A stretch of DNA of 64,000 bases from Fidelibacterota bacterium (lineage in GTDB: Bacteria > Fidelibacterota > Marinisomatia > Marinisomatales > TCS55). The notes under the pieces are model-generated. The model saw nothing but the letters and a program-made list of their open reading frames with translations. It was not told the origin of the DNA and searched no databases. The stretch covers positions 62,001 to 126,000 of the forward strand of contig JAAZYX010000003.1 in assembly GCA_014239435.1 (NCBI GenBank), in the 5' to 3' direction. This document shows positions 1 to 64,000 of this stretch, in pieces. Numbering within the stretch: position 1 is the first letter of the stretch; each line of letters begins with the position of its first letter. A program made the position numbers and the translations under genes.

Positions 1-885
<885 letters not shown>

Positions 886-994
886 TCAATACTAATATCG
901 GGGAACTCATTTTTTCAACGATCCAACTCCCGTAAAATCCGCTGACAACCTTTTTTCGCATGGCGAGTCAAACGCCCCGTGAAAACATTTCAAA

Positions 995-1552
995 TTGGAC
1001 GACAAAACCACACAACTAATCATCGATGCTCAGACTGGATATACAGAGTCTTTCCACCAGTTGGTAGCACTGCATGACGATCGTATTATGGCACTCGCAT
1101 TTCAACTTTCAAAGAATCAAAGCGACGCTGAAGATATTTATCAGGACGTCTTCGTGAAGGCGTGGAAAAGTATCAAATCCTTTAGGATGGAAAGTGAATT
1201 TTTTACGTGGCTGTACCGAATCACAGTAAACACGTTTCTGACGCATCAGAAAAAAATATCACGAATGAACATTCAAGATTCAGATTCTGACTCCGGATAT
1301 GATCCACTGGATTGGGCGGCAAATTACACCGATGAAAACAAGATTTCTGAAGAAATAAACTCTTCCGTTCAGGAAGCAGTCAAGGCTCTTCCAGAAAAAC
1401 AGAAAACAGCTTTTATCCTAAAACACATGCAGCATCTAAAAATTCGAGAAATAGCCCTTATTATGGACATTACAGAAGGCACAGTAAAAAAATATCTTTT
1501 CAGAGCTATGGAAAAAATGCGGATTCAACTCAAGGAATACAGATATGCATGA
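995..1552 (+). CDS. ECF-type RNA polymerase sigma factor
   Basis: Extracytoplasmic-function sigma-70 factor of 185 residues. Region 2 is at about residues 15-80 with the core-binding segment AEDIYQDVFVKAWKSI; region 4 is at about 125-180, with a helix-turn-helix reading IREIALIMDITEGTVKKY. No region 3 is present, as expected for the ECF class. The start is TTG: an in-frame TGA lies at 980-982 and no ATG occurs before region 2, so TTG at 995 is the only reasonable choice, although no good ribosome site precedes it. The gene overlaps the next by 8 bases and leads a five-gene operon of envelope proteins, suggesting that it controls that operon and responds to the envelope. A GGAACT hexamer at 902-907 resembles an ECF -35 element. 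Confidence 0.9.
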   Translation: MDDKTTQLIIDAQTGYTESFHQLVALHDDRIMALAFQLSKNQSDAEDIYQDVFVKAWKSIKSFRMESEFFTWLYRITVNTFLTHQKKISRMNIQDSDSDSGYDPLDWAANYTDENKISEEINSSVQEAVKALPEKQKTAFILKHMQHLKIREIALIMDITEGTVKKYLFRAMEKMRIQLKEYRYA

Positions 1553-2519
1553 AGTCACTGATATTCTAAAGAATAAGGCCTATCTATTTGTCTCAGGTGA
1601 ACTGTCCGAAAAAGACAGACTGGCGTTTGAAAAAGAACTTGAGACCAATGCACCGCTTAGTGAAATGGTAGATGAAATATCCTCTTCTCTCAACCTCACA
1701 AAAACCGCTTTTACTGCTCAGCCGACAGATACATTTCTCCAAAGCCAACGCCTTATTCTTCGAAACACACTAGACTCCCTTGAACAGGAAAAATCACCTT
1801 CAGTGGCGTCGTGGTCTATCCGTGATATTTTAGCGCGATTCGCCGGAGCGCGCCAACCCGTATGGGCCATAGCAGCTTATGTAACCGTTGCATTCTTCAT
1901 AGGTCAATTCTATTTCAACCCTCCCTCAGATGGGTTGGCGCCGGCACATTCTGCCAATCCCGATATTATGGAATTAATTCAGGCCGGCGCTTTGCAACAA
2001 GTCAACATCAAAAAACGCGAGAATGGAAATGGTTCTCTTCAATTGGGATTGAGGACAGCACAAGACTATGAAGTCAGCGGAAATCCTGAAGACGATTTTA
2101 TGCAGCAAATTCTTCTATACCTTTTGTTAAACGATAAGAATCCCGGGAATCGGTTAAAAGCGGTTAAATATTTGGATGAAGTTCCACGGCACAATACAAT
2201 GAAAATGGTGCTGATGTCATCTATAATGTCCGACCCAAACCCGGGTGTACGGCTTCGTTCCCTTAAATTGCTCAACCAATATGAAGTAGACGAACTTCTT
2301 TCCGATGCTTGCCTTAAGGTTCTATTGGAGGATGAAAATGAAGCGGTGCGCATGGGCGCCCTGGAAATATTGGCGAAAGCGCCATTAGCCAAAATTGTTC
2401 CTGCACTTCAAGTGGTATCTATCATGGAAGTAAATGATTTCATCAGAAGCCGAGCCATAGAAATAATGGAATCGATTGAAGAATCTCAAATCGGGGAGAA
2501 AATAGAGTTGGTACAATGA
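1545..2519 (+). CDS. Membrane anti-sigma-like protein with C-terminal HEAT repeats
   Basis: 324 residues. The N-terminal 60 residues carry a YLFVSGELSEKDRLAFEKEL-like segment as in bacterial anti-sigma N-termini (YLxGELxxxxxxxFExxL), without the His/Cys zinc site. One transmembrane helix lies at about 105-124 (VWAIAAYVTVAFFIGQFYF). The C-terminal part (about 185-310) has helical HEAT/PBS-lyase-like repeats, for example DPNPGVRLRSLKLLNQ and ENEAVRMGALEILAKAP. It overlaps the sigma gene by 8 bases and the next gene by 4 (ATGA), so translation is probably coupled. Its place directly after the sigma factor supports an anti-sigma role. The predicted topology puts the HEAT repeats in the periplasm as a possible sensor or protein-binding surface. 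Anti-sigma function is an inference from position and architecture. Confidence 0.75.
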   Translation: MHEVTDILKNKAYLFVSGELSEKDRLAFEKELETNAPLSEMVDEISSSLNLTKTAFTAQPTDTFLQSQRLILRNTLDSLEQEKSPSVASWSIRDILARFAGARQPVWAIAAYVTVAFFIGQFYFNPPSDGLAPAHSANPDIMELIQAGALQQVNIKKRENGNGSLQLGLRTAQDYEVSGNPEDDFMQQILLYLLLNDKNPGNRLKAVKYLDEVPRHNTMKMVLMSSIMSDPNPGVRLRSLKLLNQYEVDELLSDACLKVLLEDENEAVRMGALEILAKAPLAKIVPALQVVSIMEVNDFIRSRAIEIMESIEESQIGEKIELVQ

Positions 2520-3760
2520 AGTATTTTATCGGCATCATCCTATTCACAATCCAAGCAGGATTATCTCAGGAGTTGTTAGAATCCTTTGATTTAGACGGAC
2601 TCAACAGATTCAAAGGAAAAACATCCTATCAGTTTGAGTTGGAATCGGATGATTTGGGGGAGCGATCACTAACCATCAACCACGTTAAAGGCGATATTGT
2701 CGTGAAGGGAACGGTCGGCAGTGAAATCATTATTGTTGAGACCATAATTATCAAATCTCTTTCCCGAAGCAAAGCACAAAAATTGTTTGAAAATAAAAAG
2801 GCAAAAATTTCCCGCAATCCAAACTCTGACCACTTTTTGATTGAAGGCGTTGCTATGAAATCATCTAAAGTGAATTTTGATTACACCATTGAATTGCCGA
2901 GCCATTTTAATCTGGAATTACACACGTCAGGCGGCGACATCAAATGTAAAAATATTGTTGGCGCCATTCAAAGCCAGACAAGCGGCGGAGACATAGAATT
3001 CATCGGTCTGTATGGAAAAATAGTAGGAAAAACTTCCGGAGGTGATATAACAATTGAGGATTCACAAGGATCGCTTTCTGTTACTACTTCGGGTGGTGAT
3101 ATTGAAATTTTACGCTCAGAGGGTATTATTAGTAGTAAAACTTCCGGAGGTGATATCGAAGTAGAAAATGTAAACGGGAAATTGACCGTGTACACAAGCG
3201 GAGGCGATATTGAACTCTCTCACATTAAAGGGAATAGCACTGAAGCAACTACTTCTGGCGGTGACATTGAAGCTGAGTATTTAACAGGTGATCTCATGGC
3301 AAAAACATCGGGCGGCAGCATTGAAGTCTATCAGCTGGAAGGGAAACTGGATGCCACAACATCCGGAGGCGATATTGAATTAAAAAATATCGAAGGGAAA
3401 ATTAATGCGTCCACAAATGGTGGATCTGTTTCTGGGGAATACATAAGCGGATCTATTCGTGCATCATCCAGCGGCGGTGATATTGATGTATTAATAATTG
3501 GGCATAAAAATGATCAAGAACACAACATAAGCCTTGATGCCAAATCCGGCGACATTAAACTCGTTTTGCCTGCCAATTTTCCTTCTTCTATTGACGCTCG
3601 AGTTACGGGAGAACGCTCATCCAGAGCCATTGAATCTGAATTCCCTATAACCATCATTCTTGACGATAACCAAGTGACGGGGTCAGGGACAATCGGGAAC
3701 GGAAATCATATAGTTATACTTAGAGCACAAAACGGCAGAATTACCATTGAAAGGAATTAA
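2516..3760 (+). CDS. Exported DUF4097-like beta-repeat protein
   Basis: 414 residues with a signal peptide ending GLS|Q at residues 17/18. From about residue 137 to 325 it has ten to eleven copies of an 18-residue unit beginning TSGGDIE, which by its regular turn-strand spacing should form a right-handed beta-solenoid. The N-terminal 110 residues (strand rich, with NHVKGDIVVKG) and the C-terminus (DAKSGDIKLVLP) match the DUF4097/'putative adhesin' family, which sits beside sigma/anti-sigma genes in many genomes. Most glycine pairs and the aspartate are kept in every copy, with a TNGGSV variant near the end. It overlaps the anti-sigma gene by ATGA. The molecular function is unknown; periplasmic or surface location is predicted. 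Confidence 0.8.
   Translation: MKYFIGIILFTIQAGLSQELLESFDLDGLNRFKGKTSYQFELESDDLGERSLTINHVKGDIVVKGTVGSEIIIVETIIIKSLSRSKAQKLFENKKAKISRNPNSDHFLIEGVAMKSSKVNFDYTIELPSHFNLELHTSGGDIKCKNIVGAIQSQTSGGDIEFIGLYGKIVGKTSGGDITIEDSQGSLSVTTSGGDIEILRSEGIISSKTSGGDIEVENVNGKLTVYTSGGDIELSHIKGNSTEATTSGGDIEAEYLTGDLMAKTSGGSIEVYQLEGKLDATTSGGDIELKNIEGKINASTNGGSVSGEYISGSIRASSSGGDIDVLIIGHKNDQEHNISLDAKSGDIKLVLPANFPSSIDARVTGERSSRAIESEFPITIILDDNQVTGSGTIGNGNHIVILRAQNGRITIERN
2924..3490 (+). repeat. In-frame 54-base tandem repeat coding TSGGDIE units
   Basis: About 10.5 copies of a degenerate 54-base unit, each coding an 18-residue repeat that starts with TSGGD. DNA identity between copies is partial, with codons for Gly and Ser varying, whereas the protein motif is nearly constant, pointing to selection on the protein rather than recent slippage. 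Confidence 0.85.
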
Positions 3761-3763
3761 CGC

Positions 3764-5383
3764 ATGAAACAAATGATTTTACTCACACTCATTTTATCCA
3801 TACCACTTTCCGCTCAGGATAATGTTGATGAAGTGATTGAAGAGGTTGAAGAAATCATCGAAGATGCTGTGGAAGAAATTGAAGTAGAACTTGAAGCATT
3901 GAACGATAATGGTCACAAAAATCATTCTGAATCAGAAAGATATAATGAAGACCAATGGAAATCGGAAGATGAGACCATTACAGATGAAATCATTTTTTAT
4001 AAGGATCATGTCATTCCAAGCGGTGATGTTTCCTATGACTATATTCGTATTATCGGCGGAGACCTAATCGTGGATGGCACGGTTAAGGGAAAGATTACAC
4101 TCATCGGCGGCGATGTAAAATTGAATGAAACCGCCGTTTTGGATGGACAAATAGTTGTAGTGGGTGGAAATGTTCAAAAGCATACCAATACCGTTATTAA
4201 CGGAAAAATCATTGAAAGTAATCTTAAGGAGGGGCTGCTTTACCGCGAGACAGATTCGGAAGAAGATATACAAGGCACAACCAATTTTGAATTGGAAGAA
4301 CGGTCGGACCGCGCAAAACAAAGCTGGATTCATCCCGAAGCACCTACCTTTGTCTATAATCGGAATGAAGGGGTTCTTCTTAACTATTTCCATAAGCGCT
4401 GGGATCGCAGAACACTGTCCAGTTTTAGAGTTACATCATCCTTTGGAGTCCGCCTGAAACCAAACCATACGCCTGATTATTCCCAAAGGCTAACCATGGA
4501 AAAAACATTTGGACTGAATCGCAATATTACCGTATTCGGAAGCGGATTTAAGGAAAGCCAAACAGACGATGCCTACCGACTCCCGCTGAATGAAAACACT
4601 TTGGCCTCTATACTTGGGAGACAGGATTTTTACGATCGCTGGGATGAGACAGGTTGGGAAGCCGGCTTTGGTGTGGATATATCCCGATTGAAAATAAAGG
4701 CAGCCTACAGCGAAGCGAGCCAAGATTCAATTTCTGTTGCTGATATCTGGAGTGTATTTGAAAAAAACAGAATTTTGAGAGATAACATTCCTGTCACACA
4801 TTTGGATAAAGTGAAAACGACAGAAGTGACCGCCGCATTCCGAACCAAGGATTACAATCCTCTCAAAAATGGCCTCGCACTTTTTGGCCAATCAGAATGG
4901 TACGATACCGGCGACAAATCAGAAGGCCGTATTAATAGAACCCTTGCCATGGGAATTGCCAACCTGGAAATCGCCGAAGGGATAATTTTCCGAACGCGGA
5001 TGATGGGCGGCACTTCCGCCGGCACCTTGCTGGCTCACCGTTATTTTGGTGTTGGCGGCCTTGGCTCTGTAAGCGCTCATCCTTTCAAAGCTCAGATGGG
5101 CGATCAATTTGTACAGGGGAATTTTGAATTTATCGTCACTCCGGAATTCACTGATTCTGGCTGGCAGGTAAAACTGTTTGCCGATGCCGGGCATGCTTGG
5201 ATGAAAACGAATTATGGATTCGATCTGGAAAAAATAAAGTCATCGGCAATCACGTCATTCGGCATTGGCATTGGCATTGGGATAGGTGACATTGATGATT
5301 TGGATTGGATGATTAACATTTCGCAACCAATGAATGAAGGCGGCGTTTTGCAAACAACCGTAAGATGCAATTACAATTTCTAA
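3764..5383 (+). CDS. Outer-membrane barrel protein with bactofilin-like N-terminal domain
   Basis: 539 residues. Signal peptide 1-17 (LSA|Q) is followed by a very acidic, probably helical stretch (about 19-48, mainly E, V, I and D), then a short beta-helical segment at about 85-145 of the polymer-forming/bactofilin type (IRIIGGDLIVDGTVKGKI, then LIGGDVKLNETAVLDG). From about residue 185 to the end it has alternating strands and a segment HRYFGVGGLGSV near residue 425 that matches the Omp85/BamA 'surface antigen' barrel; the chain ends in an aromatic (NYNF) as barrel proteins do. Only 3 bases separate it from the previous stop and 1 base from the next start. No POTRA domains are visible, so it is not BamA itself. 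The role is unknown; the fusion of a solenoid and a barrel is unusual. Confidence 0.7.
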   Translation: MKQMILLTLILSIPLSAQDNVDEVIEEVEEIIEDAVEEIEVELEALNDNGHKNHSESERYNEDQWKSEDETITDEIIFYKDHVIPSGDVSYDYIRIIGGDLIVDGTVKGKITLIGGDVKLNETAVLDGQIVVVGGNVQKHTNTVINGKIIESNLKEGLLYRETDSEEDIQGTTNFELEERSDRAKQSWIHPEAPTFVYNRNEGVLLNYFHKRWDRRTLSSFRVTSSFGVRLKPNHTPDYSQRLTMEKTFGLNRNITVFGSGFKESQTDDAYRLPLNENTLASILGRQDFYDRWDETGWEAGFGVDISRLKIKAAYSEASQDSISVADIWSVFEKNRILRDNIPVTHLDKVKTTEVTAAFRTKDYNPLKNGLALFGQSEWYDTGDKSEGRINRTLAMGIANLEIAEGIIFRTRMMGGTSAGTLLAHRYFGVGGLGSVSAHPFKAQMGDQFVQGNFEFIVTPEFTDSGWQVKLFADAGHAWMKTNYGFDLEKIKSSAITSFGIGIGIGIGDIDDLDWMINISQPMNEGGVLQTTVRCNYNF

Positions 5384-5384
5384 C

Positions 5385-6275
5385 ATGACGATTCAAAAAA
5401 TCACCGTACTATTCCTCATTCCTCTGTTAGGGATTTTTGCGCAATCTGAAGATGAGGATAAAAAATCCAACACGGTTCGGGACTTCTATCATTACAGAAT
5501 TGAAGACGTAAGCGAAGTGGATGCATTCATATCATTTGGGTTGGGAGAAATGATAATTGCTGCAAACAGCCACTCAAAACGGTTTGACGGGTCTGTAGAA
5601 TACGCATCAAAAATTAATAAACCGGAAATAACCTATTCGGAACAGAACAATAAGGGAACTCTTATAATTAAACAAAATTCCGATAAAATCGTCAGGGACG
5701 AGAGTTACCAATTCGGGAAATCCTGGGCCCATAAAATTCCCAATCGCGGTGAATTTTATTTTCCGCCTGATGTGGCTCTCAATCCAGAAATCGAATTTGG
5801 TCTTGGAGAAGCAGAATTGGATTTTTCCGGATTAACTATTAACAGTCTTGATATTAAATGCGGACTCGGAGAAATGGAAATATCTGTAAATCGAGCAAAC
5901 AGCAAAGCAGCAGCATATTTACATATTGATGCCGGGCTTGGCGAATTCGAGGGACACAATCTTGGAAACCTTCGCGCCAGAGAAGTGTCGATTGGCGTTG
6001 GTCTCGGTTCTGCAGAAATTGATATGCGGGGAAAAAATCTTGTGGATATGGATATTGATATTTCTGTCGGGCTTGGTTCTTTGGAATTAATTTTACCAGA
6101 AAAATCAAACATTCGAATTGATGCTGACCATAATTTTCTTTCCTCCGTTGAAGTGATTGGCCTCGTTAAGAAAAACGGCCGGTGGCAAAGCAATAACTGG
6201 AATAATGCCTATCCTTCAATTACCGTAGAGGCAAAAGTTGGGATCGGCTCGATTGAAATTCTGGTACGTGATTAA
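5385..6275 (+). CDS. Exported GLG-repeat (LiaF/toastrack-like) protein
   Basis: 296 residues with signal peptide 1-19 (IFA|Q). It carries six or seven evenly spaced units beginning GLGE or GLGS (FGLGEMIIAA, FGLGEAELDF, CGLGEMEISV, AGLGEFEG, VGLGSAEIDM, VGLGSLELIL, and finally VGIGSIEILV), about 20-25 residues apart, which resembles the LiaF C-terminal / DUF2154-type beta-solenoid ('toastrack'). That fold is known in envelope-stress proteins. It is the last gene of the sigma-factor operon and follows the barrel gene after 1 base. It converges on the Rieske gene with a 4-base overlap of the stop codons. A sensor or structural role in the periplasm is likely; the exact function is not known. Confidence 0.7.
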   Translation: MTIQKITVLFLIPLLGIFAQSEDEDKKSNTVRDFYHYRIEDVSEVDAFISFGLGEMIIAANSHSKRFDGSVEYASKINKPEITYSEQNNKGTLIIKQNSDKIVRDESYQFGKSWAHKIPNRGEFYFPPDVALNPEIEFGLGEAELDFSGLTINSLDIKCGLGEMEISVNRANSKAAAYLHIDAGLGEFEGHNLGNLRAREVSIGVGLGSAEIDMRGKNLVDMDIDISVGLGSLELILPEKSNIRIDADHNFLSSVEVIGLVKKNGRWQSNNWNNAYPSITVEAKVGIGSIEILVRD

Positions 6276-6577
6276 TCTGCCTTCATATCAAGGTAAACAA
6301 TCCCCTCCACTTCCTTTACAGGATATTCCTCAATTTTAACGTCCGGGTTGTGGACAGCGCAGCCGTCTTTTACCCCAAATTCCCAGAGATGAAATTTGCA
6401 TTGTACGGACTCGTCCTTTATGTGTCCATCGGCAAGACTCGCACCGCGATGAGGGCAGCGGTTATCCCAGGCAAATAATTTTCCTCCGGTATTAAATACC
6501 GCAATTGGCGTGTCTCCCACCATAATCAATTTGGATGATTTTTCGGGAAGGTCGAGTTTAGAGCAAACTTTAATCAT
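6272..6577 (-). CDS. Rieske-type [2Fe-2S] ferredoxin
   Basis: 101-residue single-domain Rieske protein. The cluster ligands are the pair CPHRG and CKFHLWEF, that is C-x-H followed about 17 residues later by C-x2-H, the spacing of soluble Rieske ferredoxins of the NirD/dioxygenase ferredoxin type. There is no signal peptide, so it is cytosolic. It stands alone, with no oxygenase or nitrite reductase gene next to it, so its electron partner is not known. Family assignment is firm; the role is open. Confidence 0.88.
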   Translation of the reverse strand: MIKVCSKLDLPEKSSKLIMVGDTPIAVFNTGGKLFAWDNRCPHRGASLADGHIKDESVQCKFHLWEFGVKDGCAVHNPDVKIEEYPVKEVEGIVYLDMKAD

Positions 6578-6653
6578 TTGTAAAGTACCTTAGTATATTG
6601 GTGTTCAAGTTTTTATGAATTGTAAGAATTTATTTATTCGAATACGTGAACAC

Positions 6654-7313
6654 TTACACCATGCCCAATACTTCAGCTACCAATTTTTCAATTCCGGCTG
6701 CGGCTTCTTTAATGGACTTGGCCTCCATATAGGCCGGTGTGGACACAATTTTCTTTTCCGTATCCACAATTAATTCCTCAACCGGGCACATCACATGATT
6801 TGCGCCCATCGCGTTTATGTCGTTCCCGGTCTGCTCGTCAAATCCAATGGTTAAATCCACACTTTCACTTTTTTCCCCCATTACTTTTGCCAGCAATGCG
6901 GGGGCTATGCAAATGACGCCGATCGGCTTACCAGCATCATGGACTTCATAAATCAGGCGCGACACATCCGGATTCACGGAACAGTCCGGGCCCGCCATTG
7001 CATAATCGCATAAATTTTTGGCGACACCGAATCCGCCGGGGAAAATCAATGCGTCCAGATCATCGGCTTTAACCACCGCAATATCTGTAATATCGCCTCT
7101 CGAAATCCGCGCCGATTCAATCAGCACATTCCGCGATTCTTCCATTTCCTCGCCCGTTGCATGATTGATAACATGCAAATGATCAATGTTTGGCGCCATT
7201 ATCACCATCTCTGCACCGGCGCGATCCAATTCCAGCATCGTGATCACAGATTCATGAATTTCTGATCCGTCATTCACGCCGCATCCTGATAATACTAGTC
7301 CTACTTTTGGCAT
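6654..7313 (-). CDS. elbB: ElbB-type glyoxalase of the DJ-1/PfpI superfamily
   Basis: 219 residues starting MPKVGLVLSGCGVNDG. This ATG is preferred over an upstream in-frame start 11 codons earlier because an AGGAAG ribosome site lies 7-8 bases before it. The protein has the class-I glutamine amidotransferase-like fold: the conserved GCGVNDGSEIHE segment near the N-terminus, FPGGFGVAKNL in the middle, and the nucleophile cysteine in GVICIAPALLAKV. Length matches E. coli ElbB (about 217). ElbB proteins have been tied to isoprenoid biosynthesis and to weak glyoxalase activity. It lies 54 bases downstream of queG on the same strand and may be co-transcribed with it. Confidence 0.9.
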   Translation of the reverse strand: MPKVGLVLSGCGVNDGSEIHESVITMLELDRAGAEMVIMAPNIDHLHVINHATGEEMEESRNVLIESARISRGDITDIAVVKADDLDALIFPGGFGVAKNLCDYAMAGPDCSVNPDVSRLIYEVHDAGKPIGVICIAPALLAKVMGEKSESVDLTIGFDEQTGNDINAMGANHVMCPVEELIVDTEKKIVSTPAYMEAKSIKEAAAGIEKLVAEVLGMV

Positions 7314-7367
7314 TTTATCTTCCTTTTTTGTAACACAAAGACACAAAGGTTTAACAACTAATACATC

Positions 7368-8321
7368 TCAATTATTCTCATCGCTCAACTTAGTATCTTT
7401 GTGTTTATTTGAAATAATGTTCCGCTTCAGTCCGGAAAACTTGGCCCGCTTTACCGCCGAACCTTTAAATAATTTACGATAAGATTTTTCATCAAGCGCA
7501 TTCCAATCATCATCCGTGTAGTTTAGAATTTCGCTTCGAGGCTGAAACGCAAATTCCTCAGAAGTTTTTCCGAATTTTTCATTCCAAGGACACACTTCCT
7601 GACAAATATCGCAGCCGTAAATCCACCCGTCCAAATCTTGCTGATCTTCCGGTAACTCTCCTCTATGCTCAATGGTTAAATACGATATGCATTTGCCGGC
7701 ATCAATCTTGTAATCCTCAAGGGCTTGTGTCGGACAGGCATCAATGCAGGCGGTACAGGTGCCGCAGAGATCTTCTGTAAAAGGCTTATCTGATTCCAAT
7801 TCGATATCTACAATCAATTCTCCTAAAAAGAACCAGCTACCATAATCTCTGGAAATAAGATTTGTATGTTTTCCCTGCCAGCCCAAGCCGGCTTTCTGCG
7901 CCCACGCTTTTTCCATCACCGGCGAAGTATCCACACACACAATTCCTTTTACGTTCGGTTCTATCGTTTTAAGCCAGCCCAGTAATTGAAAGAGTTTAGA
8001 TTTTAGCACATCATGGTAATCATCGCCCCAGGCATAGTTGCTGACTTTATAATTCGAGGATAAATCTTTTTGCTCGTGACCGGAATGATACACCATGGCT
8101 ACAGAAATGACAGCCTTCGCTCGCGGAAAATATTTGTGAATGTTTCCTCGCTCATCCTTTCGGGATTCTATCCATTGCATTGTAGCATGATGGCCCGAAG
8201 AAATCCAATCATTCAAATCAGAATTTAATTTCGGATGAGGCCCCGCGGGTGCGATACCAACTTTTTGAAAGCCGAGATCTGTGGCGTGGGTTTTTATTCG
8301 TGATGATAGTCCAATGCCCAT
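7368..8321 (-). CDS. queG: Epoxyqueuosine reductase
   Basis: 317 residues. QueG carries out the last step of queuosine synthesis, reducing epoxyqueuosine in tRNA to queuosine using cobalamin and two [4Fe-4S] clusters in the cytosol. Cluster motifs are CGTCTACIDACP (about residues 188-199) and CDICQEVCPWN (about 238-248). The N-terminal half has the DUF1730 region (for example PRAKAVISVAMVYH and AWAQKAGLGWQGKHTN) that holds the cobalamin. The segment YLTIEHRGELP is also typical. Some homologues carry a C-terminal HEAT extension, which is lacking here. Queuosine genes are not otherwise found nearby. Confidence 0.94.
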   Translation of the reverse strand: MGIGLSSRIKTHATDLGFQKVGIAPAGPHPKLNSDLNDWISSGHHATMQWIESRKDERGNIHKYFPRAKAVISVAMVYHSGHEQKDLSSNYKVSNYAWGDDYHDVLKSKLFQLLGWLKTIEPNVKGIVCVDTSPVMEKAWAQKAGLGWQGKHTNLISRDYGSWFFLGELIVDIELESDKPFTEDLCGTCTACIDACPTQALEDYKIDAGKCISYLTIEHRGELPEDQQDLDGWIYGCDICQEVCPWNEKFGKTSEEFAFQPRSEILNYTDDDWNALDEKSYRKLFKGSAVKRAKFSGLKRNIISNKHKDTKLSDENN

Positions 8322-8384
8322 AAATGTAATTTACCCATTCTGTGAATAACAGAAAGAGTCGGATCAATTATAAAATATTAGTTT

Positions 8385-8900
8385 CTATTTATTCTGAAGA
8401 TCAATGATTAACTGAATAATATCATCAATCTCTGACTCAGGAACACGGCCTTTGTAGAGTCCACGGCAGAAACGATTTTCATCAAGGATTATGATATTGT
8501 ATGAGTCTTCCCTTAATCCCCAGGAATTTCTCAGATTCGCATCGTAATCAAATAGTACAGTTGTATCAAATTTTTTCGCTTTTGATCCACCGATCATTCG
8601 GATAGCGAAATCCGGTTTCCAGGAAGAAGCGCAGTCTGCGATGCCGATTCCTTTAAATGTAGGTCGGGCAATGGTTTTATCAATGTCGAGTGCAAATTTT
8701 ATGGCATCATTTACATGTTCATTCATTTCGGATTCATCAGGATCCACATAATTGATTTGTAGGATTTTCCCTTCCCAGGAAGCCATAGTGAACTGTTTGC
8801 CGTCGGCATCACGAAACATCCAGTCAGCCGCTTTTTCGCCAACACGCAATTGACCAATTAGCAAGGATAAAAAGAAAAATATAGAAAGGTTAAATCTCAA
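8385..8900 (-). CDS. Exported thioredoxin-fold protein, YtfJ-like
   Basis: 171 residues. The start is TTG at 8898-8900, since there is no in-frame ATG upstream; it comes 7 bases after the stop of the preceding outer-membrane protein gene. A signal peptide of about 16 residues ends LIG|Q. The body (DWMFRDADGKQFTMASWEGK, then ILQINYVDP, and DTTVLFDYDANLRNSWGL) has the order of strands of the thioredoxin-like YtfJ family of periplasmic proteins. The peroxidase/thioredoxin CxxC is not present; a cysteine at GIADCASSW is the only candidate redox residue in the core. Function is unknown; assignment to YtfJ is moderate. Confidence 0.6.
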   Translation of the reverse strand: MRFNLSIFFFLSLLIGQLRVGEKAADWMFRDADGKQFTMASWEGKILQINYVDPDESEMNEHVNDAIKFALDIDKTIARPTFKGIGIADCASSWKPDFAIRMIGGSKAKKFDTTVLFDYDANLRNSWGLREDSYNIIILDENRFCRGLYKGRVPESEIDDIIQLIIDLQNK

Positions 8901-8909
8901 AGTGAGATT
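8893..8909. promoter_or_regulatory. Short palindrome across the TTG start of the YtfJ-like gene
   Basis: AATCTCA, three bases, then TGAGATT: a perfect 7-base-pair hairpin that spans the stop of the upstream gene and includes the TTG start codon. It could hide the start in the mRNA until the upstream ribosome arrives (translational coupling). This is a structural reading only. Confidence 0.35.
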
Positions 8910-9687
8910 AGAAATACTCGATATAGGTAATTTTTAATTCGCGTGAAAAATAATCAACCTTATCCTCGTCAAATAGAAGGTTATTGAAATCCAACTCAAT
9001 GTGCAGATGTTCCACAAATGTCCAGCGCACAGCAGCATTTAAGTAACCGCCTCGGTTGATGGCAATGGTTTCCGCCGTCATGTCATTTTCATTCATGGCA
9101 GCATTGTATTCCCCGATGATTGAAAATTCAGGATTGAATTCCATGTCAAACCCAAAGAATAAATTTAAGTCGTCATCTCCGTCATCCGTTTCGAGGAAAC
9201 TATGATTCGCTCCCGCATGCAGACCAAGGTTTCCTAGTGGTGTAGTCCAATTTTTTGAAAGCGAAACAAATGCGCCATATGCTTTTACATCGTATCGATT
9301 TAGAGAATCGCCTTCATTAAACATTCCATAACCTTGGGTATTGATCCCAATGGAAATCCCAGGCATCGTTAGGTCTTCATCCACAAGTCTGTATTTTACA
9401 TTGGCTTCTGGTCGCGGATGCCACTTCAGGCTGTCATCTCCTATTATGTTCCCCCCGCCATAGGAAAGTCCAAATTGAAAGCGATCCGTAATGCCGACAG
9501 ATAATCCTCCTGTGAGTGCGCCGTTTCGTTGGATTCGGGTTTCCAGCGCAAAACTTCCCCTTACAAGCGTACCGGCAGTTGGGGCCGTTACTAAAGATGT
9601 TGGAGGTGGATAGCTTGTCTGAGCGTTTACGAAGGTAAAAAATAAGACGAGAGAAACAATCCGCCATGCTTGGTATGTGAATTTCAT
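8908..9687 (-). CDS. Predicted outer-membrane beta-barrel protein
   Basis: 259 residues with a signal peptide ending VNA|Q near residue 22. The mature part is made of alternating amphipathic strands with glycine and aromatic girdles (for example GGLSVGITDRFQFGLSYGGG and YLNAAVRWTFVEHLHIELDF) and ends in YIEYF, an aromatic C-terminus as in barrel proteins. I recognise no specific family. It is the first gene of a two-gene unit with the YtfJ-like gene (7-base gap). About 64 bases with no evident terminator separate it from the neighbouring - strand cluster. Confidence 0.65.
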   Translation of the reverse strand: MKFTYQAWRIVSLVLFFTFVNAQTSYPPPTSLVTAPTAGTLVRGSFALETRIQRNGALTGGLSVGITDRFQFGLSYGGGNIIGDDSLKWHPRPEANVKYRLVDEDLTMPGISIGINTQGYGMFNEGDSLNRYDVKAYGAFVSLSKNWTTPLGNLGLHAGANHSFLETDDGDDDLNLFFGFDMEFNPEFSIIGEYNAAMNENDMTAETIAINRGGYLNAAVRWTFVEHLHIELDFNNLLFDEDKVDYFSRELKITYIEYF

Positions 9688-9751
9688 GATCCGAAGTTAG
9701 GTTATTAAGCTAGCAATTTAATCAGGTATTGAAAGGAAATGCAACTGCTCG

Positions 9752-10705
9752 TCAAGGATATAAAAAATCGCCGTGACGTGACACCACAGACTGGACACGG
9801 CGCAATGGAATCCTGTAAAGAGCGAGATCTTCCGGTAATCTGAAAAAAATCTCTTCTCCAAGAACCTTGACCACATCTGCCATATAATCTTCACCGTTTG
9901 TCAGCCTGATTCTGTCCCAATCCATTTTGGGAATAAACGCTGTTATTTCCGGCTGAGCTCTCGTCCGAAGCAAATCTTCAATAATAAGGTCCACTTCATC
10001 CAGCGTGTTCCCCGTTCTTGGGAAAGCAGTTTTGTACAATTGGTCAGACGGTGCCTGTTCCAACACCATATGGCTCACAAGAGAAGCATCTCTTCCGTAT
10101 TCCCAAATTTGGTTTTTCTCTGTCATCAGATTGTAATCATACACAAACCTGCGAATCACTGTTTCGCTCGGAAGCATTCTCCATATTTCTTCGGATAGAA
10201 ACCCAAGGTGATTGTACCGAAAATCAATAATCCCGTATGCAATCTTATCAATCGTTTGAAATTTTATAGAATGAATCTGTCCTTCCATTCCAACTTTAAA
10301 AATGGATTCCTGGCCTTCAGTCGCAAATGAAGTTTGAGCGGGAGTGCGGTATTTTCTAAAGGCATTCGACCACGATTCATCATTGCCGAATCTGATAAGT
10401 CCAATTACTCTTTGGTGCTCATCCAGGAACGCCTTTTTCTGAAGACTTCCATCCTGACCATACGAATACATTTCCTGTGAAGTTACATTTCCGTTTGCAT
10501 CAATCGTGCTTTTAAGACGCGGATTTCCTTTTTCGTCGTAGGATATTTCAAGGTGCTGGGTCTTGTGGCGTGCCGTAGCAGCCATAGTATTTCCGGAAAT
10601 AAAATCTGATTCGGATTCAAAAAATTTAAGCGACATCACGTCCTGCCCAAAGACTGTTCCGGTAAGAAGTGCCATTGCACAGAATATGGAAATGTGAAAA
10701 TTCAT
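9752..10705 (-). CDS. Exported protein of unknown function
   Basis: 317 residues from the ATG at 10703-10705. An in-frame upstream extension exists, but this start gives a clean signal peptide (MNFHISIFCAMALLTGTVFG|Q) and overlaps the previous stop as TAATG, the same coupling seen throughout the cluster. The central part has short repeated segments resembling RHS/YD-like units (YDEKGNPRLKSTIDANGNVT, then MYSYGQDGSLQKKAFLDEHQ), and the C-terminus has DVVKVLGEEIFFRLPEDL. I do not recognise a catalytic family. Last gene of the - strand cluster; probably periplasmic or outer-membrane associated. Confidence 0.65.
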   Translation of the reverse strand: MNFHISIFCAMALLTGTVFGQDVMSLKFFESESDFISGNTMAATARHKTQHLEISYDEKGNPRLKSTIDANGNVTSQEMYSYGQDGSLQKKAFLDEHQRVIGLIRFGNDESWSNAFRKYRTPAQTSFATEGQESIFKVGMEGQIHSIKFQTIDKIAYGIIDFRYNHLGFLSEEIWRMLPSETVIRRFVYDYNLMTEKNQIWEYGRDASLVSHMVLEQAPSDQLYKTAFPRTGNTLDEVDLIIEDLLRTRAQPEITAFIPKMDWDRIRLTNGEDYMADVVKVLGEEIFFRLPEDLALYRIPLRRVQSVVSRHGDFLYP

Positions 10706-12111
10706 TAATCCAGCGGTTCCAAATCTTCGTCTAAACGGTTTGACAATTGATAGCGGAATATACTGAATTGCGCAGGATCGCACACGTAGATCACACCTCG
10801 ATTGTCAACTGTGATTGCTCTAGGGCTGATGAGGTCTTCATGCGATTCTTTTACATAAAAAGTATCCACCAAAGAAGAGTCGCTTCCTGAAAATACCCAT
10901 AGTGATGTGTCAATCGTCATGGACTCTACGCCCGCTTTCAGGAAAAACATTCCGGATGTATTGTACACCTGAATTTCTTTTGAACCTGTATTCGCGACAT
11001 ATACAAATTGATTCTGATCTACCGCAACATCGTTGGGGACATCGAACCTTGTTAAAAAGGTATCTACAGTCGACTCATTGATTACCAGCGTTGTATCCCA
11101 GAGATCCATAATGTCATTTGTCCCGGGTTGAAACACCGATGGATAAATTGTCCACGCATTTGCGGAAACGGGTCGAATTTTGTGAATAGGGAAACTTTCA
11201 CCGTGTTGAGAAAAATAGATGTTTCCATCGCTGTCAACATCCATTCCTGTTGGGTCATCAATGGTGCCGGCACCGGAACCGCTACCGATTGCTGTATGTC
11301 CAAAAACGCCGCGATGAACCCAAACAGAGTCGCCTGTCGCGAGTTTAATTAAATGGGTTCTTTCGAAATCAATGCGAATCATTCTTTGGTGGTATCCATC
11401 CAAAACATAAATGAAATTAGATTCATCCTCGGTAGCCGAAAGACCTGTGAAAACGGATTTTTCGCTGGCATAATACGTATCTTTGTAGGAATGGATCGGA
11501 AGAGAACCATCATAATAAATATGGGGTGACGTCAGTGAATCTTTATCGTTTTGCGATTCTGTCCACGTAAAATCATGCGGATTCCAGTCTTCATCATTGA
11601 TAACGTCAATCCAGTCATCCGTTCCTGAAACTGCTTGAAACGAATCGCCGGTGGTACTATTAATAAAAATTCCTGCAGAGGCAACCGATTGGATGCCGAT
11701 GTGATCCCAAAGCTGGTTCCATCTGTAAACTCTGTTGGATTCATCAATAAAAAACACATTCATTTTTTTGTCCACATCAACATCAATAGGGTATATCAAG
11801 GAATCTTCCGCCGTTTTAAGATTTTTCAGCGAATCAAATCCAGAAACAATATCCCCGCCCTGAGAAAGAACTACAATCGCATTCCCCGCCGAGTCCGCGA
11901 TAAAGATTCGCCCATCTTGCGCTATGGATATTTCTGTCGGCGTTACAAATCCATAAGACGCATCCCAAACAGGATTTATGGCAAGATAGGTTGTATCGCC
12001 GGCAGTGAAGTCAACGGCCTTATTGATGTCATCCGGAAATGCCATTTTTTCAATGCAGGCTACTTGCACCAATAAGATTACTGTCGAAGAGATTTGAATT
12101 ATTCGCTTCAT
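10705..12111 (-). CDS. Exported NHL-like beta-propeller protein
   Basis: 468 residues. A hydrophobic N-terminus ends VQVAC, a poor lipobox (Gln at -3), so it may be a lipoprotein or an ordinary secreted protein. The body contains repeated NHL/SMP-30-like blades such as PTEISIAQDGRIFIADSAGN, DPTGMDVDSDGNIYFSQHG, VPNDVAVDQNQFVYVANTGS and SPRAITVDNRGVIYVCDPA, spaced unevenly. NHL propellers are binding scaffolds; no enzyme motif is seen. Coupled to both neighbours by overlaps of one base (TAATG). Its place behind a PorV-like barrel and a TonB receptor suggests a surface complex. Confidence 0.75.
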   Translation of the reverse strand: MKRIIQISSTVILLVQVACIEKMAFPDDINKAVDFTAGDTTYLAINPVWDASYGFVTPTEISIAQDGRIFIADSAGNAIVVLSQGGDIVSGFDSLKNLKTAEDSLIYPIDVDVDKKMNVFFIDESNRVYRWNQLWDHIGIQSVASAGIFINSTTGDSFQAVSGTDDWIDVINDEDWNPHDFTWTESQNDKDSLTSPHIYYDGSLPIHSYKDTYYASEKSVFTGLSATEDESNFIYVLDGYHQRMIRIDFERTHLIKLATGDSVWVHRGVFGHTAIGSGSGAGTIDDPTGMDVDSDGNIYFSQHGESFPIHKIRPVSANAWTIYPSVFQPGTNDIMDLWDTTLVINESTVDTFLTRFDVPNDVAVDQNQFVYVANTGSKEIQVYNTSGMFFLKAGVESMTIDTSLWVFSGSDSSLVDTFYVKESHEDLISPRAITVDNRGVIYVCDPAQFSIFRYQLSNRLDEDLEPLD

Positions 12112-13112
12112 TAGAAACCAATATTTAGGCTAATACGGTGCGGATCTGACAAGTGTTTAAAATTTGCGAAAGCGTAATCTATTCGAAGAGAAACTGGCCC
12201 AAGCGGTACATAAAATCCTGCGCCAAATGAGATATCTTCTTCTTCATTATTTAATTTATATCCTGATCTGAGAGCCAATGATTTGAACAATATATATTCC
12301 AATCCCATGACCAAATTCTCAGCATTGTCCACGGGATGATTAAGCTGGAACGATCCGGTCAGGCTTTGGGATGATGTGGAAATAATTTCCATAGCAACAC
12401 CCACCCGGAAAACAGTCGGCGGTGAAAACTGTTCGAACTCGGATTCGATGACGATTTCTTCACCTGTGCTTTTATCAATAATCCGCTTTTGATAGGTACC
12501 CTCCGGACGAGCTTGTCCTCCAAAATTCGATAGCGCCGCAGAAAATCTGAGCGATTTAAAGCCAGTCCAATAAAAGGTGCCAAGGTCTATCATTACGGAA
12601 CTCATATCGTGTCCGCCCAGATTTTCCTGGACGTGCTTTAGCGTAAGCCCAAAGCTGAATCTGTCTGTCATTTTTACACCGTAACTCAATCCGATAAAAC
12701 GGTCCTGAAACATAAAATAATTTCCGGTGCCGTGCGGCATGTATTCTGTGGTTTCCATCATCGGTTCCATATGCAGAATGCCTGCGGATACTCCAATAAA
12801 ATGATTGCCTCTGACGCGCGAAGAGAATGCGGCAAAATCATAATTAATGTCTGCCGGCCATTGTATTCGGCTCGTGGACATTTGGCTGATTTCGAATTGA
12901 GCGATGGTCGCCGGATTGTAATACACCGATCCAGCATCCTGACGTAGCGCTACAACGGCTTCTCCCATTCCAACTGCTCGGGCGCTTACACCAATTTTTA
13001 AAAATGAAAAAATGGATGTACCGGAACGCTGTCCGCCTAAAATGGGAAATAAATTTTGAGCCGATCCAATGGATAATCCAGCAATTAGAATAACGATTCC
13101 AAAGCGCTTCAT
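12111..13112 (-). CDS. PorV/PorQ family outer-membrane protein
   Basis: 333 residues with a signal peptide (GSA|Q at about 18/19) and the family signature FLKIGVSARAVGMGEAVVAL, followed by SVYYNPATIAQ. This is the pattern of the PorV/UPF0164 family of 14-stranded FadL-like barrels; PorV is the shuttle that carries T9SS cargo from the SprA/Sov pore to the surface attachment complex. The C-terminus ends SLNIGF. It is one of three members of this family in the window. It is coupled to the TonB receptor gene upstream (TGATG) and the propeller gene downstream (TAATG), so it may serve the local cargo proteins. Family is firm; shuttle role is inferred. Confidence 0.85.
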   Translation of the reverse strand: MKRFGIVILIAGLSIGSAQNLFPILGGQRSGTSIFSFLKIGVSARAVGMGEAVVALRQDAGSVYYNPATIAQFEISQMSTSRIQWPADINYDFAAFSSRVRGNHFIGVSAGILHMEPMMETTEYMPHGTGNYFMFQDRFIGLSYGVKMTDRFSFGLTLKHVQENLGGHDMSSVMIDLGTFYWTGFKSLRFSAALSNFGGQARPEGTYQKRIIDKSTGEEIVIESEFEQFSPPTVFRVGVAMEIISTSSQSLTGSFQLNHPVDNAENLVMGLEYILFKSLALRSGYKLNNEEEDISFGAGFYVPLGPVSLRIDYAFANFKHLSDPHRISLNIGF

Positions 13113-15961
13113 CAGAAAATTACCTGTATACCCAATTCCATTGTTCTGGGACGGCTGTATCTTGACGGATCTACATTCGGGTTAGGTTGATCAATCAAAC
13201 TATATGGAATAATTTCACCCGGATCGTAGCCGTGGCCGGTAAATGAGTTAATGCGCCGCGGGATTGTTTCTTCAAATATATTTTCCGATTCGAGGAATAT
13301 CTTCAAATTGATTCCCCTAATCTTAAAGTTTTTGTATGCTTTAATATCGACACTGCTCGTGCCGGAAACAGGATTTACTCCAAACCACCCTAGTATGGTA
13401 TTGATACCGGTTTTTTCAAAAAATTTCGGACGGTAATCACTGAAGTAGAGATACGGATTATCCCCGTCCCGAGTGCCGATGTAGTACTCCCTTCCATCCA
13501 CCGTAATGACACCGTTTTCGTATTCCGTTGTATCCGGAATGGAACGCGTGTATCTGCGGTTCGAACCGTATTCTATACGAGTAGATATTCCCCACCCTGA
13601 CGGATGTTTATAGGATAAATTTGCAAATGACTGAAGCGGTCTGTCCCAACTCATAAATGCTTCACCAAGCGGTTTTTCACTGATAGCACCTGCTTGGACC
13701 AGCAAATTATCCAAAGGCGATGAGCTTTTTCCAGTCACAATGGAATAATTGAAATTCACATCAGCGTACCAATTTTGAAAAATTCTGCTTTTCAGGATGA
13801 ACTCCACACCGCGAGACCGTGCATAATCGGCATTGAAATACATATTAAACCGAAGATGGGAATAGCGCGGATCTGACAGCGCAATGGTCTGGGACGTCTC
13901 ATAATCAAACATGTCCTTCCAATACGCCTTCAATTCCAAAACCTGATCTTCACTAAAACGATGTTTGATTCCCAACTCATATTGAACGGTTGTTTTCGGA
14001 TTCAAATTCGGATTGCCAAAAACCTGATATGTGGACTGCGATTTGGAATTCAGTTTTGCATAAACGTATTGAAATGTAGGCAGCTGAGAAAAATGTCCGT
14101 AATAAAAATAGAGTACGTCATTGTCTGTGACAGGGTGCGAAATGCCAAATCGCGGGCTGAGCCGGCCTTTTCCTCTATTACCGAAAAATTCAAATGTTTC
14201 ATTATTAAATTTTTGGCGCGCAGCTTCTGTGATAATAATGTTATCCTCATCTGCTACGGCGTCCTCTACATACGTCCCCGGAAACCAGTAATCATACCTA
14301 ATCCCCAGATTCATGGTCATGCCCTCAAACGTGATTCTGTCCTGAACAAAAAATGCACCGAAACTTGTACTCGCTTTATACATATCATAATTCGAGCCAA
14401 GACCGGTTGTGCCGGCCCACGGTTCATCAATATCCAAAACCTGAAGCTGTGTGAGTGTGTGCTCAAATCCTGCTTTAATTTTATTCCGCGTTCCAAGCCG
14501 GTAGGTCCAGTCCGCATCTATTCGGGTGTTATCGCTGACGATATCGTACCATTCCGAACCAAACCCGGAGTCGTAAAATTCATTGCCGTATGTAATGCGC
14601 ACATTTCCATCTGAATCTGTGAAAATGTAATTGATGGGTTCAAGATCCAGTCGCTGCCGGTAGTCCGTCCAATGCAAATCTTGAACTGCACTATGCTCAA
14701 GAGTAACAAATCTACCCATCGTAATTTCGTAAAATGATCGCGTGCTTAACGTATGCGTCCAACTCAAATTGAATAGCCGTGAATCACGAGTAATAGTATT
14801 GTAATAATCCAGAATTTCCTGATACCGATAAGGGTAATACGTATTCGAAAAAGCCCTCGGCATGAAAAATCCTTGATTCACATTCAGGGACATATCGTAG
14901 GACACCATCAAACTCTTTTTAGGTGAAATTTTCCAGGAAAGTTTGTAAAGAAAATGCCAGTCATTATTTTCACGCTGGGCAAAAGATCTCATAATATTAT
15001 TCGCATTCTCATCAGACACGCCGGGTGGAGGCGACCATGATCTGTGCGGATACAAGTTTTGGGCAGTCGGCAAATGGCTGTCATATACTTTCCCAAACCC
15101 ATTTAAGAAAAAGGAAAATTTCCCCGGTAAATCCAATCCGAATATTTTAGGCAGCAATTCAAGAAGGATATCAGGACCGCCCAAATTGAACTCCATACGG
15201 TCTGATTTGTAGTTCGTAAAATCATCCTGAGACATTCCCCAATTGTCGCTTACATATTTGAGGGCGCCTTCAAAATGATCTCTACCTTCTTTCAGCTTTA
15301 CATTGACCACTCCTGACATTGCCTGTCCGTATTCCGCACTATAGCCGCCGGTGATGATTTCAAGATCTTCGATCGCCTCAGCGTTGATAAACAAATTGCC
15401 GGAATATCCCGAAAGCGGATCTTTAATAGACAGTCCATCCACAACAAAAAGGCTTTCATCAATCCTGCCTCCCCGGATGTGAATTTCATTATCCTGAGAG
15501 GTCACACCAATTTGCTCGGCTAAAATATCTTCTACGCTGGATACAACTTTATCGGCAATATCGTCGCTGGATACCCGCACCATTGACGATGTTTCATCTG
15601 CGTCAAAAAGAGGTTTTTTCCCGACTACAACTACCTCTTCGCCTAAGGTGAGTACTGTTCCTTCCAATTCAAAATTTAACTCAACAGTTTTTGCTGGCAG
15701 GACAGTCACGCCTGTATGGAGGACCACTTTGTATCCAATCATGGATGCTTCCACATCGTAACTGCCGGGATTCATATTTAATAGTCTGAATTGCCCCTGA
15801 AGGTCCGATGCAGCACCGTAATACGTCCCTTTGACCATGATATTTACCCCAATAAGAGGATCGCCGGACTTAGCATCCTTTACCACGCCTCTCATTTCTC
15901 CAAACCCTTGCGCTTGCAAAACGGAAATCAGAAATAGTGCTATTAGCGAAAGGAACTTCAT
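13112..15961 (-). CDS. TonB-dependent receptor with carboxypeptidase-regulatory domain
   Basis: 949 residues. Signal peptide ends LQA|Q near residue 17. A CarboxypepD_reg-like beta-sandwich lies at about 22-105 (GVVKDAKSGDPLIGVNIMVK); the plug is at about 125-235 (EEVVVVGKKPLFDADETSSM, then HIRGGRIDESLFVVDGLSIK and GGYSAEYGQAMSGVVNV); a large barrel follows and the chain ends in ELGIQVIF. These receptors import large ligands across the outer membrane or, in FCB bacteria, act with a surface lipoprotein. The upstream gene is a lipoprotein (ATGA overlap), so the two may form a receptor-lipoprotein pair, although the lipoprotein is not of the SusD family. Substrate unknown. Confidence 0.9.
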   Translation of the reverse strand: MKFLSLIALFLISVLQAQGFGEMRGVVKDAKSGDPLIGVNIMVKGTYYGAASDLQGQFRLLNMNPGSYDVEASMIGYKVVLHTGVTVLPAKTVELNFELEGTVLTLGEEVVVVGKKPLFDADETSSMVRVSSDDIADKVVSSVEDILAEQIGVTSQDNEIHIRGGRIDESLFVVDGLSIKDPLSGYSGNLFINAEAIEDLEIITGGYSAEYGQAMSGVVNVKLKEGRDHFEGALKYVSDNWGMSQDDFTNYKSDRMEFNLGGPDILLELLPKIFGLDLPGKFSFFLNGFGKVYDSHLPTAQNLYPHRSWSPPPGVSDENANNIMRSFAQRENNDWHFLYKLSWKISPKKSLMVSYDMSLNVNQGFFMPRAFSNTYYPYRYQEILDYYNTITRDSRLFNLSWTHTLSTRSFYEITMGRFVTLEHSAVQDLHWTDYRQRLDLEPINYIFTDSDGNVRITYGNEFYDSGFGSEWYDIVSDNTRIDADWTYRLGTRNKIKAGFEHTLTQLQVLDIDEPWAGTTGLGSNYDMYKASTSFGAFFVQDRITFEGMTMNLGIRYDYWFPGTYVEDAVADEDNIIITEAARQKFNNETFEFFGNRGKGRLSPRFGISHPVTDNDVLYFYYGHFSQLPTFQYVYAKLNSKSQSTYQVFGNPNLNPKTTVQYELGIKHRFSEDQVLELKAYWKDMFDYETSQTIALSDPRYSHLRFNMYFNADYARSRGVEFILKSRIFQNWYADVNFNYSIVTGKSSSPLDNLLVQAGAISEKPLGEAFMSWDRPLQSFANLSYKHPSGWGISTRIEYGSNRRYTRSIPDTTEYENGVITVDGREYYIGTRDGDNPYLYFSDYRPKFFEKTGINTILGWFGVNPVSGTSSVDIKAYKNFKIRGINLKIFLESENIFEETIPRRINSFTGHGYDPGEIIPYSLIDQPNPNVDPSRYSRPRTMELGIQVIF

Positions 15962-17517
15962 TCCACAAATTCCTCTGTTAAAAGGTAGTCCAGAAATTTG
16001 GTCGCCGATCCTTCGCCTTCCATAACGGGATGGCTGCCGTTATGAAACGGAAGCGTCATGAGTACCATTTTACCGGATAGTTCATTTAAGCCAACTTCAA
16101 ACTGCCCCACGGCACACACCGTTGGGCTTCCTGTCCATCCGTCCGCTCCAGCCGTATCTTCAAGCTTGTACAAACTTTTTACCGTTTCAAATTGAGTGGA
16201 GTCTGGCTCAAATCCTTTTACGCGGATTGCAATCAGCCTAGATGTTACAAGATCTAAATCGTCAGATTGTTGGGACTCCAGCCGTTTCCCGGAGAAAAGC
16301 CTGCCGGAAGGATTGAGCGTAAACGAAGAGTCAATTGGGAAAAATACAAAAGATGTATCTTTCATTTCTGAAATATTCAGAAACATATTACCGCCTCCCA
16401 TTACGTAGCTCAAAATACTGGAAGCAGCATCAAAATAAGTTTCATTCCCTGTGTAGGCGGAATACCAAATCACATGATCAAAATAATTAAGGTTCGCTTT
16501 GATATCCGTGGATGAGAATGGAAGTTCTTCCTGAACCTCCCACACCGAATAGCCCGTATCTCCCACAATGGAATCCAGTGCTGATTTATACCAGGATTGC
16601 GCTGCATTTGGTGTATCCTGAACAAAGTCGTCTACCAGCAGAACATTCCCCTGTGCCGGGACCACTTTCCAATAATCCGCTTCTGTTGTTACAAGTGTAT
16701 CCGGGAAATGGACAACTTCACTTTCAGCGCCGGCGATATCCTGCGCCTTCAAATAAAAGGTATGAAGCCCTGCCTCCAATTCAGTAAGTGTTATACTTGT
16801 GTATGAGGCAGCATCAAGGCTTGTCCAACATGTGTCACACGTATCATCCAATGCATAATAAATATTGGTGACCGATTCCAGTCCATCCTGATCTTCAAGA
16901 TCCCAAATAAAGGTTCGTGTCGGAAACGTAAAACTGGTGTCCCCATGCAAATCGTTTATTAGCGGATTGCTTCGGTACCGGAAGTCAATCACCGGACTTG
17001 AGTTCATTATCGGGAGAACGATTTTTGCCGGAGTATTATCTGCGTTCCCTTCAGTGTCAATGGCATATACTTCAAAACTGAACACATCCAGATCTGTTCT
17101 TATTGGCACATAAAAAATACCTGATTCGTTTATCGTAGACGTCCAGGCAGTATCAATATTCCATTTGTATTTATAGCCTGCAATCTCGCCGTCTGAATCT
17201 TCGCCCCACCAGTGAATTTCCTGCTTACTCGTTGTAATTGTGGAAAAAGCTGACGAAAGCGTATCCCACACCATGCTTGTGTCCGGGTCTGATCCAATCG
17301 CGTACGACCAGGTTGTATCATAAATCGTTTCGCCACTGCCGGGATCTGTGCTGGACGTAACCGTATCTATTGATGCATAAATAGTGTCGGATGCAATGAG
17401 GGACAAGAAAGTTTCTGGCAGTTCATCCTCTATAGGGCTAGACGGATCGCTATACTCCCACAGTGAGCATTGGGTGAAAAACAGACCGATTAGTAAAAAG
17501 TAAAAGTGCTTTTTCAT
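15958..17517 (-). CDS. Surface or periplasmic lipoprotein with Ig-like regions
   Basis: 519 residues from the ATG at 17515-17517; a TTG one codon earlier is less likely. The N-terminus MKKHFYFLLIGLFFTQCS has a lipobox cysteine (TQC). It is Asp/Ser/Thr rich. Segments such as WWGEDSDGEIAGYKYKWNID and DLEDQDGLESVTNIYYALD look like fibronectin/Ig-type beta-sandwich domains. The C-terminal half has NVLLVDDFVQDTPNAAQSWY and LSYVMGGGNMFLNISEM, resembling a glutamine-amidotransferase-like fold seen in secreted FCB proteins, with no active-site cysteine identified. It starts just after a strong terminator hairpin and is coupled to the TonB receptor gene. A ligand-binding partner of the receptor is possible. 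Confidence 0.65.
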   Translation of the reverse strand: MKKHFYFLLIGLFFTQCSLWEYSDPSSPIEDELPETFLSLIASDTIYASIDTVTSSTDPGSGETIYDTTWSYAIGSDPDTSMVWDTLSSAFSTITTSKQEIHWWGEDSDGEIAGYKYKWNIDTAWTSTINESGIFYVPIRTDLDVFSFEVYAIDTEGNADNTPAKIVLPIMNSSPVIDFRYRSNPLINDLHGDTSFTFPTRTFIWDLEDQDGLESVTNIYYALDDTCDTCWTSLDAASYTSITLTELEAGLHTFYLKAQDIAGAESEVVHFPDTLVTTEADYWKVVPAQGNVLLVDDFVQDTPNAAQSWYKSALDSIVGDTGYSVWEVQEELPFSSTDIKANLNYFDHVIWYSAYTGNETYFDAASSILSYVMGGGNMFLNISEMKDTSFVFFPIDSSFTLNPSGRLFSGKRLESQQSDDLDLVTSRLIAIRVKGFEPDSTQFETVKSLYKLEDTAGADGWTGSPTVCAVGQFEVGLNELSGKMVLMTLPFHNGSHPVMEGEGSATKFLDYLLTEEFVE

Positions 17518-17525
17518 CAAAAGGA

Positions 17526-17557
17526 AAAAGGCGGAAAGCCTAAACTTTCCGCCTTTT
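17526..17557 (-). terminator. Strong intrinsic terminator hairpin
   Basis: Perfect 13-base-pair inverted repeat (AAAAGGCGGAAAG and its complement) with a 6-base loop. On the - strand the stem is followed by a T-rich run, which fits rho-independent termination after the 1481-codon gene. It lies only 8 bases before the start of the lipoprotein gene, so that gene either has little read-through or uses a promoter inside the upstream gene. A T-rich tail also follows on the + strand, so it could work both ways. Confidence 0.85.
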
Positions 17558-17565
17558 GATTTCCG

Positions 17566-20500
17566 TTAACGGACCAGAAGCATTTTCTTGTGCGCAATAA
17601 AGTCACCCGCTAAGACCCTATAAAAATACACACCCGAAGCTACCTGTTCACCGGCGTCATTCCGGCCATTCCAGTTAACAACATGCATTCCCGGCCGGTA
17701 AGATGTGTTTTTCAGTAAGACCCGAACGCGCCTGCCAAGTACGTCATAAATAACCAAAGTTACATCTTCCTGTCCGCCAATTTCAAAGCGGATACGTGTT
17801 TCCGGGTTGAACGGGTTCGGATAATTCTGATGCAGTTCATACTTAAACGGGGTTCCCACAAAGTCAGGATCATTCCCCAGCATTTCGCCAAAATCATCCA
17901 TGGTTCTTATCTGCAATTTGTAAGTCCCGAAGCTGAAATTGATTATACCCGAAACAGTTTCAAGAGAATCGCCCACAGACAACCCAGTTAAATAGTTATC
18001 TGCATCAGCATCTGCCCAGTCATCATCAATAAGGCAGGTGTTTCCATTGGCATCCTGAACGGTCCAGTCATAGGAATTCACAGCGCTTACTATTACGTTG
18101 GAAAGCTCAACCTGAACACCTTCATAGGATTCTACTTCATCACCTTCATCCTCATTTAAATCAGCCGGTCCGACAGAAATAGCATCAACTTCATGACCAC
18201 CGCTATGGATAGTGAAGGAATCGAGATCCATTAGTTTTGTCAGATTATCCCATTTAAAATGCCAATCATCGTCGTATTCTTCCACCATTCCAGTGATTGT
18301 AACAGAGTCTCCAAGGGTAAATGCGGAATCCGATTCAAAGAAGATGCCTCCCCACTGATCTTCAACATCCTGAATAGCATACAATCCAGAGCTGCTGGAT
18401 GAATCCATTGTAACAATTCCGGTAAGCGAAACTGTACAGCCATACAGCGGAGAATCGCCGGACTCCCACGGAGTGTACTGCACATCCATAATGGAATAAT
18501 CGCCATCCTTTGTTGGATACCGGAAATTCTCGACCGCAGGATCATACGGTGAATAGGATGTATCCACGCCAGACTGGCCGACGCCATCATCAATCGCCTC
18601 GATATAATAATCCACATCGGCACCTTCCGTCCCCGTTGATGGAATTGTTCCTGAATAGGATGTACCACTCGCCGTCATTGCAACTGATGTATAGGTTCCG
18701 CCATCAACACTGTAGAAAAGTGTAGCACTTGAAACAGTTGAATTATCCGAGATATCTGCTGTTACAGTTACATCATCGGTTGTACCCGGGGCACAAGGCG
18801 TCCGTGTTTCCGATGTAATATTTGGAGGCCCAGAACCTATAATAATATCAGTGCCGTACAATGGCTCCAACTTATAGGTCGTGGAATCACTGTAGTTTCC
18901 ATAATGGTGATAGGCCCATCCACGGATGGTGTCAATCAAGGTTCCAACCGGTGGTGTTCCTTCCGATGCAATCCAAGTTTGAACACTGTCTGAGTCATCA
19001 TCGACCCATAATAATCCCGATCCGTCATCGATGCCGAATATTTCATATTGAGAGGCCGGATCTGAAACGGTGGCATCCTCTATATATACCATAACCGTTC
19101 CCCACTTCTCCCCTGTAGCAGGAAGACGCAAGTCTCCTGTAGTTACAGTCCCGCCTTCGGGCAGGTCATTCCCTGCGGAAATAATATCCACAACTCCGCC
19201 GCTCCAAAGTTCTGTCATATTGGATCCGCCTGTTGTGTATTCACCAATTCTTCCGGTCATTTCGATCATATCACCCTCAAAGAGGACAGGAAATGTACTC
19301 GAATCCGGATCGTAGGACATGATAGCACTCCATGGTCCACCGTTTTCATCAGCGAAAAGAAACTTAATACCACTACCGGCGTAACTGAGGCCGGTTGGCA
19401 TCGTGACAATTCCGGTCACGGTATAGGCGTCTCCCACACCGGCTTCTGCATTATCGCCTCCGATGGAAACATAGGATGTATCCGATTCTTCATCATCCGG
19501 AGCTTTAAGCAAATCGCTATACAAAACTTGCTGAATGCGCTGAATCCGAATATTTCCTTCACCTTCGACAACATCCCGAGCTAGCCGCGGCTGTATCTTG
19601 TGGTTGCTGTAGGCATATTCAAGAACACCTACAACCGCATCAAGCGAATCTCCAGAATTGGGCCAGAAATAGTAGTCCCAGATATCATCCACGCGTGCCG
19701 AATCCGATCCGTCAGTTACGGACCATTCACCGTACCCAAGACTGTCATCAGCAACCGTTACATCTGCAATCATCACAAGGCATCCCTCGTAATCTTCGGC
19801 CAATGATCCGCCTGTCTTCACTTCTCCGGGTGTTACGGTATCCGGAGTGATCATATTGTCTGCAGGTCCGTGAATCTTGAAGGAAGATACACTTTCAATC
19901 ACAGTCATATTATAATTTTCATCCACTGTACCAGTTACGGTAACACTGTCACCTTCAGCCACGGAGTTTGAAGTCCCGGTAGCTGTTACGAAATCAAATG
20001 CATCCCAGCCACCATATTCATAGACCAAGATTCCATTCCAAGGCCCCGCGCTGTCCTGTACATAGATGTACCGCTCATTATAACTGCCCCAAAATTCAGC
20101 AGTTACCACTCCGCTGATGGTGAGCACGCTGTCTTCCAAGGGCGAATCGCCGGAGGAAGAATCCGTGTACTGGATATCATAAATAGCGGTAATGGTTTCT
20201 GATGTCACAAAAGTGACCGAAAAAGTGTCAGACATTGCCGAATTTCCATGAACATCTAAAAGCGTTATAAGAAAATCAACGGTATCACCTTCGGACTGGC
20301 CGATGATTGCGCCCGTGTAGGTGGAATCGCTGTTTTCTGTAAGACCAATCATTGCATATGGTGGATCGAGAGAAGTAGCTAAACTGCAAACAAGACCGGC
20401 TTGATCATCATAGGCTGTAACGGTAACTGCTACATCTTCGCCCGGCTGAGGAAACGTCGGTGTAAAAGAAACTGAAACAAGGGTCGGGCCGACATCGGTT

Positions 20501-22005
20501 GTAATGAGATCGGTCAAACTTCTTGGCATAACCTCATATTCACCATAGCCGTAATCCACTACACCAATGAGTTCAGAGAAAAAATCGCCTACAGCGATGC
20601 CGCCCAGGTCATCATCCGGATCGACAAAATCGTCTTCAATTTCCACAGCTCCGGAACCGTCATCCACAAACCACTGGCCATATTGGTCAGCCGCTGCCGT
20701 AACGGTAACATTGGATAGCTTGACCAAAACACCTTCGTATGGTTCACCGCCGGAAGAGCAGCCGCCGCTTAGCTCTCCGGTCGTAACTGAGACCGGGTCA
20801 AACGAACGATCCGAAGAAGAATCAATTTGAAATGAGGAAACAGTCATCAATTCAGTCAAACCATAATATTCAGCCACTAATGCAGTAACAGTCACAGAGT
20901 CTCCTTCAGAAGGATCAACAGATGAATCATAAACATAGACTCCCGACCAAGCAGAATCGCCGTCCTGAATCCAAAATTTCCCACTTTTCGCTGCAGTAAC
21001 AATTCCCGACACCGTGACGGTACTGTCATCAAAAGCTGAAGGATAACAATCATTCCCAGACGAATCCGGATCGGTTGCTATTTGAATATCGTATATCGAG
21101 GTAACACTCGGCGTAGCTGCCACGGTGAACGTAACAGTGTCTGCCACATGTGTGCTCAAATTTGCGTGACTGTCATCCACGAGCCATACAATGACCGTAT
21201 GTGAACTTTCGGATAAACCTGTCAGTGCAATGTCATCTGCTGTGTAAACCATCACGGTTGAGCCGCCATCCACTGCATAATGAACATGACCGTCTCCACC
21301 CGAAGTTGCTACCGTAAAATTAGACACTGTAAAAGAAACATTTACATCAGGCGAATAAGTTGTTGAGCCATCTGTTGGACTTGTAATTGCAAGTTCAGGA
21401 TCATTTATCTCAAGTTCTGTGTGGGGATGCGAGCCAAGATAGGTCCAAGTGTTCTGATCTAAAACAATCCATTCAGAATCGTCCGCATTGGTTCCTGCTG
21501 ACGCAGACCAATCTGTATTCCCAGAGGTTACAGTCGACTTCCGGACAAGTGTATGATCTTTTGTCGCATCAGCTTCACCAGCAACTTCCCAGCCAGCTCC
21601 TGGATCGGCACCATCTACTCCAATGACGTCAATGATTGACCCGTTCTTTAGTAGTGCAATACCATCATCTCCATTATGGTGAACAGGGCTTTCATATGCC
21701 ATTGAGTCGTCCGCTTCTGAAAGAATAATAGAATCTGCCGCATCGGCTGCCATAACATAAACATCGCCGGAAACTAAGGTTCCTGAGAGGGTAACATCTC
21801 TATCGCCACCATCACCCCAGGCAGTACCATTGTTGGTGCCCTGAATAGAATAGAGTGAAAGATCCACATCAGCACCTGTGCCATTGTAGACTTCGACATA
21901 TTTATTACTGCTACTTCCTTCTGCGTATTCTGAGAAGAACAAATCTGTTGCTTGTCCCATTACAAAAGTAACTAGCAGTGTTGGAATTAATACCAATCGT
22001 TTCAT
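17566..22005 (-). CDS. Secreted multidomain protein: lamin-tail, four YhcR-like OB folds, T9SS sorting domain
   Basis: 1479 residues from the ATG at 22003-22005. Another ATG two codons earlier touches the AAGGAG ribosome site at 22012-22017 and is too close. Signal peptide ends VMG|Q. Domains in order (rough): lamin-tail (LTD) 20-200 (LFFSEYAEGSSSNKYVEVYN); Ig-like 205-297; OB-fold of the YhcR/ExeM type 300-500 (DSTVTVSGIVTAAKSGKFWI, then VAEYYGLTEL); Ig-like 500-600; OB 600-805; OB 805-1040; Ig-like 1045-1150; OB 1165-1380; C-terminal FlgD-like sorting domain from 1390 (HQNYPNPFNPETRIRFEI, then GVYFYRVLAGDF). No nuclease catalytic domain is present, though LTD-OB modules usually accompany secreted nucleases. 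It is very acidic (Asp, Ser, Thr rich), as expected of an extracellular protein. Confidence 0.82.
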   Translation of the reverse strand: MKRLVLIPTLLVTFVMGQATDLFFSEYAEGSSSNKYVEVYNGTGADVDLSLYSIQGTNNGTAWGDGGDRDVTLSGTLVSGDVYVMAADAADSIILSEADDSMAYESPVHHNGDDGIALLKNGSIIDVIGVDGADPGAGWEVAGEADATKDHTLVRKSTVTSGNTDWSASAGTNADDSEWIVLDQNTWTYLGSHPHTELEINDPELAITSPTDGSTTYSPDVNVSFTVSNFTVATSGGDGHVHYAVDGGSTVMVYTADDIALTGLSESSHTVIVWLVDDSHANLSTHVADTVTFTVAATPSVTSIYDIQIATDPDSSGNDCYPSAFDDSTVTVSGIVTAAKSGKFWIQDGDSAWSGVYVYDSSVDPSEGDSVTVTALVAEYYGLTELMTVSSFQIDSSSDRSFDPVSVTTGELSGGCSSGGEPYEGVLVKLSNVTVTAAADQYGQWFVDDGSGAVEIEDDFVDPDDDLGGIAVGDFFSELIGVVDYGYGEYEVMPRSLTDLITTDVGPTLVSVSFTPTFPQPGEDVAVTVTAYDDQAGLVCSLATSLDPPYAMIGLTENSDSTYTGAIIGQSEGDTVDFLITLLDVHGNSAMSDTFSVTFVTSETITAIYDIQYTDSSSGDSPLEDSVLTISGVVTAEFWGSYNERYIYVQDSAGPWNGILVYEYGGWDAFDFVTATGTSNSVAEGDSVTVTGTVDENYNMTVIESVSSFKIHGPADNMITPDTVTPGEVKTGGSLAEDYEGCLVMIADVTVADDSLGYGEWSVTDGSDSARVDDIWDYYFWPNSGDSLDAVVGVLEYAYSNHKIQPRLARDVVEGEGNIRIQRIQQVLYSDLLKAPDDEESDTSYVSIGGDNAEAGVGDAYTVTGIVTMPTGLSYAGSGIKFLFADENGGPWSAIMSYDPDSSTFPVLFEGDMIEMTGRIGEYTTGGSNMTELWSGGVVDIISAGNDLPEGGTVTTGDLRLPATGEKWGTVMVYIEDATVSDPASQYEIFGIDDGSGLLWVDDDSDSVQTWIASEGTPPVGTLIDTIRGWAYHHYGNYSDSTTYKLEPLYGTDIIIGSGPPNITSETRTPCAPGTTDDVTVTADISDNSTVSSATLFYSVDGGTYTSVAMTASGTSYSGTIPSTGTEGADVDYYIEAIDDGVGQSGVDTSYSPYDPAVENFRYPTKDGDYSIMDVQYTPWESGDSPLYGCTVSLTGIVTMDSSSSSGLYAIQDVEDQWGGIFFESDSAFTLGDSVTITGMVEEYDDDWHFKWDNLTKLMDLDSFTIHSGGHEVDAISVGPADLNEDEGDEVESYEGVQVELSNVIVSAVNSYDWTVQDANGNTCLIDDDWADADADNYLTGLSVGDSLETVSGIINFSFGTYKLQIRTMDDFGEMLGNDPDFVGTPFKYELHQNYPNPFNPETRIRFEIGGQEDVTLVIYDVLGRRVRVLLKNTSYRPGMHVVNWNGRNDAGEQVASGVYFYRVLAGDFIAHKKMLLVR

Positions 22006-22011
22006 TTTCAT

Positions 22012-22017
22012 CTCCTT
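22012..22017 (-). promoter_or_regulatory. Ribosome binding site that decides the start of the 1479-residue gene
   Basis: AAGGAG on the - strand, with 6 bases to the ATG at 22003-22005 and 0 bases to the ATG at 22009-22011. The spacing favours the second ATG. Clear Shine-Dalgarno sites are rare in this window, so strong translation of this gene is likely. Confidence 0.7.
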
Positions 22018-22022
22018 GTTTA

Positions 22023-24233
22023 TTATTTAATAACCAGGAATTTCCCTTCCTTGGTTTCTCCAAATGATGAACTTCCGTCCACCAAATTCTTTACTGTAAA
22101 TAAATACAGGCCCGAAGCCACTGCCTGATCGTGTCGGGTTATTAAATCCCACGCGTGCTCTCCGCCTGCAAACAGAGGCGACCGCTGATCGTTGATATTC
22201 TGAATATCCGATCCGGAGTAGTCGTCATCGTGATCAATAATATCTACCAAGTCACCGGATAATGTAAAAATACGAATCTCTGCTTTTTCCGGTAAACCCT
22301 GGAACCAAAGCATGTGCGACCGGCTGCTGTATCCATCCCACTGTGCCTGCCCTTTGAATGGATTTGGATATACACTGGGATCCATCGTCCAATTTTCGTT
22401 TGAAGAAGACACTCCGGGATAAACATATTTCCTGTTTGAATACACCGAACTTTCAAGACTTTCGAGATTGGAATCAGGATCACCGCGGTCGTAGGCAGTT
22501 ACGGCATAATAATTCAGCCACCCGTTCTGGACGCCGGTATTTACAAATTTATAATGGTAATACCTTCCACTCACTTCAATGCTGTCCTGATTCCCTTCGT
22601 TATCTAAAATCTGTACTGCATCAAAACCGGTATTATATCCAATCGTTTCGGATTCTGTATCATCTCGGTCAAATTCACCCAAAAGAGAAAATTCTTCATC
22701 GCTTCCTGATGTTTTCCGCGCGCCCCACACTTTATATCCTTCAAAATCCTGTTCCCGGCTTATGGGATCGACAAAATCTTCCGCATTGTTTTGCCAGTAC
22801 ACAGTGACTTCCTGATCTTCAACCACAACAGCCATATTGGGAACCGGAGGAGGCGCCGGCAACACATACCGATCGATAATACCGTCGTCGTCTAAATCTT
22901 CGCCGTCATCTAATATATTGTTTCTATTGATATCTTCTCCATCAAATGCTTTTTGCGCCCAATCATGATTGATATGAAGATTGGCTCTCCGGGATGAACA
23001 GTCTTCGTCCGAATTTTCTCCGCAACCGGTGCCATCCCAAAGTCCGCACACCAAAGCGAATGCAACCGTGCAGGATTCTCCCGGACCCAAACTCCATGTA
23101 GACGAATCCACACTGGATGGTTCGCTACCAAACGGTCCGGCGCTCAAAAGATAAATCCAGCTGTTAGCGATCGCCGGATATCCATCATCTGTATAATTCG
23201 GCGGTCCCGGTCCGAGTGCAGCAGAGGAGGACATTTTTGCATATCTTTCTTCATCGGTGATTGGCATACTGAAATCAGGAAAGTCACTATTATTAGAATT
23301 TGTCCAAACCCACTGATTGTAATGCGTATCAATGTATGGCCTTGGAGTCGTACTCCCGAGCAGGGATACTCCAATATAAGACTGCGCCCAGCCGTCGTCG
23401 CCGTCTTTATCATACTGGTAGCCAATGTCTCTTTCGTATCCAGCAGCATCACTTGTATTATCAAATCCGTCCAAATTGTCATACCATGTAAACCCGCCGC
23501 CGGGCTCATATTTGTTCGTATAATTCATATTGGCGACTGATGCATCCATCCAAAAACCGGCGTACAGATCATCGATAGTTTCAGTAGAGGAATTTTTAAT
23601 GGTGTAATTCAAAATGACAAAAGCGTCGGCAAACGTATAGTTCCATGCGTAGGATTCTAAATGGACATCAATCCCGAGCGGCGGACGGGCGTTAGGATAT
23701 TCAGCAGTAGGATCATGGTGGTTAGGGATTCCGTTTCCATCCGCTGTATTAACGCCATAATCTTTGAAATCAATTAAAAAATCCTGATGGGAAACAGCAT
23801 AAGGCGAATAATACCGCGCCATGGAATCATCTGCTGTGGATGCGATGGAAGATCGGATATCTATTCCAGATTGCTCAAACAATTCAAATCCTTCCTGACC
23901 CGATTCAAATACACCGTCAACAATTGCGGTGGACACTCGTTTTTCACCATCAACTTTGCCGCCAATCCAAATGCCGGCATACGAAAAATGTTCAATCTGT
24001 TCCCGTAAAATTTCTGTATGCTGCTTATACTGGCAGGATGGAAGAATTTTATTATCCTGTTTATTCCATCCGTTTCCGAGAATACCAAAATTGGTAACGG
24101 TCAGACCTAATTGACTAACAGAGGTGTATTGATCGGTTACCGCAACCTGTGCAAACAGGATTGATGTTAGGAGCACTGCTGTCCCAATTAGAGACACCGA
24201 GGCTACGGATCGATGGTCTTTCCTCTGTAACAT
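22023..24233 (-). CDS. Large secreted protein with T9SS-type sorting domain
   Basis: 736 residues. A long N-terminus with a hydrophobic segment ends LFA|Q near residue 29. The body has no enzyme motif that I recognise; it contains calcium-site-like acidic runs (DINRNNILDDGEDLDDDGI, resembling dockerin/thrombospondin type-3 loops), a fibronectin-like region near residue 475 (PPPVPNMAVVVEDQEVTVYW) and a C-terminal domain from about 635 with VYPNPFKGQAQWDGYSSR and ASGLYLFTVKNLV, the usual layout of the FlgD-like sorting tail. It is probably exported through the T9SS and surface bound or released. It is first in the cluster after a 113-base gap; the gap has no clear promoter or hairpin. Confidence 0.72.
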   Translation of the reverse strand: MLQRKDHRSVASVSLIGTAVLLTSILFAQVAVTDQYTSVSQLGLTVTNFGILGNGWNKQDNKILPSCQYKQHTEILREQIEHFSYAGIWIGGKVDGEKRVSTAIVDGVFESGQEGFELFEQSGIDIRSSIASTADDSMARYYSPYAVSHQDFLIDFKDYGVNTADGNGIPNHHDPTAEYPNARPPLGIDVHLESYAWNYTFADAFVILNYTIKNSSTETIDDLYAGFWMDASVANMNYTNKYEPGGGFTWYDNLDGFDNTSDAAGYERDIGYQYDKDGDDGWAQSYIGVSLLGSTTPRPYIDTHYNQWVWTNSNNSDFPDFSMPITDEERYAKMSSSAALGPGPPNYTDDGYPAIANSWIYLLSAGPFGSEPSSVDSSTWSLGPGESCTVAFALVCGLWDGTGCGENSDEDCSSRRANLHINHDWAQKAFDGEDINRNNILDDGEDLDDDGIIDRYVLPAPPPVPNMAVVVEDQEVTVYWQNNAEDFVDPISREQDFEGYKVWGARKTSGSDEEFSLLGEFDRDDTESETIGYNTGFDAVQILDNEGNQDSIEVSGRYYHYKFVNTGVQNGWLNYYAVTAYDRGDPDSNLESLESSVYSNRKYVYPGVSSSNENWTMDPSVYPNPFKGQAQWDGYSSRSHMLWFQGLPEKAEIRIFTLSGDLVDIIDHDDDYSGSDIQNINDQRSPLFAGGEHAWDLITRHDQAVASGLYLFTVKNLVDGSSSFGETKEGKFLVIK

Positions 24234-24346
24234 GTAATAGATGTAGATGAGGCGCCAGCCTCTTTGATAACCTCTGGATCGTGGTCGCTCAAGTTAGTAA
24301 GCGTCTGCAAATAAGTCAATAAAAGTCGGGCTCTTTTTTGATTTAA

Positions 24347-26137
24347 TTACTTTAGCAATATTGCTTTTTGGGTTTGTACGAATTCGACTGATTTTAAAGT
24401 AACAACGTACAACCCGCTAGGATATTGAGACGCATTCCATTGAATCTTGTGCTGGCCGGGATTTATTATTCCTTCCGCAAGCGTTTCCACCAGACGGCCG
24501 GTAATATCATAAATGTTCAATTGTAGGGGATGCATTATTGCTTCCCCTACACCAATATCAAACCGGATTGTGGTAATCGGATTAAATGGATTTGGATACG
24601 TCGGATACAACTGAAACATCTTTGGAATAATTTCTTGTGCGGCAATAGACATTAAAGTTGAATCATTCCATGCTTTTCCGGGTGAGCCATAGTCTCCGTC
24701 TCCAAAGGGAGTTGTTGAAACAGACCAATTGTTCGATACACTGTTGTCAGCCGTCATATCCGAAAGATACATGGATGCGCCGCTGCTGAAAGGGAATGCA
24801 GTTGAGTATGCCACCTGATCCACAATATTCTGATCAGTGTCCACAAGGACAACTTCATCGGTAGAATTCCCGAGTGTAAAGCCGGAATATTCATAATCAG
24901 CGGTAAATCCGCCATTAGTAGTCGAATCATCGTTCCTTCCAAAAACAAGATATCCGCCTGCCGGAATTGTGAGTGAATCAGTTACGGAAATTGTATGCGT
25001 GTCGCTTCCATTATCCTTGATCACCCACCCGTTCAAATCCAGTTCAGCTGAATCGGCGTTATACACCTCAAACCATTCACCGTAGCTGTCCGAAACGGCG
25101 CTCGGGTTTGGCATCACTTCAGAAATGACGATCCCTGCACCGGCACCTTCCCCGGGAGGAAAACTGAATGATGCCATAACGGGAATATGATCAGACGCAT
25201 AGTACAATGCGTCAGCCACAACCGCGCCTACAGCAGTATTAGTAGGACTGTCATTAATACTGTCATTGTAATGCAGGCCGTCGTTCCCGTACGCAATATA
25301 GGACCCTTCCACATACGTCATATCGTAGGTTTCATTCATCACTTGTGTGGAAGCAAGAATGAAATCAAATCTATCATCCATCCCGCCGGAAGAACCGCCA
25401 CCGAAACTGGTTTCTCTTGGGCATTGCGTATGAATGGATGCAAAGCTGCTGCTGTTGTGCCACGTTCCCGGACTATCTATGGGATCGTGAACCTGTCCGC
25501 TCGTATCCGAACCGGATTCAATCAATGTATTATATCCGGGTTCCTGATAGCTGCCGGAAGCATTACTGCTGTAAAAATTGAAATCGCCTGCTACTATAAA
25601 ATGACTCTCATTATCCAAACCGTTTAAATAAGTCCTGAGCGCCAATGCCTCCGCTGCCCTTTCAGTGTAATTGGATGATCCGGAACTCGCCTGAAAATGC
25701 AATCCGTACACGCGGAATTCCACACCGGACGGAGCATGTTTCATAACAAATTCTATCGCATCCCGATTGTAAGAACTTTGTTTTGTATTAACAGTACTTG
25801 TGCTCACAAAATCGAAATAATCGGTTTTGTAATAAAGTCCAACATCCTGAGTGGCAGTTTGATTGGTAAATGTGGCCACTGCCCACTCACCGGGTTCCAC
25901 TACATCCAAAACATTGGACAAAAATTGAGCTGAACCGCCATCCGATCCAATGATTTCTGAGGCAACAATCAGCTCAGGTTCTGCATCTGCAATAATTGTT
26001 CGAAAATACGAATCCCGGCCTGTGTCGCCGTCGTCTCCGTAATACAAAAGGTTGTATGCCATGAAACGATGCTCCCAGCCTTGTGCGCTTAAATGCAAAG
26101 ATAGTATTAGAAAAAATATAATGAATTTTTTAGTCAT
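24347..26137 (-). CDS. Secreted endonuclease/exonuclease/phosphatase-family protein with lamin-tail and T9SS sorting domain
   Basis: 596 residues. Signal peptide ends LSA|Q near 18. The EEP (DNase I-like) domain spans about 20-325 with the expected residues: the metal-binding Glu in VASEIIG, YGLHFQASSG, the GDFN motif (VAGDFNFYSS), DDRFDFILAS and the terminal SDH (ASDHIPVMAS). A lamin-tail domain follows at about 335-480 (VISEVMPNPSAVSDSYGEWF) and a sorting domain from about 505 (YPTYPNPFNPITTIRFDIG, then PSGLYVVTLKSVEF). All catalytic positions are kept, so it is probably an active extracellular nuclease or phosphodiesterase for scavenging phosphate or nucleotides. It overlaps the asparaginase gene by ATGA and ends the sprA operon. 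Confidence 0.85.
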   Translation of the reverse strand: MTKKFIIFFLILSLHLSAQGWEHRFMAYNLLYYGDDGDTGRDSYFRTIIADAEPELIVASEIIGSDGGSAQFLSNVLDVVEPGEWAVATFTNQTATQDVGLYYKTDYFDFVSTSTVNTKQSSYNRDAIEFVMKHAPSGVEFRVYGLHFQASSGSSNYTERAAEALALRTYLNGLDNESHFIVAGDFNFYSSNASGSYQEPGYNTLIESGSDTSGQVHDPIDSPGTWHNSSSFASIHTQCPRETSFGGGSSGGMDDRFDFILASTQVMNETYDMTYVEGSYIAYGNDGLHYNDSINDSPTNTAVGAVVADALYYASDHIPVMASFSFPPGEGAGAGIVISEVMPNPSAVSDSYGEWFEVYNADSAELDLNGWVIKDNGSDTHTISVTDSLTIPAGGYLVFGRNDDSTTNGGFTADYEYSGFTLGNSTDEVVLVDTDQNIVDQVAYSTAFPFSSGASMYLSDMTADNSVSNNWSVSTTPFGDGDYGSPGKAWNDSTLMSIAAQEIIPKMFQLYPTYPNPFNPITTIRFDIGVGEAIMHPLQLNIYDITGRLVETLAEGIINPGQHKIQWNASQYPSGLYVVTLKSVEFVQTQKAILLK

Positions 26138-27114
26138 AATTGAATTTCCGCAGTGATATCGCCAATTTCTATTTTACGATGATTTGAAAGTATGGAAACA
26201 GTATAACCGGACAACGCGTCCGATTCTTTTTTGGTTAATAAATTAAGGTGACTCAAAACTGCCATAGTCGCCACAGGAGCGGCTCGTTGGGTTCCATCCA
26301 AAACTTTTACGGCAATTCCAATGGTTTCACCATTTTCAGTTTGGATGCTTACACCACGAATAGCTTCTCCTCCAACCTTGGTAACAGCGCGGCCTTTCAT
26401 TGCCGTTATAAAATCCGTATCAAATCTTTTTTCTCCCGCAACAAGATGGGGATGGGCCGTCATTGCTTTGAACAAAGTGGCGAGGGATGGGTCGTTCCCA
26501 TCTGCCAATTGCTGAAATAGTCCGGCAATCGTTTTCAGTGACAGCATCGGCGCCGGTACGCTGCATCCGTCAATGCCCGTTGGGAAATCATTTAATCCCG
26601 TCAAATCGGTTAGTTTTTCAAATATTTTTTTCTGAACAGGATGTTCCTTATTTGTATATCCTTTATGATCCACTCCCAATTTGTTTGCGAGCGAAAGCAT
26701 TCCGGCGTGCTTCCCGCTACAGTTATTATTGAGAGCAGTCCATTCTATCCCATCCTTTAACAATTGGTATCGGGCATTTCGATCATATGGTGGATGCTTT
26801 CCGCATTCATAGGCAGATAAATCAAGTCCCAATTTATTCAGCATGGATTTTGCAGTCTGCACATGAATATCCTCACCATTATGAGATGAGCACATCAAAG
26901 CCAATTCTTCTTGCGAAAAACCGGCTGATTCTGGGGCACCCGCATCCAAAGCCGCAGAAGCCTGAAATGGTTTTAAGGACGATCGGATGAATGTGATATA
27001 ATCGGGATCTCCGGAAGAAAAAATGATTGCGCCTTTTGCATCCACGGCAACTGCGTAAGCAACATGAATACTTTCAGTATATCCGCCTCTTGATACTTTG
27101 CAGAGAATTCCCAT
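26134..27114 (-). CDS. Asparaginase, ReAII (PF06089) type
   Basis: 326 residues, cytosolic with no signal peptide. It belongs to the asparaginase family known from Rhizobium etli ReAII (class 3), unrelated to E. coli AnsA/AnsB. The family's key segments are present: SSLKPFQ (Ser/Lys pair) and the NNNCSGKHAGML segment with the Cys and Lys shown to bind zinc and catalyse in ReAII, plus DGCSVPAPML. It hydrolyses L-asparagine to aspartate and ammonia. It sits in the sprA operon, 9 bases after the deacetylase gene; a functional tie to secretion is not apparent and it may only be a passenger. Confidence 0.88.
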   Translation of the reverse strand: MGILCKVSRGGYTESIHVAYAVAVDAKGAIIFSSGDPDYITFIRSSLKPFQASAALDAGAPESAGFSQEELALMCSSHNGEDIHVQTAKSMLNKLGLDLSAYECGKHPPYDRNARYQLLKDGIEWTALNNNCSGKHAGMLSLANKLGVDHKGYTNKEHPVQKKIFEKLTDLTGLNDFPTGIDGCSVPAPMLSLKTIAGLFQQLADGNDPSLATLFKAMTAHPHLVAGEKRFDTDFITAMKGRAVTKVGGEAIRGVSIQTENGETIGIAVKVLDGTQRAAPVATMAVLSHLNLLTKKESDALSGYTVSILSNHRKIEIGDITAEIQL

Positions 27115-27123
27115 TGCTCTTCT

Positions 27124-27960
27124 TTAGTATGCTGCTTCCGATGCGAAAACTAAGTCGAATCCGTCCGCTTTAAGTTTGGGAATTATCTCTTCCAAAACGG
27201 AAAGAGTATTGGCTTTCGCATGTCCAATCCCGACTGCCAATCCCATAGTTTCAGCCTTTTGAATAAGTTCTTCCAATTGAATTTTTATCATGTCAACATC
27301 ATCCTGATTATCCAAAAATACGTGTCGTCGATTCGTGGGAACGCCATTATTCCGCATCGTCATTTCCGCCACGGTTTCGGTTGTAGTCCTGCTATCGATA
27401 AAATATTTTCCATTTTGTTTCAAAATGGATGCCAAAATTCCCATCAACCGTTTGTCTTCGCTGGCTTTTGAGCCTTGATGATTATTCATTCCAATAGCCT
27501 CTGGCAAATGAGACAACACTGTATTGATTCTTAATTCTAATTCCGCGCTAGTCATGTTTGTTTCAAGAATATACTCTCTTTCACCCTTTGTTTTAAAGCG
27601 GCTCTCCATCGGCATATGAATGATGACTTCATACCCTTTTTGCTTTGCCTTGGATGAAAATGAGCGGCTGTGTTCGTGCCCGGGAATTACGGCGTACGTT
27701 AAGGCTGCATCCAGTTGAAGAAATTTTTCTGAAACGGAATCATTTCGATACCCAAAATCATCAATAATAATGGCAATGGTACCTCGAGAGGATGGCACCA
27801 CAACAGGTGTATCATTTTCAATTTCAGTTTCCTCCGTTACTATTGCAGGACTTCGATTGGCGAGTTCCCGAAGTGTCAATACCTGGCTTATTCCAAGTGC
27901 CAATACAATCACCGCCAAGATATAAATGATTCTTTTTTGATTATCCGAGGTTTGGCTCAT
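27124..27960 (-). CDS. Divergent polysaccharide deacetylase family protein (YibQ-like)
   Basis: 278 residues with an N-terminal membrane anchor at about 10-30 (IIYILAVIVLALGISQVL), then the DUF610/PF04748 domain: TIAIIIDDFGYRNDS, YEVIIHMPMES, MNNHQGSKAS, YFIDSRTTTE and VGIGHAKANTLSVL. These match the divergent NodB-like barrel with the Asp and His positions kept. Relatives lie next to murein-hydrolase activator (EnvC) genes in Proteobacteria; here the neighbours are PorQ-like barrel and asparaginase genes. The substrate is unknown, probably a periplasmic glycan. Confidence 0.85.
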   Translation of the reverse strand: MSQTSDNQKRIIYILAVIVLALGISQVLTLRELANRSPAIVTEETEIENDTPVVVPSSRGTIAIIIDDFGYRNDSVSEKFLQLDAALTYAVIPGHEHSRSFSSKAKQKGYEVIIHMPMESRFKTKGEREYILETNMTSAELELRINTVLSHLPEAIGMNNHQGSKASEDKRLMGILASILKQNGKYFIDSRTTTETVAEMTMRNNGVPTNRRHVFLDNQDDVDMIKIQLEELIQKAETMGLAVGIGHAKANTLSVLEEIIPKLKADGFDLVFASEAAY

Positions 27961-27963
27961 GGT

Positions 27964-28839
27964 TTACGGCAGCATAATAGAAAGGTCAATCATTTGCGGC
28001 AGCCCAAGTTTATGAGTCCCATACATCAATCCATAATTTAGTCGATATATTCCTAACGATAGTCCAAGGCCGCCGGATAGTGTTACTATATTTTTCGATG
28101 ATCCTATTCCCGAATAAATCGTCAGTTTACCCACATATATTTGAGCCGATACTCCGGCTATAATCCCAGACACATGAGAATTGGATTCGGCGTGAGCGGC
28201 AAGGGTAAATCGTAAAGATCCGGGATTAAATTGCATCGAGACGCCTCCCAAAATACGTACAGGAAGTGTTGGCGACTCCATCATGAATTTGGACATGGAA
28301 CCGAGATTTAAAATGCTGGCGCCGACTTTCAGCTTTTGCCCAACCGAATAAATACCGCCGACATCAAGCGCAAATCCCTGAGATGATTCCGTGTGCATAT
28401 CCATGTACACCCACCGCAATGCAGCGCCTACCTTAAAATTTTCCCAAGACCTGTTGAGATTAAAATCAACCGCTGTCCCGCTCGATCCAAAGGAAGCCAA
28501 TGGCTCGTCAGTCGGCCTTTTGGTTCGATATTCCAAATCGTTCAGGCTGACGTGGCGGATTCTGTATCCTGTTTTATATTCACCAAGTTGCGATCCAACG
28601 TTCAGCTTAAATGACCGTACTCCACTCAGCCAGTTCCCGTATGAAGCATCCAAATATGACGGTGCTGTCGGACTTTCGCCTATCGCAGGATTTGCCCAGT
28701 TAGACGATCCCATCAGTGGATTTTGTCCGAGGGCAATTTCGGAGGCCGATGAAGGAAGCGATAAAAATCCTGTCCCGATCGCACCCGCATCGCTCAAAAC
28801 GAAAACAGAAATTGTTAGTAACTTAAAAGTGGAACGCAT
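27964..28839 (-). CDS. PorQ/PorV-like outer-membrane protein
   Basis: 291 residues from the ATG at 28837-28839. This start overlaps the upstream gene by 17 bases and gives a signal peptide (MRSTFKLLTISVFVLSDAGA). The signature LSLPSSASEIALGQNPLMGS followed by NWANPAIG, and the later VGGIYSVGQKLKVGASILNL, resemble PorQ and related barrels of the T9SS. It pairs with the next family member upstream in the operon. It is one of few exported proteins here without Gln after the signal peptide. Confidence 0.75.
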   Translation of the reverse strand: MRSTFKLLTISVFVLSDAGAIGTGFLSLPSSASEIALGQNPLMGSSNWANPAIGESPTAPSYLDASYGNWLSGVRSFKLNVGSQLGEYKTGYRIRHVSLNDLEYRTKRPTDEPLASFGSSGTAVDFNLNRSWENFKVGAALRWVYMDMHTESSQGFALDVGGIYSVGQKLKVGASILNLGSMSKFMMESPTLPVRILGGVSMQFNPGSLRFTLAAHAESNSHVSGIIAGVSAQIYVGKLTIYSGIGSSKNIVTLSGGLGLSLGIYRLNYGLMYGTHKLGLPQMIDLSIMLP

Positions 28840-29758
28840 AGGTAAATATATGTGCCGAGCCCGCCGGGTATTCGATAACAAACGCATAATCAAGGTAAGC
28901 ATCATTTTTCTGTGCAAAGGTCCAATTCAGTCCGGCGCCTACCGAAGCTCTGGAATTTCCGTATCCGACGCGTAAAAAATACCGATCCTTATAGGTATAC
29001 TCCGTTCCGATTCTCATACTGTAGCCTAGCACCGAATCCTGATCGGTAATCAATCCGAGATCGCCAACGAAAAAGAAACTGCCAAGTGTATACGTGGATC
29101 CAATTCTGTAAATCGTCGGAAACAGTTCTTTGTATGATTTGCCCTGTTCCTCAAATACGCTTGTCGTATTCCAATTGTAACTGGAATTCAGGTCCTGAAC
29201 CATGAACGCAAGCGATGGCATATTCCCGCCGCGTATCATTACTCCCATATCGAATCCGATTCCGCTTCCCGTGAGATTATCAGAATTCATAGGAAGCTGG
29301 TGATACAGAATTTTTACGTTAATTCCCATTGCAAACCACGACCGCAGTTTTTGCGAAAATGTGAACATAAGGGCATCTTCACTCGTGGATAAATATTGGG
29401 TGTGCTTTCCAGATGTTGAACGTCCATCTATTTCATCTGCTCCGGCGCTGACCCAGGAAATACCGACTCCTGCGGTTGGAGGAAGATTCATTGAAACTGA
29501 TGCAGCAATTATTCTCCGGTTTAGCGGCAGCGACTGATGGGCAAAATTCGCACGGCGGGATTCCACGAAAGCAGTAGCGGCAGGATTATAGTATGCAGAA
29601 AAACCATGATCAAGTTCCGCTGTAAAGGCACTGCCCATAGCAATCGCCCTTGCGGTAACTCCCATCCGCAGAAACGATCCGCTGTATCCTGCAAAATCCG
29701 CGGCAGACAATGCTCCAGCGAATAACATCGGGATGATATATTTCTTTATTGTCTTCAT
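28823..29758 (-). CDS. PorV/PorQ family outer-membrane protein
   Basis: 311 residues from the ATG at 29756-29758; a longer in-frame extension is rejected because this ATG overlaps the upstream stop (ATGA) and starts a typical signal peptide (MKTIKKYIIPMLFAGALSAA). The family signature is SFLRMGVTARAIAMGSAFTA, followed by SAYYNPAATAFV. The strand pattern continues to a C-terminal AHIFTYAFHF. It is the closest in the operon to sprA among the three PorV-like proteins, and so is the best candidate for the main cargo shuttle working with SprA. That role is inferred from family and position. Confidence 0.85.
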   Translation of the reverse strand: MKTIKKYIIPMLFAGALSAADFAGYSGSFLRMGVTARAIAMGSAFTAELDHGFSAYYNPAATAFVESRRANFAHQSLPLNRRIIAASVSMNLPPTAGVGISWVSAGADEIDGRSTSGKHTQYLSTSEDALMFTFSQKLRSWFAMGINVKILYHQLPMNSDNLTGSGIGFDMGVMIRGGNMPSLAFMVQDLNSSYNWNTTSVFEEQGKSYKELFPTIYRIGSTYTLGSFFFVGDLGLITDQDSVLGYSMRIGTEYTYKDRYFLRVGYGNSRASVGAGLNWTFAQKNDAYLDYAFVIEYPAGSAHIFTYAFHF

Positions 29759-31404
29759 TTGATCAAAATTACGCTTACCCATTCCGATTTTGAATCGTAC
29801 TGCAAGCGGACAAAATACGTTCCGTTTGATACAAGTTTCCCAAGACTGTCCCTGCCGTTCCATTTAAGTGCGCCGCTGTTTTTCCTGCGGTCATAGTCTT
29901 CCGAATACACCAACTCCATCGCAAAATTGTACACATCCACATTCACGACATACGATTCCTTAATATCGGTGTAAAATCGGACATACCCATCGCCATCCAA
30001 TACATTGTGGACGTACGGTGAAAAAGGATTTGGATAGGCGTACACTTCATTTTCATCAAAATTTGTTCTGTATATTTTCCAGTTTGATCCATCCATATTA
30101 AAAGACCTTGCGAGGCCGTCCATTGATCCAATCCATAGAGTGTGAGACGGATAATACGAGCGGCTGTCATAGGCGACCGAAAACATGTCGCTTGTCAAAA
30201 TTTCATCCAAGTCGTAATGAAAAACACTGATCGGTACTGCCTGATTTATTCCCTTGAACTTTGCCCATGTTTTACCGTCTTCGGATTTCCAAATTCCGTC
30301 GCTTGTCGCAGCGAAAACGAGCGAATCATATGCCGTAACATTGTACACGCGCTTATCTAAAAGTGTGGTAAGCCATGTTCCACCATCGTTTGTCGTATAG
30401 CTCAACCCCCGCGTTTCTGTGGGATCGTCCGCATTTACTGTTGCTGCCCAAATAATTCGTTGGCCATTCCAGTCTTGACGTGCTAGAGAGACTACAAAAT
30501 TACCGGTAAGATTTTCAGTGGGAAACGCATAATGCTTCCAGTCAATGCATCCTTTTGTTCCCAAAATGCCGCGGTTGATACCATTGGCAGTCCCAACCCA
30601 CACCGTGTCACTATACGCCAAAACTGAAAATGCTTTGTGATTGTGATTTCCACCTTCGGATGGATTTCTCGGATTCAGATAAAAATCCTCCAAAATTGTG
30701 AATTCTCCGACTTTCTCATACTCTGTTGTATCGCAGGTATTGAGCGCCGTTTGATTATCCTTTGGAAGCGGCACACGGCCCCAGGAACTGTTGGTAATAT
30801 CATACCGCCTGAGTCCGCCGGCCCAACTGGCAATCCAAATATAATTCCCTGAAATGGATGCATCGTAGGTTACATTGAATTCTTCCACCGTTACGGGAAG
30901 CGCTCGGAAAAATTTCCCTGCGAATGGCGGAAGGGAATCTGCGGCACCTTCTGTTGGTTGAGAAAAATAGGACCATGTAATCGTAGTATCCGTCGAGTTG
31001 GTGGACCACACAAATCCATTCCCCATGGGATTGTTGGATTCGCTTGTGGTTGCGGTTGCGACGAAGAGAGTATCATTGGCGGCCGCAATAGCGGAAATTC
31101 CGCCCGATGGAAGATAATCGGTTGCGCCGCCTTCAGTGAATGACGACCCGGTTGTAAACGTCACCGCTGAAACAGAATCTCTGAGCAGTGACAATCCTGC
31201 GCCGGTACCAATCCAAACCAGACTATCGCCCTGTAATTGAATTTCCGCAATCACATTACTTTGCAATCCTTCCGTTAGACTGTCTACTGAAACAGATACT
31301 TTGCTAAATACACTGCCGTCCACTTTGAATTCTTTTATTAAAACAGGATTTGCAGCAGATGCCGCTGTGGTCCAAATAAAAATTGCAATGAATAAAGTTC
31401 TCAT
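29755..31404 (-). CDS. Secreted beta-propeller protein with T9SS-type sorting domain
   Basis: 549 residues from the ATG at 31402-31404, which overlaps the upstream stop as TGATG (a TTG one codon earlier is less likely). Signal peptide ends around ASAA. The body has two-component-regulator-type propeller blades with repeated W-x-G/A-T/S motifs (SLVWIGTGAGLSLLRD, DTVWVGTANGINRG, SLVFAATSDGIWKSEDG, HTLWIGSMDGLARSF). The C-terminus from about 455 has YAYPNPFSPYVHNV and NGTYFVRLQYDSKS, a FlgD-like sorting domain with a Ser in place of the second Asn of the usual motif. It is encoded right beside PorV-like genes and may be cargo or a component of the secretion machine, as some PorZ-like attachment proteins have propellers. 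Confidence 0.78.
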   Translation of the reverse strand: MRTLFIAIFIWTTAASAANPVLIKEFKVDGSVFSKVSVSVDSLTEGLQSNVIAEIQLQGDSLVWIGTGAGLSLLRDSVSAVTFTTGSSFTEGGATDYLPSGGISAIAAANDTLFVATATTSESNNPMGNGFVWSTNSTDTTITWSYFSQPTEGAADSLPPFAGKFFRALPVTVEEFNVTYDASISGNYIWIASWAGGLRRYDITNSSWGRVPLPKDNQTALNTCDTTEYEKVGEFTILEDFYLNPRNPSEGGNHNHKAFSVLAYSDTVWVGTANGINRGILGTKGCIDWKHYAFPTENLTGNFVVSLARQDWNGQRIIWAATVNADDPTETRGLSYTTNDGGTWLTTLLDKRVYNVTAYDSLVFAATSDGIWKSEDGKTWAKFKGINQAVPISVFHYDLDEILTSDMFSVAYDSRSYYPSHTLWIGSMDGLARSFNMDGSNWKIYRTNFDENEVYAYPNPFSPYVHNVLDGDGYVRFYTDIKESYVVNVDVYNFAMELVYSEDYDRRKNSGALKWNGRDSLGKLVSNGTYFVRLQYDSKSEWVSVILIK

Positions 31405-32219
31405 CAATAAACCACAAGCGTTTTGAGATAAGCTGAAGATTCAATTCCGGCATAATCGCGCACATAAAAATAGGCATTGTACGTTCCCGTTGCATTACCG
31501 GAACTGATGGTAATGTACCTTGAAAATTTTCCGTCACCCGCTGTTTCATCCCACAAATAAGAAACAGGATTGCTTAAGCCATCATCGTATAGTGATATCG
31601 GACTTCCGCTGGAATAGGTTCCATCCGGTTTTTGAAACATGAGGTAGCAGGATTTCACATCTTCATATCCATCCGGATCATCTGCAGTTACAACCATGAT
31701 CGATATTGCCAAACTGTCACCGCCTAATTTTCTCATTGAATCCGGCATCGATACCGCCGTGATGGAAGGGCCGGAATTGGAAATGGATACTGTAACTTGT
31801 GTTAATTCAACATTCGAACCGTAGACGGTTCTCAGCCAAAAATAGACGGAATGTGTATCTGAAACTGATACGGTATTTTTTATCAAAAGAGTGTCATTCA
31901 GTACTTTCACAGAATACACATCATCCTCTGAAATGATATCGCCGTTTTCACCAGTATCATACAGCCGAATTGTGTCTGCTGAAGATGTCGTATCCGTGCC
32001 GGACCAAATCACATTCACAGAATCCAGCGACGATCCTGAATACGATGGTGCGCACTCGGCAGAGAAATAAAGCTTATTCGCTGACTGAATGAAGGAAAAG
32101 GCGATGTCTGTAACGGGATCGCTTTCAGCCGCCGGGTCAGTATCGCCGCAGCTATAGAAGAAGAAAAGGAACCCCGCAGTTACCCAAATTCTCATGCTGT
32201 AAAGGTAAACCTTATCCAT
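31404..32219 (-). CDS. Lipoprotein with Ig-like domains
   Basis: 271 residues from the ATG at 32217-32219 (TAATG overlap with the cyclase gene); an ATG eight codons later (32193-32195) also gives a fine lipoprotein signal. Lipobox FFYSCGD. The mature part has two or three beta-sandwich regions: about 40-110 with SLDSVNVIWSGTDT and DTGENGDIISEDDVYSVKVL, and about 150-260 with VTADDPDGYEDVKSCYLMF and AGDGKFSRYITI. The paired acidic loops suggest calcium binding. No enzymatic motif. Operon position between the cyclase and propeller genes suggests a periplasmic or surface role with the T9SS. Confidence 0.65.
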   Translation of the reverse strand: MDKVYLYSMRIWVTAGFLFFFYSCGDTDPAAESDPVTDIAFSFIQSANKLYFSAECAPSYSGSSLDSVNVIWSGTDTTSSADTIRLYDTGENGDIISEDDVYSVKVLNDTLLIKNTVSVSDTHSVYFWLRTVYGSNVELTQVTVSISNSGPSITAVSMPDSMRKLGGDSLAISIMVVTADDPDGYEDVKSCYLMFQKPDGTYSSGSPISLYDDGLSNPVSYLWDETAGDGKFSRYITISSGNATGTYNAYFYVRDYAGIESSAYLKTLVVY

Positions 32220-33118
32220 TATTTGATACCATAAATATGATGAACCAAAAGGGTGCCCACCTGTTTCAGGCTCTCCGGTGAACACTTGTCCGGCGTATCT
32301 TGATGAGTGTGCCAGTAATTCTGATAGGCATTGGGATAGTCAAAATCAATAATATCAATGGATGGAATGCCGCCAATTTCATAAAGTGGGATATGGTCGT
32401 CAAATACGGTGTGGCGGATAGATGATTCAAACGCCGGCAGTTCGAGTTCTTCCGCGAGTGCCCACAATTCCTTCACCAACTTCCGGTTTTGCCGAAAAGA
32501 ATTTCTTTCGATCGGAAGGGTGAGTTCTGCATCTCCCACCATATCCAATATAATCGCATAGTCGGGAGTTGGGATTGGCAAATTTTCTGCGAAATACTGG
32601 GAACCACGGGCAAAAGTTTTAGGGTTCCCTGCAGAACCAAAATCCTCTGCATCAAATAATACAATCGTCACTCCCGCTAAAGGCACCGACCGGGAAAAAA
32701 TGTCTGCTAATTCCAACAGGACCGCAACTCCGCTTGCGCCGTCATTTGCGCCAATTGTCGGCTGAGATTTGTATTCAAAATCCTGATCCGCCCAAGGGCG
32801 GGTGTCCCAATGCGCGCCTAGCAAAATTTGTTTTTCCGCTTCCGGATTAAATCTGGCAATGATATTTGTCAGCTTTGTTTTTTCTCCATCGCCCGGGACA
32901 AAGAGTTCAAAATCCTGATGCCAAACCGTATCCGCCACTGCTTTCAAATGCTTGGTTAAATAATCTCTGCAGGCAGCATGACCATCCGACCCTGGATTTC
33001 TTGTACCGAAGGAACACTGTTTTTCAAGATATCCAAATGCAGATTCACCCGAAAAAATGGGCGTGTCTTTCGTGCAGGCGAAACATAAAAAAAGAAAAGG
33101 AAACCAAGTGTATCTCAT
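32219..33118 (-). CDS. Glutaminyl-peptide cyclotransferase, M28-type lipoprotein
   Basis: 299 residues. Lipobox FLCFACTKD. The zinc-peptidase-like fold shows GAHWDTRPWAD (His and neighbours), GANDGASGVAVLLELA (Asp bridging position), VLFDAEDFG (Glu), ILDMVGD and a C-terminal YWHTHQDTPD. The combination of DDHIPLYEIGGIP with a Trp-His-Thr segment near the end matches type II glutaminyl cyclases (human QPCT and the Bacteroidota enzymes) better than aminopeptidases of the same family. Such cyclases turn an N-terminal glutamine into pyroglutamate in the periplasm. It is the gene after sprA (7-base gap), and most exported proteins in the window have Gln at the first mature position, so substrate and enzyme match. 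Confidence 0.8.
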   Translation of the reverse strand: MRYTWFPFLFLCFACTKDTPIFSGESAFGYLEKQCSFGTRNPGSDGHAACRDYLTKHLKAVADTVWHQDFELFVPGDGEKTKLTNIIARFNPEAEKQILLGAHWDTRPWADQDFEYKSQPTIGANDGASGVAVLLELADIFSRSVPLAGVTIVLFDAEDFGSAGNPKTFARGSQYFAENLPIPTPDYAIILDMVGDAELTLPIERNSFRQNRKLVKELWALAEELELPAFESSIRHTVFDDHIPLYEIGGIPSIDIIDFDYPNAYQNYWHTHQDTPDKCSPESLKQVGTLLVHHIYGIK

Positions 33119-33125
33119 CTCAATG

Positions 33126-36100
33126 CTATCCTGTAATTGCTATGTTTACGTCAAACCCGAAATCCCGGTCTAGCTTTTTCCCGGTGGTCATAGAATCTGT
33201 CTCGCGGTATTCGTACACCATAGAACCGGTTACTTTTGTGTTAAAAGTGTAGGTAATCCTAAAAGCGGCGCGCCAGCTAGTGTTAAAAGAAGTCAAGGCA
33301 AAGTTCTCCGCATTCAGCGCTTTCTGTTTTGTTTCGCTTTCTGACATATCAAAATTTAAACTGAAGTTTACGGTGTTTTGAATATTGAAATCCCGAAAGA
33401 AAACCAGCGGAATGGTAAATCCGCCGCGGTGGCTGTAGCTCGCCGTACCCGTTACAGATTGATCATTGTTCACCTTTTTCCCGCCGTTATAGGATTCTTC
33501 CACAGACCGCGATTTGTTGTGGCGGATGGACATGGAAACACCTTTGTTCAGGCTCATCGTTAGACCAACTAACGGAGAAAAACTTGAGCTAATTCTGGAC
33601 GTTCTTTCGAAATCTCTGTAGCCCTGAATAAAATCATCCAGTTTAAAAATAGACGTCGCCTCAGGACCGTCCTGATCAAACTGCCAAGACCGTGTTTCCT
33701 TTCCACTCAATGCATGTTCCAAAGATGCGCTTTTGGCAATCTTATTTATAAACGGCCATTTTTCAACGCCTGACCACCGAAGGCTCCAACTTGTGAATGG
33801 AAATCCATTTTCGAGACTTTCGCCGTATGCGAGAATATCTCGGGTCATATTTCGTTGTTCCACGCCTGCGCCGCTGATATTCCGGGCAACATTTTGGGTG
33901 AAGCTGAAACTCGTGGTAATATTTTTTGCAAGTCTAAGTCCGCTTCGCACACTCAAGTCGCGCTTATGGTTCCAGGTTCCTGTATTGGTTCCCACTTTAT
34001 CAGAATGGGAAAGCCCATGATCCGGAAGTCCTCCAAATTTATACCCAAGCGGAACTTCGCCTTGTACACCCTGTCCCGTCCGATTCAGATTTTCGGTATA
34101 ACTCAAACTGATGGGATTAATACTGGAAGTAAAACTGTGGATCGCAGATAAAATCACATTATCCTTTTTCTCTTCCGGTTCGGCAACTGTTTCCGGTTCT
34201 TCTTTTTTCGCTTTGCCACGTCCTCTTCCTCGCTTCTTCTGTGTGGATGCTTTTTGCCCCGAAGGTTTGTAAATCAATTCCATGAGCGTTTTGGGAGTAA
34301 GGCTTACGCTGGACGAAAACCGCAGTTGGCTTCCGATATTTGCACCGTCTACATTGCTGTCAAGATTCTGGTTCCATCTGTAGCCGGCGGAATAATTCAG
34401 GTTGGGTTTTAGCCACGTAAAAATAGCCGGCGAAAAGGATGATGTAAACGATTCCGTAACATCGGTTACGGTACCGGGATCCAAATTTTTTACGGCGAGC
34501 CACGCATATCCGCGGTAATCATCCATGTCGCTTTTAGCATTCCAGGAATATTTATTTCTAATATTGTCGGTGAGAGCATAATCAATGGAGAAATTTCGAT
34601 TCAGTCCAAGATTATAAACATCGGGTGACCGACCCCCTACACGTGAAGCTTTTTCTGTCAATTTTTCGCTGAACGAAGCCGAAGTATTGAAAGATGTAGG
34701 AGAATAATACACATGAGTTTCGGCAATTTTGGCGCCAAGCCACGGCACGGGCTCAAGCCATTTAAACGGCGAAATATAATTATCCCTATTAAACGGTAGC
34801 GCATAACTGATATTTCCGGTATAGGATTCATTCAGCACTTTTTCCTGAATTGCGTCTGATGAAACACTCCTCGATGAATTAATGGATGCACTCAGCTTAT
34901 CCAGTGTGTACTTCACCAGCCTGTTTTCAGATCGAGTCGTTTTCGCCAGCTTTAAACTCATACTAACAGATTGAGATTTGGACAGGATGGAGTCGGGCGG
35001 ACTGTCTGCATCTACAAGAATATCCTGTCCCGGATAGTATTTAGGCATGCTGACCGACTGCGCAAACGAACCGGACAGCGGAAGACTAATGCCCCATGTT
35101 TTAGGGAGAAATTTGTGAAGGGAAAGACTGGATGTTATATTCATTCTTTCCGATGTGTTATTCGATCCGAGCCGCTGCTGCAATGTATGAAAATCCGCGT
35201 CCTGTCTGTTGTAGGCAAAAGACGTATTCATAATGTCAGCCAATGTGAACCGCGATGAAAGGCGCATAGAAATACCTTTATCTTTTTTCACGCCGCTCAG
35301 CCTTAATTCGTCCATCCAAATTTGACCGGTGATGGGTACATCCGATTTATTTTGAATCCCGGATATAAAAAATTGAATTCGGTTAAGCGCAGGCGCACCG
35401 ACAATTTTGATGCGCTTTCCCGTGACCATTCCATTCTCATCTGTAAACTGGTATTCTTTTACTCCGGCTGTATCGGTAAGAATATCAGTGTCTCTGAGTT
35501 TTCTATTTTCGGCGTCCTTCAATTTCAAAGATGATAGCCAATTGAGGTCGAGGTCTATGGAATTGCGTCCTTCCGTTTCATCCCATCCGGAATAGACCGG
35601 TTGAATGATTTCATAATAATTGCCTTCAAATCCGAACTGCATAAAGAAATCCACATCCGACTCAGAAGACGTTATCCAGTTACTTTCAAGACCATAGATG
35701 TACATTTTCATTCTGTCGTAGGTCAGATAACTTTTGGCGCGGTCGCCGGAAAGCGCCATACCCGATTTCATAGCAGCGCCTTTATGTCCTGCCGGCAAAT
35801 CCGTAAAAGTAAGCACCAGCGATTGCTCTTTTGACTGCACCTGATTGATGCGGTCGTATTCACCTTCCACACCCGAGGGTGGTTGATAGGAGGCATTGTC
35901 TTCCGTATTGATGACCGAAATGGCAAAAATACTATCGCTGTCGGTTTTCGAAAAAGTATTCACCGTATCCGCAGCGGTGCCGATTTCTTTCCAGTCATTT
36001 CCAACCAGTTCAATTCTAGCAATTTGAATGCTCGTGGCAACATCTTTTTCACCATTGGATACCACCAGCCTCATGTGCTGAATATTGTTCCATTCCTGAC

Positions 36101-39100
36101 TTTTGGATGAATCAATTTTTGAAAAATGACTAAGTGGAACCCTGTATAGTTTCCATCCGGTTGCGACTCCATTGTCTTTTGTTTCACCCACAAAATACGT
36201 TTCGTCGTCCAGTCCAAATGTTATGGTAAAATAGTCATTTGTCCAGTCTGGGAATTTAGACCTATCCAAATCCTCTGTATCCGGATAGCGGCCGGCATCC
36301 AATGCATTTCCTTCGGTTCCGTTAATTTTATCGTAACTCGTGCTTCCTTCGGAATAACTCCAGTCATCTCCGTTCGGATCTGACGGATCTACATCTCCGC
36401 CGGTATCCACCGTTTTTGAATTGATTTCTGTTGTGTCGCCTGCGGTAAGCAAATCCGCATACGAAATGCTGTCCGGAAGGCACCCACCCCAGCCGTCTTC
36501 CTGTGCATCAACGCATCCGTCAAGGCCGATGTCCTCATCATCTTCTAAAATACCATTTCCAATGATACCGCCAACCGGCTTATCCTCCGTATTTAAGAGG
36601 CCGTTGCCGTCTTTGTCTTCGCTGATTTGCCCAAAATCCACCGTCAGATCTACGCCTGAGCCATTCACCCAAATCTCAAAAAATTTAGTCGAAGTTTGAT
36701 CATTATCACCTGAATACATCGGCGTAATAATACCGCCCCAAATGGAATCGGCATCCGTATCAGCTTGAGCGGTTCGGGGAGTGTATTTCACGATCAGAAT
36801 ATCGGTTGTTTCATTTTGCGCCCTGATAGAGGTAGACAAATTGGGCCAAATATCCTTCGTTCGAACTTGTCCGTACGGATTGTACCAATTCGTTCGAGCG
36901 CGGTTGAACTGCCGAAAAGTTTCACCGGTAAGGCGATCAATAGGCGCCGATGATTCTTTCCAAAATCTCCGCTGAATAGGAATTGTGGTCGTCCGTTTGG
37001 CGCCTTCAAAATCATCAATATATGCGACACCGTCCGGATCGCCTGTTTCGGGATTATTGATCGGATTCGGATTTGGCAATATTTGCGCAAATTCTCCTTC
37101 CACCGAAATACTTGAAGGACGATCTGTTTCAATGATTGGCAGTTTGTCCAGCCAGCGGGAAAGTCCATCTAAGGGTTGTTCTGCTCGCCCATTCATTCCC
37201 CACATAAAATTCCGCATTGGCTCATAGCCGACCTCTATTTTTTCATTGATAACGGATTGGTTAAAATATAGCGCAGTCATTCCAAGATACGAATGTTCAT
37301 TGATGTCCATTTGCCCGCGAACACCCAAAATGGTCTTTTTATCAAAGGAAACCAGTTCATGTTTATCAAACAGAATTCTAATTTCAGCATTGGGGTCGAC
37401 TTCATCCATCAATACTAGCGTACCGGAAAAATAATCAATCGAATAATCCATTCCCTTCTTCATGGGAATACCGTTTTTCAGCACTTGTTCGCTATTTTCC
37501 ACAATCATGAAGCCAAGATTAATCGTAGAACTTTGGTTGGAGTAATCCACCTCAATTGTAAACCGACTGTCATTATCAATCTGCGTTCTGTCTGTCGTGG
37601 TATACATGGTCCCGGTTCCAAGCGACGCTTGCAAATCCGGATTTCCCGTACCACCCGCTAGCGAATCATTCGCAAATGGATGAAAGGTCGGAAAAATCAA
37701 TTCTCCATCTGCCAGATTCACAATATTTGGATTCGAAATATCCACAAGCTCGTCTGCCTCCCGATTGCCGTTGGCATCCACGCTGTCTAAACCAAATAAT
37801 GTGATATATGGACTCCCCAAGGGATCCAAATGGCTGGGAACTGCCAAACGCTTGTTCACAATCCTTACTTCAAATCCTTCTCGGTTAATATTGGTCGTTC
37901 CCATGTAATACACATTTTTAAACATGAGATCATACGTTGGATGATCGGGTGTGAGAGATCGGGGTTTTAGCATTTTCAATTTCAGCAAATCATTCTCTTG
38001 GGATATCTGTTCGCCGACCGTTAAAACGGTATCGCCTGTTGTGCGGTCAACCAGTATATAGGAACATCCGAACACTTCATCCTGCGCACGCTGCCTTAAG
38101 CGGATGAATCCAAGATCCTCGACAATCGAATATTCCTGTCCCAATTCCATCCGCAAAAAATTTCCGGTTTGGTCCAAACTTTCATCAGGATTGTCAATAT
38201 CCGCGTACGCCGTTCCGGTTTCCGATTCAGCATTGGTCGTATTATCGAGCTTATACATTTCAAAATTCCGGACGATCACAGAGCCGATTCTATGGAGGCC
38301 TGCATTCAACGGATAAAAGGATGGCACCCAAACCTGATGTCCTGTTGTCAAAACCGTATCGGCGCCGTTTCGAAACCATTCGTGGATGAAATAATATTTA
38401 TTTTTTACATAATCCGTATCTTTGATCTGCTGGGTTTTAGCTTCATTGTTTCCTGTGTATTCTTGCTGCTCGCGTTTCGTTTCCACCACAGAAGCAATGG
38501 CGGTTACATCTAACGGTCCAAACTTGGAAATGGTTTTAATCCCGAAAAGTCCAGAATGTCCGGCGGACCCCATCAATGCCTGCGATCCCGGCAAATTCAA
38601 TGACACATTCCCTGCTTCTACCTTTTGGATTATTTCATCTTCTTGGCCGTCGTACGAAATGCGGATATTATTTTCCCAGTCAAAATCGCGCTCTGAGTCG
38701 TGATCCATGAGTACAGACACTCGGTCACCGACTTTTCCCTGCACATTAAAATTTTCTTTTTGGTCAAATTCAAGATGGGTGTTTTGAGTTTCGTTAATGC
38801 TGGACCGAACTAACTGCTGATCCTGAAACACCATTTTACCGGATATTTTTACATTTCCTTTTGCATGGAGGGATACTCTTCCGAAATCACCAACATCAAC
38901 GCCAATAACCTCCATAGCCTGTCCTCTACCCGATTTCGTACCTATAGAAACGGACCTCTGAGATGCTGTAAATGTTTGTAAGAAATTCTTCTCTCTATTG
39001 GATGTAAGCATCTGCGTGAAATAAAATTCCACCGGCGATGTAAAGGGAATCTTATGAACGAATCCGTCCACGGATTGGGTTATGGTAATGTATTCCCAAT

Positions 39101-39335
39101 CGCTGTCAATGCGGATGTCGGTTCCTTCTTTCGCAAACGGAATAGAAAGCAGTCCGGTAGGTTTTGTTAGTGTATCGGCAAAAAGCGGGAAGGTCCTTTT
39201 TGCGGTATAAAATGGATTTACAACAAAAGATGAAGCGGGATGCGGTAGGCGAAATTGAACGGAGTCTGCCTGCTGGCCGTAGGATTCCCGAACGGTCAAG
39301 AGGATAAAAAGACCTGCTATCAACGATTTAGTCAA
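33126..39335 (-). CDS. sprA: SprA/Sov-type T9SS outer-membrane translocon protein
   Basis: 2069 residues with a signal peptide (SYG|Q, about 20). SprA forms a 36-stranded barrel through which T9SS cargo crosses the outer membrane. Family marks include the early TAKRTFPLFADTLTKPTGLL region, AGNVSLNLPGSQALMGSAGHSGLFGIKT near residue 250, YIDDFEGAKRTTTIPIQR near 770, ILEDDEDIGLDGCVDAQEDG near 950, and the long strand-rich C-terminal part. Flavobacterial SprA is about 2400 residues, so this is a shorter version. An unusual basic insert QKKRGRGRGKAKKEEPE lies near residue 1695-1715. It starts the T9SS operon after rdgB with a gap of 68 bases. GldK/L/M/N-type motor genes are not in the window. Confidence 0.92.
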   Translation of the reverse strand: MTKSLIAGLFILLTVRESYGQQADSVQFRLPHPASSFVVNPFYTAKRTFPLFADTLTKPTGLLSIPFAKEGTDIRIDSDWEYITITQSVDGFVHKIPFTSPVEFYFTQMLTSNREKNFLQTFTASQRSVSIGTKSGRGQAMEVIGVDVGDFGRVSLHAKGNVKISGKMVFQDQQLVRSSINETQNTHLEFDQKENFNVQGKVGDRVSVLMDHDSERDFDWENNIRISYDGQEDEIIQKVEAGNVSLNLPGSQALMGSAGHSGLFGIKTISKFGPLDVTAIASVVETKREQQEYTGNNEAKTQQIKDTDYVKNKYYFIHEWFRNGADTVLTTGHQVWVPSFYPLNAGLHRIGSVIVRNFEMYKLDNTTNAESETGTAYADIDNPDESLDQTGNFLRMELGQEYSIVEDLGFIRLRQRAQDEVFGCSYILVDRTTGDTVLTVGEQISQENDLLKLKMLKPRSLTPDHPTYDLMFKNVYYMGTTNINREGFEVRIVNKRLAVPSHLDPLGSPYITLFGLDSVDANGNREADELVDISNPNIVNLADGELIFPTFHPFANDSLAGGTGNPDLQASLGTGTMYTTTDRTQIDNDSRFTIEVDYSNQSSTINLGFMIVENSEQVLKNGIPMKKGMDYSIDYFSGTLVLMDEVDPNAEIRILFDKHELVSFDKKTILGVRGQMDINEHSYLGMTALYFNQSVINEKIEVGYEPMRNFMWGMNGRAEQPLDGLSRWLDKLPIIETDRPSSISVEGEFAQILPNPNPINNPETGDPDGVAYIDDFEGAKRTTTIPIQRRFWKESSAPIDRLTGETFRQFNRARTNWYNPYGQVRTKDIWPNLSTSIRAQNETTDILIVKYTPRTAQADTDADSIWGGIITPMYSGDNDQTSTKFFEIWVNGSGVDLTVDFGQISEDKDGNGLLNTEDKPVGGIIGNGILEDDEDIGLDGCVDAQEDGWGGCLPDSISYADLLTAGDTTEINSKTVDTGGDVDPSDPNGDDWSYSEGSTSYDKINGTEGNALDAGRYPDTEDLDRSKFPDWTNDYFTITFGLDDETYFVGETKDNGVATGWKLYRVPLSHFSKIDSSKSQEWNNIQHMRLVVSNGEKDVATSIQIARIELVGNDWKEIGTAADTVNTFSKTDSDSIFAISVINTEDNASYQPPSGVEGEYDRINQVQSKEQSLVLTFTDLPAGHKGAAMKSGMALSGDRAKSYLTYDRMKMYIYGLESNWITSSESDVDFFMQFGFEGNYYEIIQPVYSGWDETEGRNSIDLDLNWLSSLKLKDAENRKLRDTDILTDTAGVKEYQFTDENGMVTGKRIKIVGAPALNRIQFFISGIQNKSDVPITGQIWMDELRLSGVKKDKGISMRLSSRFTLADIMNTSFAYNRQDADFHTLQQRLGSNNTSERMNITSSLSLHKFLPKTWGISLPLSGSFAQSVSMPKYYPGQDILVDADSPPDSILSKSQSVSMSLKLAKTTRSENRLVKYTLDKLSASINSSRSVSSDAIQEKVLNESYTGNISYALPFNRDNYISPFKWLEPVPWLGAKIAETHVYYSPTSFNTSASFSEKLTEKASRVGGRSPDVYNLGLNRNFSIDYALTDNIRNKYSWNAKSDMDDYRGYAWLAVKNLDPGTVTDVTESFTSSFSPAIFTWLKPNLNYSAGYRWNQNLDSNVDGANIGSQLRFSSSVSLTPKTLMELIYKPSGQKASTQKKRGRGRGKAKKEEPETVAEPEEKKDNVILSAIHSFTSSINPISLSYTENLNRTGQGVQGEVPLGYKFGGLPDHGLSHSDKVGTNTGTWNHKRDLSVRSGLRLAKNITTSFSFTQNVARNISGAGVEQRNMTRDILAYGESLENGFPFTSWSLRWSGVEKWPFINKIAKSASLEHALSGKETRSWQFDQDGPEATSIFKLDDFIQGYRDFERTSRISSSFSPLVGLTMSLNKGVSMSIRHNKSRSVEESYNGGKKVNNDQSVTGTASYSHRGGFTIPLVFFRDFNIQNTVNFSLNFDMSESETKQKALNAENFALTSFNTSWRAAFRITYTFNTKVTGSMVYEYRETDSMTTGKKLDRDFGFDVNIAITG

Positions 39336-39403
39336 TGACTGTTTTCTGTTTGTTTTAATTCAGATGCACCAAAAAATAAGAGCATCAAACGATAGCGGTC
39401 AGC

Positions 39404-40027
39404 TTATAGGCTTACATCCTCCCGATGTTGGGGCTGGGCAGCCAGCCGGTTCTCAATTAAGTGTCTTAATTTTTTCAAGGCAGCACCTCTATGACTTGTT
39501 TTATTTTTCTCATCGAGGGAAAGTTCCGCAAATGTTTTTCCGATTTCAGGCAGAAAAAAGACAGGATCGTAACCGAAACCGCCGACGCCTTGCGGCTGTT
39601 CAGTAATGCGGCCTTCGGCCATACCTTCCACCCAGTCTTCAAGCGTCCCATCCACGAGGGAAATTACCGATCGGAATCGGGCGGTTCTGTTACTTTTTTC
39701 TACGGTCTTCATTTCCTGTAGTATTTTAATAACATTGTCCTCAAAAGTTGCGTTTTCACCTGCCCATCGCGCGGAATGTACTCCCGGTGCACCGTCCAGT
39801 GCATCTACTTCGAGTCCGGTATCGTCCGCCAAAGCCGGCAATCCGGTAATTGCATTCACCGTGCGCGCTTTCAAAAGTGAATTTTCCAGAAGGGTTGACC
39901 CTGTTTCTTCAATCTCTCCGATGTGAGGAAAATCTTCCAGCGTCATCCACGTGACCGGCAAATCGCCTACTGCGGAGCGAATCTCTTTCACTTTATGAAG
40001 ATTGTGTGTTGCTAAAACTATGTCCAT
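39404..40027 (-). CDS. rdgB: XTP/dITP diphosphatase (RdgB/HAM1)
   Basis: 207 residues. Removes non-canonical purine nucleotides (XTP, dITP, ITP) from the pool by hydrolysis to the monophosphate and pyrophosphate in the cytosol. Motifs in order: THNLHKVKEI at the N-terminus (substrate loop), ENSLLKAR, PALADDTGLEVDALDGAPGV (catalytic acids), GGFGYDPVF and the C-terminal SHRGAALKKL. The full family length is present. It is directly upstream of sprA on the same strand. Confidence 0.95.
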   Translation of the reverse strand: MDIVLATHNLHKVKEIRSAVGDLPVTWMTLEDFPHIGEIEETGSTLLENSLLKARTVNAITGLPALADDTGLEVDALDGAPGVHSARWAGENATFEDNVIKILQEMKTVEKSNRTARFRSVISLVDGTLEDWVEGMAEGRITEQPQGVGGFGYDPVFFLPEIGKTFAELSLDEKNKTSHRGAALKKLRHLIENRLAAQPQHREDVSL

Positions 40028-40182
40028 GTCTTGGTCCTCGGATTGAGGGTAACTGCGGAAAAAATAGGAGTTTTCCTTTCCCCAAGCAAGAGAATAAGAA
40101 ATGACATGAAATTTGCTGAGTTTCGGTTTGCATTGCGAAAACTACACGGCTAATTTTCACGGCATTTTTCATCTATAATCAG

Positions 40183-40265
40183 ATTGAAAATTGGTTGCCT
40201 TGGTAGCTTCCGCCGAATGGCGGACAGGCAGTTTCCAACTTCGCTACCATTTGAGAAGTGGAAAC
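40183..40265. repeat. Partial copy of the tRNA-Phe 5' part with two hairpins
   Basis: Bases 40183-40208 repeat bases 40268-40293 (leader plus first 12 bases of tRNA-Phe) with one mismatch in 26, 85 bases apart. After the copied part the sequence departs into a small hairpin at 40209-40224 (TCCGCC, four bases, GGCGGA) and a second imperfect hairpin at 40231-40265 (GTTTCCAACTTC against GAAGTGGAAAC). It looks like a tandem duplication of the tRNA start broken by insertion of a GC-rich palindromic element. The rest of 40028-40182 shows nothing recognisable beyond being the region upstream of rdgB. Confidence 0.6.
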
Positions 40266-40281
40266 AAATTGAAAATTGGTT

Positions 40282-40354
40282 GGCTTGGTAGCTCAGTTGG
40301 TAGAGCAGTGGACTGAAAATCCATGTGTCGCTGGTTCGATTCCGGCCCGAGCCA
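40282..40354 (+). tRNA. tRNA-Phe(GAA)
   Basis: 73 bases with a full cloverleaf: acceptor GGCTTGG/CCGAGCC with discriminator A, D arm GCTC-AGTTGGTA-GAGC, anticodon stem GTGGA/TCCAT, loop CTGAAAA (anticodon GAA), T arm with GGTTCGATTCC. No encoded CCA. A hairpin terminator follows at 40433. Confidence 0.95.
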
Positions 40355-40377
40355 CTTTTCCCTTTCGCTAGTTCCCT

Positions 40378-40395
40378 GCCCGCCGACAGGTGGGC
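40378..40395. repeat. GC-rich hairpin downstream of tRNA-Phe
   Basis: GCCCGCC, loop GACA, GGTGGGC: a 7-pair stem with one G-T pair. Its flanks (CCTGCCCGCC) resemble, in inverted orientation, the hairpin at 40209-40224 and its flank GGCGGACAGGC, so both may be copies of one small palindromic element on either side of the tRNA. Confidence 0.45.
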
Positions 40396-40432
40396 GGCCC
40401 GGTGGTCCGTTTCTGGCGGGAATCACATTTTT

Positions 40433-40458
40433 GAAGCCTCATCCTTTGATGGGGCTTC
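40433..40458 (+). terminator. Hairpin terminator after tRNA-Phe
   Basis: GAAGCCTCATC, loop CTTT, GATGGGGCTTC: an 11-pair stem with one G-T pair, followed by TTATATT. It lies 36 bases before the M14 peptidase start and fits the end of the tRNA-Phe transcript; the T run is weak. Confidence 0.6.
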
Positions 40459-40493
40459 TTATATTCCGCTTCTTGAATTTCAAAGGAACTGCA

Positions 40494-43289
40494 ATGAAAC
40501 CATTCTCCGTACTCGTTTTTTTATCGCTTACCGTTTCCGTATTAGCACAGCATCTTCCCCGCGTTGATACAGAATGCCGATCAGAAATGGATGAGCGGCT
40601 TGCATTTGGATTGTGCGAAGATGGACGGTTTGATTATTTTGCGTCCGGAACGTATAAAGAAGGCATTCCAACGCCGGAAGAATTTTTTGGTTACCCAATC
40701 GGAAGTTGGCATACTACCTACGGCAGAATGGAGCGCTACATTCATGCACTGGAGGAATCTGCGCCCAACCGGGTGTTCATTGAACACTATGGAAAAAGTA
40801 TCGAACAGCAAAACATGATGATGCTCGTCATTTCATCAGAAAGCAATATCAAAAATCTCGAGCAAATTCGACTTCAAGTTCAACGGCTAGCCAATCCGGA
40901 AAAAACGAATGCTAATGCCGCTAAGCGAATAGCTGCCACTACACCTTCCATTGTCTGGCTTAATCCAGCAAACGACGGAAATGAAACGGCGGCCTTCGAA
41001 GCGTGTCTTCAGATTGCGTATCAGCTTGCCGCCGGTGAAGATGCTCGAACACAAAATCTAAGAACGAACACCATAACGCTCATCAATTTTGCGCACAATC
41101 CTGAAAGCCACGAACGGCATGTCGCCTGGTACAATGCCTTTGTAAAAGGCGATCCCGATCCCGCGGCGATGGAGCATCGAGCTCCGTGGGGCATGAGCAC
41201 CAACAACAATCATTATCAAATGGACTTAAACCGAGATGCACTCGGCCTCACGCAAACGGAAAGCAGAGCGGTGAGTGGCACGCTATTGCGGTGGCGTCCG
41301 CAAATTTTTGTAGATTTGCACGGACAGACCGTTCAGTATTTTTTCCCACCAACAGCCATTCCTATGAATCCGATTTTCCCGGAACAAATGGATACGTGGA
41401 CAGACCGGATCGGACGTGCAAATGCAGATGCCTTTGATCAGCACGGATGGAGTTATTTCGTTCGCGATATCTTCGATTTTCATTATCCCGGATATTGGGA
41501 TACGTATCCGTCTTTGCATGGTGCTACGGGCATGACATACGAAACGGACGGCGGCGGCTGGAAAGGCGTTCGGCTGAAACGCGATGATGACACTATTCTC
41601 AGCTTTTCCGATGGCATCGCACATCATTTTGTAACATCACTCGCCACCATTGAAGTAGCGGCAAATCATCGGTCCGAACGACTTATGGATTATTACAGAT
41701 TTTTCAAATCCGCATTAGACGAAAGTAAAAAAGACCCGGTAAAACAGGTGTTTCTGCTTCCCGGAAAAGATGCGCGCAAATCCGATGCGCTGGCCACACT
41801 GCTGCTTCGGCATGATATTGAAGTTAGCCGAATTACCAAAAAATACAGCCTCCGCGGATTCGATATGGCAACCGGAAAATCCCAACGGTTTGATGTTGAA
41901 AAAGGCAGCTATGTTGTGAATTATACGGGTAAAAATTATCGGCTGATCAAAACATTTCTCGATAGGGATATCCCCGTCCAGGATGTATTCGTTTCGCAAG
42001 AACTGAAAAAAATGCTGACGAATACTCTAAAATCACCGCAGGAAAAAATGCGCCATGCGTTTTATGATGTTACCGCGTGGAACCTTCCGCTTGCAATGGG
42101 TGTGAAGGCGTTTTGGACAAAATCCAAAGCCGTGGTTTCCGCAGAAACACTTTCCATAAAACCCGATATCATTACAGCACCGAGTGGATGGAAAAACGAA
42201 TCAATGCTGCAAAATGGCGGCACAAACGGCACAGCTAGAAGCGCATATATCTGGAATCCGTATTCGGAGGGATCCGGACGGCTGGTTTCCAAATTGATTG
42301 GCGAAGGATTTAAAATAGCCGTAACGGCTCGACCTATGATGTCTGGGAAAACATCCTTTCCTTCTGGTTCCTTTATCGCACGTGTAGGCAGAAATCCTGA
42401 AAATCTTCACACCAGAATTGACGCGCTCGGAAAAAACGCCGGCGTGTTAGTGTATTCAGCGAAAACTGCATTCCCGGACGCCGGACCTTCGGGAAGCGGA
42501 TCTCCAAGTGCCCGGACGATCCAAGTGCCTAAAGTTGCAGTATTTGGCGGCGACGGCGTCGATGACCGATCTTACGGTTCCATTTGGTTTCACCTTGAGC
42601 AGCGCATTGAATTTCCCTTCACCTCGCTGAATGTTTCGAATGTAGGAGAAATAGACATTTCGGATTACGATGTTATCATCTTTCCATCCGGAAGATATTC
42701 CGGTGTTTCGGAAGATGAGGTTAGCAAAATCGGGGATTGGGTTAGAGATGGCGGAAATCTAATTGCCATAGGAAAAGCGGCGCATTATCTCAGGAATTCT
42801 GATATTGTTAAAGATGATGAGGAAACCGAAAGTGTTGATCCCGATACGGCCGATGCAATTCGTAAATCCATTGCGGAATCTATAGATACGGAAATAGAGG
42901 CTACATTTGAAAGCCCTTCGGCAGACGCAGACCAGGCGCTTCCCGTTCCCGGCTCTTTCCTCATGGCGGATTTCGACCGCTCCCATTGGCTCACATATGG
43001 TATTAAATCCCAAAAAATGCCGGTGCTTACCCGAAACCTTCCACTGGAATTATCCGAAGAGGGAGCAAGTCCCGTGCGCTTTTCAAAGCAAGACGATTTA
43101 GTAGTCAGCGGATTTTCGTGGCCGGAAAACACCAATCGGCATTATCCGGGAAAAGCGCTTGCTACGGTGGATAAAATAGGTAAAGGAAAGATTGTCCTCA
43201 TTTCAGAAAATCCGGTATACCGAGCCACCTACACCGCAACATCCCAACTGTTGTTCAACGCAATTTTTCTCTCTTCTACTCTTCGCTAA
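40494..43289 (+). CDS. Exported M14-type zinc carboxypeptidase-like protein
   Basis: 931 residues from the ATG at 40494, preceded by AAGGA; the longer open frame would begin inside the tRNA and is rejected. Signal peptide ends VLA|Q. The M14 fold covers about residues 45-400: WLNPANDGNETAAFEA stands where the HxxE zinc motif should be, followed by NHYQMDLNRDALGL (substrate-binding Asn-Arg), VDLHGQTVQYFFPP (zinc His) and MTYETDGGGW (catalytic Glu). The first zinc His appears to be Asp here. The C-terminal third has a glutamine-amidotransferase-like domain (VAVFGGDGVDDRSYGS, then DVIIFPSGRYSG). It should act on peptides in the periplasm or outside the cell, if active. It stands alone on the + strand with its stop overlapping the convergent HAD gene by 14 bases. 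Confidence 0.8.
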   Translation: MKPFSVLVFLSLTVSVLAQHLPRVDTECRSEMDERLAFGLCEDGRFDYFASGTYKEGIPTPEEFFGYPIGSWHTTYGRMERYIHALEESAPNRVFIEHYGKSIEQQNMMMLVISSESNIKNLEQIRLQVQRLANPEKTNANAAKRIAATTPSIVWLNPANDGNETAAFEACLQIAYQLAAGEDARTQNLRTNTITLINFAHNPESHERHVAWYNAFVKGDPDPAAMEHRAPWGMSTNNNHYQMDLNRDALGLTQTESRAVSGTLLRWRPQIFVDLHGQTVQYFFPPTAIPMNPIFPEQMDTWTDRIGRANADAFDQHGWSYFVRDIFDFHYPGYWDTYPSLHGATGMTYETDGGGWKGVRLKRDDDTILSFSDGIAHHFVTSLATIEVAANHRSERLMDYYRFFKSALDESKKDPVKQVFLLPGKDARKSDALATLLLRHDIEVSRITKKYSLRGFDMATGKSQRFDVEKGSYVVNYTGKNYRLIKTFLDRDIPVQDVFVSQELKKMLTNTLKSPQEKMRHAFYDVTAWNLPLAMGVKAFWTKSKAVVSAETLSIKPDIITAPSGWKNESMLQNGGTNGTARSAYIWNPYSEGSGRLVSKLIGEGFKIAVTARPMMSGKTSFPSGSFIARVGRNPENLHTRIDALGKNAGVLVYSAKTAFPDAGPSGSGSPSARTIQVPKVAVFGGDGVDDRSYGSIWFHLEQRIEFPFTSLNVSNVGEIDISDYDVIIFPSGRYSGVSEDEVSKIGDWVRDGGNLIAIGKAAHYLRNSDIVKDDEETESVDPDTADAIRKSIAESIDTEIEATFESPSADADQALPVPGSFLMADFDRSHWLTYGIKSQKMPVLTRNLPLELSEEGASPVRFSKQDDLVVSGFSWPENTNRHYPGKALATVDKIGKGKIVLISENPVYRATYTATSQLLFNAIFLSSTLR

Positions 43290-43920
43290 TACACTGCATT
43301 AACGATTCAAAATCCGGGAAACAGCCTGCAGGTGTTTCCTTTAACCGCTGTGTACTGGTATGTCCGCAGGTGAGCAAGGCGCAATCAATACCTAGCGTGC
43401 AGGCGACTTCGTAATCATGGATGGTATCACCAACAAATAAAATTGAATTCCGTTCCTCCTTAAGCTCTGAAATCAATTGCAATCCTGCTTCCGTCTTTCC
43501 GTGCGCATAATGATTGTCCTGCCCTACAACATGATCAAACAATTCTGATAATCCGTATTCAATCATCAGCGTATCCAAAATATCCTGTTTGCTTGCGGAT
43601 AAAATAGAATGGCGGACTCCGCTGTTTTTCAAATGCTGAATGGACTCTTTTGCTCCCACATGCAGCTTGGGTTCATGAGCACGTTGATTGTATTCATCAA
43701 TGAATTCCGTCCCGGAAATCGAAAACGGCTCTTTCTCAAAATCGAACCCGAGCCTGATGTAATACTCCTTGACCGGGAAGCTGAAAACATCGCGGTATGT
43801 ATCCTCTGTGATACGTTTCATCTTTCGCCTTTTCAAAAGGCGATTCATGGATTCCACTGTCAGCCATCGATCATCGAGCAGCGTTCCGTTCCAATCCCAA
43901 ATAATGTGTTTGACCTTCAT
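43276..43920 (-). CDS. HAD-superfamily phosphatase (phosphoglycolate phosphatase-like)
   Basis: 214 residues from the ATG at 43918-43920; upstream extension has no homologous sequence. HAD motifs: I, IIWDWNGTLLDD (nucleophile Asp and acid Asp); II, SILSASKQ; III, GKTEAGLQL with the Lys; IV, LFVGDTIHDYEVA. A C1-type helical cap lies at about residues 20-95. Close to the phosphoglycolate phosphatase / pyrophosphatase group; the substrate cannot be set from sequence. Divergent from the Nudix gene with a 71-base gap that may hold both promoters. Confidence 0.85.
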   Translation of the reverse strand: MKVKHIIWDWNGTLLDDRWLTVESMNRLLKRRKMKRITEDTYRDVFSFPVKEYYIRLGFDFEKEPFSISGTEFIDEYNQRAHEPKLHVGAKESIQHLKNSGVRHSILSASKQDILDTLMIEYGLSELFDHVVGQDNHYAHGKTEAGLQLISELKEERNSILFVGDTIHDYEVACTLGIDCALLTCGHTSTQRLKETPAGCFPDFESLMQCISEE

Positions 43921-43991
43921 GGCGCTATCCCAAACATGGAGCAGAAATGAAATAAAAACGATAACTTTTATACTTATCTTTTCATCTTTCC

Positions 43992-44636
43992 ATGGATACC
44001 GCATCAATCATCGTACCCTTAAAACAGCGGTTAGCGCTCGAACTCCCCGGAGAAAATGCGCAGCGCCGGTTTCTGGCAAAACCTCGTACACCCATCAATT
44101 TTCCAAATACTAAAGCGGATTCTATCCCATCGGCAGTTTTAATTCTTCTGTTTCCCAAAGATAACGATGTCCATTTTTTTCTAACGGAACGCACACATAC
44201 GGTTGAATTCCACAAGGGGCAGATTTCGCTTCCCGGCGGAGCTCAGGAAGAAAATGAATCTCTAGAAATAACCGCTGTCAGGGAAACGCATGAAGAAATT
44301 GGGGTTGAGCCAACTGATGTTGAAATTATCGGCAGATTAACACCGCTGTTCACTCCGGTAACCGGATTTATGATACATCCTTTTATTGGATTTACAAAAC
44401 ACAGGCCGGAAACAACAATTCAGAAAATGGAAGTAGCATCTTTGCATACTGTTTCATTAAAAGAATTCCTGAATGATTCCTGCGAAAAACAGGAAGAGCG
44501 GACCATCAGGGATATTGCCGTGGTTGTTCCATTTTTCCAATTCACAGGTGTTCAGGTTTGGGGTTCAACGTCCATGATTTTATCGGAATTCAAATCCATA
44601 TTACAAGAGGCGCTTCATGCAAAAAATCGGAATTGA
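43992..44636 (+). CDS. Nudix hydrolase, CoA pyrophosphatase type
   Basis: 214 residues. The Nudix box GGAQEENESLEITAVRETHEEIGV contains the G-x5-E-x7-RE-x2-EE-x-G pattern. The segment just before it (VEFHKGQISLPGG) and LTPLFTPVTGF after it match the NudL/CoAse subgroup, which splits coenzyme A into 3',5'-ADP and phosphopantetheine. The N-terminal region is long enough for the family. It overlaps the ROK kinase gene by 20 bases. Confidence 0.85.
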   Translation: MDTASIIVPLKQRLALELPGENAQRRFLAKPRTPINFPNTKADSIPSAVLILLFPKDNDVHFFLTERTHTVEFHKGQISLPGGAQEENESLEITAVRETHEEIGVEPTDVEIIGRLTPLFTPVTGFMIHPFIGFTKHRPETTIQKMEVASLHTVSLKEFLNDSCEKQEERTIRDIAVVVPFFQFTGVQVWGSTSMILSEFKSILQEALHAKNRN

Positions 44637-45480
44637 CCTTGGTGGAACAAAAATTGAAGGCGTCTTACTAGACGCTAATGGGAATGAAGTAAATCGGAAT
44701 CGTGTCCCCACCCAACAGGAAGATGGATATAGGGCAATTGTAAACCGTATATCCGATTTGATAGTTGAATTGAAAGGCAGCAGCGAAGCTTCAGTTGGGA
44801 TCTGCACACCTGGCGCCATTGATCCCAAAACCAGCAGAATGAAAAACAGTAACACCGTTTGCCTGATTGATCAGCCGCTGAAAGAAGACATTGAAGATAA
44901 AATCGGTCAGAATATTTCTATGGAAAATGATGCCAACTGCTTTGCTTTGGCAGAAGCAAAAATCGGCGCAGGAAAAGGACATTCTGTTGTGTTTGGCGTA
45001 ATCCTTGGAACGGGCATCGGCGGAGGCATTGTGATAAATGGGAATATTCACCATGGGCGGACACACATCGCCGGTGAATGGGGACACCATACACTTTTCC
45101 CAAACGGTAAAAAATGTTACTGCGGCCAGACGGGATGTGCCGAAGCTTATATCAGCGGCCCGGCGCTTGAATCGCGGTATACCGAATTAACCGGAGAAGA
45201 AAAAATCGTAACGGATATTGCGAAAGATCCGCCACAAAAATGGAAAGAAGAATTTATGGACCATTTTGGAATCGCATTATCTAATGTAATTAACATCCTC
45301 GATCCGGATTTAATTGTTCTGGGCGGAGGCGTTTCTAACTGCGGCTTTCTGTATTCTGATGGAGTGGAATCCGTACACAAATATGTTTTCAGTCCGATTG
45401 CAGATACGCCTATCGTACAACACACGCTCGGCGATTCGGCCGGCGTGTACGGTGCAGCTTGGCTGGGAGAATCAATATGA
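44617..45480 (+). CDS. ROK-family sugar kinase
   Basis: 287 residues. ATP loop IGIDLGGTKIEGVLLD, sugar-binding NDANCFALAEA, second phosphate loop GTGIGGGIVING, ROK signature with GEWGHHTLFPNG and the zinc-binding CYCGQTGCAE, and C-terminal LGGGVSN adenosine motif. ROK kinases phosphorylate glucose, N-acetylglucosamine, N-acetylmannosamine or fructose; EWGHH suits a glucokinase or amino-sugar kinase but sequence does not decide. Overlaps the Nudix gene by 20 bases and the next small gene by 4 (ATGA). Confidence 0.9.
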   Translation: MQKIGIDLGGTKIEGVLLDANGNEVNRNRVPTQQEDGYRAIVNRISDLIVELKGSSEASVGICTPGAIDPKTSRMKNSNTVCLIDQPLKEDIEDKIGQNISMENDANCFALAEAKIGAGKGHSVVFGVILGTGIGGGIVINGNIHHGRTHIAGEWGHHTLFPNGKKCYCGQTGCAEAYISGPALESRYTELTGEEKIVTDIAKDPPQKWKEEFMDHFGIALSNVINILDPDLIVLGGGVSNCGFLYSDGVESVHKYVFSPIADTPIVQHTLGDSAGVYGAAWLGESI

Positions 45481-45731
45481 ATTTAGGCCAATGGCTGAAC
45501 TCTCTTACATGGCTGGATCATATCATAATTTTCCTCTTTTTTGGATTGTCATGTTTTTTTTCCTGGTTAACGCTGACATCCATGCAGTCGTGGTACAGTC
45601 ACAATCAAGGAAGCGATAAATATTCAAAGGAATTTAGAATCACGCCTTTCGCATTTTTGGGAATCGCTATTTTTTATACGGCAATTATTTACAGGCTCAT
45701 CGGCCCATTCATAACTGGACTGGTGCGGTAA
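45477..45731 (+). CDS. Small membrane protein of unknown function
   Basis: 84 residues from the ATG that overlaps the ROK kinase stop (ATGA); a start six codons earlier has no support. Two hydrophobic helices at about 13-33 (HIIIFLFFGLSCFFSW) and 55-80 (FAFLGIAIFYTAIIYRLIGP). No family recognised. Translational coupling suggests it belongs to the Nudix-ROK operon. Confidence 0.6.
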   Translation: MNLGQWLNSLTWLDHIIIFLFFGLSCFFSWLTLTSMQSWYSHNQGSDKYSKEFRITPFAFLGIAIFYTAIIYRLIGPFITGLVR

Positions 45732-45738
45732 CCGAAAC

Positions 45739-46587
45739 TTATTTTTTCCCTTTCCTCATTGCTGACATTGCCTTCCATGCAAGTTTCGGTACTTTGTCTA
45801 ATTCGTTAAATTGTCCTGCGCCTTTCAGCCATTCGCCTCCGTCAATAGTAACCACTTCTCCGTTTATGTATCCGGCCTGATCGCTAATAAGGTAGGATGC
45901 CAGATTCGCCAATTCTTCCCGGTCTCCGAACCGTTTTAGCGGCACTCTTTTTTTCATCGCTTTTTCAATTCCGAGTCCGGGCGGTGCAAGCCTGGACCAC
46001 GCGCCTTCTGTAGGAAACGGCCCGGGAGCAATCGCGTTTGAGCGAATCCCATATTTCGCCCATTCAACTGCAAGAGAACGCGTCATTGCTAAAACGCCTG
46101 CTTTCGCTGCAGCGGAAGGCACCACATATCCGGAGCCTGTCCAAGCATAGGTAGTAACAATATTTAAAATGGTGCCGCTTCCCTGCTCAATCATTTCTTT
46201 TCCGGCGGCAAGTGTACAATTGAAGGTGCCGTTCAGCACAATATCCACCACCACTTTAAAGCCGCCCTCTGTCAGATTTTCCGTCGGACATACAAAGTTG
46301 CCTGCCGCATTGTTAAGCAAAACATCAATCGAGCCAAATTTTTCTTTTGCGGTCTGCACCAGTGCGGCAACATCTTCGGGCTTCCGAACATCACACACCG
46401 ACCATGCTACCTCGGCGCCTGATTTTCGCAAATCTTCTGATGCGTCTTTGAGTACATCTTCTCTCCTGCTGGCGATCACAAGATTCGCACCCAATTGTCC
46501 AAAACGATTCGCCATGGATTTACCGAGGCCGCTACCTCCACCGGTGACAATTACAGTTTTTCCTTTTAACAAGCCTGCTTCAAACAT
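45739..46587 (-). CDS. SDR oxidoreductase, 2,4-dienoyl-CoA reductase-like
   Basis: 282 residues. NADP-binding Rossmann motif VTGGGSGLGKSMANRFG, LNNAAGNFVCPTENL, and the active-site stretch AWTGSGYVVPSAAAKAGVLA. The usual Tyr-x3-Lys is replaced by Ser-x3-Lys, the same change as in animal mitochondrial 2,4-dienoyl-CoA reductase, where another Tyr assists; the following SNAIAPGPFPTEGAWSRL also fits that group. It would reduce 2,4-dienoyl-CoA during breakdown of unsaturated fatty acids. An AAGGAAA ribosome site precedes the ATG. Stands alone between two + strand genes, no other beta-oxidation genes near. Confidence 0.85.
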   Translation of the reverse strand: MFEAGLLKGKTVIVTGGGSGLGKSMANRFGQLGANLVIASRREDVLKDASEDLRKSGAEVAWSVCDVRKPEDVAALVQTAKEKFGSIDVLLNNAAGNFVCPTENLTEGGFKVVVDIVLNGTFNCTLAAGKEMIEQGSGTILNIVTTYAWTGSGYVVPSAAAKAGVLAMTRSLAVEWAKYGIRSNAIAPGPFPTEGAWSRLAPPGLGIEKAMKKRVPLKRFGDREELANLASYLISDQAGYINGEVVTIDGGEWLKGAGQFNELDKVPKLAWKAMSAMRKGKK

Positions 46588-46694
46588 AGGATTTCCTTTT
46601 TATAATTTTAATGATTTAAAATTTAAGAAAGAGTCGGGTGGGCTTTGCACTTCTTTTAATAATCATGGTTTGGTTATATTTTTAGACCAATTCC

Positions 46695-47135
46695 ATGACA
46701 CATCCCTCGGAAAATCAGCCGCAGCCAGATTCAATTCCCAGATTGACTCATTCTCTTGATGCTTTCGGACATGAAACAATCACCAAGCTCGCATCGTGGA
46801 GTAAATTTGTCGGCATCATGAATATCATCTTCGGCATTTGCTATGCTTTGTCTATAATTCTTTTAAGTTTCCCCACTTTTTTAATGGGCGTTTTTATGAT
46901 TGTTATTGGTACCAAGCTAATCAATGCCAGCGGACATCTTCGCTACGCGATTTCTATGCAGGACAATGTCAGCTTTTCGCGGGCATTAGATCAGATTCGC
47001 AGTTTTATGGCGCTGACGGGAATCCTGTATTTGATCGGCGTTATTCTATTCATTCTCATTATGATGATTGTATTTGTATTCGGGATAGCCTTATTTGATT
47101 TTTTCACCGATTCGGGATTTGATTACACCATTTAA
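46695..47135 (+). CDS. DUF5362-like membrane protein
   Basis: 146 residues with a polar N-terminus of about 35 residues, then two strongly hydrophobic hairpins (VGIMNIIFGICYALSIILLS to LMGVFMIVIGTKL, and MALTGILYLIGVILFILIMM). The middle ISMQDNVSFSRALDQIRSFM loop is as in DUF5362 proteins of FCB bacteria. Function unknown. It is 39 bases before the large transporter fusion and may be co-transcribed. Confidence 0.6.
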   Translation: MTHPSENQPQPDSIPRLTHSLDAFGHETITKLASWSKFVGIMNIIFGICYALSIILLSFPTFLMGVFMIVIGTKLINASGHLRYAISMQDNVSFSRALDQIRSFMALTGILYLIGVILFILIMMIVFVFGIALFDFFTDSGFDYTI

Positions 47136-47174
47136 ATTGATGTTCAGGAAAGCAGACATAGGGAAAATTCTTAA

Positions 47175-50100
47175 ATGAAATTTTTTATGAAAATGCTGAA
47201 TATTCGTCCCGGAGAGGGCAAAAAAGTCCTGACATTATTTTCCTATTTCTTCTTTTTAGTGTGTGTTGTCATAATTGGAAAAACGACCCGTGACACCTAT
47301 TTCCTGAGCCGGTATGATCGAGAGCTGCTGCCCATCATGTTCGTGATAACTGCTGTCGTGATGACAATTATCATTTCTATTTACAATAAGATCAGTAGCA
47401 AAATTAATCTGCCGACACTTGTCTTATCCTGCTTGGTGCTTTTTATCCTGAGCTTGGTGCTGCTGCAATTCAATCTAAAGGGAATCATGATTCCTGTTTT
47501 ATTTGTATGGATGGATGTCGTCTGTGCCATTCCTCTCATTCAATTCTGGATGATCGCCGGACAATCATTTGGCCCAAGAGAAGCCAAACGATTATTCGGA
47601 GTTATTGGCGGAGGCGGCTCACTGGCGCCAATGGTCGCCGGCATGAGCTTGAAACCCTTTATTGCCAAGTTCGGAACCGATGAACTTCTGTTTGTAGTTG
47701 CCGGACTGCTTGGATTTGTATTGCTGCTAATGCCGTTTGCAATGAGTTTTAGATTAAAATCCAGTCAAAAGCAAACCGCTCAGCAATCCCAAAAAAAACA
47801 GAAAAAAATCTTTAACCCGTATTTAAAATCGATTGCTATCGTCATCGGTTTATCCTCCATTGTTTCCCTCTTAGTAGATTATCAATTCAAAATGATCGCG
47901 AGTACAACCTTAACTGACGAAGCATCTTTGGCTAGCTTTTTTGGTTCATTTTTCGCGGCAGCTGGTTTTCTGATGCTTATTATTCAGTTCGGACTAACCG
48001 GTCCAATCCTGACGCGGTTCGGGATATTAATCGGACTGCTGATTCTTCCCATTATATTATTGTTTGGCGTATCGGCATTTCTGGTTGCGCCTGTATTATG
48101 GGCGGGAACACTTGCTAAGTTTTCCGACCAAAGTTTGAAATTCACCGTAAATCAATCGGTGTGGGAAATTCTATGGCTTCCGGTTCCGCCTCATCGAAAA
48201 AATACAGGCCGGCCGTTTGTAACCGGAACCATTACATCCATCATGATTGGTATTGGAGGATTGGTAACCTTTATTTTAACAAAATACATCCCGCTGCAAT
48301 TCCTAAGCATTATTTCTATCATAGCTCTTTCTGCATGGATTTGGACTTCCTTCAAACTGAAAAAGCAATATGTTACTTCGCTACAGAATGCTGTTGAAAA
48401 ACGTCAGCTTAATTTTGATGAATTGACTCTAGATGTCACCGATTCCGCACTAGTCGAAACCATTCAGAAAGCACTGGATGTAGAAGACGACAATCAGCGG
48501 TTATTTGTTTTGGATTTGGTGAAGGATATTCCCCTTTCACCGTGGAAAACAACCGTACAGGAAATGTTTAGAATTGGATCATTCGAAGTTCAGAGTACCA
48601 TTCTTTCGCTTGCCATCGATGACGAAGATGTCATTCCAAATGAGGAAATTATCGACGCCTTCAAACAGGGCGGTTTATTGGGAAATAAGGCAGCTGTCGT
48701 AGCCGGGCATCGTAAAATAATTGAATTAACTCCAGAATTTGAAGCCCGACTAAACAGTGAAAATCCGGATGAAAGCGCTGCAGCAGCGGCGGCTATTTTA
48801 ACGCTTGATTCGGGAGATACACAAAAGGCGCTGGCTGTCCTGCAAAACCATATTGATGACCCCGATCCGTACACGACAAAACTTGCTTTGCAAAATTTGG
48901 TTGAAACGCCGGACCTCATTTCAGCTGATCAGATTTCTCAACTGCTTTCCCATGATTCAGGTGAAGTTCGCGTTGCGGCATTAGACCTCATCCAAAATGG
49001 ATCCAACCCATCTCTGCTTTCTTTAATTGTTGATAATCTTGCGAACTCCAATACTGTTTTTGCAGCAAGAACAGCTTTAAAACAATATGATGAAACAGAA
49101 GCCATTTCTGCGCTTGCAGAAAAATCCAGAGGAAGCATATCCCGCGATCTTTCTTTGGGTATTCTGAATACATTAAAACAGTATCCGAACGCCGGAAGCG
49201 CAATGATCGCCCACGAAATGATGGATCGAACCAACCCCCGGATTTACCGAGAAGGCGTGGATACACTTCTTTCCATCGCAAGGCAGAATCCACTGCCAAC
49301 ATCTCTTTTGAAGCATTTAGAGGATGAAACGCAATTCATAGCTGAATTGGCATATCAATACACCGCGGCGCTTAATTTATTTCCTGATAATAGGGGTGAG
49401 ACGTTAATCGAGGATCATCTCAACCACCGGATTTCTCTGTTGCTTCCTGTGCTTCTTAAGCTTGGTATAATGGATCGTCCCGACACGCGAATTGAAACCT
49501 ATATTCATACACTGCAATCCAAAGACGCCGGTCGGCTTGGTTTTGTGCTGGAATTACTGGAGCAGATTTTTACCAAGGAAGAACGAGATTTGATCAATCC
49601 GCTCATCGAACCCATGGATATTGGTGAGCGCGTAAACATGGGAAGAAAATTTTTCCCTAATCTTCCAAATGATAAACATTATTTTATTCAAAAAGGACTT
49701 CACTCAGGGCATGATTGGACGACGACTCTTTACCTAAATCAAATTTTTATTTCCGGGAATGATAAAGCTTTGTCAGAAATTGACTGGAGAAAAATAGAAG
49801 CAACCGATCTCATTAAAGAAGTCATCAGTTTGCATACGTACAAAAACGGTATAGAAACTTCCGGCATTGTGCCGGACTCATATGTATTGGAAAAGGAGGC
49901 ACTGCCTATGTATTCCACCATCGAAAAAACCATCCTGCTAAAAAGCGTAAGCCTTTTTCAGTCCATCCCGGGAGAAGATTTATCTCGAATATCGCACATA
50001 GCCGAAGAGGTTCATTTTGACGCGGGAGAAACCATTTTTAAAGCAGGTGAATTCGGCGATTCGATGTACATCGTCATGAATGGAAGCGTCAAGATTCACA

Positions 50101-50321
50101 TCGAAGATCAGCACATTGCAGCGCTTGGAAAAGGTGAATGCTTAGGGGAAATGGCGCTGTTAGATCAGGATCCGCGTTCTGCAGACGCGACGGTGGAAGA
50201 AAATGCAATCCTCCTGAAAATATCGGGTGATGCGTTTTATGAAATTATGAGCGGAAATATGGATATTATGCAGGGCATCGTCAAACTGCTGACAGGCCGC
50301 CTGCGCGACGCCATTAAATAA
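47175..50321 (+). CDS. Nucleotide-transporter-like membrane domain fused to HEAT repeats and a cyclic-nucleotide-binding domain
   Basis: 1048 residues in three parts. About 15-410: eleven or twelve membrane helices of the Npt/Tlc ADP/ATP-exchanger superfamily (IIGKTTRDTYFLSRYDRELL, FWMIAGQSFGPREAKRLFG, FSDQSLKFTVNQSVWEILWL). About 440-850: HEAT-type helical repeats (for example HDSGEVRVAALDLIQNGSN). About 910-1045: a CAP-family cyclic-nucleotide-binding domain with the phosphate-binding cassette GEMALLDQDPRSADATV, the Glu and Arg that hold cyclic nucleotide both present. The ligand-binding part lies on the cytosolic side, so a second messenger may gate the carrier. The substrate is not known; in free-living bacteria it need not be ATP/ADP. 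Confidence 0.85.
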   Translation: MKFFMKMLNIRPGEGKKVLTLFSYFFFLVCVVIIGKTTRDTYFLSRYDRELLPIMFVITAVVMTIIISIYNKISSKINLPTLVLSCLVLFILSLVLLQFNLKGIMIPVLFVWMDVVCAIPLIQFWMIAGQSFGPREAKRLFGVIGGGGSLAPMVAGMSLKPFIAKFGTDELLFVVAGLLGFVLLLMPFAMSFRLKSSQKQTAQQSQKKQKKIFNPYLKSIAIVIGLSSIVSLLVDYQFKMIASTTLTDEASLASFFGSFFAAAGFLMLIIQFGLTGPILTRFGILIGLLILPIILLFGVSAFLVAPVLWAGTLAKFSDQSLKFTVNQSVWEILWLPVPPHRKNTGRPFVTGTITSIMIGIGGLVTFILTKYIPLQFLSIISIIALSAWIWTSFKLKKQYVTSLQNAVEKRQLNFDELTLDVTDSALVETIQKALDVEDDNQRLFVLDLVKDIPLSPWKTTVQEMFRIGSFEVQSTILSLAIDDEDVIPNEEIIDAFKQGGLLGNKAAVVAGHRKIIELTPEFEARLNSENPDESAAAAAAILTLDSGDTQKALAVLQNHIDDPDPYTTKLALQNLVETPDLISADQISQLLSHDSGEVRVAALDLIQNGSNPSLLSLIVDNLANSNTVFAARTALKQYDETEAISALAEKSRGSISRDLSLGILNTLKQYPNAGSAMIAHEMMDRTNPRIYREGVDTLLSIARQNPLPTSLLKHLEDETQFIAELAYQYTAALNLFPDNRGETLIEDHLNHRISLLLPVLLKLGIMDRPDTRIETYIHTLQSKDAGRLGFVLELLEQIFTKEERDLINPLIEPMDIGERVNMGRKFFPNLPNDKHYFIQKGLHSGHDWTTTLYLNQIFISGNDKALSEIDWRKIEATDLIKEVISLHTYKNGIETSGIVPDSYVLEKEALPMYSTIEKTILLKSVSLFQSIPGEDLSRISHIAEEVHFDAGETIFKAGEFGDSMYIVMNGSVKIHIEDQHIAALGKGECLGEMALLDQDPRSADATVEENAILLKISGDAFYEIMSGNMDIMQGIVKLLTGRLRDAIK

Positions 50322-50322
50322 A

Positions 50323-50622
50323 TTAATCGTCCAAGATTTTTTCGAGTGCCTCTTCGGATTTTTCTTCGAAATATTCACCGACTTTTTCTTTTCCGGTTTC
50401 TATTACTTCACTGCCCTTTTCCCCGATTTCCTTCAATGAAGCGGAAACATCATCTCCAGTTATAATCAAATACGCGACATAGATAACCAGCACCGCTGCC
50501 ATCACCAAAACCAACTTCATCAGTTTTTTTATAACCCCAAATAAAATGACTGCGGCAAAGACAACAGCAATTCCGAGGTAAGCAGGGTTTTCTGAAAATA
50601 TTCTTACGAGATCGTCAATCAT
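50323..50622 (-). CDS. Small membrane protein with acidic helical tail
   Basis: 99 residues. Two hydrophobic helices at about 15-55 (YLGIAVVFAAVILFGVIKKL, MKLVLVMAAVLVIYVAYLII), then a charged, probably coiled tail (GEKGSEVIETGKEKVGEYFE). No family recognised. It overlaps the stop of the UshA-like gene (ATGA) and is likely translated with it. Convergent with the transporter fusion, whose stop lies 1 base away. Confidence 0.55.
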   Translation of the reverse strand: MIDDLVRIFSENPAYLGIAVVFAAVILFGVIKKLMKLVLVMAAVLVIYVAYLIITGDDVSASLKEIGEKGSEVIETGKEKVGEYFEEKSEEALEKILDD

Positions 50623-51545
50623 TGTGATTTCCTGTATTTCATTTTATTGCGATTAATGTGCCCCGTTTTTTCCTCGTACTCATGTATCAAATCCATAATA
50701 CGTTCGGAGTCGGGCATCTGCTGAGACATGGTTCGGGAATAGCCCGAATGAGACAGATTCCCCTCTGAATCATCTTCTAGAACAATGACGCCAACATGGT
50801 ATCCTTCTTTGCCGGCTTGTGCTATTATCGGGCCATCAGATGCCCACGAATTTGCGATAATCGACTGGCTGTGCGAGCCGATTACTACATCAATTCCTTT
50901 AACTTGCTCTACAAGTTCCTGATCCTTGGCGTCTCCTTGGTGACTCAAAACCACAATCAAATCGGCATCATTTTTATTATCCCGGATTGCGTTTGTTAGG
51001 GATGAGATTGGATCCGAAATATCCATTCTGTTCCGTATGGGCTCAGGATAATATTTAAACACATTGGGATCAATAACGCCAAGAACAAGAATGGTGAATC
51101 CGCCTTTTTCAATTATTTTGAAAGGCACCATTCCATCAATCTCGGGAGCGGATATATTTGTGCCGATAAATGGAGCGTTCATAATGGGAAGGATGGAATT
51201 TAAAGCATCCGGCTCGCGCGCCAATTCCTGATCGCCTAATAAAATGCCATCGTAAGGCAACGCACTGTACGCAACACAGACAAGGCTGTCCAGATACGCG
51301 CGCGGACTTACCGGGAAAAAATCGCCGGCGTCAAAAAGCAAGGTATTGGGATGATCCCGAATAAATTCATCCACAAACAGCACACGTTTTTCCACCGAAC
51401 CATAAGGATGATCTGGGCAGTAACAATTTTCGAGCGCGCCATTTGTATTGTTGGTGTGAAGGATATAAAGCGATTTGCCTTGGGAATACAAAAAATTAGC
51501 TGAAATTATAATTCCGAGGAAGATCGTTTGGAAGAGCTTGCTCAT
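50619..51545 (-). CDS. UshA-like metallophosphatase-fold exported protein with altered metal ligands
   Basis: 308 residues from the ATG at 51543-51545 with signal peptide ending LYS|Q. The fold follows the N-terminal domain of 5'-nucleotidase (UshA): LHTNNTNGALENCYCPDHP in place of the usual D-x-H motif, LLFDAGDFF, GILLGDQELA where GNHE is expected, LIVVLSHQGD and VVIGSHSQSI. The Asp-x-His and Asn-His positions are changed (Asn-x-Asn, Asp-Gln), and a Cys-x-Cys follows, as in a known UshA-like subgroup with N-x-x-G-x2-x-P-C-G-C. It may bind another metal or have lost phosphatase activity. No C-terminal nucleotide-binding domain is present. Head-to-head with the YidD-like gene across 60 bases. 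Confidence 0.7.
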   Translation of the reverse strand: MSKLFQTIFLGIIISANFLYSQGKSLYILHTNNTNGALENCYCPDHPYGSVEKRVLFVDEFIRDHPNTLLFDAGDFFPVSPRAYLDSLVCVAYSALPYDGILLGDQELAREPDALNSILPIMNAPFIGTNISAPEIDGMVPFKIIEKGGFTILVLGVIDPNVFKYYPEPIRNRMDISDPISSLTNAIRDNKNDADLIVVLSHQGDAKDQELVEQVKGIDVVIGSHSQSIIANSWASDGPIIAQAGKEGYHVGVIVLEDDSEGNLSHSGYSRTMSQQMPDSERIMDLIHEYEEKTGHINRNKMKYRKSQ

Positions 51546-51605
51546 GGCGGAAGATAAATTGACGTTTCTCTGAATAGGATTCAAGTTAAATTTGACTTCA
51601 GTGTT

Positions 51606-52247
51606 ATGAAACCGAGAATGCAAATATCAATTCTATTTATCATGCTGCCGCTAGTTTTCCTTTCTGCGCAGGCTGAACCTTCCTTCCCGGCAGATTCGCT
51701 GTTATCCAGCGGTTCTGTATCAGTAGTTCGTAAAGCATTCATTCTTCCTATCTCTGGTTGGCAGCGGTTATCGTATAATTCTTCCGGACTCGATTGCCAA
51801 TTTGCGCCAAGCTGCAGCAATTACGGCGCAGGATCCATTGCGGAACACGGCATTATTCTCGGCCCCGTTATGGCGGCGGATCGGATCGTACGATGCAATC
51901 CGATGGCGCTGGAGTACCATGCAAAACTAGGTGGAAAATTTTATACAGATGATTTCCACATTATTGATCCGGTAGAACCATTGAAAAGATCCTCCGGAAA
52001 ATCGCCAGTTCTGGCGGCACTGATGTCAGCGATTATTCCGGGAACCGGACGTATCTACGCAGATCGTTCTTGGGACGGAATTTTCGGCTTCATTATGTTT
52101 GCCATGCCGGCCGCATCAGCTTACAATTCCAGAAATGATGAAAGCACTATTGCCTTCTCAATTTATGCTTCGGCTGCCGCAGTCTTTTACGGCGGAGAAA
52201 TTTACGGCGCTTGGAGGACAGCCAAATATTATCAAAAAGTTGAGTAA
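51606..52247 (+). CDS. Exported YidD-like domain fused to a C-terminal membrane hairpin
   Basis: 213 residues with a signal peptide (LSA|Q at about 22). The middle (about 50-105) matches the YidD family: ISGWQRLSYNSSGLDCQFA, then PSCSNYGAGSIAEHG and ADRIVRCNPMA, with the three conserved cysteines. YidD helps YidC in membrane insertion but is normally about 70-90 residues and cytosolic. Here it is preceded by a cleavable signal and followed by two helices at about 140-205 (SAIIPGTGRIYADRSWDGIF, the glycine-rich turn seen in many small FCB membrane proteins). The cell side of the domain is thus unclear. A periplasmic variant is an inference from the signal peptide. Confidence 0.7.
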   Translation: MKPRMQISILFIMLPLVFLSAQAEPSFPADSLLSSGSVSVVRKAFILPISGWQRLSYNSSGLDCQFAPSCSNYGAGSIAEHGIILGPVMAADRIVRCNPMALEYHAKLGGKFYTDDFHIIDPVEPLKRSSGKSPVLAALMSAIIPGTGRIYADRSWDGIFGFIMFAMPAASAYNSRNDESTIAFSIYASAAAVFYGGEIYGAWRTAKYYQKVE

Positions 52248-52299
52248 GGCAAACTTGGTTTTATGTAATTGAAAAATCTAATTTCACTCGCCGTTAAAT

Positions 52300-52372
52300 G
52301 CCACCTTAGCTCAGTTGGTAGAGCAACTCATTCGTAATGAGTAGGTCCGCGGTTCAAATCCGCGAGGTGGCT
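52300..52372 (+). tRNA. tRNA-Thr(CGT)
   Basis: 73 bases, acceptor GCCACCT/AGGTGGC, D arm with AGCTCAGTTGGTAGAGC, anticodon stem ACTCA/TGAGT with loop TTCGTAA (anticodon CGT), T arm with GGTTCAAATCC. No encoded CCA. A T-rich run (CTCTTTTTTATTTTT) follows at once and probably ends transcription. Confidence 0.95.
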
Positions 52373-52412
52373 CTTTTTTATTTTTCGATTATTTTTTGTA
52401 ATGTAGGGGGAA

Positions 52413-52982
52413 ATGAAATTCAATAATAAATACCGCATCAAATCAGCCAGATTGCCGCATTGGGATTATGGAAATCCGGGGATGTATTTCGTTACGATTT
52501 GTACCAAGAATTTTACTGAATGGTTTGGAATGGTTCAGAACAGGGAAATGATTTTGAATAAAACAGGAAATATTGCAGAAAATTATTGGGTCGGAATCGC
52601 AGACCATTTTGACAATGTTGAATTGGATGAATTTATTGTAATGCCGAATCACATTCATGGTATCATAGGAATAATTGGTGATAAAACTGTTGGTAGAGAC
52701 GTTGCATGCAACGTCTCTACATCTGATCGTATGTCCAATATTTCACCAAAACCAAAATCATTATCCACAATAATCCGATCCTACAAATCTGCTGTTACCC
52801 GATCCATTCGCAAACACCACAACTCCCATTTCGCTTGGCAGCCTCGATTTTACGATCATGTGATTCGCAATAATCATGCGCTGAAAAATATTCAAACCTA
52901 CATACAGAAAAATCCCGAAAACTGGGAGAAAGATCAAAGCCTACTGCAAGAAAATGAGCGATTTATTTCAAAATTGAACTGA
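52413..52982 (+). mobile_element. REP-associated tyrosine transposase (RAYT), Y1 HUH family
   Basis: 189 residues. The HUH motif is MPNHIHGIIGI (His-x-His after hydrophobics) and the catalytic Tyr is probably in IQTYIQKNPENW. Opening YRIKSARLPHWDYGNPGMYF and RFYDHVIRN are typical of IS200-like RAYT proteins, which process short palindromic REP sequences. A GGGGG ribosome-like site precedes the ATG. It lies 40 bases past tRNA-Thr, with no other transposon parts or terminal repeats seen. The palindrome at 52693-52720 is inside the gene, in frame. Apparently intact. Confidence 0.85.
52693..52720. repeat. Perfect 28-base palindrome within the RAYT gene
   Basis: GTAGAGACGTTGCA followed directly by its reverse complement. 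It codes VGRDVACNVST in frame without a stop. The flanking bases are not complementary, so the palindrome is exactly 28 bases. The form is like REP-type palindromes that RAYT enzymes recognise. Confidence 0.9.
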
Positions 52983-53000
52983 TCAGTTTATGGTAATTAT

Positions 53001-53408
53001 TTATTCCACTCCCATTAATTCCACTTCAAATATCAAAACCGAATTCGGCGGAATAGGTCCCATATTGCGGCTACCGTATCCGAGTGCCGGAGGGATGGTC
53101 AACTTCCGCTTGCCTCCGACTTTCATTCCAAGCAGTCCCTGATCCCAGCCCAAAATAACCTGACGCGCTCCAAGCGTAAACCGATACGGACCCCTCCCGG
53201 GATTCAGTGAAGAATCAAATATGGTTCCATCTTCCAGCGAGCCTGTATAATCCACCGATACAATGCTGTGACGTTCTGCCTCCGCACCCTCACCGATGAT
53301 CACGTCTTCCATTACAAGTCCATTTTCCATTGTTACCACCTTTTGGCTTCCACATCCTGACACCAAAAGAATCAAAACTGGAAGCATTATTTTTGTAAAT
53401 GTGTTCAT
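53001..53408 (-). CDS. FKBP-type peptidyl-prolyl isomerase lipoprotein
   Basis: 135 residues from the ATG at 53406-53408 (MNTFTKIMLPVLILLVSGCG). Lipobox VSGC. FKBP domain at about 30-135: VSVDYTGSLEDGTIFDSS, GWDQGLLGMKVGGKRKLTIP, ALGYG and LIFEVELMGV. The ligand-pocket residues Tyr, Asp, Phe and Trp are kept. It should speed proline isomerisation of periplasmic or outer-membrane proteins. Divergent from lptD, 146 bases away. Confidence 0.92.
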   Translation of the reverse strand: MNTFTKIMLPVLILLVSGCGSQKVVTMENGLVMEDVIIGEGAEAERHSIVSVDYTGSLEDGTIFDSSLNPGRGPYRFTLGARQVILGWDQGLLGMKVGGKRKLTIPPALGYGSRNMGPIPPNSVLIFEVELMGVE

Positions 53409-53554
53409 TTCTTTCTCCAATAAAGGCTGTGAGTTTACGCAGGAAGACTGTTAGAATTACTTGTAAATTCACTTCAAGCATCCAAAGATCAAACCATCTT
53501 GAAATTAACAAACAGGAACCCTCGGCAGGTTATGCGCATTTACGAGCAACGCTT

Positions 53555-56500
53555 ATGAGAATGCGCATCCTTACCCTTTGCCTCCTTACGGGAACTCTAT
53601 TTTCTGCCGATGATCGCCTGCGCCTTAAACGTGCAGATGTCCTGGAAAACAGGACAATAAATGGTGAATCGGTTCAGATCCTAACAGGGAATGTAATTTT
53701 CCAAAAGAAAGATATGACGCTTTCCTGCGACCGCGCCCGCTACCGCCAAAAGAAAGGTCTCGGAATGCTGGTGGGCTCCGTTCGAGTTCTTCGCGATGAG
53801 CAAACGTTAACCTGCGACTCGCTTCATATTAATTCACCCAAAGATATTCTCACCGGCTACAGCCGGGCGCATGCCTGGAATGAAACCTATGATCTGACTT
53901 CAGATACGCTCGTGTACTACTCCGAGCAGGACAGCGGCCTTGCGATAGGAAATGTGAATCTCATTCAAGAAGGGCAAACCGTTTTTGCAGAACGCATCAC
54001 CTACGCACAGTCTCAAAAAACAGAAGGCGTCTCCTATTCAGCTCACGGCAATGTTACTATACAGGACAGTTTGCGAACCGCCACTTGCGGACGAGCGCTG
54101 TACGATCGGGACACAGAAAAGACTCTCCTTCAAATCGATCCAAATGTTGTTCAGGAAGGACAGACGCTTTCCGGCAAGGAAATTTCCCTGAACTACAGCG
54201 ATGGTGCATTGGAGTTCGTTTTTATTCCCGAAAAAGCGCATGCTGTTTACCAGAATTCGGGGTATCGTGAATTTGAAACACAAGAAGAAGATTCGGCTGT
54301 AATAGGCAAAGAAATCACCTCTTTTTCTGATGATATGACCAGCCGCAGTTTGAAAGCATATTTTGTGGACGGCTCATTGGATTCCATGCGGCTGGAAGGG
54401 ATGGCGACAACCTTGTATCATATTTTTGAGGATTCGGTTTATCAGGGGAAAAATCTCGCTTCTGGCGATACGGTTTGGATGAAATTCAATGAAGGCGATT
54501 TGAACCGAATCCGGATCTCGGGAGGATCCCGCGGTACGTATACGCCAGACACGATAGCAACAAACATTGAGGCACCGGTGGAATACACTTCAGATGTAAT
54601 TGATTATAAAATTCCTGAAGAGGAAACCGATTTACATGGCAGTGCGAACATTGATTACACAAATGTGCATTTAAGCGCCGGCTTTATCAATGTTCTGTGG
54701 CCGAGTAATGTCCTTCGTGCGCTACCACAAGGTCACAATGATTCATCCTACTTATTCATGAAGCCGACACTGACAGAAGCCGGCAGAGATCCCATGGAAG
54801 GCGACACGCTCTTGTACAATCTTGAATCCCGCAGAGGGAAAGTGATTGAAGGCAGAACAACAATAGATGACGGATATTACCAGGGGAAAGAAATCCGCAA
54901 TCGCGAAGATGATGATTTTTACATTGATAACAGCATTTACTCCACGTGCGATCTTCCCGTGCCTCACTTTCATTTTGAAAGTACGCGCATGAAAATGGTT
55001 TCGGAGGACAAAGTGTTGGCGCGGCCAATCGTTCTGTATATTGCCGGCATTCCGATTATGGGGCTTCCGTTTGGCGTTTTCCCGCACCAGCGAGGACAAA
55101 GGCATTCCGGATGGATTATGCCCGGCTACGGGGAAAGCAACACACGCGGACAATATCTTGACGGGCTCGGATATTATTGGGCGCCCAGCGATTATTGGGG
55201 TTCAAAATTTACCATGAGTTTTGCCGATCGGCAGGGAATTACGATGCGGTTAAACAATGCGTACCGAAAACGTTACGGATTTAGTGGAAATTTTAATCTT
55301 GAAAGCAGGCAGAATTTTCCATCCGGTCTGGGACAAAGCGAGCGCGATATCACGCAGCTTTTAAACAACCGGAAAAGCGATTATGTGGTTAACTGGAACC
55401 ATAATCAGGTATTGCGGAATGACCAAACATTTAGAGTAAATGCCAGCTATTACAGCAATGGTGAATACAATCGGCTTACTGGAATCGATCCGGTAAAACG
55501 GTTAAGCCAGCAGGCACGGTCCAATGCGACCTACACAAAGCGCTGGAGGAAATCAAACAACTCAATCAGCATCAATTTGTCATCCAACACAGACCTTATG
55601 GTGGACCAAAAAATAGATCCGGCATCCACTTTTTATTCCACACCAATCCGAAGCGGTTCTCAACTTGACATCACATCTAGCACGTTCCCGAAAATTTCCT
55701 TTCGGCACGGACAGAGAAAATTGTTTAAACACAGCGGCGGACTGCAAAAATGGTATCACAATATCGCCTACAATTATTCGGCAAATTTCAATAATAAGCT
55801 ACGGACGTACTATGAAAGTGAATCATATGCCATTGATGATTCTACTTCCGATTACCGCTGGATATCCAATTCAGACAGTTCCGGAATTGTACAAACATTC
55901 AATGATTATGTTACCAACCACAGCATGGGAATCAGCGCGCCGCAAAAAGTGTTTAAATACATTACGCTGAATCCGAGTATGAGCCTTAGATCTTCGTGGG
56001 TGAACAAAACTTTCAGCGGGCATTTTGATACAAGCGGCACCCTTGTAAAAGATGAAATTTCCGGTTTTGCCCAGCGGACAACCGGCTCTATGGGCATCAG
56101 CCTATCCACACAGTTTTATGGTCTTTTCCCCATCGGATTCGGTTCCATCAAATCCATCCGCCACGTAATGTCGCCATCCATTGGATATTCGTACACGCCG
56201 GATTTCTCTAAGCCAGTTTTTGGGACGGACCTCGGGTATTTTGAGACTATCACTCAGGATACCCTGAGCCAGACTATTGACAGGTTTTCCGGAACGATGG
56301 CCGGCGGAACGCCCTCCGGCGAACGGCAGTCTATGAATTTTTCTATGAATAATTCTTTTCAGGCGAAAGTTGGGGATGGTGACCAAATCAAAAAAGTGAA
56401 CCTGTTTACGTGGCGGATGCAAACGGGATATAATTTTGTGGCAGAATCTTTCAAACTGTCCCAGTTGCGTTCTTCGGTTCGAACCAATATAGCCGGGAAA

Positions 56501-57097
56501 CTGAATCTCGACTTATCCATGACGCATGATTTTTACGAATACAATTCCGTTTCAAAAAAACGGATTGACCAATTTCGAGTAACAGAATCCGGCATTCCCA
56601 ATCCACGGCTTATGAATATGAACCTATCAACCGGATTCAAATTTTCAGGAAAAAGATTTGCGCTCAAAACAGAAGAAGTTTCTGAAATTGACACAAGCAA
56701 TTCTCAGGAAAAGCAGGATAGCAGATCACCATCTCTCGGCGGAGGATCCGGCGGCGGGAATGTGTGGAGTACAACGCTGAATATCAGTTATTCCCAAAAC
56801 CGATCCAATCCGGAATACATTCAAGAAACGTTTTGGCTCTCTACAAACTCCAGTTTAAAGCTGACAAAAAACTGGCAAGTTCAGTACAGTGCACGGTTTG
56901 ATTTATTAAAGCGGGAACTTGTTAGCCATAACTTTTCATTAAGCCGCGACCTCCATTGCTGGAATATGGCTATCACGTGGACGCCTTCTGGATATGGGTC
57001 GGGATTTTATCTTAAACTGAATGTAAAATCGCCGACTTTGAAAGACCTAAAAGTTGAACAAAAAGGTGGACGGTACCGATCCCAGCCAAACTGGTAA
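53555..57097 (+). CDS. lptD: LptD-like LPS assembly outer-membrane protein
   Basis: 1180 residues from ATG 53555; another ATG two codons later is equally possible. The longer frame lacks a signal, while here MRMRILTLCLLTGTLFSADD gives one. The N-terminal half has OstA/LptA-like beta-jellyroll units (NGESVQILTGNVIFQKKDM, LTCDSLHINSPKDILTG, LYHIFEDSVYQGK, NREDDDFYIDNSIYSTCD), then the LptD middle region (FPHQRGQRHSGWIMPGYGES) and a large barrel. Together with a plug lipoprotein LptE, LptD places LPS on the surface. LptD is about 780 residues in E. coli but longer in FCB bacteria. No lptE gene is seen here. Confidence 0.87.
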   Translation: MRMRILTLCLLTGTLFSADDRLRLKRADVLENRTINGESVQILTGNVIFQKKDMTLSCDRARYRQKKGLGMLVGSVRVLRDEQTLTCDSLHINSPKDILTGYSRAHAWNETYDLTSDTLVYYSEQDSGLAIGNVNLIQEGQTVFAERITYAQSQKTEGVSYSAHGNVTIQDSLRTATCGRALYDRDTEKTLLQIDPNVVQEGQTLSGKEISLNYSDGALEFVFIPEKAHAVYQNSGYREFETQEEDSAVIGKEITSFSDDMTSRSLKAYFVDGSLDSMRLEGMATTLYHIFEDSVYQGKNLASGDTVWMKFNEGDLNRIRISGGSRGTYTPDTIATNIEAPVEYTSDVIDYKIPEEETDLHGSANIDYTNVHLSAGFINVLWPSNVLRALPQGHNDSSYLFMKPTLTEAGRDPMEGDTLLYNLESRRGKVIEGRTTIDDGYYQGKEIRNREDDDFYIDNSIYSTCDLPVPHFHFESTRMKMVSEDKVLARPIVLYIAGIPIMGLPFGVFPHQRGQRHSGWIMPGYGESNTRGQYLDGLGYYWAPSDYWGSKFTMSFADRQGITMRLNNAYRKRYGFSGNFNLESRQNFPSGLGQSERDITQLLNNRKSDYVVNWNHNQVLRNDQTFRVNASYYSNGEYNRLTGIDPVKRLSQQARSNATYTKRWRKSNNSISINLSSNTDLMVDQKIDPASTFYSTPIRSGSQLDITSSTFPKISFRHGQRKLFKHSGGLQKWYHNIAYNYSANFNNKLRTYYESESYAIDDSTSDYRWISNSDSSGIVQTFNDYVTNHSMGISAPQKVFKYITLNPSMSLRSSWVNKTFSGHFDTSGTLVKDEISGFAQRTTGSMGISLSTQFYGLFPIGFGSIKSIRHVMSPSIGYSYTPDFSKPVFGTDLGYFETITQDTLSQTIDRFSGTMAGGTPSGERQSMNFSMNNSFQAKVGDGDQIKKVNLFTWRMQTGYNFVAESFKLSQLRSSVRTNIAGKLNLDLSMTHDFYEYNSVSKKRIDQFRVTESGIPNPRLMNMNLSTGFKFSGKRFALKTEEVSEIDTSNSQEKQDSRSPSLGGGSGGGNVWSTTLNISYSQNRSNPEYIQETFWLSTNSSLKLTKNWQVQYSARFDLLKRELVSHNFSLSRDLHCWNMAITWTPSGYGSGFYLKLNVKSPTLKDLKVEQKGGRYRSQPNW

Positions 57098-57161
57098 CAC
57101 TGTATTTCAGGGTTTTATTCTCTGCCCTATTTGGTGCAAATTCACACCAGAAATAATTCAA

Positions 57162-57410
57162 ATGATGAGCACACCAAAAGACATTGATACACATTGGGTT
57201 GAAGCCGGCGAGCTGTCCGGAAAGGTATATGCAGATATGGTTGCCGAAATGCTGGATCAAAATGACATTCCTCATTTTATGAAATCGGATTTTATGACCA
57301 CTGCTTTTTCCATATCTTCCAGCGAAGCACCCGGTGCAAAAGTAAAATTGTTCGTTCCGGAAGCATACAAAGAAAAGGCTGAATTACTGTTACGCACGGT
57401 ATCCGGATAA
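57162..57410 (+). CDS. DUF2007-like putative signal-transducing protein
   Basis: 82 residues. The longer open frame overlaps lptD and lacks homologous sequence; the ATG at 57162 (or 57165) gives WVEAGELSGKVYADMVAEML then QNDIPHFMKSDF and LFVPEAYKEKAELLL, the ferredoxin-like layout of the DUF2007 family (an exposed switch-like domain next to many enzymes). Function unknown. It overlaps hisS by one base (TAATG). Confidence 0.7.
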   Translation: MMSTPKDIDTHWVEAGELSGKVYADMVAEMLDQNDIPHFMKSDFMTTAFSISSSEAPGAKVKLFVPEAYKEKAELLLRTVSG

Positions 57411-58675
57411 TGCCTGATAAAATTCAGTCACCAAAAGGTACCCATGACATTCTTCCTGAAGATGCTGAACGATGGCAAGCCGCTGAAGCAACCGTGCGAA
57501 AAGTCATGGACATTTTCAGCTATGGGGAAATTCGAACGCCTGCATTTGAGAAATCAGAATTGTTCGCACGCGGCGTTGGAGAAACATCTGATATAGTTTC
57601 AAAGGAGATGTACACCTTTGCGGATAAAGGTAAAACCAACCTCACATTAAAACCGGAAATCACGGCGCCGGTCATTCGCTCATACATCCAGCATAATCTT
57701 GGGAAAAAGTCGCCGAACACAAAATTGTATTACATTGACAGTGCCTTTCGGCAGGAGCGCCCGCAAGCCGGAAGATTTCGGCAGTTTCATCAGTACGGAG
57801 TGGAGGCCATTGGCTCGCCGCATCCCGAAATGGACGCTGAGGTTATTACGCTCGCATCCGAATCTCTTTTAGCGCTTGGACTTGACAATCTAACGCTTAA
57901 GCTGAATTCCATTGGCGAAACTGAAAGCCGTACACACTTTCGAAATGCTTTGAAGGAATTTTTATCGCCTCACGTGAATGATCTTTCAGAAACCAGCCAA
58001 AAGAGGTTTGAAGTCAATCCGCTCAGAATTCTTGATTCTAAAAATCCGGATGAACAGGCGCTTTTGCAAAATGCTCCACAAATTTCAGAATACCTTAATG
58101 AAGAGGACAAAGCCCATTTTGCAGAAGTCTGCGCATTGCTGACTGAGTGCAAAATTCCATTTGAAATTGATACAGCATTGGTTCGTGGACTTGACTATTA
58201 TACCCGCACGACATTTGAGATTACTTCGCCGGAACTCGGTGCACAGGATGCAGTGTGCGGCGGTGGCCGGTATGACCGCCTTGTAGAAACGCTTGGAGGC
58301 GCTTCCACTCCAGCGATTGGATTTGCAGCCGGCATTGAACGCATTTTACTTTGTCTGGAATCAAAAGGTTTGACGGACGAAAAGAGTGTATCACATGTGT
58401 ATTTTGTTGCGCAAAGTGATGCTGCACGCAACACTATTATTCCGCTTGTTCATGCCTGCAGACAGGCCGGCGTACATACAGACTTTGATTCGTTGAGGCG
58501 CAGTATGAAAGCACAGCTGCGAGAAGCAAATAGATTGGGATCGGCTACCGCGGTTATTATCGGCGAGGCGGAAATCGAAGGCGGAGAAGCACAAGTGAAA
58601 AACTTGGAAACGGGAGATCAAACTGTAGTCAATTTTAAAAACCTTCCGGCGCATCTTGTCGCTTTGCAAATATAA
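57410..58675 (+). CDS. hisS: Histidine-tRNA ligase
   Basis: 421 residues. Class II synthetase that charges tRNA-His. Motif 1 begins around IQSPKGTHDILPEDAERW; motif 2 YIDSAFRQERPQAGRFRQFH; HisA signature LVRGLDYYTRTTFEI; motif 3 AIGFAAGIERILLCL; GGGRYDRLVETLGG. C-terminal anticodon domain from about 330. Normal length. Confidence 0.96.
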   Translation: MPDKIQSPKGTHDILPEDAERWQAAEATVRKVMDIFSYGEIRTPAFEKSELFARGVGETSDIVSKEMYTFADKGKTNLTLKPEITAPVIRSYIQHNLGKKSPNTKLYYIDSAFRQERPQAGRFRQFHQYGVEAIGSPHPEMDAEVITLASESLLALGLDNLTLKLNSIGETESRTHFRNALKEFLSPHVNDLSETSQKRFEVNPLRILDSKNPDEQALLQNAPQISEYLNEEDKAHFAEVCALLTECKIPFEIDTALVRGLDYYTRTTFEITSPELGAQDAVCGGGRYDRLVETLGGASTPAIGFAAGIERILLCLESKGLTDEKSVSHVYFVAQSDAARNTIIPLVHACRQAGVHTDFDSLRRSMKAQLREANRLGSATAVIIGEAEIEGGEAQVKNLETGDQTVVNFKNLPAHLVALQI

Positions 58676-58750
58676 ATTTTCTTTTCTACATTAAAATACA
58701 TGCGCATGAAAAATGCCAAATTGATACGCAATTATGATTGAAATAATAGA

Positions 58751-61267
58751 ATGAGCCGTAAATACATATTAATCGTTGAGTCGCCCACGAAGGTGAAAAC
58801 GCTCTCAAAATTTCTCAGCAGCGACTTTGAGATTATCTCTTGCGTGGGTCATGTTAAAGATCTGCCTAGAAAATCGCTCGGCGTGGATGTGGATCAGGAT
58901 TTCGCCATGGAAGAAGATATCCTTGATGATAAGAAACAGTTTTTCCGGGAGTTGAAAAAATTAGCAAAGTCTGCCGAAAAAATCATAATAGCGACTGATC
59001 CAGACAGAGAAGGGGAGGCGATTGCCAAGCACATCGCAGAAGAAGTAAGCGACTCCTTGATTGAGCGTGTTCAGTTTACGGAAATCACCAAAGCCGGGAT
59101 TCACGAAGGAATGTCTCAGCCCGGTGCAATTGATATCAATCTTGTGGAAGCACGAAAAACACGAAGAATTATTGACAGACTGGTGGGTTATAAAGTATCC
59201 AGAGTGTTGTGGAGTACACTTCAAAATAATATGAATTTTGTGAATAAAGCGCTTTCTGCCGGACGGGTTCAGTCTGCCGCCTTGCGGATATTGGTAAACC
59301 GCGAACGATTGAGAGCCAAATTTAATTCCGCTTCTTATTATGGATTAAAGGCAGAATTAAAAGCAATAGAATCGGAAGGATTCCCGGCAAATCTTCGTTC
59401 TGTAAAAGATCAGTCATTGATTACCGGAAAAGATTTTGACAGCACTACAGGTGAATTAAAACGTCAAGGCGGGCTGTTCTTGAATCAGGCACAGGCCGAC
59501 GCTTTAGCAGAAGAATTATTGCCGGGGCCGTGGACAGTTGAAGATATCGTGGATAAACCACGATCGTCCAACCCGAAGCCTCCGTTTACGACAAGCACAA
59601 TCCAACAGGAAGCTGCGAGAAAATTACATTTCCCCGCACGGCGCACGATGCGAACTGCCCAAAAATTGTATGAAAATGGATACATAACATATATGAGGAC
59701 AGATTCAACGCATTTATCAGATGAAGCCTTAAAAGCTTCGCGTGATTATATCACCAAAACATTCGGAAATGAGTTTATGTCAGAAAAGCCGAATGTGTAC
59801 AAAACAAAAGTGAAAAACGCTCAAGAAGCGCACGAAGCCATTCGCCCTGCAGGATCTACATTTGCTTCGGTTGAAAGTGCTACAAAGGATCTTGGAGACG
59901 ATGCTGGGAAACTATACGATTTAATCTGGAAGCGAACCATCGCATCCCAAATGGCGCCGGCAAAATTGAAGCAGACAACCGTTACTATCAAAAACCAATC
60001 CGCAACCTTTCGGGCTACCGGCAGGGTGATTCTATTCCCGGGGTACATGAAAATTTATGTGGAAGGAAGCGATGATTCATCGAAGGGATTGGAAGACCGT
60101 GAATCTGTTTTGCCGGATATGAAAAAAGGCGACACCCTAAATTGCCTTTCTCTCAACGCAGAAGAACATAACACTAAACCACCGGCACGTTTTACAGAAG
60201 CCTCTCTCGTAAAAGAATTGGAATCGGACGGTATTGGAAGGCCTTCCACGTTTGCAAATATAATTGACACTATTCTCTTCCGCGAATATGTTACAAAAAC
60301 AAAAGGCGCGCTTGTGCCTACCTTTTTAGGTGTCGCTGTAACACAACTTTTAGAAAATCATTTTGAGCATCTTGTCAGCACGCAATTCACCGCCCAAATG
60401 GAAAATGATCTGGACTCGATCGCGCGGGGCGAAATGCAGGCGCTACCGTTTATGCATGATTTCTATTTCGGAAACGATAAAGATGATGGTCTTCAGGATA
60501 TGCTGGACGATCCGGTGGATATTCCGAGAGCATGCATCGTGCCACTGAACGGTAAAGATGGAGACGAACTCATCATTCGAATTGGGAAATTTGGTCCGTA
60601 TGTCCAGCAAGGCGAGGAGCGGAGAAATATTCCGGTGGACCTTGCTCTTGGCGATATTACTATTGAGAAGGCCATGGAACTTCTCGCCCAAAGCGACGGC
60701 CCTGTTGTTATAGGAACGGATCCAAAATCAAGTGTAGAAATTGTGAGCAAAGTGGGCCCTTACGGTCCCTATGTACAGCGCGGAGAAACAACCGAACGGA
60801 AAAGTATTCCCAAACATATTGATCCGGCATCCATCGATTTGGAAACGGCTTTGGCCCTGTTGAATCTTCCGCGGACTATCGGTTCCCACCCTGAAACTAG
60901 CGAGGAAATTACTGCAGACTATGGACGATATGGGCCTTACCTCAGGATGGTTAAAAAAACTCGCAGCTTGAAAGATCCAGACACGCCCTTGGATATTACA
61001 CTTGAGCGTGCTGTAGAGTTGCTTGAGCAGGCAACATCCGGCAGGTCCGAAGCCTTAAAGGAATTGGGCAAACATCCCAAAACCGGTGAAGAACTGACGG
61101 TAAAATCCGGGCGCTATGGCCCCTTCATTTCTGATGGGAAAGTAAATGCGGCTATTCCCAAAGGCGTCGAGCCGGAAGACCTTTCTTTGGAAGATGCTGT
61201 AGAATTGATTGATAAGCGTAGACTGAATCCGCCTAAAAAACGGCGCAAGAAACGAAAGAAATCTTGA
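58751..61267 (+). CDS. topA: DNA topoisomerase I (type IA)
   Basis: 838 residues. Toprim domain at 1-120 (ILIVESPTKVKTLSKFL, ATDPDREGEAIAKHI with the acidic metal site). Catalytic Tyr is at about residue 314 in YITYMRTDSTHLS. SAGRVQSAALRILVNRE is also typical. The C-terminal 250 residues have no Cys zinc ribbons but three or four topoisomerase C-terminal repeats (IGKFGPYVQQGEE, VGPYGPYVQRGET, YGRYGPYLRM, SGRYGPFISDGK) and a final lysine/arginine-rich tail PPKKRRKKRKKS. It relaxes negative supercoils. Next gene overlaps its stop. Confidence 0.95.
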   Translation: MSRKYILIVESPTKVKTLSKFLSSDFEIISCVGHVKDLPRKSLGVDVDQDFAMEEDILDDKKQFFRELKKLAKSAEKIIIATDPDREGEAIAKHIAEEVSDSLIERVQFTEITKAGIHEGMSQPGAIDINLVEARKTRRIIDRLVGYKVSRVLWSTLQNNMNFVNKALSAGRVQSAALRILVNRERLRAKFNSASYYGLKAELKAIESEGFPANLRSVKDQSLITGKDFDSTTGELKRQGGLFLNQAQADALAEELLPGPWTVEDIVDKPRSSNPKPPFTTSTIQQEAARKLHFPARRTMRTAQKLYENGYITYMRTDSTHLSDEALKASRDYITKTFGNEFMSEKPNVYKTKVKNAQEAHEAIRPAGSTFASVESATKDLGDDAGKLYDLIWKRTIASQMAPAKLKQTTVTIKNQSATFRATGRVILFPGYMKIYVEGSDDSSKGLEDRESVLPDMKKGDTLNCLSLNAEEHNTKPPARFTEASLVKELESDGIGRPSTFANIIDTILFREYVTKTKGALVPTFLGVAVTQLLENHFEHLVSTQFTAQMENDLDSIARGEMQALPFMHDFYFGNDKDDGLQDMLDDPVDIPRACIVPLNGKDGDELIIRIGKFGPYVQQGEERRNIPVDLALGDITIEKAMELLAQSDGPVVIGTDPKSSVEIVSKVGPYGPYVQRGETTERKSIPKHIDPASIDLETALALLNLPRTIGSHPETSEEITADYGRYGPYLRMVKKTRSLKDPDTPLDITLERAVELLEQATSGRSEALKELGKHPKTGEELTVKSGRYGPFISDGKVNAAIPKGVEPEDLSLEDAVELIDKRRLNPPKKRRKKRKKS

Positions 61268-61728
61268 AATTTGGTTCTCTATTTATTATTTTTTTTATTA
61301 CAGTGCTCAATGCTGAAACAGAATCTTTCATACTCGAAATAGAAAAAAGCCTGATGGCGCCATGCTGCTGGAGCGGCACCGTATATGATCATGGAAATGC
61401 CGAAATGGAAAAAGATATCAAAGCGCTGGTCCAGGGGGGGAAATCAAAAGAGGAAATATTTCAGTATTTTGTAAATGAAAAACGGATTGTCATGTCCGAT
61501 GGCAGAATTAATATTGGTTACGGAGAAAAAATTCTCGCAATCCCCACTGCTTCGGGCTTTAACCTTTTGGTTTGGCTTATGCCGGCAGCGCTTGGAATCG
61601 CCGCATTTTTTGTAATAGTTTTAACTATGAAACAACGCCCCCAAATTAAAATTCCTGATAATACCGTCCAAAAAAGTGATATTCCTTTTGATGATGCAAT
61701 AGAACAAGAATTGAAAGATTTGGAATAA
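61264..61728 (+). CDS. CcmH-like cytochrome c biogenesis protein
   Basis: 154 residues starting with TTG at 61264, overlapping the topA stop (TTGA); no nearby ATG fits. A signal sequence (IIFFITVLNA) is followed by a CcmH/NrfF-like domain with the core LMAPCCWSGTV, then KEEIFQYFVNEK and the YGEKILAIP sequence. In CcmH the redox motif is LRCxxC; here it is a vicinal CC, as in a group of CcmH-like proteins that read MAPCCW. A C-terminal TM helix is at about 95-118. In system I it supplies reduced apocytochrome c to CcmF, but no other ccm gene is near. Confidence 0.78.
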   Translation: MKFGSLFIIFFITVLNAETESFILEIEKSLMAPCCWSGTVYDHGNAEMEKDIKALVQGGKSKEEIFQYFVNEKRIVMSDGRINIGYGEKILAIPTASGFNLLVWLMPAALGIAAFFVIVLTMKQRPQIKIPDNTVQKSDIPFDDAIEQELKDLE

Positions 61729-61737
61729 ATTTATCAA

Positions 61738-63081
61738 ATGAAAGAAACATCCTTAGATAAAATCATATCGCTGTGCAAGCGCCGGGGGTTCATTTTCCAG
61801 AGCTCGGAAATTTACGGCGGATTCGGAGCCGTGTATGATTACGGTCCGTTAGGCACATCTCTCAAAAATGCAATTTCACAGCGCTGGATGAAGGCCATGA
61901 CGCAGATGCATGAAAACGTTGTTGGCTTAGATAGCGGCATACTAATGCATCCGAAAATTTGGGAAGCATCCGGACATGTGGGTGCGTTCAACGATCCGCT
62001 GGTGGACTGCAAACACTGTAATGCACGCTTCCGCGCCGATGAATTGTTCGAAGGAAATCCTGATGATGGAAATTGGGGTGAGATACAATGCCCGCCCTGC
62101 GGAACAACGGGAAAATTAACAGAACCCCGTCAGTTTAACCTGATGTTTAAAACGCATGTCGGCCCCGTGGAAGATGATGCTGCCGTGGCGTATCTGCGAC
62201 CGGAGACAGCTCAGGGAATCTATGTGAATTACCTTCTCGTCCAAGGCGCCATGAGATTAAAGATTCCCTTCGGTATTGCGCAAATCGGAAAAGCTTTTCG
62301 GAATGAAATTGTAGCACGGAATTTCATTTTTCGCACACGGGAATTTGAACAGATGGAAATGCAGTATTTTGTAAAACCTGGCAGGGATGAGGAATCCATG
62401 AAATCTTGGAAAGAAGAAAGGCTGAACTTTTATACCGATAAGCTGGGGATTGACAGCGCCAAACTCAGGTTTCAGCAGCACGGAGAAGGCGAGTTGGCCC
62501 ATTATGCAAAGGAAGCATGGGATATCGAATATGAATTCCCGTTTGGATGGTCAGAGGTAGAAGGTGTTCACAATCGAACCGATTTTGATTTGAAGCAGCA
62601 TCAAGAACATTCCGGGAAAAATATGCAGATTTTCGATCAGGAAGCGAATGAGAAATATTTCCCTTATATCATTGAAACATCCGCTGGGCTGAATAGGATG
62701 TTGCTCGCAATACTCGCCGATGCCTACTGGGATGACACCGAAAATGACCGAATAGTATTAAAACTTCATCCATCTCTGGCACCGGTAAAGGCAGTGGTGT
62801 GTCCGCTGGTTAAAAAAGAAGGTCTTCCTGAAATTGCCCGCAAAATTACCGATGATCTGAAATCAAATTTTAAGGTATTATACGATCAGGCCGGTTCTAT
62901 CGGAAAACGGTACTACCGCCAAGATGAAATGGGAACACCATATTGTATCACAGTTGATCATCAAACATCAGAAGATCAGACGGTTACGATCCGCGAGAGG
63001 GACTCACAAGCTCAAGACCGAATTGGCTTGGATAAGCTGTCCGAAGCCCTATCTGCCAAAATCAACGACTTCAGCGCATAA
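61738..63081 (+). CDS. glyQS: Glycine-tRNA ligase, dimeric alpha2 type
   Basis: 447 residues. Class II synthetase in the single-chain (archaeal/eukaryote-like) form rather than the alpha2-beta2 bacterial one. Motif 1 region GGFGAVYDYGPLGTSLKNAI; zinc-like CKHCNARF with CPPCGTTG; motif 2 RPETAQGIYVNY with GKAFRNEIVARN; ETSAGLNRMLLAIL motif 3. The C-terminal anticodon domain starts at about 345. Intact, with no long insertion. Confidence 0.95.
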   Translation: MKETSLDKIISLCKRRGFIFQSSEIYGGFGAVYDYGPLGTSLKNAISQRWMKAMTQMHENVVGLDSGILMHPKIWEASGHVGAFNDPLVDCKHCNARFRADELFEGNPDDGNWGEIQCPPCGTTGKLTEPRQFNLMFKTHVGPVEDDAAVAYLRPETAQGIYVNYLLVQGAMRLKIPFGIAQIGKAFRNEIVARNFIFRTREFEQMEMQYFVKPGRDEESMKSWKEERLNFYTDKLGIDSAKLRFQQHGEGELAHYAKEAWDIEYEFPFGWSEVEGVHNRTDFDLKQHQEHSGKNMQIFDQEANEKYFPYIIETSAGLNRMLLAILADAYWDDTENDRIVLKLHPSLAPVKAVVCPLVKKEGLPEIARKITDDLKSNFKVLYDQAGSIGKRYYRQDEMGTPYCITVDHQTSEDQTVTIRERDSQAQDRIGLDKLSEALSAKINDFSA

Positions 63082-63185
63082 TCTATTTACAGGAGTTTAA
63101 TTTCTAAACTTTCAGACGGATAATTCTGTCATATTTTCATATATATTCCCACAAATCTTTAAATAAATAAATTTCTTGCGGTTTA

Positions 63186-63222
63186 TTAAACCTCATTCTA
63201 TGTTCACCAGAATGAGGTTTAA
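63186..63222. promoter_or_regulatory. 14-pair hairpin between glyQS and TonB receptor gene
   Basis: TTAAACCTCATTCT and AGAATGAGGTTTAA, perfectly complementary, with a 9-base loop. No T run on either side, so it is not a textbook intrinsic terminator; it lies 46 bases before the TonB receptor start and could be part of its leader, a terminator for glyQS or an operator. Confidence 0.6.
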
Positions 63223-63267
63223 AAACCACATACCAATACATTCCACCACAAACCAAGGAGAAACGCT

Positions 63268-64000
63268 ATGAAAAAGCTAACCTGCTTTTTTGCTTTTCTT
63301 GGGATGGTAACCAGTCTCTGGGCCCAGTCGGGTTCAGTTTCAGGAACGATTACAGACACAGATGGCAACGATCTTGCCGGTGCTAATGTCGTTCTGGATG
63401 GGACATCCTTAGGAACAGCTTCCGACGCGAATGGATCTTACAGCATATCCAATGTACCGTTTGGTTCTTACACTATAACGGCTTCATACATTGGGCATGA
63501 ATCTGCAAGTCAGGCCGTTCATATAGGAGGCACTGCAACAACCGTTAACTTTGAGCTCGCCGGAGAAGCTATTGCGATGGGCGGAGTTATGGTAACCGGT
63601 TCCCGCGCTGCGGGCCGTACAGCCATGAAATCCCCAACGCCGATAGATGGTTTTGATGATATGGCGCTGCGCAAACAAGGCAACGGGGATTTTACTGAAA
63701 CTCTTAAGAATCAGGTACCGTCCTTCAATGCGACACCTCTAACAGGTGATGGAGCAGCATTCGTGCGCCCGACCTCAATGAGAGGCTTGCCGCCGGACAA
63801 TATCCTTGTTCTCGTTAACTCGAAACGTAGACATCGCTCAGCGTTGATTTCACATTTTGGCGCTGCCATGAATGTTGGCGCCCATGCCGTTGATGTCGGA
63901 ATGATTCCGGGAATCGCGCTCAAGCGCCTTGAAGTTCTCCGTGACGGTGCCTCGGCACAGTATGGATCGGACGCCATTGCTGGCGTGATGAACTTCATCC
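63268..64000 (+). CDS. TonB-dependent receptor, 3' end cut by window end
   Basis: First 244 residues, frame open to the last base. A clear AAGGAG lies 7 bases before the ATG. Signal peptide MKKLTCFFAFLGMVTSLWA|Q. CarboxypepD_reg-like domain at about 24-100 (VSGTITDTDGNDLAGANVVL, YTITASYIGHES) and plug from about 115 (MVTGSRAAGRTAMKSPTPID, RGLPPDNILVLVNSKRRH, LEVLRDGASAQYGSDAIAG). The plug holds the classic GxDGxxAxYGxDAIAG form seen in receptors of proteobacterial (large vitamin/sugar) type. Barrel absent. Strong ribosome site and hairpin leader suggest high expression. Confidence 0.9.
   Translation, partial: MKKLTCFFAFLGMVTSLWAQSGSVSGTITDTDGNDLAGANVVLDGTSLGTASDANGSYSISNVPFGSYTITASYIGHESASQAVHIGGTATTVNFELAGEAIAMGGVMVTGSRAAGRTAMKSPTPIDGFDDMALRKQGNGDFTETLKNQVPSFNATPLTGDGAAFVRPTSMRGLPPDNILVLVNSKRRHRSALISHFGAAMNVGAHAVDVGMIPGIALKRLEVLRDGASAQYGSDAIAGVMNFI

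Follow-up and report, generated by a model that had tools for sequence, protein, structure and literature searches.

The window analysed here, a stretch of 64,000 nucleotides, contains one long gene in which three kinds of domain follow each other in a single chain. Its reading frame opens with an ATG at 47175, closes with a TAA ending at 50321 and has no break between, and the domain order of the product is NTT, then HEAT, then cyclic-nucleotide (cNMP)-binding domain. Membrane-protein genes flank it on either side, with counts among 30 fetched loci, some of which are short at their ends:

47175..50321, + strand: whole gene, NTT-HEAT-cNMP-binding fusion, 1048 aa (open reading frame and Pfam)
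47175..48398, + strand: membrane domain, residues 1-408, NTT/MFS fold, 12 predicted helices
48444..49889, + strand: cytosolic helical-repeat arm, residues 424-905, with a HEAT_2 match at 587-649 (Pfam and model)
49902..50318, + strand: conserved linker MYSTIEKTILLKSVSLFQSIP and cyclic-nucleotide-binding domain, residues 910-1048
50142..50186, + strand: phosphate-binding cassette LGEMALLDQDPRSAD, residues 990-1004, with Glu992 and Arg1001
46695..47135, + strand: DUF5362 membrane protein, upstream of the fusion at a distance of 39 bp, 22/30 loci
50323..50622, - strand: convergent small membrane protein, 99 aa, 28/30 loci

Pfam analysis of the whole protein returned cNMP_binding (E 2.5e-20, residues 946-1026) and HEAT_2 (PF13646; E 3.7e-7, 30.8 bits against a cut-off of 27.7), and reported no transporter family. 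The arm spans about 480 residues and is all-helical from 424 to 890 in the whole-protein model, such that the HEAT repeats proposed in the initial annotation are seen as a profile match above cut-off within a helical solenoid. This model is modest (pLDDT 74, pTM 0.47) and gives no more than a tentative placing of the arm. An internal stop was present in only one of the 30 fetched loci (L027, one TAA), ruling out a chance fusion or an assembly artefact. Comparing two representatives of the genus gave a dN of 0.105 versus a dS of 1.79 for the membrane part and 0.056 versus 1.72 for the cNMP part, both dS values being near saturation; the HEAT-part dN was set aside, as it came from an ungapped comparison across indels. 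The fusion is no accident of chance or frame: it recurs in related genomes, and dN is far below dS in the two representatives compared. Reading frame, Pfam, orthologs, PDB profile and fold model together confirm the joining of carrier, HEAT repeats and cNMP-binding domain that had been read from the letters. Alignments of orthologs comprise 23 of the 30 loci, leaving out near-duplicates of kept rows (L008, L011, L013, L019, L021), L022, which is cut by a contig end, and L027 with its internal stop; L031 is a named twin of L003.

The architecture is real, conserved and already described. NTT-HEAT and NTT-HEAT-cNBD fusions were reported by Major, Embley and Williams in 2017 (PMC5381601), who, in the available text, find the fusions monophyletic, include one Marinimicrobia sequence in their tree, and describe NTT fusions as widespread in bacteria, also naming Chlamydiae, cyanobacteria and oomycetes. 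The same text proposes a tuning by cAMP that builds on a link between cAMP and ATP, and states that no fusion had been characterised by then. The accessible part of a 2019 review repeats this account (PMC6995639), and that of a 2023 review mentions that MFS-cNMP fusions exist (PMC10710835). A search of the open-licence literature found no later functional characterisation of NTT-HEAT-cNBD fusions. The earlier statement that similar fusions occur in other free-living bacteria with unsettled substrates hence agrees with PMC5381601, as far as its available text goes: its fusions have the same domain order, include the same phylum, come from free-living bacteria and oomycetes, and are uncharacterised.

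The descent of the membrane domain only emerges beyond the single sequence. Taken alone, the membrane part matches MFS_1 only (E 2.4e-4), and PF03219 (TLC) does not match it even at E<=10; across its own genome PF03219 has no match at E<=1e-3, the first such search having left its controls unmatched too. PF03219 does match 18 of the 23 orthologous membrane parts, one of them from the same genus. Across the phylum it occurs in 32 of 149 genomes, both in fusions and in single-domain proteins. A profile of these 23 orthologous membrane parts, compared with the PDB at E<=0.01, identified two distinct sequences only, both NTT1: that of C. pneumoniae (9j3n, E 2.6e-17, residues 10-407) and that of Arabidopsis (9j3j, E 1.1e-12). 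Profile-profile comparison of the fusion membrane part with four single-domain NTTs of the phylum yielded a probability of 99.9% over 390 columns. The membrane part as modelled with AlphaFold2 (pLDDT 75.4, pTM 0.77) superimposes on Arabidopsis NTT1 (AtNTT1) structures with Z 39.4 (rmsd 2.8, 397 residues) and 37.9, and on the C. pneumoniae NTT1 structure with Z 32.7, the best non-NTT entry being LacY at Z 28.8. The whole-protein model places the same three NTT1 structures on top. Two further NTT1 entries, 9j3j and 9j3o, reach Z 25.1 and 24.6 against the whole model, level with other MFS carriers, and are absent among the best 50 structures for the membrane-part model, which likely reflects a difference in conformation. 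The identity of entries 9j3j-9j3o is taken from their titles, as no paper on them was found in the open-licence literature. An ordinary MFS carrier, as the Pfam result would have it, was rejected, with three NTT1 structures scoring ~4-11 Z above the best other MFS protein.

By profile and model evidence, the membrane part is of NTT (Tlc/Npt) type by descent; the initial annotation, which had named this carrier type, was right, by way of the PF03219 matches of the orthologs, the PDB profile and the fold rather than the lone sequence. Compared with AtNTT1 and C. pneumoniae NTT1 (PDB 9j3j, 9j3l, 9j3m, 9j3n, 9j3o), fold and whole-length homology are common, at ~18% identity in structural alignment, and the fusion adds the HEAT and cNMP arm. 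Seven charges of the membrane part (D40, K138, R139, D235, K239, K315, D318) are invariant in the 23 orthologs, which argues for a working membrane domain. The central loop holds seven K/R and zero acids, which suits a cytosolic position; with 12 helices, both ends of the domain would lie on that side too.

Four charged residues, K155, E245, E385 and K527, matter for transport by Arabidopsis NTT1, according to the available text of PMC10654386 and PMC4256464; mutants at K155 lose ADP binding, and those at K527 lose ATP binding entirely or almost so (PMC3306366, part of text). We mapped these charges onto PDB chain 9j3j by alignments, where a single offset of 84, counted by eye, fits K, E, E and K. 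The corresponding places in the fusion are:

47340..47342, + strand: Phe56, place of Lys155 (ADP-binding); F in 23/23 orthologs
47514..47516, + strand: Asp114, place of Glu245 (translocation); E in 17/23, D in 6/23
47877..47879, + strand: Asp235, place of Glu385; D in 23/23
48246..48248, + strand: Ile358, place of Lys527 (ATP-binding); E in 20/23, I in 3/23

The register at K155 varies by method, the profile-profile comparison setting a gap beside Phe56, and residues 53-69 of the window protein contain no Lys or Arg; at K527 the register is uncertain by one residue, Ile358 coming from the profile-profile comparison. The equivalents of K155 and K527 are thus lost and the two acidic places kept in all 23 orthologs. 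Both lysines are likewise missing from five other proteins of the phylum, fusions or NTT-HEAT proteins, which have Thr, Thr, Arg, Thr and Ala at the K527 place. In contrast, the four single-domain NTTs of Marinimicrobia (L034, L036, L037, L039), which belong to the same membrane family at 25-26% identity, retain both lysines, have Asp at both acidic places and carry no arm. An alignment of the charged residues needed for ATP/ADP exchange had been suggested as the check on this protein; it found the acids in place and both lysines missing. With two of the four charges of an ATP/ADP-exchanging NTT gone, the protein is not classed as an ATP/ADP translocase, and exchange of ATP for ADP by the fusion does not seem likely from its residues. 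Other NTTs also depart at some of the four places (PMC10654386 and PMC4256464, in the text available), and for that reason the lysine loss leaves room for nucleotides or for another mode of holding them. The words 'residue' and 'lysine' do not occur in the available text of PMC5381601; the loss of both lysines across the Marinimicrobia fusions examined comes from the present analysis and would be new, together with the intact cNMP pocket and near-universal presence in one family described below.

At the other end of the protein, the PF00027 profile match contains an intact cassette, LGEMALLDQDPRSAD, and this aligns without gaps to the pockets in the best PDB match, a PKG chain. In such cassettes Glu holds the ribose and Arg the phosphate of the cyclic nucleotide. 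Invariant in all 23 orthologs are G991, M993, A994, L995, L996, D997, P1000, R1001, S1002, A1003 and D1004, and residue 992 is E in 18 and D in 5 of them. The cyclic-nucleotide-binding cassette was therefore correctly called intact, Arg1001 being present throughout; the cassette residues do not distinguish cAMP from cGMP. Residues 901-950, where the domain starts, hold more invariant columns (14/50) than any other 50-residue block across the 29 loci that remain of the 30 without L027, a stretch that would suit a coupling linker. A match of the cNMP part to PADLOC models for PycTIR and similar effectors (E 9.6e-20) led us to consider an anti-phage effector of Pycsar type, with a cNMP domain responsive to cCMP or cUMP. 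This match is confined to residues 937-1046, however; Pfam finds no TIR domain, no cyclase is among the neighbouring proteins scanned, and the near-universal presence of the gene in its family (34/37 genomes) is unlike that of a defence gene. We rejected this candidate as highly improbable, because only the cNMP part matches, with neither TIR nor adjoining cyclase.

A possible source of cAMP is encoded in the own genome by two CHASE2-class III cyclases (L032:1243-3537 on contig C13 and L033:1231-3537 on contig C26), the second of which lies on the window's contig, outside the window. By our reading of the sequences, both carry the metal-binding Asp pair and the adenine-type Lys/Asp pair. A tie between fusion and cyclase genes is unsupported: PF00211 matches 38 of 42 genomes with the fusion versus 15 of 19 others (Fisher p 0.24).

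By a hand-typed count of matches better than roughly 1e-40, leaving aside the cNMP part, 42 of the 61 related genomes (the own genome among them) have the fusion, five of these being partial or split. Within its own family the fusion is almost universal, with 34 of 37 genomes, and the three that lack it are 58-77% complete. One genome without the full fusion encodes, on a 118-aa ORF, a cNMP domain with 58% identity (G038:C44:122835-123131), perhaps a split form. At another locus (L044), a single-domain NTT with both lysines (1114-2433) is followed after 210 bp, on the same strand, by an NTT-HEAT protein (2644-5388) that has neither a cNMP domain nor the two lysines; these two are possibly a paired system. 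The DUF5362 protein beside the fusion is a possible partner.

Conserved neighbours of this kind (22/30 and 28/30 loci) would be in line with a membrane domain that serves as a non-transporting sensor (transceptor) or as an anchor, from which the HEAT-cNMP arm signals to partner proteins. The lost substrate lysines favour such a role as well, as does the length of the arm, a domain kind associated with protein-protein contacts in the available text of PMC5381601. The invariant intramembrane charges and low dN suggest a working permeation path instead, and we regard a sensor or anchor without transport as improbable.

The supply of purines bears on whether the cargo is a nucleotide. PurC is absent from all three genomes of the genus (the own genome, G000, and G001 and G002), and PurD and PurH are absent from the own genome, which is 93.4% complete; G001 keeps PurD and PurH. 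Allowing for the incompleteness of the genomes, this hints at a possible purine auxotrophy of this marine bacterium. Nothing contradicts the free-living host assumed in the initial annotation, with the caveat that, lacking PurC, PurD and PurH, it may need purines from outside. A CNT nucleoside transporter, which could supply them, is encoded in 11 of 11 genomes tested, the own genome included, and NCS2 in 2 of the 11. PurC is present in 28 of the 42 fusion genomes (Fisher p 0.22), so that the fusion does not track auxotrophy, and we discarded the idea of a purine-auxotrophy gene. These data weigh on the proposal of Major et al. that proteins of this type carry purine nucleotides (ATP, ADP, AMP, NAD or similar), here through a rearranged site, and are tuned by cAMP to the energy state. 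Descent from NTTs, retention of both acidic residues, the usefulness of uptake to a genome with apparent purine auxotrophy (PurC missing throughout the genus, PurD and PurH in this genome), and the link between cAMP and ATP put forward in the available text of PMC5381601 fit with nucleotide cargo; the loss of both phosphate-binding lysines in 23/23 orthologs, the missing tie to auxotrophy and the CNT transporter as another source of purines do not. On balance, we consider a purine nucleotide carrier rather unlikely.

We favour a cAMP-regulated carrier of NTT descent that is no ATP/ADP exchanger, at a probability of roughly 0.5. Our data show the architecture, the homology, the match in fold, the intact residues of the pocket, the absence of both lysines and the cyclases of the genome; we infer transport, cAMP as the ligand, gating by its binding and the class of cargo as follows. 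By descent the protein would be a membrane carrier of the NTT (Tlc/Npt) family of ATP/ADP translocases, equipped with an arm for regulation in the cytosol. The class III cyclases of the host would supply the cytosol with cAMP; its binding in the C-terminal pocket would cause a change that the conserved linker and HEAT solenoid relay to the membrane domain with its 12 helices, thereby altering the rate of transport. The cargo would more likely be some anionic metabolite, or a nucleotide held in a different way, than exchanged ATP and ADP. We tentatively suggest, as a conjecture with odds somewhat against it, that the lysines are gone wherever a HEAT or HEAT-cNMP arm is present and that the NTT fold was re-purposed in the fusion branch into a cAMP-gated MFS-fold carrier, whose cargo would differ from that of the NTTs characterised so far. 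If the lysine loss holds across fusions, calling the branch as a whole 'nucleotide transporter' becomes doubtful; a cAMP-gated carrier, if true, would directly link energy signalling to uptake. We know of no bacterial MFS-type carrier gated directly by a second messenger. The sperm Na+/H+ exchanger SLC9C1 combines a carrier with a cNMP domain; it has another carrier fold, and a voltage sensor where the fusion has HEAT repeats. Its structures (PDB 8pd8, 8xq8 and others) serve as a works-like comparison only, and a shared fold was rejected, as a whole-model rmsd of ~33-37 and a TM-score near 0.1 point to shared-domain matches only.

Elsewhere in the window, 52413-52982 encodes an IS200-like Y1 transposase of 189 aa, which we presume may be of the REP-associated kind, and 53399-57097 encodes an LptD-type outer-membrane LPS assembly protein of 1232 aa.

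Follow-up and report, generated by a model that had tools for sequence, protein, structure and literature searches.

We propose that the RAYT (TnpA-REP) gene of the window, by which we mean the whole 64-kb stretch of DNA analysed here, belongs to subclass 2.4 and carries, in a surface loop and in frame, a double-foot REP of the type expected as its target, which arrived by occasional placement or exchange; this account is held with high confidence. An in-gene REP is an already published trait of the subclass: Quentin et al. (2018, PMC6006769) described double-foot REPs inserted in frame in the gene, generally between the HUH and Y motifs and in a part of the protein remote from the active site. 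The features concerned are collected in Table 1.

Table 1. Positions of the RAYT gene, its palindrome and the sorting-domain REPs (plain numbers are window positions; other entries give contig and position, or locus)
Feature	Position	Strand	Description
RAYT / TnpA-REP gene	52413..52982	+	HUH-Y1 single-strand nuclease family, 189 aa, intact ORF
Perfect 28-nt double-foot REP palindrome GTAGAGACGTTGCATGCAACGTCTCTAC	52693..52720	.	in-gene, encodes residues 94-103
Variable-loop codons between strand 80-87 and helix 117-135	52683..52739	+	model residues 91-109, pLDDT < 50
REP-like palindrome GTAGGGGATGCATTATTGCTTCCCCTAC	24523..24550	-	in frame, T9SS C-terminal sorting domain of the 596-aa protein 24347-26137
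Sorting-domain REP sites, G000	C21:45118, C31:31933, C9:9871, C3:34504, C14:69982		in frame at fixed turn
Sorting-domain REP loci in relatives	L227, L229-L237, L288-L314		several REP types, one frame

The window RAYT and the palindrome in its gene

The identification of the ORF as a RAYT, first made from the letters alone, was borne out by profile searches and by fold. Its match to NF047646 (REP_Tyr_transpos; E = 4e-16, 59 bits) lies below the strict cut-off of 80, its match to the Y1_Tnp profile exceeds the family cut-off, and the predicted structure (mean pLDDT 80, core >90) has as its top PDB match 4ER8, the E. coli RAYT with a REP hairpin (E 6e-7, prob 1.00), at a TM-score of only 0.52/0.59. 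The catalytic motifs are H80-I-H82 (HUH), 142-143 (WQ) and Y163-I-Q-K-N167-P (Y motif); H80-I-H82, W142-Q143, Y163 and N167 are invariant or nearly so in a 30-row homologue alignment. Motifs, length and in-frame insertion fit an assignment to TnpA-REP subclass 2.4 (Bertels group 4). Like the members of that subclass (PMC6006769), the gene and its relatives show an NH[IFV]H / WQ / YIxNNP-like signature at ~190 aa, a variable inserted segment that separates strand 3 from helix C and consists of an in-frame REP footed by GT[AG]G and C[TC]AC, and a patchy distribution over many phyla. The NHIH and WQ motifs match; the window RAYT differs from the subclass in its Y motif, YIQKNP, which departs by one residue from YIxNNP, and in its host, a member of the Neomarinimicrobiota. 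The E. coli enzyme (4ER8) shares the fold, the catalytic motifs and the GTAG-footed hairpin that is its established substrate, but it belongs to subclass 2.2, has no in-gene REP and is 20% identical to the window RAYT. The window genome encodes one full-length RAYT of the window type, a distant second RAYT and two fragments, and no terminal repeats, inverted or direct, that could represent IS ends were found near the window RAYT. A tRNA-Thr (CGT) at 52300-52373 ends 40 bases upstream of the RAYT start codon, and GGTAGAGC in the D-arm of this tRNA resembles a REP foot, probably by chance.

The palindrome consists of two 14-nt arms that are 100% complementary, with no spacer, a GTAG start and a CTAC end, and it is read in the RAYT frame as GRDVACNVST. 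It is the sole perfect palindrome with an arm of at least 8 in the window, and in 2000 synonymous-codon shuffles of the RAYT ORF the longest perfect arm was 11 and never 14. Arm pairing, ORF translation and synonymous shuffles thus confirm the exact, in-frame palindrome described in the sequence-only reading, and the strong hairpin expected there is likewise supported by folding energies far beyond those of shuffles, both in ssDNA (-12.2 kcal/mol, z = -5.3) and in RNA (-19.2 kcal/mol, z = -4.7). The loop that the palindrome encodes, between a core strand and helix C, appears disordered in the structure model, at low confidence. Since 28 is not a multiple of 3, a bare insert of this length would shift the frame; the insertion needed two extra bases or some loss.

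Palindromes and reading frames in homologous RAYTs

Between the HUH and Y motifs a palindrome is present in 76 of 85 intact homologues, compared with 7 of 85 for an equal stretch upstream of HUH; the homologues were picked by similarity to a palindrome-containing query, which may favour carriers slightly, and a few genomes present in two collections contribute identical pairs (L008/L148, L035/L156 and L061/L157). The palindrome had been regarded as an exception, a view that gives way to an in-gene REP as the rule of the subclass, and an insertion unique to the window genome is rejected, as homologues carry palindromes at the same loop. Both feet, GT[AG]G...C[CT]AC, are present in 45 homologue palindromes, mostly as GTAG...CTAC, and 47 distinct sequences occur among the 52 strong ones. 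About a tenth of the homologues lack a palindrome. The loop comparison proposed earlier gave the expected outcome in the clearest of these, L044 and L066, in which the HUH-to-Y distance is 53 residues vs 64 in the window RAYT; homologues with the same residues but no palindrome were not encountered. The nearest RAYT, that of G124 (66% protein and 75% DNA identity), has the identical 28-mer in the identical place, which is compatible with plain inheritance. The second RAYT of the window genome (C19:29073-29588, L005), 35% identical, has a different palindrome at the same loop, one with few relatives elsewhere, and a RAYT fragment at C12:17177 (L094) has a REP just upstream. At least two palindromes or partial tandem copies per loop occur in the RAYTs L083, L028, L039, L056, L067, L070 and L080, as would be expected under repeated insertion. 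In two other RAYTs, G081:C30:13180 (L228) and G086:C23:10657 (L244), the palindrome occupies a second site directly before the WQ motif rather than the one following HUH, and in L015 one lies near residue 45.

The reading frames of the palindromes are restricted. Of the 43 double-foot copies, phases 0 and 1 account for 23 and 20 respectively, and phase 2, in which GTAG puts a TAG stop in frame, is never used. On a homologue tree built without the loop there are at least 12 phase changes, although shuffled counts reach down to 10-11, near the observed 12, so that the frame keeps some phylogenetic signal. One and the same palindrome is read in two frames in related RAYTs, in phase 1 in the window gene and L146 vs phase 0 in L150, and further frame differences of this kind separate L028 from L072 and L041 from L057. 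Point mutation cannot shift a palindrome's frame, which makes a new insertion or exchange the simpler explanation, with paired indels as a possible one. Palindrome similarity tracks enzyme relatedness weakly, also for cross-frame pairs (rho -0.155, with 30 of 2000 permutations as low), as expected if REP types are specific to enzyme groups. Taken together, the frames and phase changes suggest that cognate REPs were inserted or replaced again and again at a single tolerant loop; they are new evidence for repeated rather than single hits on it.

REP copies outside the gene and in type IX secretion sorting domains

Pattern and family searches of the window genome (1.74 Mb, 93% complete) turned up no further intact copy of the window REP. 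Its arm recurs once, with one mismatch, within a decayed palindrome at C14:69982, and weaker decayed copies lie in sorting domains; the possibility raised earlier, that the genome might hold no other copies, is thus half realised, only decayed ones being present. Nor were flanking copies, a REPtron feature, found within ~1.5 kb of the window RAYT. Arm copies do occur within 1.5 kb of the RAYT at 22 of 53 testable loci (1 of 53 in the shuffled control), and flanking REPs, though common in subclass 2.4, do not define it; the window RAYT is unlike the subclass in being without intact flanking REPs and in a genome nearly devoid of other intact copies. Related genomes have exact or near copies outside this locus; the exact 28-mer is present in G034, G083, G093, G032 and G123, inside and outside RAYTs, and also within the RAYTs of G124, G032, G234 and G241. 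The window palindrome is therefore a genuine REP of this bacterial group that is scarce in the window genome. In G093 the exact 28-mer also lies in frame in carB (L260, G093:C91), the gene for the carbamoyl-phosphate synthase large subunit, and a REP is likewise in frame in carB at G092:C24 (L247); both are in the region of the oligomerisation domain. A match at C20:22663 was rejected as a REP copy, being imperfect and chance-like in an unrelated ORF. Loose patterns, with 6 matches vs 5 for the reversed control, were excluded from the counts.

A second coding site for REPs is found in the C-terminal sorting domains of the type IX secretion system (T9SS; TIGR04183), where they are situated in frame between 'TTIRF-x-I/P' and 'I-Y/F-D-I-T-G-R'. 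All perfect or near-perfect GTAG...CTAC palindromes of the window genome are in sorting domains, excepting those associated with RAYTs and one chance-like match, and about a dozen of the 38 domains read in this genome have an intact or decayed palindrome at the turn. The sorting-domain REP within the window differs in type from that in the RAYT gene; those of the Neomarinimicrobiota include exact copies of the window 28-mer. A strict pattern (REP + TWYGAYMT) gave 30 matches in 16 of 245 phylum genomes and none when reversed; 27 of the 30 are sorting domains, all in one frame, a share that is no measure of preference because TWYGAYMT was chosen from the sorting domain. With an unbiased REP pattern, 12 of 63 sites read in related genomes are sorting-domain copies. 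Nearly all non-RAYT copies are in sorting domains in G081, G083, G084 and G108, and they are mostly intergenic in G033, G034, G085, G086 and G092-G096. A set of 22 genomes from other phyla yielded no sorting-domain REP. REP-bearing domains are mostly no longer than REP-less ones, or longer by 1-6 residues, a small gain indicating that the REP replaces the usual turn. Some of these REPs show compensated stem changes. No common target motif separable from coding constraint was found around them, the flanks being T-rich upstream and of IYD consensus downstream. A literature search conducted largely outside subscription journals returned no report of REPs in T9SS sorting domains and we know of none, so that in-frame REPs at one sorting-domain site in Neomarinimicrobiota are apparently new.

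Origin of the in-frame REPs

The best reading of the window gene, drawn from sequence comparison, is an in-frame insertion of a target-type REP: the GTAG-footed form, the 28-mers elsewhere and the shorter loops of the clearest palindrome-less homologues all favour it, and they uphold the earlier suggestion that the enzyme's own target was inserted, without the exceptional status claimed for it. We infer that the window RAYT, or a relative, would handle REP hairpins as ssDNA, cutting or moving them, and would occasionally place or exchange a REP inside its own gene. Survivors would be those in the two frames that avoid the in-frame TAG of 'GTAG' and in which compensating bases give whole codons; the tolerance of the loop for almost any sequence may let such insertions persist. 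An in-gene target would keep enzyme and target joined when the gene moves between hosts. As the window genome has neither an intact copy elsewhere nor a flanking copy, the activity of the enzyme on the window REP may be past. Intragenic GTAG REPs in frame within protein genes have been described in other taxa, in replication, repair and other genes, and the parts of that description available to us mention neither a RAYT gene nor T9SS sorting domains (Di Nocera et al. 2013, PMC3733652).

The strongest competitor, which we consider unlikely while giving it real weight, is a single ancient insertion whose perfection is maintained by hairpin-templated (quasi-palindrome) mutation: each arm would correct the other in replication while the sequence drifts, and no new insertion would take place. 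It would explain why palindromes at a single site are perfect although their arms are so diverse, and compensatory changes are equally expected from it; GTATGGGC...GCCCATAC (L092, a sorting domain), GCAGGGAC...GTCCCTGC (L045) and GTTGGGGC...GCCCCAAC (L169) have lost the GTAG foot and kept their pairing, which shows that in some palindromes perfection is kept up by something other than recognition by a RAYT. It is opposed by the two frames and the repeated phase changes, by HUH-to-palindrome offsets that vary widely, by the conservation of GTAG feet in most copies, by more than one palindrome per gene in L014, L028, L037, L039, L056 and L067, and by the use of other sites in L015, G081 and G086. 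A regulatory element, in which an mRNA hairpin or the enzyme bound to its own gene lowers RAYT expression, is improbable. Despite the strength of the RNA hairpin and the presence of a palindrome in most homologues, the hairpin is deep in the coding region, 280 nt from the start codon, and falls within a protein loop, its position, frame and sequence vary, about one homologue in ten does without it, and the same palindrome class occurs in unrelated genes (carB and sorting domains); nothing regulatory was seen, and the 'brake' on its own expression envisaged earlier was not borne out. It has scarcely any likelihood that protein-level selection for GRDVACNVST-like residues produced the palindrome as a side effect. 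Similar peptides do recur (GRDVACNVST, VETLHATSLQ), but they are translations of a single DNA sequence in its two open frames, the loop shows neither conservation nor order, and the synonymous shuffles reject a coincidence at the protein level.

Placement or exchange of a target-type REP in the RAYT loop thus remains our preferred account, and a broader proposal can be attached to it tentatively, as one we think somewhat less probable than its negation: the RAYTs of Neomarinimicrobiota would have repeatedly placed REPs in coding sequence at two favoured positions, the loop of the RAYT itself and the T9SS sorting-domain turn, the latter always in the same frame and mostly without much lengthening, so that a mobile palindrome would recur as a building block in secretion tags as well as in its own spreading enzyme. 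The window RAYT adds a clean case to the single-strand transposase relatives whose coding sequence includes a target-type hairpin, and the loop, which on the frame analysis appears to be hit or exchanged repeatedly, offers a natural readout for testing how REPs move. The sorting-domain copies are the more surprising and weightier part compared with the RAYT gene itself: if they arose by repeated insertion, many secreted proteins of a single phylum owe part of the amino-acid sequence of a conserved export signal to a mobile DNA hairpin.
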